Positions 1-36,662 are shown, counted from the stretch's first letter. The stretch is 36,662 nucleotides of DNA from Candidatus Nealsoniibacteriota bacterium (GCA_003551845.1 PUNQ01000031.1:1-36662), one strand, 5' to 3'. Numbers and translations: made by a program. The notes: generated from the letters alone by a model not told the origin.

Positions 1-1599
1 ACTCACGGTGGACCGACCAAAGAAAATGCTCATCCGCAATTCGATTGCGAAAAAAAGATTGCGGTGGTTCATAATGGAATAATAGAAAATTATAGAAATA
101 TTAAAGAAAAATTAATTGAAGAAGGGCATCGATTTACCTCCGAAACGGACACGGAAGTCGTAGCTCATCTCATAGAAAAGTTTTACGAAGGAGATTTGGA
201 AAAAGCGGTCCAAAAGTCGTTAAGCTTGATAAAGGGTGCTTACGGACTGGCTGTTATATCATCCGAAGAACCGGATAAGATAATTGCTGCCAGAATGTCA
301 TCACCGGTAGTTATTTCCGCCAATGAGGTGGGTGGGTTCGTCGCTTCCGATCCCGCCGCCATTATAGAGCACTCAAGAGACATGGTTTTTTTGGAAGACG
401 GCGAGATGGCAATAGTTACCGAGAACGGATTTCAAATAAAAGACAAAGATCAAAACATACTTGATAAAGAAGAGACAAAAATCGATTGGGATTTGAAAGA
501 AGCTCAAAAGTCGGGGTATGAGCATTTCATGATGAAGGAGATGATGGAGCAACCCAAATCAATTAAAAATTCCATCAGAGGAAGAATTACGGATAACGGA
601 GAGGTAAAGTTGGGTGGCTTGGAAGAGATGAGCCATGAACTTGAATCATTGGAGAAACTAACCGTGTTGGCTTGCGGAACATCTTATTTTGCTTCCATGG
701 TTGGGAAATATTTGATAGAAGAAATTTCCGGAATACCGGTTGAAGTGGGATTGGCATCGGAATTCAGATACAGAAAAAGGCCTTACGATAAAAAAGAAGG
801 TTTCCTTTTTGTTTCTCAATCGGGAGAAACGGCCGACACTTTAAAAGCTTTGGAGGAAGTAAAAAAGAAAGAAGCCTTAACTCTGGGTATAGTTAACGTG
901 GTCGGCTCTTCGATTGCCAGAGAGACCGATGCCGGCATATACAATCATGCCGGTCCGGAGATAGGAGTCGCCTCCACCAAGGCTTTCACTTCTCAGCTTT
1001 CGGTTCTTACTCTTTTAGCCGTATATCTGGGAAGACAAAGAAACTTAACCGCTCCGGAAGGAGAGAAGATATTGAATGAACTGAATAAAGTTCCGGAGAA
1101 AGTGGAAAGCATTTTAAAAGAGAAAGAGAAAATAAAGAAAAAAGCTGAAAAATATCAAGAATTCGAACACTTCCTTTTCATGGGAAGGAGATATAATTAT
1201 CCGACCGCATTGGAGGGGGCCTTAAAGCTCAAAGAGATATCTTACGTGCATGCCGAAGGATATTCGGCAGCAGAAATGAAGCATGGTCCGATCGCTTTGA
1301 TAGATCAAAGCTTCCCCACTTTCGCGATTTGTTTAAAAGACAGTGTTTACGAGAAAATGATATCCAATATTGAAGAAATAAGAGCCAGAAAGGGGCCGGT
1401 AATAGCTCTGGGAACGAAGAAAAATGATGAAATTGACCAATTTACGGAGGATTCAATTTTGATTCCCGAAATCATGGAGCCGCTATCTCCTCTCTTAGCG
1501 GTTGTTCCGTTTCAACTTTTTGCTTATTATACTGCGGTTTTGAAAGATTTTGGCCCGGATAAACCCAGAAATTTAAGTAAGGTAGTTACGGTGGAATGA
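1..1599 (+). CDS. glmS: Glutamine--fructose-6-phosphate aminotransferase (isomerizing), 5' truncated by window edge
   Basis: Frame is open from base 1 (THGGPTKENAHPQFDCEKKIAVVHNGIIENY...); two SIS domains (ACGTSYFASMVGKY, SQSGETADTLKAL) and C-terminal LAVVPFQLFAYYTAVLKDFGPDKPRNLSKVVTVE are typical of GlmS. Confidence 0.97.
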   Translation, partial: THGGPTKENAHPQFDCEKKIAVVHNGIIENYRNIKEKLIEEGHRFTSETDTEVVAHLIEKFYEGDLEKAVQKSLSLIKGAYGLAVISSEEPDKIIAARMSSPVVISANEVGGFVASDPAAIIEHSRDMVFLEDGEMAIVTENGFQIKDKDQNILDKEETKIDWDLKEAQKSGYEHFMMKEMMEQPKSIKNSIRGRITDNGEVKLGGLEEMSHELESLEKLTVLACGTSYFASMVGKYLIEEISGIPVEVGLASEFRYRKRPYDKKEGFLFVSQSGETADTLKALEEVKKKEALTLGIVNVVGSSIARETDAGIYNHAGPEIGVASTKAFTSQLSVLTLLAVYLGRQRNLTAPEGEKILNELNKVPEKVESILKEKEKIKKKAEKYQEFEHFLFMGRRYNYPTALEGALKLKEISYVHAEGYSAAEMKHGPIALIDQSFPTFAICLKDSVYEKMISNIEEIRARKGPVIALGTKKNDEIDQFTEDSILIPEIMEPLSPLLAVVPFQLFAYYTAVLKDFGPDKPRNLSKVVTVE

Positions 1600-1679
1600 A
1601 GAATCTGATAAAATTGATTTTTTCAAAATAAATTCTTATACTGGAAGAAGTTTTATAATCAAATAACTAAAAATAAAAT

Positions 1680-3296
1680 ATGGAGGATTTTCAAGTACTT
1701 ATAGGAGGAAGAGCCGGTCAAGGATCAAAAGCGACCGGTCGTCTTATAGCTAAAGTTTTAAACAGATACGGCTATAAAATTTACATCTATGAAGATTATC
1801 CGTCTCTGATAAGGGGTGGACACAACTTTTCTCTACTCAGAGCCTCAAGAGAAAGGAAAAGATCGATTAAGAAAAAAATTGATTTTCTTCTGGCTCTGAA
1901 TGAAGATACGATAGAAAAACATTCTGAAAAATTGGATGGAGAGCTGCTTTTTAATTCTGATAAAGTTGATTGTGAAGGAGTCGGGGTTCCAATAGAAACG
2001 ATCGCTAAAAAGCACGGTGAAAAGATTATGCAAAATACGGCACTTTTAGGTGCTTTTTGTAAATTGGTAGGAGTGGAAAAGGAAATTTTGAAAGAAGTAA
2101 TCAGTAACATGCCGAAACCGGAAAAGAACATGGCCGTAGCCGAAGAAGCCTACAGCAAAATTGAAAGTAAATGCAATTTGGAAAAGTGTGGCGATCCCGA
2201 CCCGCTTATTACCGGAAATGAAGCTCTTTCATTGGGAGCATTGGAAGCCGGACTGGAAAATTACTTTGCTTACCCGATGACTCCATCAACAAGCATTCTT
2301 CATTTCTTAGCCGATTTGAAGCAGGATCACAATATTCAGGTAATGCAACCGGAAAATGAGATTGCGGTTATAAATGCCGCTCTGGGAGCCGCTTATGCCG
2401 GAAAAAGGAGCATGGTCGGAACTTCGGGAGGAGGATTCGCTTTAATGGCGGAAGGTGTTTCTTTGGCTGCTGTTTCGGAAACGCCGATAGTGATAGTTGA
2501 AAGTCAGAGAGCGGGCCCGGCTTCGGGAGTACCTACCTACAATGCTCAATCCGATTTGAAATTCGTTCTCAGTGCCGGCCACGGTGACTTTTTGAGAATC
2601 GTTTTTACTCCCGGTGATGCGGAAGAAGCATTTTATTTGACCAATTTGGCCATGAATATGACTTGGAAGTATCAAATTCCGGCAATAGTCCTAATAGACA
2701 AGGATATTTCCGAAAGCACATTCTCTTTTGATCGCTCAACTTTGGAAATGGCCGAATATTGGGAAGAAAGCAAAAATGGTTGTGGTCCGGATTATCAGAG
2801 ATATCAAGACACAGATTTCGGTATTTCTCCGATCTGTTATCCCGGTGGAGAGGCAACCGTCAGAGCCACCAGCTATGAACATGATGAATACGGAACCACT
2901 ACCGAAATTCCGGAAAAGATAGTTAAAATGCAAGACAAAAGAATGAAGAAGGAGACTATTTTGAAGGAGGAAATTGACAGATTAGGATTAATAAAAACCT
3001 TTGGAGAGAGTGATAAAGCAATAGTTACTTGGGGATCGAGCAAAATGGCGGCTAAAGAGGCCGGAAAAAAGGCCGGCTGGAAAGTGATTCAAATAATGAG
3101 CTTCGCGCCTTTTCCGGAGAAGGCTTTCCGAGAAGCGCTGGAAGGAGTAGAAAGAGTAGCTGTCGTCGAGGGCAACAGAATGGGGCAAGCGGCCGACATC
3201 GTGGAAAGATATGTCAATGTGGATCAAAAGATTTTAAAATATGACGGAAGACCTTTTTACGAGGAAGAGATTGTCGAAGAGCTCGAAGGTAGCTGA
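1680..3296 (+). CDS. korA: 2-oxoacid:ferredoxin oxidoreductase, fused gamma-alpha subunit
   Basis: N-terminal GGRAGQGSKATGRLIAKVL (gamma domain) fused to alpha domain (GNEALSLGALEAGLENYFAYPMTPST...; MVGTSGGGFALMAEGVSLAAVSETPIVIVESQRAGPASGVPT). Confidence 0.93.
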   Translation: MEDFQVLIGGRAGQGSKATGRLIAKVLNRYGYKIYIYEDYPSLIRGGHNFSLLRASRERKRSIKKKIDFLLALNEDTIEKHSEKLDGELLFNSDKVDCEGVGVPIETIAKKHGEKIMQNTALLGAFCKLVGVEKEILKEVISNMPKPEKNMAVAEEAYSKIESKCNLEKCGDPDPLITGNEALSLGALEAGLENYFAYPMTPSTSILHFLADLKQDHNIQVMQPENEIAVINAALGAAYAGKRSMVGTSGGGFALMAEGVSLAAVSETPIVIVESQRAGPASGVPTYNAQSDLKFVLSAGHGDFLRIVFTPGDAEEAFYLTNLAMNMTWKYQIPAIVLIDKDISESTFSFDRSTLEMAEYWEESKNGCGPDYQRYQDTDFGISPICYPGGEATVRATSYEHDEYGTTTEIPEKIVKMQDKRMKKETILKEEIDRLGLIKTFGESDKAIVTWGSSKMAAKEAGKKAGWKVIQIMSFAPFPEKAFREALEGVERVAVVEGNRMGQAADIVERYVNVDQKILKYDGRPFYEEEIVEELEGS

Positions 3297-3350
3297 CTTT
3301 GGAAATTAACTTTGATAAAAGCTTATTATTTTAACTCAAAAAAAGAAAAT

Positions 3351-4154
3351 ATGACTAACTTAAAGATGAAAACTCCCAATACTTGGTGCCCGGGTTGCGG
3401 AAATTTTTCAATAGATATGGCGGCTAAAAATGTCATAGAGAAAATGGATAAAAGCAAAGTGGCGATAACCGCCGGGATAGGGTGTCACGCAAAAATAATA
3501 GATTATGTAAACGTTAACAGCTTCTATGGACTTCACGGAAGGCCGGTTCCGGTTGCCGTCGGTATTAAATTAGCCAATCCGGAGCTGGATGTTTTGGCTT
3601 TCAGTGGAGACGGAGACTCTTTAAATGAAGGAATTTCCCACTTGATTCATGCTGCTAAAAGAAACTCCGACATAACCGTAGTTTTGCACCAAAATAGAAA
3701 TTTTGCTTTAACCGTAAAGCAGTTTACGGCGTCAAGCCCCAAAGGATTCATAAGTAACTCCAGTCCGGATGGAAATCCGGAAGAGCCCCTAAATGCACTT
3801 GAAGTTGTTCATGCAGCGGGAGCCGGCTTCATTGCTCGTTCTTTTACCGGAGAAATGAAACATCTGGAAGAAACATTGGAAGAAGCGGTAAAACACAAGG
3901 GATTTTCTTTTGTAGAAGTTTTGCAGTCTTGCCCGGCCTGGCAGGGTAACGGTGAAGATTATCACGAAAAAACCTATAAAATGAGAAAGCTCCCCAGAAA
4001 TCCGCTTAAAAGAATGAAAGAATGGAATTATGATAACGGAGAAAGGATTCCTTTGGGAGTTTTTAAAAAGGAAGAAAAGTCGACTTTTGAAGAAGAGATG
4101 AAAACCGGTAAAAAGAAAGTTAACGTTTTGGAGATTTTAAACTCTTCAGCATGA
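3351..4154 (+). CDS. korB: 2-oxoacid:ferredoxin oxidoreductase, beta subunit (TPP-binding)
   Basis: NTWCPGCGNFSI, GIGCHAKIIDYVNVNSFYGLHGRPVPVAVGIKLANPELDVLAFSGDGD. The track start at 3312 is a TTG; the ATG at 3351 is preferred. Confidence 0.93.
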   Translation: MTNLKMKTPNTWCPGCGNFSIDMAAKNVIEKMDKSKVAITAGIGCHAKIIDYVNVNSFYGLHGRPVPVAVGIKLANPELDVLAFSGDGDSLNEGISHLIHAAKRNSDITVVLHQNRNFALTVKQFTASSPKGFISNSSPDGNPEEPLNALEVVHAAGAGFIARSFTGEMKHLEETLEEAVKHKGFSFVEVLQSCPAWQGNGEDYHEKTYKMRKLPRNPLKRMKEWNYDNGERIPLGVFKKEEKSTFEEEMKTGKKKVNVLEILNSSA

Positions 4155-5098
4155 GCAAACCAACTAAAATAGCTTGTTTGGGAGGAGGTAACGCAATGCC
4201 CAAAGCGGTTTTGGAGGGACTCAAAAAAAAAGAAGTGGAAATATCGGCGATTTGCGCCATGTTGGATTCGGGTGGATCTTCCGGTCGTTTGAGAGACGAT
4301 TACGGAATACTTTCTCCCGGAGATATCAGAAGAGCCTTTATAGCTTTAGCTAACACTTCGCCGGTAATCGAAGAGCTTTTTGATTACAGATTTGAGGCCG
4401 GAGAACTTCAAGGGCATAATTTTGCAAATCTTTTTATAACCGCTCTCAATTTATCGACAAAAGATGAGGAGAAGACTCTTGAAACCATAAATAATATTCT
4501 TAACGTGACGCACACCGTTTTGCCGGTAACTTTGGATAATTCTCAAGTTTGTGCCGTTTTGGAAAATGGGAGAGTCATAGAAGGGGAAACCAATATAGAT
4601 ATTCCCAAGCACGACGGCAGTTTGAAAATAGAAAAAGTCTTTCTCAAGCCCAAAGCCAAAGCCTATCCGAAGGCGATAAATGCAATTTATGAGGCGGATA
4701 AAATTGTGGTCGGGCCGGGTGATTTATATTCTACATTAGCTCAAATACTTCTTACCGAAGGTATAGCGGAAGCCATAAGAAAAAGCACCGGAAAATCGAT
4801 TTATATTTGTAATTTAATGACCAAATACGGTGAAACAAATCGGTTTACCGTCGGCAAATTCACCGAAGAAGCGGAAAAATTACTACAAGGATCTTTTGAT
4901 AAGGTTATTTATAATGAAAATATGCCGAGTGATGCAAGGATTGAAGAATACAGAAAAGAAAATCAAGAACTTTTAAGTCCGGTTGAGGCGGAAAAAGATT
5001 TAAATGGCGATAAGTTTATCGGTGCGGATGTTTTAATCGATTCCGGAAAAATTGTTCATGATCCGGAAAAATTATCCAATTTAATTCTTGAATTATAA
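4151..5098 (+). CDS. yvcK: YvcK/CofD-like protein (gluconeogenesis factor family)
   Basis: GGGNAMPKAVLEGL, DSGGSSGRLRDDYGILSPGDIRRAFIAL, VVGPGDLYSTLAQILLTEGIAEAI motifs; ATGA overlap with the preceding gene. Confidence 0.88.
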   Translation: MSKPTKIACLGGGNAMPKAVLEGLKKKEVEISAICAMLDSGGSSGRLRDDYGILSPGDIRRAFIALANTSPVIEELFDYRFEAGELQGHNFANLFITALNLSTKDEEKTLETINNILNVTHTVLPVTLDNSQVCAVLENGRVIEGETNIDIPKHDGSLKIEKVFLKPKAKAYPKAINAIYEADKIVVGPGDLYSTLAQILLTEGIAEAIRKSTGKSIYICNLMTKYGETNRFTVGKFTEEAEKLLQGSFDKVIYNENMPSDARIEEYRKENQELLSPVEAEKDLNGDKFIGADVLIDSGKIVHDPEKLSNLILEL

Positions 5099-5100
5099 GT

Positions 5101-6303
5101 ATGAATAAAGTTGTAATATTGGCCGCCGGGTGGGGAACAAGAATGAGACCCCTCACTCACACCAGACCGAAACCGGCTTTAAGAGTAGCCGGAAAAACCT
5201 TAATAGAGCACAATTTGGATCAGCTCGTCGATTTGGTGGAAGAAGCTTTGATAGTGATAGGGTATGAAGGAGACGTAATAAAAAAAGAGATCGGTGAGAA
5301 TTACCGAGGAATCAAAATAAGATATGTGACACAAGAAAAGCAATTGGGAACCGGAGACGCCGCAAAAGCGGCCTTGCCTTTTTTAGATGATCAATTTTTA
5401 GTGCTGAACGGAGATGATCTTTATAAGGGAGAGGATTTAAAAAAATGCATGGCTGAAAATTCCTGTATAATGGTTAAGCGAGTTGACGACCCCGATGGTT
5501 TCGGGCAAATTCTTCATGAAAACGGCAAAGTTAAGGATTTGATAGAAAAGCCGAACAAAAATGTCAGCAACCTGGTCAACATAGGAGCCTACTTTATAAA
5601 CAAAAGCTTTTTTGATGAAAAAATAACAAAATCGAAGAGAGGAGAGTACGAAATTACGGATTACATCAAGTCTTATTTAAAGAGAGGAGATCTTCATTAT
5701 CATGTTGCTGAAAGCTGGGATCCGGTCAGTTACCCTTGGAACTTACTGGAATTGACCGGCCACATATTTGATGACTTGGAAGAAAAAAAAGAAGGTCGGA
5801 TAGAAGAAAATGTTTGTCTGAAAGAAAAGGTCGTCATAGAAAAAGGTGCCGTAATCAAGGCGGGAACCACCATAGAGGGCCCGGCTTACATAGGTAAAAA
5901 TTCTGAAATCGGTCCGAATGCGTATATAAGACCGGGAACCAGCATTGACGAAGGAGTTAAAATCGGGCAGTCCGTAGAAGTCAAAAATTCCGTTATCGGA
6001 AGAAATACTCATATTCCCCATCTTTCTTATGTGAGTGATTCCGTTCTGGGAGAATGCTGTAGCTTGGGAGCGGGCACGATAACATCAAATTTTAAATTTG
6101 ATAAGACGGAAGTAAAAACTGAAGTCAAGGGAGAAATTATGAGTACGGGGAGAAAAAAATTGGGAGCAATCTTTGGAGACGGAGTAAAAACGGGAATAAA
6201 TGTCTCTTTGATGCCGGGAGTGATGATCGGTACCCGGGCCATGATTTATTCCGACACTACGGTTAATAAGAATGTTAAAAAAGAAAAAGTTTATAAAAAA
6301 TGA
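5101..6303 (+). CDS. Bifunctional sugar-1-phosphate nucleotidylyltransferase/acetyltransferase (GlmU-like)
   Basis: N-terminal NTP-transferase MNKVVILAAGWGTRMRPLTHTRPKPALRVAGK and C-terminal hexapeptide left-handed beta-helix (GAVIKAGTTIEGPAYIGKNSEIGPNAYIRPGTSI...). Confidence 0.88.
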   Translation: MNKVVILAAGWGTRMRPLTHTRPKPALRVAGKTLIEHNLDQLVDLVEEALIVIGYEGDVIKKEIGENYRGIKIRYVTQEKQLGTGDAAKAALPFLDDQFLVLNGDDLYKGEDLKKCMAENSCIMVKRVDDPDGFGQILHENGKVKDLIEKPNKNVSNLVNIGAYFINKSFFDEKITKSKRGEYEITDYIKSYLKRGDLHYHVAESWDPVSYPWNLLELTGHIFDDLEEKKEGRIEENVCLKEKVVIEKGAVIKAGTTIEGPAYIGKNSEIGPNAYIRPGTSIDEGVKIGQSVEVKNSVIGRNTHIPHLSYVSDSVLGECCSLGAGTITSNFKFDKTEVKTEVKGEIMSTGRKKLGAIFGDGVKTGINVSLMPGVMIGTRAMIYSDTTVNKNVKKEKVYKK

Positions 6304-7193
6304 AAAAATTAGTTTTGGGAATTGACGGAGGAGGGACCAATACTGACATAGCTTTGGCGGATTTGGAAGGTAATATCTTAAAAGAGATTGAAGCCGGCCC
6401 GGCCAGTCTCAGAAATACGGGAGTAGAAAATTCGTGCAGGAATATAAGCAAGGGTTTGGATTCGATATCTTTGGATGGAGTGACTTCGACTTTTATCGGC
6501 TTGCCGGCTTTTGCAGAGGAGCACAAAGACAAAGAAGAAAAGATAAGAGAAATACTATCTGAAAAAATACCTGGAGACATAAAGGTGGGGAGTGACCAGC
6601 TATCCGCCTTCCGATCGGGAACCGATTCTTCCGAGGGGGTGATCTTAATCGCTGGAACCGGAGGAGTGTCACGTGGATTTAAAGATGGGAAAACAATCAA
6701 GGTGAGCGGATGGGGCTATTTTGCAGATGAAGGGTCCGCCGTTTGGGCCGGAATCGAAGCCTATAGAAAGATTACTCGACAACTTGATGGCAGGATGAAA
6801 AAAAGTTTGATGACCGAAATGATTTTTGAAAAATGGAACCTTGAAAATGAAGATGATTTGAATAAAAAAATATATGAAAATCCCCCGGAGAATCTTCCCA
6901 AGATTTCCGTAATTGTCGATTATGCGGAAAGGGAAGGGGATGAAATTGCTCGGGAAATATTGAAAGAAGGAGCAACAAACTCCGCTTTTTCAGTTTTGAA
7001 AGTGGTAGAAATGATGGATTTGAAGAAGAATTTTCCCTTGGTTATTATTGGAGGAATGTTCAACTCCTCGTTTTATAAAAAGGAGTTCTCAAAAAAAATT
7101 ATGGAAAATGTGAAAGCGAACATAATAAAACCCGAAAAAGGGCCGGTTTTCGGGGCGGTTAAGTTGGCAATAGAAAATTATGAAAAGAAATAA
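6300..7193 (+). CDS. BadF/BadG/BcrA/BcrD-type ATPase, likely N-acetylglucosamine kinase
   Basis: LGIDGGGTNTDIALADLEGN phosphate-1 motif, ILIAGTGGVSRGF, GWGYFADEGSAVWAG; ATGA overlap with upstream gene. Confidence 0.85.
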   Translation: MKKLVLGIDGGGTNTDIALADLEGNILKEIEAGPASLRNTGVENSCRNISKGLDSISLDGVTSTFIGLPAFAEEHKDKEEKIREILSEKIPGDIKVGSDQLSAFRSGTDSSEGVILIAGTGGVSRGFKDGKTIKVSGWGYFADEGSAVWAGIEAYRKITRQLDGRMKKSLMTEMIFEKWNLENEDDLNKKIYENPPENLPKISVIVDYAEREGDEIAREILKEGATNSAFSVLKVVEMMDLKKNFPLVIIGGMFNSSFYKKEFSKKIMENVKANIIKPEKGPVFGAVKLAIENYEKK

Positions 7194-8436
7194 TTTAAAA
7201 AAAGATTCGGAGCTTTTTAAAATAATTCAAAATGAGCGGAAGAGAAGAAAAGAAACCTTGGAGATGATTCCTTCTGAAAATCATACCTCACCGGCCGTTT
7301 TGGAAGCGATGAGCACGATATTGACTGATAAATATGCAGAAGGATATCCCGGAAAAAGATATTATGGAGGCAATGAATATATTGATGAAGTTGAAAATTT
7401 AGCCATTAAAAGAGCCAAAGAGATTTTTAAGACACCGTTTGTAAATGTTCAGCCCTATTCCGGCTCTCCGGCCAATATGGCTGTCTATTTTGCCTGCATG
7501 AATCCCGGGCAAAAGGTTTTGGGCATGAATTTGAAAGATGGAGGACATCTCACTCACGGATGGCCGGTCAGTTTTTCGGGAACTTATTACGAATCGATAT
7601 TTTACGGAGTCGACAAGAAAAATCAATTGATAGATTTGAGTGAAGTGGAAAAAATTGTAAAAAAGGAAAAGCCGAAGCTTATTTGGGTTGGTGGATCCGC
7701 TTATCCGCGTGAATTCGATTGGAAAGGTTTTTCAAAAATAACGGGGGAAGCTTTTTTGGCTGCAGATATAGCACATATCGCCGGATTGATAGTAGCCGGG
7801 GTTCACAGCGATCCGGCTCCATATGTTGATATAATAACCACGACGACTCACAAAACTCTTCGTGGTCCGAGAGGAGGTATGATTATGGTTACCGAGAAAG
7901 GACTTGAAAAAGATCCCGATTTGGGACGAAAGATAAATAAAGCTGTTTTTCCCGGCCTACAAGGGGGACCTCATGAGCATCAAATAGCGGCTAAAGCGGT
8001 CTGTTTTGAAGAGGCGGCCAAGGCGGGATTTAAGGAGTATGGAAAAAAAGTGGTTGAAAATAATAAGATATTGGCACAAGAGCTGACAAAGAAAAATTTT
8101 GAGCTCGTTACCGGTGGTAGCGATAATCATCTTTGTCTTATTGATCTTAGAAATAAGAATATAGGTGGGGAAAAAGCGGAAGCTTTACTTGAAATGGCGG
8201 GAATTACCATAAATAAAAATGCCATACCGGATGATCCCGCTCCTCCCGCTGACCCTTCCGGAATAAGAATCGGTACACCGGCGATAACCAGTCGGGGAAT
8301 GGGTGCTGATGAAATGATTGAAATAGCCGATCTTATTGATTGGGTTATTACCGAAAAGGATGAAAAAGCGGCTGAAGAAGCGGGTAGTAAGATTAAAAAA
8401 TTAGCTGAAAAATTCCCATTGCCGTATGATTTTTAA
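7180..8436 (+). CDS. glyA: Serine hydroxymethyltransferase
   Basis: ETLEMIPSENHTSPAVLEAM, EGYPGKRYYGGNEYIDEVE, TTTTHKTLRGPRGGMI (PLP lysine), PGLQGGPHEHQIAAKAV. Confidence 0.97.
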   Translation: MKRNNLKKDSELFKIIQNERKRRKETLEMIPSENHTSPAVLEAMSTILTDKYAEGYPGKRYYGGNEYIDEVENLAIKRAKEIFKTPFVNVQPYSGSPANMAVYFACMNPGQKVLGMNLKDGGHLTHGWPVSFSGTYYESIFYGVDKKNQLIDLSEVEKIVKKEKPKLIWVGGSAYPREFDWKGFSKITGEAFLAADIAHIAGLIVAGVHSDPAPYVDIITTTTHKTLRGPRGGMIMVTEKGLEKDPDLGRKINKAVFPGLQGGPHEHQIAAKAVCFEEAAKAGFKEYGKKVVENNKILAQELTKKNFELVTGGSDNHLCLIDLRNKNIGGEKAEALLEMAGITINKNAIPDDPAPPADPSGIRIGTPAITSRGMGADEMIEIADLIDWVITEKDEKAAEEAGSKIKKLAEKFPLPYDF

Positions 8437-9223
8437 TTGCCAAAAATTAGCCTCAACTCGGCTTGAGGAGATAAGAAAAGATATTACGGACCGACTTTCT
8501 TTGGGAGTTGTTCAAATTGGTGAGGATTCGGTTTCTTCGGTCTTCATAAATGAGAAAAGAAAAGCGGCTGAGAAACTCGGAATCAACTTTAATCATTATC
8601 AATTTTCTGAAGATATATCCCTCAAAATTTTAAGAGAAAAGATGAAAAAATTTACCGATGAAGGGATTATTATCCAATTACCGATCAAGGGTAGATTGGA
8701 GACCCAGAAAGCCCTTAATTTGATTCCGTTTGAAAAAGATGTCGACGTATTATCCGAAAAGTCCTTGGGAAAGTTTTATACCGGCCGACTTGATATTTTG
8801 CCCCCGGTAGTTTGGGCGGTTGATCAAGTTTTAAAAGCGAACCGAATTGATATTGCAAAGAAGCATCTTGTCGTTGTTGGTCCGGGTAGATTGGTCGGAA
8901 AACCGACGGCTTTGTATGCTGCAAAAAGAAAAGCCACCGTTTCGGTTGTAGGTAAAAGTAGTCCAAACAAGGAAAAGGTTATTAAAATGGCGGATGTTGT
9001 CGTAACCGGAGTTGGGAAGCCGAAAATAATTACCGGGAATATGATTAAAAAGGGAGCAGTGGTGATTGATGCCGGAACTTCAAAGATAGACGGTGTGCTA
9101 ACGGGTGATGTGGATACGGAATCGGTAAAAGAAAAAGCCTTGGTTACTCCCGTTCCCGGGGGAGTGGGACCCCTAACCGTAGTCGGCCTTTTAAATAATT
9201 TGGTAAGAAATGCTCAATCTTGA
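8426..9223 (+). CDS. folD: FolD-like methylenetetrahydrofolate dehydrogenase/cyclohydrolase (divergent active site)
   Basis: VFINEKRKAAEKLGI, GIIIQLPIKGRL, VVVGPGRLVGKPTAL, GAVVIDAGTS, VTPVPGGVGPLTVVGLLNNLV; overlaps glyA. Confidence 0.9.
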   Translation: MIFNCQKLASTRLEEIRKDITDRLSLGVVQIGEDSVSSVFINEKRKAAEKLGINFNHYQFSEDISLKILREKMKKFTDEGIIIQLPIKGRLETQKALNLIPFEKDVDVLSEKSLGKFYTGRLDILPPVVWAVDQVLKANRIDIAKKHLVVVGPGRLVGKPTALYAAKRKATVSVVGKSSPNKEKVIKMADVVVTGVGKPKIITGNMIKKGAVVIDAGTSKIDGVLTGDVDTESVKEKALVTPVPGGVGPLTVVGLLNNLVRNAQS

Positions 9224-9728
9224 TTTAACAATATTTGAATACATTCACCGATTTGCGGGTCAAAATTATTATCTTGATTTCACAAGTCACGCATTAGCTA
9301 AATTTTTGCCTTTCGGAATCATATTTCTTCTAATTCTTTTGACTATAAAAGACAAGGTTAAATATGGCCCCATAAGCTTTCAAGCCGTATTGGCCGGAAT
9401 TTTCACCAAAATATTCATAGTTACACCTTTTGAGATATTCATGCCCCGAGAGAGACCCTTTGTGGTTTTGGGGTTTGACCCTTTGGTTCCCAAAGAGGCT
9501 TCGCCGGCTTTTCCCTCTTCTCATGCTACGTTTTTCTTCGCTCTTTCGACCGTTATCTTTTTTAAAAATCAAAGATTGGGAATATTTCTCTATATCTGTT
9601 CGATTTTAATTTCTTTATCCAGAGTACATACCGGACTCCATTGGCCCCTTGATGTGTTGGCCGGGGCTATGCTGGGTATTGCAACCGGATTGATTTTTCA
9701 AAAGATAAAGGAGAAAAGATCCCGCTAA
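9210..9728 (+). CDS. PAP2-family membrane phosphatase (undecaprenyl-diphosphatase BcrC-like)
   Basis: Multi-TM; PRERPF, PAFPSSHATFFFALS, SRVHTGLHWPLDVLAGAMLGI form the three PAP2 motifs. Confidence 0.88.
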   Translation: MLNLDLTIFEYIHRFAGQNYYLDFTSHALAKFLPFGIIFLLILLTIKDKVKYGPISFQAVLAGIFTKIFIVTPFEIFMPRERPFVVLGFDPLVPKEASPAFPSSHATFFFALSTVIFFKNQRLGIFLYICSILISLSRVHTGLHWPLDVLAGAMLGIATGLIFQKIKEKRSR

Positions 9729-9734
9729 CCCCCT

Positions 9735-9759
9735 TTTTTACACCTCGTAGGTGTAAAAA
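9735..9759. repeat. Palindromic repeat copy 1 (TTTTTACACCT-CGT-AGGTGTAAAAA)
   Basis: Perfect 11-bp arms, 3-nt loop, 7 nt after the PAP2 stop; GC-rich outer flank (CCCCC.../...AGGGTG). Confidence 0.9.
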
Positions 9760-9919
9760 TAGGGTGTTTTTGAGAGCTACACTTTTTAAAGAGAGAAGAT
9801 GGTTTTTCCAAGGTAAAAAATTGATCGGTTAGTCGCTTACCTGCTTAAATTAAATTATAATTAAAATAAAAAATCCGCTAAAAAGGCGGGATTTATAATT
9901 TATAGAATGAATATGAATG

Positions 9920-10004
9920 TGCCCGGGGTGGGAATCGAACCCACATGTCCTTGCGAACAGCGGATTTTGAATCCGCCCTGTATACCTGATTCCAGCACCC
10001 GGGC
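9920..10004 (-). tRNA. tRNA-Leu (CAA anticodon)
   Basis: Reverse complement GCCCGGGTGCTGGAATCAGGTATACAGGGCGGATTCAAAATCCGC...TGTGGGTTCGATTCCCACCCCGGGCA: acceptor GCCCGGG/CCCGGGC, anticodon stem GCGGA/TCCGC with loop TTCAAAA, long variable arm, T-arm GTGGG-TTCGATT-CCCAC. CCA not encoded. Confidence 0.96.
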
Positions 10005-10061
10005 ATGTTTTTTAATAGCGTAAAACTATTTTAATTAATTTTTTTTGTTTTGTAAAGAAGC

Positions 10062-10100
10062 ACCCCCATTTTTACACCTACGAGGTGTAAAAATAGGGGT
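10062..10100. repeat. Palindromic repeat copy 2 (ACCCCcATTTTTACACCT-ACG-AGGTGTAAAAATaGGGGT)
   Basis: 18-bp arms with one mismatch, 3-nt loop; centre in opposite orientation (ACG) to copy 1 (CGT). Confidence 0.92.
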
Positions 10101-10118
10101 TGCATTTATTTTTGAGTA

Positions 10119-10127
10119 TGTTATATT
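10119..10127 (+). promoter_or_regulatory. Extended -10 promoter candidate (TG-t-TATATT) for sodA
   Basis: TGTTATATT at 10119-10127; start codon at 10241. Confidence 0.4.
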
Positions 10128-10240
10128 TACTAATAGTAATAGTTATCAATAAAATTATTACGAATAGATTGGGTCTCCTCTTAACCTTAATATCATTTAA
10201 ATTAAAAAATATAGAAAATTAAAAATTAACCAAAAAAATT

Positions 10241-10849
10241 ATGAACCATCAACTACCCGAACTCTCGTATTCTTATGATGCGTTGGAATCTTTTATCGAT
10301 GAAAAAACGATGAAGATTCACCATACAAAGCATCATCAAGGATACATTGACAAACTAAACAAAACGTTACAAGGAACCGCTTTTGAAGATTGGGAGCTAA
10401 ATAAGCTTTTGAAGGGGCTCGATGAGCTTCCGGATAAAATTAAAACCTCAGTCAGAAATAATGGCGGAGGCCATGCCAATCACATTCTTTTCTTCGGCGG
10501 CATGAGTCCTTCCGGAAAGAAGAGTCCGGAGGGAGATCTTTTGAAAATGATAGAAGAAGAATTCAGTAGTTTTGAAAATTTCAAAACTGAATTTGAAGAG
10601 GTGGCCGGATCTCATTTCGGATCAGGCTGGGCATGGCTGGTAAAGGCAGGCAAGGGCCTGGAAGTTTATTCCACTGGCGGACATGATAGCCCGGTAACGG
10701 ACGGATATGAGCCTCTCTTAAATCTCGACGTTTGGGAGCATGCTTATTATCTGAATTATCAAAATAAGCGAGGAGAGTACATAAGTAATTTTTGGAATGT
10801 TGTTGATTGGGATGAAATTGAAAAGAGATTTGAAAAAGCTAAAAAGTAA
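10241..10849 (+). CDS. sodA: Fe/Mn superoxide dismutase
   Basis: IHHTKHHQGYIDKLN, NNGGGHANHILFFGGM, GSGWAWLV, LNLDVWEHAYYLNYQNKRGEYISNFWNVVDW. Confidence 0.95.
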   Translation: MNHQLPELSYSYDALESFIDEKTMKIHHTKHHQGYIDKLNKTLQGTAFEDWELNKLLKGLDELPDKIKTSVRNNGGGHANHILFFGGMSPSGKKSPEGDLLKMIEEEFSSFENFKTEFEEVAGSHFGSGWAWLVKAGKGLEVYSTGGHDSPVTDGYEPLLNLDVWEHAYYLNYQNKRGEYISNFWNVVDWDEIEKRFEKAKK

Positions 10850-10876
10850 ATTGTTTTTGACAGTCGGCAAGCAATG

Positions 10877-10902
10877 AAAGCACCGGAATTTTCCGGTGCT
10901 TT
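10877..10902 (+). terminator. Intrinsic terminator downstream of sodA
   Basis: AAAGCACCGGAA-TT-TTCCGGTGCTTT perfect stem followed by TTGTGTTTTT. Confidence 0.85.
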
Positions 10903-10914
10903 TGTGTTTTTAAT

Positions 10915-10937
10915 TTTTACACCTACGAGGTGTAAAA
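10915..10937. repeat. Palindromic repeat copy 3 (TTTTACACCT-ACG-AGGTGTAAAA)
   Basis: 10-bp perfect arms, ACG loop, trailing GTGGGG; between the sodA terminator and the next promoter. Confidence 0.9.
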
Positions 10938-10958
10938 GTGGGGTTTTTAGTTAATATG

Positions 10959-10967
10959 TGCTAATAT
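10959..10967 (+). promoter_or_regulatory. Extended -10 candidate (TG-c-TAATAT)
   Basis: TGCTAATAT 31 nt upstream of the ATG at 10998. Confidence 0.4.
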
Positions 10968-10997
10968 TGGAATTGAATTCTCTATTTATTTTATGAA

Positions 10998-12395
10998 ATG
11001 AACAATCATTTTGAGCAAAAAAAACGAATTTATGAAAGCATGATCGACTTCGGTGTTATAGGTTCGGATGAAAATTATTCAATATCTTCCACGTTGCCGA
11101 ATATTTTATATAAAAAAGAAGAGATATCGATGTCCGACTATCTGAAGGCATGGAATAATTTTTTGAATGAAAAGAAAGGAAATTTAAGCTTGTACGTTCA
11201 TGTGCCGTATTGCATTGAAAAGTGTGCCTATTGCTACACTTCGAGCTCGAAACTGGAAAATGAAAGCGAATTGGAAGAGTATATAGATAGATTAATTTGT
11301 TATCTTAATTTTTTTGAGGAACACTTTAGAAATGAGGTTTTTGATAATTTGTATGTCGGGGGCGGGGATCCGGGAATACTTTCGGAGAAGCTTTTGGATA
11401 AGCTTATGAAGGCTGTGTTTTCAAATTTTGAATTTCGTAAAAATGGAGAACGTACAGTTGAAAATGATCCGAGAACAACAAATGAAAAGAAGTTGAAAAT
11501 CCTAAAAAAATACGGAATAAACAGATTGAGTATAGGAGTCCAGTCTTTTAACGAAGAAGTTTTGGAGCTCAGCAACAGAATAAAACAAAAAGAAAAGAAG
11601 GTCCGAGAAGTGATAAGCGACGCTAAAAAAATCGGTTTTGACATAATCAATGTGGATTTGATGATAGGGCTCTATGAAGAGGATGAAAAATCAATAATTG
11701 AGAATTTTGAAAAGCTTGCTGAAATTGGACCGGATCGAATAAGCATATATCCGCTACAGCCTCAAGATAAATATTTGAAAAAGGTGTATAAAAAAGACAG
11801 AAGTACATTTTTCAAGATCAGAAAAAAGCTTTATAAGAAATCAGTCCCTGAAATTTTGAATATTGCAAAAAAGAATGATTACGACGTGAATAGAGAGCAC
11901 TTAAGAGCAACTCAAAATGCCAATGATGCCAATTCAATAGCCTTCAAAAAAGAAAATAGCAGCCGTTTCAAAACCAATTATGTGGCATACCCCGTTGATG
12001 AAATGAATTCAATTTTAGGAGTCGGTCATATGGCTATGTCGAGAATCGGGAAAAAAATGGAGTGCAATGCCTTAAGATCTTTTGCGGAAGAGCCTGAAAA
12101 CTACAATTTCGTAGGTTATTTATTGAGTCCGAAAGAGCAACTTATAAAACATATAATAACTAATCTTTCCTATAAAAGCAGCTTTTCTCTTCAAAAAATT
12201 AAAGATGATTATAATTTTAGTGAAAATCTAATTGAGGAAGTAAAAACAATATTTGAGAAGATGCAAGATTACGGTGTAGTGGAAATCAATGAATCGGAGA
12301 TCAAGTTTAAGGTTGAAAATCCTCGGGAAAAGCTTCTTTATACACTTTTTCTTTTTGAGGAAAAAGATGTTATGAGCTTGTTGCCAGATTCGTGA
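10998..12395 (+). CDS. HemW/HemN-like radical SAM protein (paralogue 1)
   Basis: LYVHVPYCIEKCAYCYTSSSKLE (CxxxCxxC), YVGGGDPGILSEKLLDKL, NRLSIGVQSFNEEVL, INVDLMIGLYEEDEKSI. Confidence 0.85.
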   Translation: MNNHFEQKKRIYESMIDFGVIGSDENYSISSTLPNILYKKEEISMSDYLKAWNNFLNEKKGNLSLYVHVPYCIEKCAYCYTSSSKLENESELEEYIDRLICYLNFFEEHFRNEVFDNLYVGGGDPGILSEKLLDKLMKAVFSNFEFRKNGERTVENDPRTTNEKKLKILKKYGINRLSIGVQSFNEEVLELSNRIKQKEKKVREVISDAKKIGFDIINVDLMIGLYEEDEKSIIENFEKLAEIGPDRISIYPLQPQDKYLKKVYKKDRSTFFKIRKKLYKKSVPEILNIAKKNDYDVNREHLRATQNANDANSIAFKKENSSRFKTNYVAYPVDEMNSILGVGHMAMSRIGKKMECNALRSFAEEPENYNFVGYLLSPKEQLIKHIITNLSYKSSFSLQKIKDDYNFSENLIEEVKTIFEKMQDYGVVEINESEIKFKVENPREKLLYTLFLFEEKDVMSLLPDS

Positions 12396-12491
12396 TTTGA
12401 TTGAATAAGGCTTTTTGGCAAGTTATGTAGTTGATGGAGCAAACAATAAAATAGTTTTACAAAAGCTAAAAATTGTAATTAACGAAACTTG

Positions 12492-12500
12492 TGATATAAA
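12492..12500 (+). promoter_or_regulatory. Extended -10 candidate (TG-a-TATAAA) for metK
   Basis: TGATATAAA about 80 nt upstream of metK. Confidence 0.35.
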
Positions 12501-12582
12501 GAAAGACAACGAACCAAAGTCTTCCCGCACAATTAATCGACTTTATAACTCTTAATGCTCAAAAGTAATTTTTAACAATCAT

Positions 12583-13575
12583 ATGAATAAAAATATCAGG
12601 ACTGCAGAATTCGTAACACCCTCACATCCGGATAAGGTTTGTGATCAAATATCGGACGCCATTTTGGATGAATGCTTGAAGAAAGATAAAAATAGTAGAG
12701 TGGCTGTGGAGGTCATGGGTGGGCACGGAGAAATTAAAATAATGGGAGAAGTAACAACCAAAGCGAAGGTAGATTATGAGGGTTGCGCGCAAAGAATATA
12801 CAGCCAATGTGGATACGATCAAAAAATTTCAGTCGAAGTAAATATTTCCAAGCAAAGTCCCGAAATATCTCAAGGAGTGGATACGGGCGGTGCCGGAGAT
12901 CAGGGAATAATGGTCGGTTATGCGTGCAGAGAAAATTCGGAATTCATCCCTCAGGAGCATTTTTTAGCCAAAAGTTTATGTAAATTTTTGTATGAAAAAC
13001 ATAAGAAAGACGGGAAAACTCAAGTAACGATTAACGAAAACAAAGTGGATCTCGTCGTGGTAAGCATGGCCGACCTTAAAAAGGAGGAAATTGAAAAGAT
13101 GGTAAAATTATGGATTTCGGAGAATGATTTCAATGTTAATTTTGAGGGATGTAACATTATAATCAATCCGGCCGGAGATTGGGCTATGAGCGGTTTTGAT
13201 GCTGACGCCGGGCTTACGGGCAGAAAAATAGTTGTTGATTCATACGGACCCCGAGTTCCGGTCGGTGGAGGATGCTTTTCCGGAAAAGATCCCACTAAAG
13301 TCGATAGGAGCGCCGCTTATATGGCAAGAAAGGTCGCTCTTGATTATCTTAAAAAAAATGGTGCCGACGAGGCTTTAGTGAGATTAGCTTATGCAATAGG
13401 AAAAAGAGAGCCGGTAATGAAGATTGTAGAGCTTGACGGCAAAACGGAACGGATAGAAGGGTATGATCTAACTCCCCGGGGAATAATCGAGTCTTTGGAC
13501 TTAAAGAGGCCCATTTATCAAAACTTATCCGGGATGGGTCATTTCGGAAGGAAGGATCTTCCCTGGGAAAACTGA
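12583..13575 (+). CDS. metK: S-adenosylmethionine synthetase
   Basis: TPSHPDKVCDQISDAILD, GAGDQGIMVGYACRE, DADAGLTGRKIVVDSYGPRVPVGGGCFSGKDPTKVDRSAAYMAR, GHFGRKDLPWE. Confidence 0.96.
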   Translation: MNKNIRTAEFVTPSHPDKVCDQISDAILDECLKKDKNSRVAVEVMGGHGEIKIMGEVTTKAKVDYEGCAQRIYSQCGYDQKISVEVNISKQSPEISQGVDTGGAGDQGIMVGYACRENSEFIPQEHFLAKSLCKFLYEKHKKDGKTQVTINENKVDLVVVSMADLKKEEIEKMVKLWISENDFNVNFEGCNIIINPAGDWAMSGFDADAGLTGRKIVVDSYGPRVPVGGGCFSGKDPTKVDRSAAYMARKVALDYLKKNGADEALVRLAYAIGKREPVMKIVELDGKTERIEGYDLTPRGIIESLDLKRPIYQNLSGMGHFGRKDLPWEN

Positions 13576-13792
13576 ACAAGGTCTATCAAAGCAACGTTAA
13601 AAAACAAAAAGCAAATCATATTACACTTTTTTCGGTTCGAATTTTGCTTAAATCAAAGCCCTACTTATTTTTATTGAAGCGAGACTGAATCGGATTTTAG
13701 TTTCTTCCTCTTGTTTTGAGTTGAATATTTTTAAGACTTCACCAATAAAATATCAAGCTTCGTTTTTGTAGCTTATCTATTTTTAATAAATT

Positions 13793-13801
13793 TGCTAAAC
13801 T
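13793..13801 (+). promoter_or_regulatory. Extended -10 candidate (TG-c-TAAACT)
   Basis: TGCTAAACT 26 nt upstream of the ATG at 13827. Confidence 0.35.
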
Positions 13802-13826
13802 TAAATAAAAGGTAAACAAAAAAACT

Positions 13827-14930
13827 ATGGTTAAGAAAAATTTAAAACATATAATAGCTTTTCTTATCGTCGCCTTGCTTCTGTTTTATCATTTTTACGG
13901 TCCCGCCGGACCGGTTGATCCGGAAGAGCCGACTTTGGAAGGGATTATATATCAGCTTGATGAAAATCAGTTTTTGATGGCCGAAGGGATTCTTTCCGAA
14001 GAGTATCGGGACCCCGCTGATTTGAGAGGGGATGCGGCTTATATGACTGTAACCGAAGACACTGAAATCATCGATATTGATGGAAATCTTACCGATTTTG
14101 AAAATTTGGAAATCGGAAATAAGGTGCAGGTTTGGGTTGACGGCCCGCTTATGGAAAGCTATCCGATGCAAGGAGAAGCTTCCGTGGTAAAAGTGATTGA
14201 AAAAACGGAAGCCATGAAAACTTATGAAAGCAGAAGAATGGGTGTTTCTATGAGAATTCCTCGAGAAGCAACTGCTAATTATGAAGAAGGAAGGCTGAAG
14301 GTAACCTATGTCGGGCCCGATAGTCAAATGACGGAAATAACGGATGGATTTACCTTTTTCTTGGAAGTTGTTGGAGCAGTCGATTTGGAACGGTTGGCTA
14401 ATGAAAAAATGGAGGAAGAGTCTGAGATTCTGGAAATTATTTCCGAAGTGGAAAGTAAAAGTTTTGCCGACAGGGAAGGATACGGCTTTACTGCGGAGGG
14501 TGGCCTGGGTAATGAAGTCGAATATTTCATATATGAAATTGATGACAAGGCAATAATCACATCTCGAAGTGTAATGGATCCCAATGAGGAAGGGTACTTG
14601 GAGAAGGTTGAAAATATGGTCTCAACAATTGAGGTCGATGAAGATCTGCTTGTTGTTGACAATGATGTTGACAATGATTGTGTGGTAAGTGGGTGTAGCG
14701 GAGAGCTTTGCGAACCGGAACCCATGGAAAGCACTTGTGAACATTTACCGGGAGCCGAGTGCTTAAATTATGCCGATTGTCGCTTAGTGGAAGAAGAATG
14801 TGGCTGGATTCTTTCCGAAGAGGCAGCTCGCTGTTTTACGGAGGTAGAAGCGGAATGGGGTCCGGAAGTGAGAGATTCTCGAATAGGATACCTTTTTGAA
14901 AAAGCCGAAGAAATCTCAAATCAAAATTAA
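13827..14930 (+). CDS. Membrane-anchored secreted protein with OB-like domain and C-terminal eight-cysteine cluster
   Basis: N-terminal TM (HIIAFLIVALLLFYHFYG); C-terminal CVVSGCSGELCEPEPMESTCEHLPGAECLNYADCRLVEEECGWILSEEAARC holds exactly eight cysteines. Confidence 0.75.
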   Translation: MVKKNLKHIIAFLIVALLLFYHFYGPAGPVDPEEPTLEGIIYQLDENQFLMAEGILSEEYRDPADLRGDAAYMTVTEDTEIIDIDGNLTDFENLEIGNKVQVWVDGPLMESYPMQGEASVVKVIEKTEAMKTYESRRMGVSMRIPREATANYEEGRLKVTYVGPDSQMTEITDGFTFFLEVVGAVDLERLANEKMEEESEILEIISEVESKSFADREGYGFTAEGGLGNEVEYFIYEIDDKAIITSRSVMDPNEEGYLEKVENMVSTIEVDEDLLVVDNDVDNDCVVSGCSGELCEPEPMESTCEHLPGAECLNYADCRLVEEECGWILSEEAARCFTEVEAEWGPEVRDSRIGYLFEKAEEISNQN

Positions 14931-14937
14931 ATTGTCT

Positions 14938-15855
14938 ATGCGAAAAGTGACCATAATAGGAGCCGGCTTCGTAGGTAGTACTATCGCTTACAGCTTAATT
15001 ATGGAAGATAATTTGGAAGAAATTGCGCTTATTGATATAGATCACGAATTGGTAGAAGCGGAAGTCATGGATTTGCAGCATTCGGTTCCTTTCAGGGGAA
15101 ATACGAAAGTTAAAAACGGAAGTTATAAAGATGTTCGAGACAGTAAAATAGCTATAATAACTTGTGGAGCTTCGCAAAAAGAAGGAGATACCAGATTAGA
15201 CCTAACGACAAAAAATTTACAGATAGTAAGTGAAGTCGCCGAAAAAATTTTTTCGGAAAATCCGGAAGTGATTTTGCTTATCATAACCAATCCCGTGGAC
15301 ATATTGACTCATTACATCGGAGAGATGTATCCGGATAAAAAAGATCGAATAATAGGTTCGGGAACCATTTTGGATTCGGCCCGGTTCAGATCTCTTTTAA
15401 GTCAAAGGCTTCAAGTCAGTCCCCAGAGTATACATGCCTATATAGTTGGAGAGCATGGAGACAGCGAGTTGCCTCTTTGGTCTACAGCCACCATCGGAAA
15501 TGTCTCTTTGGAAGATTTTTCCGATTTAACTGAGAATGAAAAAGAGGAAATTTTTCAAGAGGCCAAAAATGCCGCTTACTCAATAATAAAGGGTAAAAGT
15601 GCTACTTATTACGCTATCTCCGCCGGTGCCGGCCAGATAACGGAATCGATTCTTTTTAACAAGCGCAGGGTTTTACCGGTTTCACATGATCCGAAAGGAA
15701 GGTGCGGAGTAGAGGGGATAAGTCTAAGCCTACCGGTGGTTATCGGTGAAAACGGAATAGAGAAAAGATTTGATTTAAAAATATCAAAAGAAGAACGAGC
15801 CCGCCTCAAATATTCAGCTGATAAACTCAAAAAAGCTTATAAAAAAATAGATTAG
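14938..15855 (+). CDS. ldh: L-lactate dehydrogenase (LDH/MDH superfamily)
   Basis: VTIIGAGFVGSTIAYSL, CGASQKEGDTRLDL (Gln at the LDH substrate-specificity position), GSGTILDSARFRSLLSQ, VGEHGDSELPLWS. ATG at 14938 preferred over the track start at 14896. Confidence 0.9.
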   Translation: MRKVTIIGAGFVGSTIAYSLIMEDNLEEIALIDIDHELVEAEVMDLQHSVPFRGNTKVKNGSYKDVRDSKIAIITCGASQKEGDTRLDLTTKNLQIVSEVAEKIFSENPEVILLIITNPVDILTHYIGEMYPDKKDRIIGSGTILDSARFRSLLSQRLQVSPQSIHAYIVGEHGDSELPLWSTATIGNVSLEDFSDLTENEKEEIFQEAKNAAYSIIKGKSATYYAISAGAGQITESILFNKRRVLPVSHDPKGRCGVEGISLSLPVVIGENGIEKRFDLKISKEERARLKYSADKLKKAYKKID

Positions 15856-15913
15856 ATATTGTCTTTTTTTCAAAATGGAAGTATAAAGAAATAAACCAAA
15901 AAATATAAGTATT

Positions 15914-16159
15914 ATGGAAAAAGAAAAAAAGGAAGAATTAAAGAAAGAAATCAAAGAAGAAGTTTTCAAAAAGATTAAAAAAGAAATCAGCGAAGACGAT
16001 GATTCACCCGGTGGATTATTTATTCCGGCCGGAGTTTTAGCCGGTTTGGGATTCGGATTTTTGTATAACGAAATAGTTGCAGGCTTATTTATCGGTTTGG
16101 GTATCGGATTTCTTCTTTTTGCGACTTATGAAATATTGAGATCGATCGGGAAGAAGTAA
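15914..16159 (+). CDS. Small membrane protein, charged N-terminal helix + two hydrophobic segments
   Basis: 81-aa ORF with Lys/Glu-rich helix, then GVLAGLGFGFLYNEIVAGLFIGLGIGFLLFATYEI; A-rich upstream leader. Confidence 0.6.
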   Translation: MEKEKKEELKKEIKEEVFKKIKKEISEDDDSPGGLFIPAGVLAGLGFGFLYNEIVAGLFIGLGIGFLLFATYEILRSIGKK

Positions 16160-16344
16160 TTTATTTGTAAATCTGAAAAATGATACGGTGTCGGATTCGT
16201 TTTTGCAGTGATAATGATTAACAAACATAAAAAACCTTATTATCTTGAAAATAGCTGTCTTTGTTTGTTAGACTTGGATAGTGCTCATTGACGGAAATAA
16301 TTTTGCAAACTGTTAAATAAATTATTAATTAATCGTTAAATAGA

Positions 16345-17052
16345 ATGCGGAATGAGGAAGTGATCAATTATATAAATAAACAGCTGGAAGCCGGTTATTC
16401 CAGAGCTGAAATTGAAAAAGCTCTTATTGATGCCGGGTGGAGTAAAGAAGAGATAAGTGCATCCTTCGATTCATTATCCGGATCCGAAGATGAAAAGTCG
16501 ACTGTTACTGGAAAAACGGACCGGTCAAGCTCAGTAGGGCTATCAAAAAAATTGCGAATAACGGACAAGAAAAAACCGATAATTATTAGCCTTGCATTAA
16601 TTTTACTTTTTTCTTTGTCAGTTTTCGGCGGTTTTTACTTAAGTGGAGAAGATGATTCGGAAGAAAAAGATCAAGTCAGTGAGGAGGTTGCTGAAGAGGA
16701 AGAGGGGCTTATTGAAGAGGAAGAAGATGAAGATATCGTCGAACCGGACAGAGAAAGGCCCTTTTTCGGAAGTGATGCGGGACTTTTGGCAGAGGAGTGG
16801 ATTAAAACGGAGTCCCCGACATTTACGGAGCGCGGAGGTGACAACCTAAGACTTCTCGACACTGAAGAGGTCGACGAATCTGTTTTTGAAGTCAGTTTTA
16901 GTTTTGAACCCACTTATTCCGGCTATGGCCCGGTTGAAGAAGGGGAGGATTTGGAGGAAGCTGAGTCCTCTCATGTTATTGTGATTACCATTGACCGGCG
17001 CGAGGTTGTAGAAGCCGTCATTGATGATGAATTTAAGGAGTTAAACAGGTAG
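16345..17052 (+). CDS. Single-TM hypothetical protein with N-terminal helical UBA-like domain
   Basis: MRNEEVINYINKQLEAGYSRAEIEKALIDAGWSKEEISASF, TM IIISLALILLFSLSVFGGFYL, acidic linker, extracytoplasmic domain. Confidence 0.65.
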   Translation: MRNEEVINYINKQLEAGYSRAEIEKALIDAGWSKEEISASFDSLSGSEDEKSTVTGKTDRSSSVGLSKKLRITDKKKPIIISLALILLFSLSVFGGFYLSGEDDSEEKDQVSEEVAEEEEGLIEEEEDEDIVEPDRERPFFGSDAGLLAEEWIKTESPTFTERGGDNLRLLDTEEVDESVFEVSFSFEPTYSGYGPVEEGEDLEEAESSHVIVITIDRREVVEAVIDDEFKELNR

Positions 17053-17236
17053 TTAATTAACGGATAAGATCAAAAATTATCTTTCATTTTTTTGAATTTC
17101 AATATCCCACTTTTAATTTTAACTCATACTTTAAAAAGATTTGGCTGAGTTCGTTGAATGTCTTTACAACGACACTTTTTGTTTTATGGGCAATTGTTTT
17201 CAGATGTTAACAAGGTGCAACCGTTTTTATTTTTTA

Positions 17237-17245
17237 TGTTAAGCT
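17237..17245 (+). promoter_or_regulatory. Extended -10 candidate (TG-t-TAAGCT)
   Basis: TGTTAAGCT 23 nt upstream of the ATG at 17268. Confidence 0.3.
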
Positions 17246-17267
17246 TAAATTAAAATAATGAGATAAG

Positions 17268-19235
17268 ATGAAAATAGTTTTTATTGATTCGTTTTACATC
17301 AGCAAGGAAAAAAGATTAAAGTGTTCGGGGCTGGGCATAATCAGTATCGGAACCATTTTAAAAAATGAAGGGCACGATATCGATATTATTTTTCCTCATA
17401 ATTTGTTTTTTAAAAATGAGCTTTTTGAGAAAGACCCGATAAGAAAGAGTATTGATTCATTGGTTTCCATTATAGAAGAAAAAGACCCCGAAGTAGTTGG
17501 TCTTTACGGCATTTGTAACACTTATCATATTAATCTGAAAATTGCGGAAAAGATAAAAAAAAGGAATAAAAATGTCAAAATTATTTTTGGGGGACCGCAT
17601 GCCACCGCAACGGCAAAACTATCAATGGACGCATTCCCATTCATAGACATCATAGTCAAGGGAGAAGCGGAGGCGATGATCGGGGATCTCGTATCGGCAA
17701 TTGAGAAAAAGTCTTCTCTTTGTGATATTCCTGCAATTGTTTATAGAAAAGACGGTAAAATTGTTGAAAACGAGAAAATAAAGCTTATTGATGATTTGGA
17801 TCAATTACCGGTTCCGGACTATTCTCTTGTTGATGACTTTGACAAAATGAGCATAGTTCCGATTGATCCGGGCAGAGGATGCCCCTTTAATTGTCATTTT
17901 TGTTCTACCAGCAGGTTTTGGAAAAAAAAGTTCAGAATGAAAAGCGTTGAAAGATTGGTTGATGAAATTGAGTTACTGCATAAAAAGCATAACAAGCGTA
18001 TTTTTTCCTTTTTACATGATAATTTTACTTTTGATAAGAAAATAGTTATTGAATTCTGTGATTTGCTTATCGAAAAAGAATTAAAAATCAAATGGTTTTG
18101 CTCTGCCAGAATTGATACACTCGACAAGGAGATGATTTTTAAAATGAAAAAAGCGGGTTGCCATGCGATATTTACGGGAGTGGAAACCGGATCTCCCAGG
18201 ATGCAAAGAATAATAAATAAGAATATCGATTTGGAAAAAGCATGGGAGAATTTTAAAATTTTGGATCAGGTGGGAATAAATTTTAATATCTCATTGATTT
18301 ATGGATTTCCTGAAGAGACGGAAGAAGACTTCAATCAAACATTAAGATTTTTAATAAAACTATTTACTCTTGAAAGTATGATGAGAGCCAATCTCATGTA
18401 TTTCAGAATAATGCATGGAACAAAATATTATGAAAAATATTTTGATGAAAGTGCAAAACTTTTAAGTGTTGATGAGAAGAAAGATCCGCTTTTGTCTTCT
18501 TTAACAATCAGCAAAAAATCTTTTCTATTCGGAGAAAAACTTTTTTCCGATTTTAGAGAAATATTTTCACATTTTTACAAGGTTAATAATTTATTTGATG
18601 ATTTCGGACAAAGTTTTGACGCTTTCCACCATGTTTTGATAAGGTCTCTTACGAGAAATTACAAGAAAACACTTGATAAAGTATTAATTTTTTATGAGGA
18701 TAGTCCAATTGAATTCTACCGAGATCTCGAGAATTTCGAGCCCAATTTTACCGGAAGCAAAATAAATAATATTTTTCGTAATTTCATGGAGCAAGATAGA
18801 GGCGATGACAGAAAGTGGAAGGAGGCTCAAAAACAGTTCGAAGTCGAGTTGCGGAAAAATAAAAATAAGTTTTTAAAAAGTTTGGGAGGCAGAAAAACTT
18901 CTAAAAAAATAAAAGACTTCAATAAAAGAAAAAAAACGGAAAAAGGGACTTATAAAAGGATCGATGTGGTTATAGAGGAGATTAAAAATGGAAAAATTAA
19001 GGCAAAAGATACAAGAAAAGAAGAGGAAAAAACGCTATCTTTCAATAGCGAAACATTGTTTATCGAAACATATCTGCTGGAGGAAGATTTTAGCGAAAAA
19101 AACAAAGAAGTCGATTTTAAAAAAATGAGAAGAGGCGACGAGGTAACCGTATTCGGAAATGAAAAAGACGGAAAATTAGAATGTTTATTGGTTAAAAAAA
19201 TCATAGCTTTGGATAAATTATTCATTAGGCCTTGA
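17268..19235 (+). CDS. B12-binding-domain-type radical SAM protein with extra C-terminal domain
   Basis: N-terminal Rossmann region (GLGIISIGTILKNEGHDIDII...IIFGGPHATATAKLSM), DPGRGCPFNCHFCSTSRFW (CxxxCxxC), GVETGSPRMQRIINK, YGFPEETEEDF. Confidence 0.88.
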   Translation: MKIVFIDSFYISKEKRLKCSGLGIISIGTILKNEGHDIDIIFPHNLFFKNELFEKDPIRKSIDSLVSIIEEKDPEVVGLYGICNTYHINLKIAEKIKKRNKNVKIIFGGPHATATAKLSMDAFPFIDIIVKGEAEAMIGDLVSAIEKKSSLCDIPAIVYRKDGKIVENEKIKLIDDLDQLPVPDYSLVDDFDKMSIVPIDPGRGCPFNCHFCSTSRFWKKKFRMKSVERLVDEIELLHKKHNKRIFSFLHDNFTFDKKIVIEFCDLLIEKELKIKWFCSARIDTLDKEMIFKMKKAGCHAIFTGVETGSPRMQRIINKNIDLEKAWENFKILDQVGINFNISLIYGFPEETEEDFNQTLRFLIKLFTLESMMRANLMYFRIMHGTKYYEKYFDESAKLLSVDEKKDPLLSSLTISKKSFLFGEKLFSDFREIFSHFYKVNNLFDDFGQSFDAFHHVLIRSLTRNYKKTLDKVLIFYEDSPIEFYRDLENFEPNFTGSKINNIFRNFMEQDRGDDRKWKEAQKQFEVELRKNKNKFLKSLGGRKTSKKIKDFNKRKKTEKGTYKRIDVVIEEIKNGKIKAKDTRKEEEKTLSFNSETLFIETYLLEEDFSEKNKEVDFKKMRRGDEVTVFGNEKDGKLECLLVKKIIALDKLFIRP

Positions 19236-19344
19236 CTTGAAGTGATGATTTTTAAATTTATGAAGATTACAAGGATTTAAATTTATTAATCTATTTTAAA
19301 TAATTTAAAATATTAGACTCTTATTAGCTAACCAACATCCAAAT

Positions 19345-20019
19345 ATGTCCGATAAAAAAGTGGTAAAAATACTGGCAAAAAGATTCATCACTCATGATGT
19401 AAAGAGCTTTATTGTAGAAAAGCCTGACGGTTATTCATTCGAACCGGGGCAGGCCACGAAAGTAGCAATAAATAAAAAGGGTTGGACCGAGGAGGGTAGG
19501 CCCTTTACATTCACATCACTGAACCGAGACAAAGTATTGGAGTTCATAATTAAAGGATATTACGATCATGACGGAGTAACCAAAAATATACATGAACTGG
19601 AAACGGGAGAAGAGCTGCTCATCGGGGATCCATGGGGAACGATAAAGTACAAAGGCGAAGGAACTTTTATAGCCGGAGGTGCGGGGATAACGCCCTTTGT
19701 AAGTATTTTGAGAGATTTGAAAAAGAAGGAGGAGATTAAAAATAATAAACTTATTTTCAGCAACAAAACCGCAAAGGATATAATTTTAGAAAAGGAATTG
19801 AAAGAAATATTTTCGAAAAAGCCGAACAATTTAATATTGACTCTGACCGATGAGAGCAAAAAAGGTTATGAAGATAAAATGATTGATGAAGAGTTTCTAA
19901 AAAACAAAATAGATAACTTTTCCCAAAAATTTTATCTTTGTGGCCCTCCGGCTTTCAATGAAGACATATCCGCCTCTTTAAAAAGTTTGGGGGCTAATCC
20001 GGAAACATTGGTTTTTTAA
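19345..20019 (+). CDS. FAD/NAD(P)-binding oxidoreductase (ferredoxin-NADP reductase superfamily)
   Basis: GRPFTFTSLNRD (FAD), GDPWGTIKYKGEGTFIAGGAGITPFVSILRDL (NAD(P)), FYLCGPPAFNEDI. Confidence 0.85.
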   Translation: MSDKKVVKILAKRFITHDVKSFIVEKPDGYSFEPGQATKVAINKKGWTEEGRPFTFTSLNRDKVLEFIIKGYYDHDGVTKNIHELETGEELLIGDPWGTIKYKGEGTFIAGGAGITPFVSILRDLKKKEEIKNNKLIFSNKTAKDIILEKELKEIFSKKPNNLILTLTDESKKGYEDKMIDEEFLKNKIDNFSQKFYLCGPPAFNEDISASLKSLGANPETLVF

Positions 20020-20119
20020 AAAAGCCAATTATTTGACCGGTTATATGTTGATTACCTCAAAATATAAGTCCTAACCGATCCAGCCGATTCGACTCCTTAT
20101 TTTATTGGTGAGTGTTATC

Positions 20120-20128
20120 TGATATAAT
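20120..20128 (+). promoter_or_regulatory. Extended -10 promoter (TG-a-TATAAT) for carB
   Basis: ATCTGATATAATCTTAAAA 42 nt upstream of the ATG at 20170. Confidence 0.6.
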
Positions 20129-20169
20129 CTTAAAAATTTTAATGAGCAAAAGAAGTAAAATATTTAATC

Positions 20170-23100
20170 ATGAGAAGTGAAAATTTAAAGAAGGTTTTAG
20201 TCTTGGGAAGTGGGGCTTTGAAGATCGGGCAGGCGGGAGAGTTTGATTATTCGGGATCTCAAGCCTTAAAAGCTTTGCGGGAAGAAGGAATAGAAACTGT
20301 TCTTGTAAACCCCAATATTGCTACGATTCAAACCAGCAAAAAATTAGCGGATAAAATATATTTTCTACCCGTAAATCCTTATTTTGTAAAAAAAATAATA
20401 AAAAAAGAAAAGCCTGACGGGGTCTTATTATTTTTCGGAGGACAAACGGCTCTCAATTGCGGTGTTGAGCTTTACAATCAAAATGTTTTTGAAGAATACG
20501 ATGTGAAAATATTGGGCACCTCTATCGAGACGGTCATTAAAACGGAAGACAGAACCGTTTTTTCCGAAGAGATGAAAAAGATGGGAGTTCCGATGGCAAA
20601 AAATACAATAGTTAAAAAAGGAGAAGATGTTTTGTCGGCGGCTGAAGATGTGGGGTATCCGATAAATATCAGATCATCTTATTCTTTGGGCGGGAAAGAT
20701 TCCGGAATTTATTATAACCAAGAAGAAGTTCGGTCTCTTCTTCTCGAAAAAAATTTTACCGATGAAGAAAGTTTGGTAATTGAAAAATCTTTGGAGGGAT
20801 GGAAAGAGATAGAGTTTGAAGTTGTAAGGGATAGGGAAGGAAATTGTTCCATAATTTGTGATATGGAAAATTTTGATCCGGTCGGTGTTCACACGGGAGA
20901 AAGTATAGTTGTTGCTCCGTCGCAAACTTTAAAAAAAGAAGATCTGGAAAAAATGAGATCCGTTTCAGCTGAAATCGTGAACCACCTTGAAATAATAGGA
21001 GAATGCAACATTCAATTTGCACTCAACCCGGAGAACGGTGATTATCGAGTTATAGAGCTGAATGCAAGGCTATCAAGGTCTTCCGCTCTGGCATCCAAGG
21101 CTACGGGCTATCCTTTGGCCTTTATTGCCGCTAAACTGGCAATAGGCTATAATCTTTCGGAATTAAAAAATGATACTACGGGCCGAACACTCGAAAACTT
21201 CGAGCCTCTTTTGGATTATGTGATTTGCAAGGTGCCGAGATGGGATTTTGAAAAATTTAGCAAAGCCTCAAGAAAAGTCGGCACCGGAATGAAAAGTGTG
21301 GGAGAGGTCATGGCAATCGCCGAGAGCTTTGAAGAAGCGATACAGAAAGGGTTGAGAATGACCGAAAAAAAACCGGGATTCATTACAAATGAAAAATTTG
21401 CCGATTCCGAAATCGAGAAAGGTCTCAAAACTCCCGGCGAAAACAGGGTATTTTTTATTGAGTCAGCTCTCAAAAGCGAATATTCAGTTGAAAGAATTCA
21501 TCAATTAACTAAGATTGACAAATTTTTTATTAAAAAATTGAAAAAGATTGTTGAGATATCGGAAAGATTAAAAACCAAAAAAAATAAAGAATTGACCGAT
21601 GAAGATCTTTTTGTTGCCAAAAAAAACGGTTTTTCGGATTTGCAAATTGCCCGTCTGGTTGATAAAGAAGAGGTTTTTATTCGTGATTTGAGAAAGAGAA
21701 GAAACATATTGCCGACAATAAAAAAAATTAAAGCTACGACTTCGGGTTATGAAAAAAAGGTTAATTATTTCTATTTAACTTACACCAATAGAAATAAAGA
21801 AAAAAATAAAGGCGAAAAAGTAGAGGGGGAAGCGAAAATTGTCGTTATAGGTTCCGGTGTCTATCGAATAGGCAGTTCGGTTGAATTCGATTGGGCCTCG
21901 GTTTCTGCCGCAACCGCCATTCAAGAAAGAGGTTATCGTACGGTAATGATAAACTGTAATCCGGAAACCGTTTCTACCGATTATGATATCTGTGATAAGC
22001 TCTACTTTGAAGAACTGACAAAAGAGAGGGTTCTGGACATATTGGAAAAAGAGAAACCGATGGGGGTCGTTGTTTCCGTAGGAGGACAGTCATCCAATAA
22101 TCTGGCACTTTTTTTGGATGAAAATGATTTTGAAATAATGGGAACGCCGGCCGCTTCAATAGACAGGGTGGAAAACAGATACGAATTTTCCAAAATACTT
22201 GATGAAATAGGGGTAAATCAGCCACGATGGGAAGAAGCTAAAAATAAAGAAAGTGTTTCAAAATTTATTGAAAAAGTGGGTTTTCCGGTTATATTGAGGC
22301 CGTCTTATGTTCTTTCCGGAACCTCGATGAGGGTGGTCCATAATTTTGAGGAACTGGATCGATTTTTGGAAAAAGTAAAAAAGCTGTCCGAAGATCACCC
22401 GGTTGTCGTGTCCGAATTCATAAGGGAAGCTGAAGAAATGGAAATAGATGCCGTCGCCGGTAAGGGAAAACTATTGGACTATGCCGTTTCCGAGCATGTA
22501 GAGTTCGCCGGAACACATAGTGGAGACGCTACCCTTATCCACCCGCCTCAGAAGACGAGGAGGAGCTTAGTCGAAAAGATGGTTGAGGTGTCTAAGATGA
22601 TTGCCGAAAAACTTCATATTACGGGACCTTTTAATATTCAGTTTTTAAAGAAAGAAGGAAGGGTTTGGGTAATAGAGTGCAATCTACGTTCCTCCAGGAG
22701 CTTTCCTTTCGTTTCTAAAATTAGCGGAAGCAATTTGATTGAAAAGAGTATTCGGGCAATGCTGGAAGAAGATATCAATACAAATGATTTTGAAGAGAGA
22801 AGGAAGGAAGCTGTAGGAGTGAAAGTTCCCCGCTTTTCCCTTTCACGATTGACCGGTGCAGATTGCTTGAAAGGTGTTGAAATGAAGTCAACCGGAGAAG
22901 TGGCCTGCATGGGGAAAAGCACGGAAGAGGCCTTTTTGAAAAGCATGAATTCAATCGGCTATGATATATCTCCCGAAGTTATATTTATTGGATTGAACGG
23001 AGATGAGTTAACGGCTTCCCTGATTTCAAAATTTAAAAGATTGAATGAAAAGGGAGTTATTTTTTATATTAATGGAGAAAATGAGAAGATTTTTGAAAAA

Positions 23101-23334
23101 AATAACTTGAGCTTTGCAAGGGTTGATGATTCGGAAAAGATGAAAAAGAGAATTGACTTGGCTATAATTACCGAGGCTGAAAAAAATGACGAAAAGAGAC
23201 ATTATTTGAGAAGAATATCGGTGAATAGCTCCATTCCCTTAATTACTGACATCAGGGTTGCGGAACTTTTTTTGGAATCAATCTTAAAACTGAAAAAGGA
23301 AGAATTGGAAATTAAATCCTGGAATGAATATTGA
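20170..23334 (+). CDS. carB: Carbamoyl-phosphate synthase large subunit
   Basis: 1054 aa; LGSGALKIGQAGEFDYSGSQALKALREEG, two ATP-grasp halves, VIGSGVYRIGSSVEFDWASVSAA, C-terminal MGS-like region. Confidence 0.96.
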   Translation: MRSENLKKVLVLGSGALKIGQAGEFDYSGSQALKALREEGIETVLVNPNIATIQTSKKLADKIYFLPVNPYFVKKIIKKEKPDGVLLFFGGQTALNCGVELYNQNVFEEYDVKILGTSIETVIKTEDRTVFSEEMKKMGVPMAKNTIVKKGEDVLSAAEDVGYPINIRSSYSLGGKDSGIYYNQEEVRSLLLEKNFTDEESLVIEKSLEGWKEIEFEVVRDREGNCSIICDMENFDPVGVHTGESIVVAPSQTLKKEDLEKMRSVSAEIVNHLEIIGECNIQFALNPENGDYRVIELNARLSRSSALASKATGYPLAFIAAKLAIGYNLSELKNDTTGRTLENFEPLLDYVICKVPRWDFEKFSKASRKVGTGMKSVGEVMAIAESFEEAIQKGLRMTEKKPGFITNEKFADSEIEKGLKTPGENRVFFIESALKSEYSVERIHQLTKIDKFFIKKLKKIVEISERLKTKKNKELTDEDLFVAKKNGFSDLQIARLVDKEEVFIRDLRKRRNILPTIKKIKATTSGYEKKVNYFYLTYTNRNKEKNKGEKVEGEAKIVVIGSGVYRIGSSVEFDWASVSAATAIQERGYRTVMINCNPETVSTDYDICDKLYFEELTKERVLDILEKEKPMGVVVSVGGQSSNNLALFLDENDFEIMGTPAASIDRVENRYEFSKILDEIGVNQPRWEEAKNKESVSKFIEKVGFPVILRPSYVLSGTSMRVVHNFEELDRFLEKVKKLSEDHPVVVSEFIREAEEMEIDAVAGKGKLLDYAVSEHVEFAGTHSGDATLIHPPQKTRRSLVEKMVEVSKMIAEKLHITGPFNIQFLKKEGRVWVIECNLRSSRSFPFVSKISGSNLIEKSIRAMLEEDINTNDFEERRKEAVGVKVPRFSLSRLTGADCLKGVEMKSTGEVACMGKSTEEAFLKSMNSIGYDISPEVIFIGLNGDELTASLISKFKRLNEKGVIFYINGENEKIFEKNNLSFARVDDSEKMKKRIDLAIITEAEKNDEKRHYLRRISVNSSIPLITDIRVAELFLESILKLKKEELEIKSWNEY

Positions 23335-23438
23335 AAATTAGGTTCAAAATTTTTAAAAAATAACTGGACTGCCTCCCATATTAATTTATAAATATTTCGA
23401 TTTTAAAAAGATTTTTGATTAACTGATAAAAATAGAAG

Positions 23439-24329
23439 ATGAAAGTAGGATATCCGTGCATAAATTTATCTTTGGATTGCCGAGCGAGTAGAACATTCAG
23501 ACTGAAATCATTTTCAAGAGATAGATTTCTTGAGACTGTTCGGGTAAATTTGAATTGTTTGGAAAGGATGGTTGACTACAATATTGAAAATAACCTACTC
23601 TTTTTAAGAATAACTTCCGATCTGATTCCGTTTGCTTCTCATAAGATAAATCAAGTTGATTGGAGGAGTGAATTCTCTGGAAGATTTGAAGAAATAGGGA
23701 AAAAGATAAATAGAGCGGAGATGAGAATAACAATGCATCCCGGCCAGTATACCGTTTTGAATTCGAATAGGCGAACGGTTTTTAAGAAAGCCGTTGAAGA
23801 ACTCACTTACCACACTGAAGTTTTGGATTTACTGGGACTGGATAGTAGTGCAAAGGTGAATATTCATGTCGGGGGAGTTTATGAAAATAAAAATGAGAGC
23901 ATGAAGAGATTTGTTGACAGGTATCGTGGCTTGCCTGAAAAGATTAAAAAAAGATTGATTATTGAAAATGATGAAAAGAGTTATTCCGTTATCGATTGTT
24001 TGAATATATCCGAAAAAATCGATATTCCGGTAACTTTTGACAATCTTCACCACGAAATAAACAACAAAGATGAGAAGCTTGAATTTTTATTGAGAAAAGT
24101 TTTTAAGACTTGGAAAAGGAAAGACGGGTTGCCGATTGTTCATTACAGTTCTCAAAAACCGGGAGAAAGGAAAGGAAGACACAATGAGCATATCGACTTG
24201 GATCATTTTAAAAACTTTTTAAAAAAAATGGACAAATTTGACTTCGATCTCATTCTTGAAATCAAGGATAAGGAAAGAAGTGCCGAGAAAGCTTTGAAAG
24301 TAATTAGAGAAATAAAAAACTTGAGTTGA
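23439..24329 (+). CDS. uvsE: UV damage endonuclease (UvsE/UVDE)
   Basis: MKVGYPCINLSLDC, NNLLFLRITSDLIPFASH, RITMHPGQYTVLNS, NIHVGGVYENK, RLIIENDEKSYS, VTFDNLHHEIN. Confidence 0.92.
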   Translation: MKVGYPCINLSLDCRASRTFRLKSFSRDRFLETVRVNLNCLERMVDYNIENNLLFLRITSDLIPFASHKINQVDWRSEFSGRFEEIGKKINRAEMRITMHPGQYTVLNSNRRTVFKKAVEELTYHTEVLDLLGLDSSAKVNIHVGGVYENKNESMKRFVDRYRGLPEKIKKRLIIENDEKSYSVIDCLNISEKIDIPVTFDNLHHEINNKDEKLEFLLRKVFKTWKRKDGLPIVHYSSQKPGERKGRHNEHIDLDHFKNFLKKMDKFDFDLILEIKDKERSAEKALKVIREIKNLS

Positions 24330-24416
24330 GAAGTTAAAAGTTCGAAGCGATCAATGTATATGATCTCAACTGAAAATATCGCCATCCGAATTCAAAAAGA
24401 GAGATGTTATTGATTT

Positions 24417-26612
24417 CTAATTTAAAAAAAGAGGTAGCTCAATGAAAAAGGTGGCCCCTTTCCCTTTTCCTTCACTTTTCGCATAAAGATCTCCTTCGTG
24501 GAGGGAGACGTATTTTTGAGCTATATGAAGCCCCAGGCCGGCTCCTTCTCCGGTTCTTTTCTTTCCGGAATCGCCTCTGGTGAAGCTTTTGAAAATATCT
24601 TTCTTTTCCTGTTCGGAAAGACCCTCTCCGGTATCTTTTACGTAAATAATCGCTTCCTTTTCTTTTTTTTCAAGACCGACTTCTATGCTTCCTTTATCCG
24701 TGTATTTAATAGAATTATCTATGAGGTTTATTATCGATTCCTCTATTTTTTTACGATCGATATCAGCCTCGATGGTCTCCGAAGGTAGATTCAGGTTCAT
24801 TTCAAGATCTTTTTCTCTTCCTTCCTCTTCCATTTCTCGAAAGGTGGACATGACAACATCATTTAAAACTTCTTTTTCGGTTGCCGCCTTCATTTTACCC
24901 AGCTCAATCCGGGAGATGTCGAGAAGTTGATTGACTATATTGATAAGCCTTTCTGTAGAGGCCAGCACGTCTTCGAGTTTTTCTTTTGTCTCATCCGGGA
25001 TTTCTCCGTATCTTTCTTCTTTAATCATTGAAATATATCCTTTCATGGCGGTTAGGGGAGTTCTCAGTTGATGAGAGGACATGGCTATGAATTCCGTTTT
25101 GCTGCGATTGGCCGCCTTGAGCTCATCCAGCGCCTTTCGAAGCTCTTTCGTCTTCTCCTCCACTTTTCTTTCCAGATTTTGGGAGAGATTTTCAACTTCA
25201 GCGTATAGCTTGGCATTTTTAATTGCTATTGAAGCTTGATTTGAAAGAGTGGTTAACAGCTCGATATCTTTTACGGTAAACGGCTCTCTTGATTTTTTAT
25301 TACCCAAAACCATCAACCCTATTATCTTTTCATTATATATGAGAGGTAGGCAGGCTTCCGCTTCGATTTTCTTCATATCCGATTGGAGATTTTTTATTTC
25401 TTCCTCTTTTTTTCTATTATTATGCAGAATTAAAGAGAGCTCGTCATAGATTAAGGGCTTTTTGTTTTTTTGTAGCCACTCGACCAAAAATTGATTTTTT
25501 ACCATGGAGATACCGTTTTCTCTTTTGAATCCTATATTGTTTCCAATTTTGAAACGGGTGTCATCACCTCTTACCAAGACAACGGCTCTTTCCAGGTTCA
25601 TGCTTTCTATCAAGGTGGATGTAATATATTCACACAACTTATCAAAATCCAGAATTCTGTTAAGCTCTTTTGATAAATTTTTAATAACTTTTTCGTAAGA
25701 GTAAAAGGAATAATAAAGATATTTTACTCCCAATTTTTCTGAAATATTAAAAACTACTTTAAAGATGGCGATGGAGGCTATAATTGCAAAAAAGAGAAAT
25801 AATTCCATGCTCAGATAGTCCATCCCGGTTTTTAATCGATACAGGTAATAAATTATTCCTAAAGTTATTGAGAAAGACAAAAGATAAATCAATGCTCGGC
25901 TGGCCAAAATTCTTATATTCAGCAGCCGATAATTCAATATGGTGTAGGTAATCGAAAAGATGAGAAAAGCGGTGAAAAGGGGGCCGATCCATACGAATTC
26001 GTAATTACCAAAAAAAACGGGAAGAATTAAATTTGTGATCCCGGCCAACACGGTTGTGAGCAGCATGCCGGAAAAAAGGTAGCGCAGTTGCATCTTTTCT
26101 ATACCCGTAGATATGAAATATTTTCCTATCAGGTTTCTAAAAGTCCAAATTATGGTCAATAAAAAGAAGGAGCTGAAGATATAAATTCCGGGACCGGTAA
26201 AAATTTGCCACGGATACAAGTTAACATCTCTAACCGTAAATTCGGGAATGAATACGGTTACGGTAACCAAGGGAACAGCTACGGCAAGATATATTTTATG
26301 TATTTTTTTGGGTATGTACCGGTCTATTTTTCTGCTGGTTATGTCCGGAAATACCAGGCTGAAATAAAAAAATGCAGCAGCTATTATTACTGCACTGAAA
26401 TAACTGATCTGGGACCAAAAGATTCCCGATTCAACATCTGTGGCTCTGAGAGTCATTGCGTTGGTAAATATCCATAAGGTAGTTCCCCCCAATATCAAAC
26501 TGAACCAAGTAGCTACTTTATTTTTTTCATTATTGAAATGAACCACTATAGCCAGAATCAAATTGAAAGTGGCAAATAGTAGTAATAGGTAGTAATTCAG
26601 TGTTAAATTCAT
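24417..26612 (-). CDS. Multi-TM sensor histidine kinase (N-terminal 7TM-like region, GAF, HisKA, HATPase)
   Basis: Several TM helices, GAF-like CLPLIYNEKIIGLMVLGNKKSREPFTVKDIELLTTLSNQASIAIKNAKLY, H-box EFIAMSSHQLRTPLTAMKGYI, N-box SIINLIDNSIKYTDKG, G-box VKDTGEGL and GAGLGLHIAQKYV. Confidence 0.93.
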   Translation of the reverse strand: MNLTLNYYLLLLFATFNLILAIVVHFNNEKNKVATWFSLILGGTTLWIFTNAMTLRATDVESGIFWSQISYFSAVIIAAAFFYFSLVFPDITSRKIDRYIPKKIHKIYLAVAVPLVTVTVFIPEFTVRDVNLYPWQIFTGPGIYIFSSFFLLTIIWTFRNLIGKYFISTGIEKMQLRYLFSGMLLTTVLAGITNLILPVFFGNYEFVWIGPLFTAFLIFSITYTILNYRLLNIRILASRALIYLLSFSITLGIIYYLYRLKTGMDYLSMELFLFFAIIASIAIFKVVFNISEKLGVKYLYYSFYSYEKVIKNLSKELNRILDFDKLCEYITSTLIESMNLERAVVLVRGDDTRFKIGNNIGFKRENGISMVKNQFLVEWLQKNKKPLIYDELSLILHNNRKKEEEIKNLQSDMKKIEAEACLPLIYNEKIIGLMVLGNKKSREPFTVKDIELLTTLSNQASIAIKNAKLYAEVENLSQNLERKVEEKTKELRKALDELKAANRSKTEFIAMSSHQLRTPLTAMKGYISMIKEERYGEIPDETKEKLEDVLASTERLINIVNQLLDISRIELGKMKAATEKEVLNDVVMSTFREMEEEGREKDLEMNLNLPSETIEADIDRKKIEESIINLIDNSIKYTDKGSIEVGLEKKEKEAIIYVKDTGEGLSEQEKKDIFKSFTRGDSGKKRTGEGAGLGLHIAQKYVSLHEGDLYAKSEGKGKGATFFIELPLFLN

Positions 26613-26654
26613 ACCGGACTGTTTTTTTAAACTATACCAGAGATTAAAGAAAAA

Positions 26655-26677
26655 GACCAGACTATTTTAGTCCGGTC
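26655..26677 (-). terminator. Intrinsic terminator overlapping the stop codon of the LuxI-like gene
   Basis: On - strand GACCGGACT-AAAAT-AGTCTGGTC-TTTTTCTTT (one G.U); the TAG stop lies in the hairpin. Confidence 0.75.
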
Positions 26678-27321
26678 CGTAGCCACTTTAAAAATTCTTC
26701 CGAAGTTTCCGCCAATACCTTATTTGTTTCTTTGAGCGATGCTATCGCTGCGGTTGTGGCGGTTTCGGGTTGGTAGTAGTTTATCTTCCCGATCTTTCTA
26801 AATGGGAAAACTTTCTGTAAAGATTGCAGATATTCTTCTGTTACTACTACATAGCAATACTGTTTGTTATTTTTAACGAACCATTGATAAATGATTCTAT
26901 ACAAGAGCATTGCCGTAACGAATTTTTTTATCTTTTTCCTCCTGCTACTTATTGCCAGCCTCGATATTTCCGCCGAACTTCCTTTTCCCGGGACTGCTTT
27001 ATCACCCGGATGCAGTTCATTGAATTCATCCTCTAACATAAATTCTTGGTCGGAATTCAGAAGACGGAAGTAGCCGCATAGTTTTTCTCCGTCATATACT
27101 CCGAAATGAGTTGCGAATTTATCATATCGATCCTTTTCTTTACCATTTTCTTTTGATGGTTCGACCCAACCCAACTGTTCACAAAAAATTTTATGCCTGA
27201 TTTTGAATGCTTCTTCCAGAAGCGTTTCCGATTCAATTTTTTCTCCTCTAAACTCTTTCTGTTTTCTTATTACTAATTTTAGCTGTCTATCCGATAAACC
27301 GATTGAACTTTTTTCAGCCAT
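26662..27321 (-). CDS. LuxI-like autoinducer-synthase/GNAT-fold acyltransferase
   Basis: FKIRHKIFCEQLGWVEPS...EKDRYDKFATHFGVYDGEKLCGYFRLLNSDQEFMLEDEFNELH...SAEISRLAIS matches the R-x3-F-x5-W, D-x2-D, R, F, E-x-x-R LuxI pattern. Start reset from 27405 to 27321 because of the strong SD (AAAGGGGTGAAATCGATG). Confidence 0.78.
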   Translation of the reverse strand: MAEKSSIGLSDRQLKLVIRKQKEFRGEKIESETLLEEAFKIRHKIFCEQLGWVEPSKENGKEKDRYDKFATHFGVYDGEKLCGYFRLLNSDQEFMLEDEFNELHPGDKAVPGKGSSAEISRLAISSRRKKIKKFVTAMLLYRIIYQWFVKNNKQYCYVVVTEEYLQSLQKVFPFRKIGKINYYQPETATTAAIASLKETNKVLAETSEEFLKWLRTGLK

Positions 27322-27376
27322 CGATTTCACCCCTTTCCGCAATTTACAGCAGAGTAGTTTGTTAATGTTCTTCTTT

Positions 27377-27405
27377 ACTATAAAACTAATAAGTAATAAT
27401 GTCAA
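27377..27405 (-). promoter_or_regulatory. Sigma70-type promoter for the LuxI-like gene
   Basis: On - strand TTGACA-N17-TATAGT. Confidence 0.75.
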
Positions 27406-27602
27406 GAATAGATACTTGCATCCAATAAAAAGCTTAATTGACCAAGCTTCTTGCTTTTAAGTTACCCCTCTTTTTATTTTGAGATTAATGATGTTTATCA
27501 ACTGTTATCAGCCGAATCGGTTTCTTTTAAGAGTAAGATCAATTTTGTTTTTTGAAATAGTTTTATTTTATTGTAAAATTCAGATGGATAATTTAGTTAT
27601 TT

Positions 27603-28124
27603 ATGAGCACAATATTAAAAAAAGATTTTTTTGATCGAAATCCGGTTGAGGTTTGTCAAAATATTTTGGGAAAGCATCTGGTTAAACGCACCGATAAAGG
27701 TGAAGTGGCTAAAAAAATTACTGAAGTTGAAGCTTATGACGGAGCAAGTGATAAGGCTTGCCATGCGGGCCGAGAGCCCACGGAAAGGACCAAAGTAATG
27801 TTCGGCCCGCCGGGATATTGGTACATTTATCTGATCTACGGAATGTATGATATGCTGAATGTGGTGACCGGGCCCGGAAATCATCCCTCGGCGGTTTTAA
27901 TAAGAGGGGTGGAAGGAATGGAAGGACCGGGAATTCTTACTCGTGATTTAAATATAAGAAGAAGAGAGTTTAAAAATAAAAAGATAACTCCCAAAACCGG
28001 ATTATGGATTGAGGACAGAGGAGTGAAGGTTGAAGAAGGAGATATTTCCACTCACAAGCGAATAGGGGTAGATTATGCCCGGGAGTGGGCTGACAAAGAA
28101 TGGCGCTTTAAAATTGAATTATAA
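27603..28124 (+). CDS. mpg: 3-methyladenine DNA glycosylase (MPG/AAG family)
   Basis: ILGKHLVKR, ITEVEAYDGASDKACHAGREPTERTKVMFGPPGYWYIYLIYGMYDMLNVVTGP, AVLIRGVEGMEGPGILTRDL. Confidence 0.93.
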   Translation: MSTILKKDFFDRNPVEVCQNILGKHLVKRTDKGEVAKKITEVEAYDGASDKACHAGREPTERTKVMFGPPGYWYIYLIYGMYDMLNVVTGPGNHPSAVLIRGVEGMEGPGILTRDLNIRRREFKNKKITPKTGLWIEDRGVKVEEGDISTHKRIGVDYAREWADKEWRFKIEL

Positions 28125-28147
28125 TTTTTACTGAATCATTTAAAAAT

Positions 28148-28789
28148 ATGCAATGGAGTTTTAAAAATGAATTGGCCAGAAAATTTGTTCACTTGCTTTC
28201 TCTTTTCATTTTGCTTGTATATTTTTTTATGGCGGACATCTTCAATCCCGATATCGCACTTGTTATTCTGGTTTTTGTTTTAATAACTTTTCTCGAATTG
28301 GAATATTTAAGACTCGAATTGGGGTCTAAAATACCAATTTTAAGAGGCTTTTGGAAGCATTTGAGAAGAAAAAAGGAGGAAAAAGCTCTGGGATCGGAAA
28401 TCTTTTTCTTGGTCGGAGCAATATTGGTTTTAGCCGTTTTTGATACTCGGGTTGCGGTTGCAGCCATATTAATGACCACCTTCGGTGATATGGCCGCTGC
28501 TTTAATCGGAAGGCGCTTTGGAAAAAATTATCTGTCGTATCCCGAAGATACGGCATGGGAAGGGATTTTAGCGGAGTTTTTTGTTAATATTTTAATCGGA
28601 ATTATCGTGTTTTTTATCTATTCCGGAACCTCCTTTTTAAATATTGATTATTGGATAATCATTTTGGTTATGGCAACAACCGCGACTGTGGTAGAAACTT
28701 TTGCCGGAAAGATAGACGATAATCTGCTCATCCCGGTATTTTCCGGATTCAATGGACAAATAGCTTTGTTTCTTTTGGGATTATTGTAA
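28148..28789 (+). CDS. Dolichol kinase/phosphatidate cytidylyltransferase-like membrane protein
   Basis: ELARKFVHLLSLFILLVYF, TTFGDMAAALIGRRFGKN, TAWEGILAEFFVN, VVETFAGKIDDNLLIPVFSG. Confidence 0.75.
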   Translation: MQWSFKNELARKFVHLLSLFILLVYFFMADIFNPDIALVILVFVLITFLELEYLRLELGSKIPILRGFWKHLRRKKEEKALGSEIFFLVGAILVLAVFDTRVAVAAILMTTFGDMAAALIGRRFGKNYLSYPEDTAWEGILAEFFVNILIGIIVFFIYSGTSFLNIDYWIIILVMATTATVVETFAGKIDDNLLIPVFSGFNGQIALFLLGLL

Positions 28790-28806
28790 AAATAAAATTT
28801 TAAAAG

Positions 28807-29619
28807 ATGAAAAAAATTATTTTACTAATAGTGATTGCTTCGGCCTCCTTTTTAATTTATTCGGGATTGAACGATCCACTAATTGAAAATGATAAAAAAG
28901 AGGAAGATATAAAAAATGAAAATGGAATTGAGGATGTTGAACCCGGAGAAGAGATAAAGGGTGAAGTTGCAATTATTATTGATGATTTGGGCTATAATCC
29001 TGAATTGAATAACGAGCTTTTAAAAATAAAACAGCCACTCACCGTAGCTATTTTACCTTTTTTGAAAAATACCGAAAAAGCGATCAATGACTTCGGAGGA
29101 GTTGATAATTTCGAACTGATTTTGCATATGCCGTTTGAGCCGATAAGTGATAAGCACTTCGAAGATAAAATGATAATGACCGATCATTCCGAAGAAGAAA
29201 TGGATGAGCTCTTAACTGAGGCTCTGTCGGAAATGGACAATCGGGTAGCGGGGGTAAACAATCACAAAGGTTCCAAATTTACCTCCGATGAAGAAAAGAT
29301 GAGACAGTTTTTAGAATTGATTAAAGAAAATAATCTCTTTTTTGTTGACAGCTTTACGATAAATACTTCTGTCGGATATGATCTGGCAAAAGAGCTCGGG
29401 GTTTTGACGGCTAAAAGGGATATTTTTTTGGATTATGTGGATGACAAGGAGGAGATAAGAAACAGGTTGCATGAGTTGGAGGAATTGGCTTTGGAAAAAG
29501 GCTCGGCAATAGCCATCGGCCATCATAAGAAAAATACTTTGGAGGTTCTAAGGGAAGAGCTGCCAAAAATGAAAGACAGAGGGATAAGGCTGATAAAAGT
29601 CTCCGAGCTTCTCAATTAA
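28807..29619 (+). CDS. Divergent polysaccharide deacetylase family protein
   Basis: N-terminal TM; VAIIIDDLGYNPELN, LTVAILPF, LILHMPFEP, GVNNHKGSKFTSDEEKM, FFVDSFT, AIAIGHHKKNTLEVL. Confidence 0.88.
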   Translation: MKKIILLIVIASASFLIYSGLNDPLIENDKKEEDIKNENGIEDVEPGEEIKGEVAIIIDDLGYNPELNNELLKIKQPLTVAILPFLKNTEKAINDFGGVDNFELILHMPFEPISDKHFEDKMIMTDHSEEEMDELLTEALSEMDNRVAGVNNHKGSKFTSDEEKMRQFLELIKENNLFFVDSFTINTSVGYDLAKELGVLTAKRDIFLDYVDDKEEIRNRLHELEELALEKGSAIAIGHHKKNTLEVLREELPKMKDRGIRLIKVSELLN

Positions 29620-29680
29620 ATATATTTCAATTGTTAAAATTGAAAAAGGGGTGAAAAGTAAAACTTAAAGATTGATTTTT

Positions 29681-29710
29681 TTGACAACAGCTTATTGTTT
29701 TGTGTATAGT
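29681..29710 (+). promoter_or_regulatory. Sigma70-type promoter for the YgiT-like gene
   Basis: TTGACA-N18-TATAGT; SD GGAAAGGAGGG upstream of the ATG at 29752. Confidence 0.7.
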
Positions 29711-29751
29711 ATATAAGTATAAGATCCGAAAATTGGAAAGGAGGGTTTGAA

Positions 29752-30045
29752 ATGCTTTGCGAATGCGGGAACGAGATGAAGCATGAAAAAACATCCTTAA
29801 CTATCAGATGGTCCGGAAGACGCAAGATCAGTATTAAAAACCTGACTGTAAATACCTGTCTTATTTGTAAGTTTTATGAAATTGATCCATCTCATAGAAG
29901 ATTGGTTTATGAGGTGGGGAGAGAGTTTTCTTCTTACTTGGATGAAATAGATATTAAAGCCTTGAAAGATTTTAAGAAAGTCTCCAGTGAATATGATGGA
30001 TTGATATTCAGAAATAAGGAAGGAGTGATCTTAATAAAAACATAA
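29752..30045 (+). CDS. Small YgiT-type zinc-finger-like protein
   Basis: MLCECGNEM...NTCLICKFYE (CxC...CxxC), 97 aa; strong SD and promoter upstream, terminator downstream. Confidence 0.65.
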   Translation: MLCECGNEMKHEKTSLTIRWSGRRKISIKNLTVNTCLICKFYEIDPSHRRLVYEVGREFSSYLDEIDIKALKDFKKVSSEYDGLIFRNKEGVILIKT

Positions 30046-30052
30046 AGCTTCG

Positions 30053-30077
30053 CCCCCCTAAACGGGGGTCTTTTTTT
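30053..30077 (+). terminator. Intrinsic terminator of the YgiT-like gene
   Basis: CCCCCC-TAAAC-GGGGG-TC-TTTTTTT. Confidence 0.88.
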
Positions 30078-30251
30078 GATTTAAAATCTGAAAGGAGAAT
30101 AGATGAATCGGAAAAATTAATCAGTGAATTTTTGTAGCTTGAAAGGGTGAGCTTTAACGAGGATTTGATTCTACTCAAATAGGTTGACAAACTTAAAAAT
30201 AAGGAACTGTAAATTAAATAATTTTTAAAATTATACTTCTATTTTTTTATC

Positions 30252-30260
30252 TGATATAAT
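30252..30260 (+). promoter_or_regulatory. Extended -10 promoter (TG-a-TATAAT)
   Basis: ATCTGATATAAT 137 nt upstream of the radical SAM gene at 30397. Confidence 0.55.
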
Positions 30261-30396
30261 TCATAAATAAAATCAGGAAAATATTTATATTCAAACCTTG
30301 CTAATCAAGGTGAGAGTATGAAAAAGAGAAAAAGGACTCTAATCGGGTTCAATGTAAAAGTGAAGCTTCTATTTTTTAATTCAACAAATTAATTCA

Positions 30397-32172
30397 ATGG
30401 GTGAGAAGTCGGATTTCAAAAAAACAAAAAAAGTCTATGAAGATTTGATTGATTTTGGATTTTTCGGATCTGATGAAAATTACTCAATGACCGGAACCCT
30501 CATAGAGCTGCTCAGTGAAGTGAAGGAGATTGATATGAGAGAGTATCTTTCTTCATGGGAAGAGTTTTTGGAAAGTGGGAAAGATCATGACGTTAATTTT
30601 TATGTACATATACCTTATTGCGTTGAAAAGTGTCATTATTGTTTTAGCCAAAGTGGCAAATTGGAAAACGAAAAAGAAGTGGAAGATTATGTCAATCTGT
30701 TAATTAATTATCTCAATTTTTTTGCTGATTATTTTCAGGAAGTTAATTTTAGTACTTTTTATATGGGAGGCGGAAATCCGAGCATCATGCCTGAGAAGTA
30801 TCTTGATAAATTATTGAAAAAGATATTTTCCAACTTTAATTTTTCGGAAGGAGGTCAAAGGACTATTGAAAGTGATCCCAGAACGGTCACGGAACGGAAA
30901 ATGAAAATAATGAAAAGTTACGGAATAAATAGGTTAAGCATGGGTATTCAAAGCCTAAATCAAGATGTCTTAGAGGCAAATAACAGACTGCATCAGAAGG
31001 AAGAAAAAGTTGAAAAAGCTATAAGATGGGCTAAAAAGATTAATTTTCAAGAATTTAACGTAGATCTTATGGTCGGCATGCATGGTGACAATAAAAAATC
31101 TTTAATAAACAGTTTTAAGAGAGTAGCTGAAATGGGACCGGACACGATCAGTCTTTATCAGCTTCAGCCGATGAAAGGTTATTTGAATAATATTATTAAA
31201 AAGACGAGAAAGGAATTTTTTGAAGATAGAAAAATATTATATGAAAAATCACTTGCGGAAATTAAAAAAATTGCGAAAGAGAATAATTACAATACGACAA
31301 ATCAAGCGGAAACAAGTGATGACTTTAATGATGCGGATTCAGTTAAGTTCAGTAAAAATTATATGAGCAATGAATTCGACAGCATCTATATTCCCGATCC
31401 CGTAGAAGAGACGCATTCTATTTTGGGGGTCGGACAAGGAGCGGTCTCCTTTATTCATAACAAAATAAAATGCAAGGCGGTGCATCAGTTGACTGAAAGG
31501 CCAAAAGACTATCTGTTTTCCGGATATGAGATGAATTCCGAAAAGGGATATTTATACTTTTTAATTACAAATTTTTCCAATAGAAAAAAGATTAAAATTG
31601 AAAACCTCAAGAAAGAGCTCGAACCGAATCATTTTGAAGAAATGATGAAGATATTCAAAAAATTAGAGAAAGAGGGTCTCGTTGCTATCGGTAAGAAATT
31701 TATCAGCTTGAAGTTTAAAAATGCACGCGAAAAATTATTATACTCGCTATTCTTTTTTCCCGCAGAGGATATTATGAATTTGGTTGATCGGATGATTATG
31801 GAAGACGGCTCTACTGAAAACTGCTCTAAAAGTGAAATTTTATCCCAAAAGAAGCCTTTGACTGAAAAAGATATTGAAGAGATTAAGGGCATGGAACATG
31901 AATTCGGAGGGAGATTGGAAGGAGCATTGGTGAGCAAGACGGATAATGAGATTATTATCAGTAACACTGATAAAGAAGTGAAAAAAGTAAAATATAACCC
32001 GGAAGAGATAATAGTAGTAGAGACTTTTCTCGATGAGTCTGAAAACTTTAACTCTTTTCTTAAATCGAAGGGAGATATTGACAAGATCAAGAAAGGAGAT
32101 AGTCTCAATTTAAAAATAAATGAAGATAAAGATGAGGCCCTATTGATAGAAAAAATAGTTGTGGCAGAATAA
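30397..32172 (+). CDS. HemW/HemN-like radical SAM protein (paralogue 2) with C-terminal extension
   Basis: FYVHIPYCVEKCHYCFSQSGKLE, YMGGGNPSIMPEKYLDKLL, INRLSMGIQSLNQDVLE; clearly homologous to 10998-12395 over about 455 aa, plus about 120 extra C-terminal residues. Confidence 0.85.
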   Translation: MGEKSDFKKTKKVYEDLIDFGFFGSDENYSMTGTLIELLSEVKEIDMREYLSSWEEFLESGKDHDVNFYVHIPYCVEKCHYCFSQSGKLENEKEVEDYVNLLINYLNFFADYFQEVNFSTFYMGGGNPSIMPEKYLDKLLKKIFSNFNFSEGGQRTIESDPRTVTERKMKIMKSYGINRLSMGIQSLNQDVLEANNRLHQKEEKVEKAIRWAKKINFQEFNVDLMVGMHGDNKKSLINSFKRVAEMGPDTISLYQLQPMKGYLNNIIKKTRKEFFEDRKILYEKSLAEIKKIAKENNYNTTNQAETSDDFNDADSVKFSKNYMSNEFDSIYIPDPVEETHSILGVGQGAVSFIHNKIKCKAVHQLTERPKDYLFSGYEMNSEKGYLYFLITNFSNRKKIKIENLKKELEPNHFEEMMKIFKKLEKEGLVAIGKKFISLKFKNAREKLLYSLFFFPAEDIMNLVDRMIMEDGSTENCSKSEILSQKKPLTEKDIEEIKGMEHEFGGRLEGALVSKTDNEIIISNTDKEVKKVKYNPEEIIVVETFLDESENFNSFLKSKGDIDKIKKGDSLNLKINEDKDEALLIEKIVVAE

Positions 32173-32424
32173 TTTCTTTAAAAATAATTATCTCAATAAG
32201 TGCTAATAGGGTAGATATTTTATTTGGAATCTTTTCAGTGGAGAAATAATTTAATATTGTTAAAGTTGGTAATCGGATAGTTTGCTGAAAAATATTCCGG
32301 AAAGTAATTGAAAAGCTAAAAAAGAGACCTTACAAAACAATCTGATCAGCTTTGATGATTTTGATTTTGTTAGGTGCTTAAAAATAATATTTGAAACGAT
32401 AATTTTATATTTTTATAAAAAAAG

Positions 32425-32444
32425 GCCTCGGATTTCTCCGAGGC
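32425..32444 (-). terminator. Intrinsic terminator (best on - strand) for the 83-aa ORF transcript
   Basis: On - strand GCCTCGGA-GAAA-TCCGAGGC followed by CTTTTTTTTATAAAA. Confidence 0.82.
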
Positions 32445-32547
32445 TTTGCAAGAGGGAGGAGAGGTTCTTATTCGGCCCATTGCCTCCTTTTGAGGAGGGA
32501 GGAACCATTATCCTTTTAGGAAGGACTCAGCCTTCAACCTTGCCTCT

Positions 32548-32760
32548 TTAGTCAACTAATCTTTCAAATATTTCTGTCAGACCTTCTTTTATTACCTGCT
32601 TAAGCTCACTTTCAGTTACCTCTATCTCTCGTAATTCCGGCTCTTTTATTAAGTTTCCAATCTCTCGATCTATATTCTCCAGGTCTCTAATCCGGCTGCC
32701 CTTTTTTATTTTCAAGAGCAGCATTTTGTAGCCAATCTCATTTCTTCTTCCTTCTTTCAT
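32548..32760 (-). CDS. Small acidic/basic helical protein of unknown function
   Basis: MKEGRRNEIGYKMLLLKIKKGSRIRDLENIDREIGNLIKEPELREIEVTESELKQVIKEGLTEIFERLVD; start reset to 32760, SD AAGAAAGGGGGTGG; own promoter and terminator. Confidence 0.7.
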   Translation of the reverse strand: MKEGRRNEIGYKMLLLKIKKGSRIRDLENIDREIGNLIKEPELREIEVTESELKQVIKEGLTEIFERLVD

Positions 32761-32787
32761 TTTTTCCACCCCCTTTCTTGTTTTTAA

Positions 32788-32815
32788 ATAATAACACATA
32801 ATTAAATAATGTCAA
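32788..32815 (-). promoter_or_regulatory. Sigma70-type promoter for the small - strand ORF
   Basis: On - strand TTGACA-N16-TATTAT. Confidence 0.75.
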
Positions 32816-32950
32816 GGGGAGTGTCCGGCATTGCTGGTTTTGGATTTTAATATAAATTAAATAGGAAAGCTGTTTTGATATTAATATTAACTTCAAAAAA
32901 TGGGTTGTCACCTGAAAAGGTTTTACAAACTACACTTCGGTTGATTCATC

Positions 32951-32959
32951 TGATATAAT
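32951..32959 (+). promoter_or_regulatory. Extended -10 promoter (TG-a-TATAAT)
   Basis: ATCTGATATAATTTAAAA upstream of the ATG at 33028. Confidence 0.55.
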
Positions 32960-33027
32960 TTAAAAGTTTACTCGTTAGAAAAATAAAACTCTTCAGCTTG
33001 GTTTTCAATTGTCAATTAAAATAATTT

Positions 33028-34077
33028 ATGAAGAATAATAAAGAAATAAAAAAATTTATAAAAGATAAAAAGAAGGAAGGGCTTAGCGATCAGGATATAT
33101 GGAATATTTTGATTGAGGCGGGGCATGAAAAAGAAGATATCGAGCAATATTTTCCAAGCAAAAATATCAATGAAGAAGATTTTAAGCCGATCCATGAAAG
33201 AGAAAGATTAAAGGAAGAAATTTCACAGGATAAACTGGGAAGTTTTGATGATTTGAACTTTGATTTTATCGAATGTTCAAAGGATATCTACAAACGACTA
33301 ATTTGGAAAGAAGGAAGATGGAGGACTGTTTTAACAGCGATTACTTCTTTAATATTTTTTATTTACGCTATTAATGTCGGTCATCCGTCTTATGCTTTTG
33401 GTGGGTTTTTAATTATATCCCTTTATTTTGTTATTTTGCATGAAAAGGCTAAAAAGGAATTTTACAGAGACTTTTCAGCAAAAAATAATTTGAATTACAG
33501 GGCTCGGGGCAGGCTCTCCGAGGTTGTCGGTAATCTTTTCAAGGTTGGGCACACAAAAAGAATAAGGAATGTGATTACCGGAAAATACGGAGAAAACAAG
33601 GCTAAATTTTTTCATTACAGTTATTCTATAGGACATGACAGAAACAGAAGAACTTTCAATTTCACTGTTTTGGAAGTCTTTTTTGATGAAATTATTTTCC
33701 CCCACATGCTTTTGCAGACAAGAGGCAAAGGTATTTTTTGGAGCCGAAGACACGGAAAAAGAGGTAAGAATGAAAGAAGTGTCGCTTTGGAAAGTGAGCT
33801 GAATGATTATTACAACCTCTTTTTTCACGATGGTTACGGAGTGGAAGCAACTCAAATTTTCAGCGAAGAATTTTTACGATTTTTAAGAGATGAGAACTCT
33901 TACTTTGATATAGAGCTGAATAAAGATAGGCTCTATATTTATGACAGCACGGCAGTAAAAAGAAAAAAAGAATTCGAAGAGCTTTTTCGGGTAGCCGGGA
34001 GAGTTATAAACAGGATAGTTCCCGTTTTGAAAAGATTGAAAAATGATTTCGCCGCCTTGAATAAGTACTATAATTAA
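33028..34077 (+). CDS. Two-TM hypothetical protein with N-terminal UBA-like domain (possibly DUF3137-like)
   Basis: MKNNKEIKKFIKDKKKEGLSDQDIWNILIEAGHEKEDIEQYF resembles the N-terminus of 16345-17052; TM hairpin (TSLIFFIYAINVG...FGGFLIISLYFVIL). Confidence 0.55.
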   Translation: MKNNKEIKKFIKDKKKEGLSDQDIWNILIEAGHEKEDIEQYFPSKNINEEDFKPIHERERLKEEISQDKLGSFDDLNFDFIECSKDIYKRLIWKEGRWRTVLTAITSLIFFIYAINVGHPSYAFGGFLIISLYFVILHEKAKKEFYRDFSAKNNLNYRARGRLSEVVGNLFKVGHTKRIRNVITGKYGENKAKFFHYSYSIGHDRNRRTFNFTVLEVFFDEIIFPHMLLQTRGKGIFWSRRHGKRGKNERSVALESELNDYYNLFFHDGYGVEATQIFSEEFLRFLRDENSYFDIELNKDRLYIYDSTAVKRKKEFEELFRVAGRVINRIVPVLKRLKNDFAALNKYYN

Positions 34078-34168
34078 AAAGCATTTCGAAGTGGTTCGGG
34101 CGGATCAATTCTTCTTTTTATTTTTCAAAGTCGGGTAGTGAAATACAATTTCATATTAATGATTTGTC

Positions 34169-34177
34169 TGCTATAAT
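34169..34177 (+). promoter_or_regulatory. Extended -10 promoter (TG-c-TATAAT)
   Basis: GTCTGCTATAATTTAAAA 41 nt upstream of the ATG at 34218. Confidence 0.55.
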
Positions 34178-34217
34178 TTAAAAAGGTCGAAATTAAAAAT
34201 TAAGCAAATATAAAAAT

Positions 34218-34613
34218 ATGACTCCCGTAGAAATAATAGCTTTAATTTTTATTGCAATTTCAATTATTAAACTAATCACTATCGCAATTAGCCCTAAAGC
34301 TTGGTACGGATCCTCCAACCCGATAGTAAAATTGGTATGGAGCAGGATTTCCGCAACCCTTTTTTCAGCGGTAATCGGTGGAGTGATTTTGTATTACCTT
34401 TTGGCTGAAATAACCGTAGCTCAACTTTTTGTTTCCGTAATATTCGCTTTCCTCTTAATGATACTTACCGTAGCTCCCGATATAGAGAAGGTACTAAAAG
34501 CGGTACCGGATCAGATTGAAAAGAAGAAAGGATCTTTTCTTATTGAGTATTGGCCCGCGATTATCGCATGGGTCGGGCTGATGGTGTGGGTCGTTTGGGA
34601 AATTTTGGCTTGA
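34218..34613 (+). CDS. Small multi-TM protein of unknown function
   Basis: 131-aa hydrophobic ORF with extended -10 promoter. Confidence 0.6.
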   Translation: MTPVEIIALIFIAISIIKLITIAISPKAWYGSSNPIVKLVWSRISATLFSAVIGGVILYYLLAEITVAQLFVSVIFAFLLMILTVAPDIEKVLKAVPDQIEKKKGSFLIEYWPAIIAWVGLMVWVVWEILA

Positions 34614-34682
34614 ATATTTAAAATGGAGCTGAAATCATAAATTTAAGTGGTTTTTTGATTTAATAAATTTACCGGTCAAAAA

Positions 34683-35123
34683 GTGGACAAGCAAGAGGTT
34701 TATCAATTATTAAAATTAATACTGTCTCGAATAGAAGCCAAGAGCTTTGTCTGGAGGCTGGATGGGACTGTTAATTTATTGGTTCAGGCGATTGAGGTAA
34801 TACCCGGTGATTTGGATATTTCTACGAATGAAAAAGGGATGGAAGTTTTTGCCAACGCTTTGAGTGAATACGTAAAGAGCAAAGGATATAATGAAAATAT
34901 CGGGAATTATCAGCTTATTTGTGAAGTCAACGGATTAGAGGTGGAGATTAATACCTATGGTGACAGAAAGTTCGATAAATTTAAGCATATCGAATATAAA
35001 AATTGGCGAGGGCTGAATCTGCCCATCTTGCCTCTAAAGCAAGCAAAAGAGTTTTACAAGCTCATAGGGAGAGAAAAAAAGGAAAAGCTCATCTCCGAAC
35101 ATTTATTGAAAATAACCGAATAG
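34683..35123 (+). CDS. Possible MNT-type nucleotidyltransferase-fold protein
   Basis: FVWRLDGTVNLLVQAIEVIPGDLDISTNEKGMEVFANAL resembles the G-S...D-x-D pattern of the nucleotidyltransferase superfamily; GTG start. Confidence 0.45.
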   Translation: MDKQEVYQLLKLILSRIEAKSFVWRLDGTVNLLVQAIEVIPGDLDISTNEKGMEVFANALSEYVKSKGYNENIGNYQLICEVNGLEVEINTYGDRKFDKFKHIEYKNWRGLNLPILPLKQAKEFYKLIGREKKEKLISEHLLKITE

Positions 35124-35296
35124 GCAAGTCAGCTTGAATAAAATTTACTAATTTGAAAAAAATAATAGCCATAGCAATTTTAAATTTGTCCGATGAGTCG
35201 GTCCGTGTTACTATTGAAAAAGGAAAGAGTTGAAATGCATGATTAAATATTTTCAAAATAAATTCCTAAACTCTTACTTAAGTAATAGTGTTTTAG

Positions 35297-35317
35297 GCTG
35301 CTATCGGCAGCTTTTTT
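35297..35317 (+). terminator. Intrinsic terminator
   Basis: GCTGC-TATCG-GCAGC-TTTTTT. Confidence 0.75.
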
Positions 35318-35341
35318 ATATAAGTTAACATAAATAAAAAT

Positions 35342-36244
35342 ATGGTTAAAATCGGAAAGCTTTTTGATCAAGTTATAGAGGTTTTTTCGTCTCGATTTTG
35401 GACTTTGGTGGGCATACGGGTTATACCATTTGCAGTCGTCAGTTTTTTACTTATTATTTTTATGGTCGCGATTTCTTTTTTGGGTTTTTTAGCCATGGAG
35501 GCCCCTTCGGAAGCGCTTTTAACAGAGGAGATTTCTCAGAACTTATCCGTTCGAGGTGCACTTACCGGCTCGGGAGAAGTGGTTGATGGCCTTTCAGCGT
35601 CCATGGCCGGAGCAAATTTATCTTTGTGGGTTGTTCTCTTTTTCGCATCTTTTGTGGTTATTTTTTTAGCGGTTCTTTTTTTATTGATATGGCCCTGGTC
35701 AGCCTCTTTGCATGCAATTAGGGACAGAGAGGAAAAGATTGGAATAATAGAGTCTTATAAGAGGGGACTCTCAAAGATTCTTTCACTATTTTGGGCTTCA
35801 TTTTTGTATATATTAATTATTTCCGGACTTTTTCTTATTTTCATTTTGATAGCACTTGTTTCGGGAATTTATTTTCTAATTGTTCCCGGACTCATCTTTT
35901 TAATTTTTCCGGGCATCCTTTTCGCCGTCTGGTTTTGGTTTTTTGATTATGTGTTAATAGTGGAGGGCAAAAAGGGAGCCAATGCCCTTGCCCGATCAAG
36001 AGATTTGGTCAGCGGTCACGGATGGGAGGTTTTGGGAAGATTGATAATATTGATTCTAATTATTCTTGCAGTAACCTTTGTGGGAGAATTAATTTTAGAA
36101 AGGATTATTGTTTTACCGATAATAGGGATTTTGATTAGTGTGTTGGGCACCGTTCTTCTTCAAGCTCTGGTGGATTCTTTCAGGGATGCTTTTGGTTATA
36201 TGCTTTATGAAGATTTGATAAGGGTTGAAAAGGAGGAAGGTTAA
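35342..36244 (+). CDS. Multi-TM membrane protein of unknown function
   Basis: 300 aa with about 6 hydrophobic segments (LIIFMVAISFLGFL, LWVVLFFASFVVIFLAVLFLLIW, LIISGLFLIFILIALVSGIYFLIVPG...). Confidence 0.65.
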   Translation: MVKIGKLFDQVIEVFSSRFWTLVGIRVIPFAVVSFLLIIFMVAISFLGFLAMEAPSEALLTEEISQNLSVRGALTGSGEVVDGLSASMAGANLSLWVVLFFASFVVIFLAVLFLLIWPWSASLHAIRDREEKIGIIESYKRGLSKILSLFWASFLYILIISGLFLIFILIALVSGIYFLIVPGLIFLIFPGILFAVWFWFFDYVLIVEGKKGANALARSRDLVSGHGWEVLGRLIILILIILAVTFVGELILERIIVLPIIGILISVLGTVLLQALVDSFRDAFGYMLYEDLIRVEKEEG

Positions 36245-36334
36245 GAAAGAAAAAAGAAGTTTAGGGAAAATTATACTGGTAGAGCAAAGATCAGTTGGTA
36301 GAGTCAGACGACTGGCAACAATAACACTTTAAAG

Positions 36335-36359
36335 GCTGGGATAGAACCCAGCTTTTTTT
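36335..36359 (+). terminator. Intrinsic terminator
   Basis: GCTGGG-ATAGAA-CCCAGC-TTTTTTT. Confidence 0.85.
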
Positions 36360-36662
36360 AGACGTTAAAAACTATAAAAATAAAAAACTGGTTTTAAAAT
36401 CTTTCAGTAATTTCATGGACTTATTTTAACACTAATCGAAGCGATAAGAAAATTTTAAATAAACACCAATTCATAATTTTTAATGTATAATTGAGTTATT
36501 GAAAATTTTTATGAAATAATCGAGAGAGTTAGTTGTATTAACTAAGAGGACACATGAAAGAGTTAGATCAAAAAAGCTTGAAGATTTAGAGGAAAGACTT
36601 CAGACGAGAAGGGGTAGGCATTCAAGGTAATAGCTTGCCGCTTAAAGGTTAAAAGCACGGAT

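Follow-up and report, generated by a model that had tools for sequence, protein, structure and literature searches.

A LuxI/FeeM-type acyltransferase gene and a seven-transmembrane histidine kinase gene as a putative synthase/receptor module in Patescibacteria

The enzyme described here shares its Pfam profile, invariant residues and fold with the LuxI family of signal synthases (LasI, TofI, RpaI, BjaI and EsaI), but it is only about 20% identical to them, it is partnered by a membrane kinase in place of a LuxR regulator, and many of the Patescibacteria that carry it lack S-adenosylmethionine (SAM) synthetase and acyl carrier protein (ACP). The N-acyl amino acid synthase FeeM, which needs no SAM, has a similar fold, and its profile also matches the enzyme above the cut-off; FeeM is not known to occur with a dedicated seven-transmembrane (7TM) kinase. 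Systems that work alike are LuxM/LuxN and CqsA/CqsS of Vibrio and PhcB/PhcS of Ralstonia (where phcBSR is an operon), in which a signal enzyme is combined with a membrane histidine kinase as receptor; in contrast to these, the sensor described here is of the HisKA_7TM type and lies far below the LuxN cut-off. Also related to the enzyme is the exosortase-associated acyltransferase of TIGR03694. The kinase PrsK (TIGR02916), like the present one, has an N-terminal membrane region.

In the CPR, Bernard et al. (2020, mSystems, PMC7567580) counted nine LuxI homologues by BLAST and 36 by HMM, remarked on their conserved residues, and listed 18 that adjoin a sensory kinase, together with 51 CqsA homologues beside CqsS-like kinases and three PpyS/kinase pairs. 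The pair reported here comes from the same phylum-level group and shows the same adjacency, and is thus a further member of a kind already reported; the original prediction that quorum sensing is poorly described in this lineage is fair, except that these 18 pairs had been listed. What differs from the main text of that report is that here the class of the enzyme also tracks the sensor domain, and not the kinase domain, of its neighbor.

Gene layout and protein families at the locus

The window, that is, the whole stretch of DNA analysed, comprises 36,662 nucleotides of a genome of 864 kb (71 contigs, 100% complete), which falls into one family with a Candidatus Nealsonbacteria record (G012, PWKK01000023.1). 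The features of the locus are given in Table 1. The coordinates, strand, gene lengths and LuxI motif first proposed were all recovered, and the kinase gene does follow the synthase gene on the same strand, although the gap from synthase stop to kinase start is 49 bp and not 50 bp. Two radical SAM proteins are encoded elsewhere in the window, at 10998-12395 and 30397-32172 (+).

Table 1. Positions of the two genes and of the predicted signals around them, in window coordinates
Feature	Position	Strand	Basis
Putative signal synthase of the LuxI/FeeM acyltransferase type, 219 aa	26662..27321	-	profiles, residues, fold
HisKA_7TM-GAF-HisKA-HATPase_c sensor kinase, 731 aa, putative receptor	24417..26612	-	
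Sensor domain of the kinase (7TM, Pfam HisKA_7TM), co-segregating with enzyme class	25914..26588	-	
Promoter-like site TTGACA-17-TATAGT, 5' of synthase	27377..27405	-	11/12, pattern match only
Ribosome-binding site AAAGGGGTGA, before ATG 27321	27325..27335 (approximate)	-	read from sequence
Terminator-like hairpin (11 bp) and U-run, overlapping the synthase stop codon, intergenic	26654..26678	-	

Read from the sequence, the true start of the synthase is ATG 27321, which has a good ribosome-binding site (AAAGGGGTGA), and not TTG 27405, the start of a longer open reading frame, which coincides with the -35 box TTGACA of the near-consensus promoter-like site. The number of sites found by this promoter pattern in the region does not exceed that in shuffled sequences, and the site is therefore suggestive only. 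Stem-loops occupy the same intergenic gap in the two closest relatives (L009 and L010), and in L010 an 11/12 promoter-like site stands after the stem-loop, ahead of the kinase; in some more distant homologous loci the two genes overlap by 4 to 10 bp. Because hairpins lie between them, the genes are tandem but not clearly one operon, and in the clade of the window they may be expressed as two tandem transcripts. The sequence AGTCCGG just 5' of the kinase ATG is complementary to a segment within the 5' arm of the hairpin (GGACCGGACT; window 26590-26680, -), which possibly provides an alternative pairing or an attenuator. As had been noted, neither a response regulator nor a LuxR-type regulator is encoded in the window or on this contig; the genome has four response regulators, all unlinked, on contigs 20, 30 and 67.

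The proposed search against Autoind_synth (PF00765) gave a score of 45.6 bits for the synthase (cut-off 24, E 7e-12), and the profiles FeeM (PF21926; 32 bits, cut-off 27) and Acetyltransf_5 (39.2 bits, cut-off 22.4) were passed as well. The NCBIfam models of acyl-homoserine lactone (AHL) synthases gave 34.6-44.4 bits, far under their cut-offs of 250 and 292. All residues of the LuxI pattern are kept, with the spacing R42-x3-F46-x5-W52, D64-x2-D67, R86, F94 and E118-x2-R121, and the six charged positions (R, D, D, R, E and R) are invariant across 12 aligned homologues; some remote homologues that adjoin 7TM kinases do not have the full set. An AlphaFold2 model of the synthase (pLDDT 89), when compared with the PDB, matched LasI best (E 4.8e-10, TM 0.70/0.77), as expected of an AHL-synthase fold, followed by TofI, RpaI and BjaI, with FeeM close behind. 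Based on its profiles, residues and predicted fold, the synthase is an acyltransferase of the LuxI/FeeM class. In sequence it is intermediate among LuxI, FeeM and the acyltransferases associated with exosortase, and sequence and modelled fold are compatible with an AHL or an N-acyl amino acid as product alike.

The multi-TM/GAF sensor kinase is what it had been taken for: HisKA_7TM (PF16927) is matched with 53.2 bits (cut-off 28.6), and GAF, HisKA (66.6) and HATPase_c (79.6) also exceed their Pfam cut-offs. His514 in SSHQLRTPL (25079-25053), the putative phosphoacceptor, is preserved, as are the N, G1 and G2 boxes, and the predicted structure of the sensor region contains seven long helices. 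Comparison of this 7TM model with the PDB yielded weak GPCR-like matches only, none below E 1e-3, and no ligand was therefore proposed from it. The likeness to LuxN-type kinases did not hold, since NF041945 gives 29.3 bits on the sensor region against a cut-off of 1550.

Such a pair might also be an exosortase/PEP-CTERM-associated acyltransferase with a PrsK-type kinase. The exosort_acyl model (TIGR03694), which the original prediction proposed to search, is indeed the best NCBIfam model for the synthase, but its 57.1 bits lie below the cut-off of 111.95, which a single homologue (G161) exceeds (122.8 vs 112). TIGR02916 gives 20.8 bits on the sensor region, compared with a cut-off of 300, and exosortase was found in only two of 20 carriers of the synthase, one of these being a weak match in the window genome (G000), and was not found in the other 18. 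This reading is thus largely refuted and has very little probability left.

Conservation of the pair and its possible chemistry

With PF00765, the synthase family was found in two of 60 relatives of the window genome and in seven of 380 genomes phylum-wide; most close relatives lack it. When an alignment of these first seven members was used as query, the family turned up in 12 of 247 genomes at the level of the order and in 27 of 380 across the phylum. Short ElaA-like GNATs matched by the same profile (L061, L062, L077 and L079) were discarded as false members, as was L015, leaving 30 loci counted as genuine family members in Patescibacteria. In 26 of these 30 a HisKA_7TM kinase gene directly adjoins the synthase gene, or is separated from it by no more than an E1 gene or a single small gene; in two more the kinase gene is divergent and within two genes. 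Since the first seven loci were picked by the synthase profile alone, the adjacency of the kinase was not selected for.

A ThiF/E1-like gene adjoins the synthase gene in about 12 of the 30 loci, and in one (L013, 5389-7044, +) the synthase is fused to a ThiF/E1-like domain, with genes for a 7TM kinase and a response regulator alongside. Response regulators occur nearby in many of the 30 loci and adjoin in distant homologous loci. In one locus (L056:1-2804, -) a string of acyltransferase, E1 and nitroreductase genes runs with no kinase gene before the contig end. A search with a three-row alignment returned two Patescibacteria and 78 other matches, the latter being LuxI proteins and exosortase acyltransferases from Proteobacteria and other groups, and reading of their flanking sequence found a 7TM kinase near none of the 78; a single-protein query of genome contigs gave no match. 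Thus, the pairing of synthase and 7TM kinase is conserved across Patescibacteria beyond chance.

This conservation refutes the reading in which a generic GNAT acetyltransferase adjoins a kinase by accident, and we regard that reading as having next to no chance of being correct. The GNAT fold and weak acetyltransferase matches would fit it, but the 26 adjacent pairs, the LuxI active-site residues and the co-segregation with the 7TM domain described below would not, nor would the short ElaA-like GNATs, which have no kinase alongside. Both observations that were to count against the original prediction were looked for: the synthase is not a generic GNAT lacking the LuxI residues, and related genomes keep the two genes as neighbors.

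A canonical AHL quorum-sensing system, in which SAM and acyl-ACP or acyl-CoA yield an acyl-homoserine lactone that the kinase detects, would be a special case of a synthase/receptor module. In favor of it, all LuxI invariant residues (W52 and F46 included) are present, the nearest solved folds are AHL synthases, among them the acyl-CoA-dependent RpaI and BjaI, and the window genome encodes SAM synthetase (12583-13575, +, inside the window). On the other side, the AHL-synthase equivalog NF052393 gives 34.6 bits where 250 are required, the FeeM profile is passed too, no SAM synthetase (PF02773) was detected in G012 and G080, the closest relatives that have the pair, and ACP (PF00550) was not found in these two or in the window genome. 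Of nine carriers tested, SAM synthetase was found in three, including the window genome, and missing in six by a search limited to the non-archaeal type (Pfam C-terminal domain PF02773); ACP was found in two and missing in seven. With both missing in most of the carriers tested, substrates may have to be scavenged, a classical AHL product is uncertain, and it is doubtful that most carriers run the classical chemistry on SAM and acyl-ACP of their own supply. They may instead use acyl-CoA donors, scavenged substrates or amino-acid acceptors. The enzyme probably makes a molecule of the N-acyl amino acid type, and AHL, although one option, is an unlikely one in our estimate.

Enzymes upstream of other 7TM kinases

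HisKA_7TM kinases were found in 159 of 362 Patescibacteria genomes, most of which have no LuxI-like synthase. At 40 7TM-kinase loci that we read, the upstream gene usually encodes an enzyme of small-molecule metabolism: methyltransferases of PF12147 and similar types, a CqsA/BioF-like aminotransferase, E1 with nitroreductase, acyl-reductase-like proteins, HAD, DDAH, LPG synthase and others. Profiles built from these 40 loci were then applied to a second, held-out batch, in which an enzyme of a recurring family was encoded immediately upstream of 25 of 41 7TM kinases and immediately downstream in none of 28, figures that are indicative because the profiles were made from small sets. None of 41 non-7TM histidine kinases of the same phylum had such an upstream gene (Fisher, 3e-10); a response regulator gene lies directly after most of these controls.

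Trees were built separately from the sensor domains and the kinase domains of the same 69 proteins, which cover five enzyme classes. The 7TM tree requires 11 changes of enzyme class and the kinase tree 31, compared with about 36 after shuffling; the trees were made by fast methods and have many weak branches, and the counts are likewise indicative. In the LuxI-like class, distances between synthases correlate with those between 7TM domains (r 0.59; partial 0.60 given the kinase) and less with those between kinase domains (r 0.22; partial 0.24). Common descent of the genomes is by itself not enough to explain the link, as the kinase half is not sorted by enzyme class.

Individual loci show a variety of arrangements. 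PF12147-type SAM methyltransferase genes lie directly upstream of 7TM kinase genes at L193, L195, L201, L202, L208, L209, L215, L218 and others; these methyltransferases are possibly PhcB-like signal enzymes, although they gave no match to NCBIfam PhcB and no PhcB-named plasmid match. A literature search found no paper naming the PF12147 domain, and the terms PhcB and 'histidine kinase' are absent from the main text of PMC7567580. Strings of genes for a PaaK-like ligase, ThiF/E1, nitroreductase and 7TM kinase recur in several Patescibacteria families (L229, L233, L235, L238, L261 and others). At L206 (1730-3010, +) a CqsA/BioF-family synthase gene is followed by genes for a 7TM kinase and a response regulator, as in CqsA-CqsS of Vibrio.

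A kinase of this type may instead monitor and control a lipid or metabolite that the adjoining enzyme makes or consumes, with no signalling between cells. Ordinary-looking enzymes (LPG synthase, HAD, DDAH and UbiA) ahead of other 7TM kinases fit this, as does the second 7TM kinase of the window genome, which lies behind a string of isoprenoid enzymes (polyprenyl synthetase, geranylgeranyl-reductase-like protein and UbiA, the last overlapping the kinase gene by 4 bp; L265, G000 contig 49, 1053-5738, -). Several of the recurrent classes, such as the LuxI-like and CqsA-like enzymes, are however known or likely signal-enzyme types, and in Patescibacteria, which have few regulators, one enzyme-specific receptor per metabolite would be costly. 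We consider metabolite feedback rather improbable, though less so than the AHL case.

There is about an even chance, in our view, that Patescibacterial HisKA_7TM kinases in general serve as receptors for ligands which the cells make themselves and whose chemistry is exchangeable. Each would be inherited with its own enzyme or mini-pathway, with a 7TM half suited to that enzyme and a kinase half free to diverge or be swapped, so that these reduced genomes would hold many private chemical 'dialects'. The enzyme partners would then be LuxI/FeeM-type acyltransferase with or without E1, PF12147 methyltransferase, CqsA-like synthase, PaaK-like ligase with E1 and nitroreductase, acyl-reductase-like protein, HAD and UbiA. 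In the part of the literature covered here, including the main text of PMC7567580, we found no account of the E1/ligase/nitroreductase or methyltransferase partners, of the synthase-E1 fusion, or of the co-segregation of sensor and enzyme; nor did we find an earlier description of the phylum-wide pattern of enzymes and 7TM kinases, for which no priority is claimed.

A probable synthase/receptor module and its meaning for Patescibacteria

For the window pair itself, the most probable interpretation, and in our judgement a fairly likely one, is that the two genes form a module of a synthase and a receptor for a self-made ligand. The original prediction of a signal synthase/sensor module is well supported by the conserved pairing, the intact residues, the LuxI/FeeM fold and the sensor domain that tracks the enzyme; its finer detail, LuxN for the kinase and AHL for the chemistry, is not supported. 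In the proposed mechanism, the GNAT-fold synthase would join an acyl group to an amino-acid-like acceptor, and the resulting small molecule, probably membrane-permeable, would be detected by the seven-helix membrane domain of the adjoining kinase. Detection would adjust autophosphorylation at His514, and the phosphoryl group would probably pass to one of the four response regulators encoded elsewhere in the genome. The molecule may pass from cell to cell, as a quorum or kin signal or as a host-cell cue, or work within its producer. We infer that what the enzyme makes is the ligand, and likewise the chemistry of the ligand, its export and the response. Points against the module are that very similar gene arrangements would be expected of a kinase that monitors its own metabolite, that terminator-like hairpins lie between the two genes in the clade of the window, and that the synthase is missing from most close relatives. 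The window pair would be one case of a wider pattern, in which HisKA_7TM kinases are passed on together with a small-molecule enzyme that can be exchanged.

The abundant and largely uncultured Patescibacteria are believed to rely on other cells, yet hardly anything is known of the ways in which they perceive each other or their hosts. The module gives concrete candidates for both signals and receptors. If the wider pattern is true, an anonymous family of kinases would become an annotated family of receptors, the ligand of each of which could be guessed from the adjoining gene.
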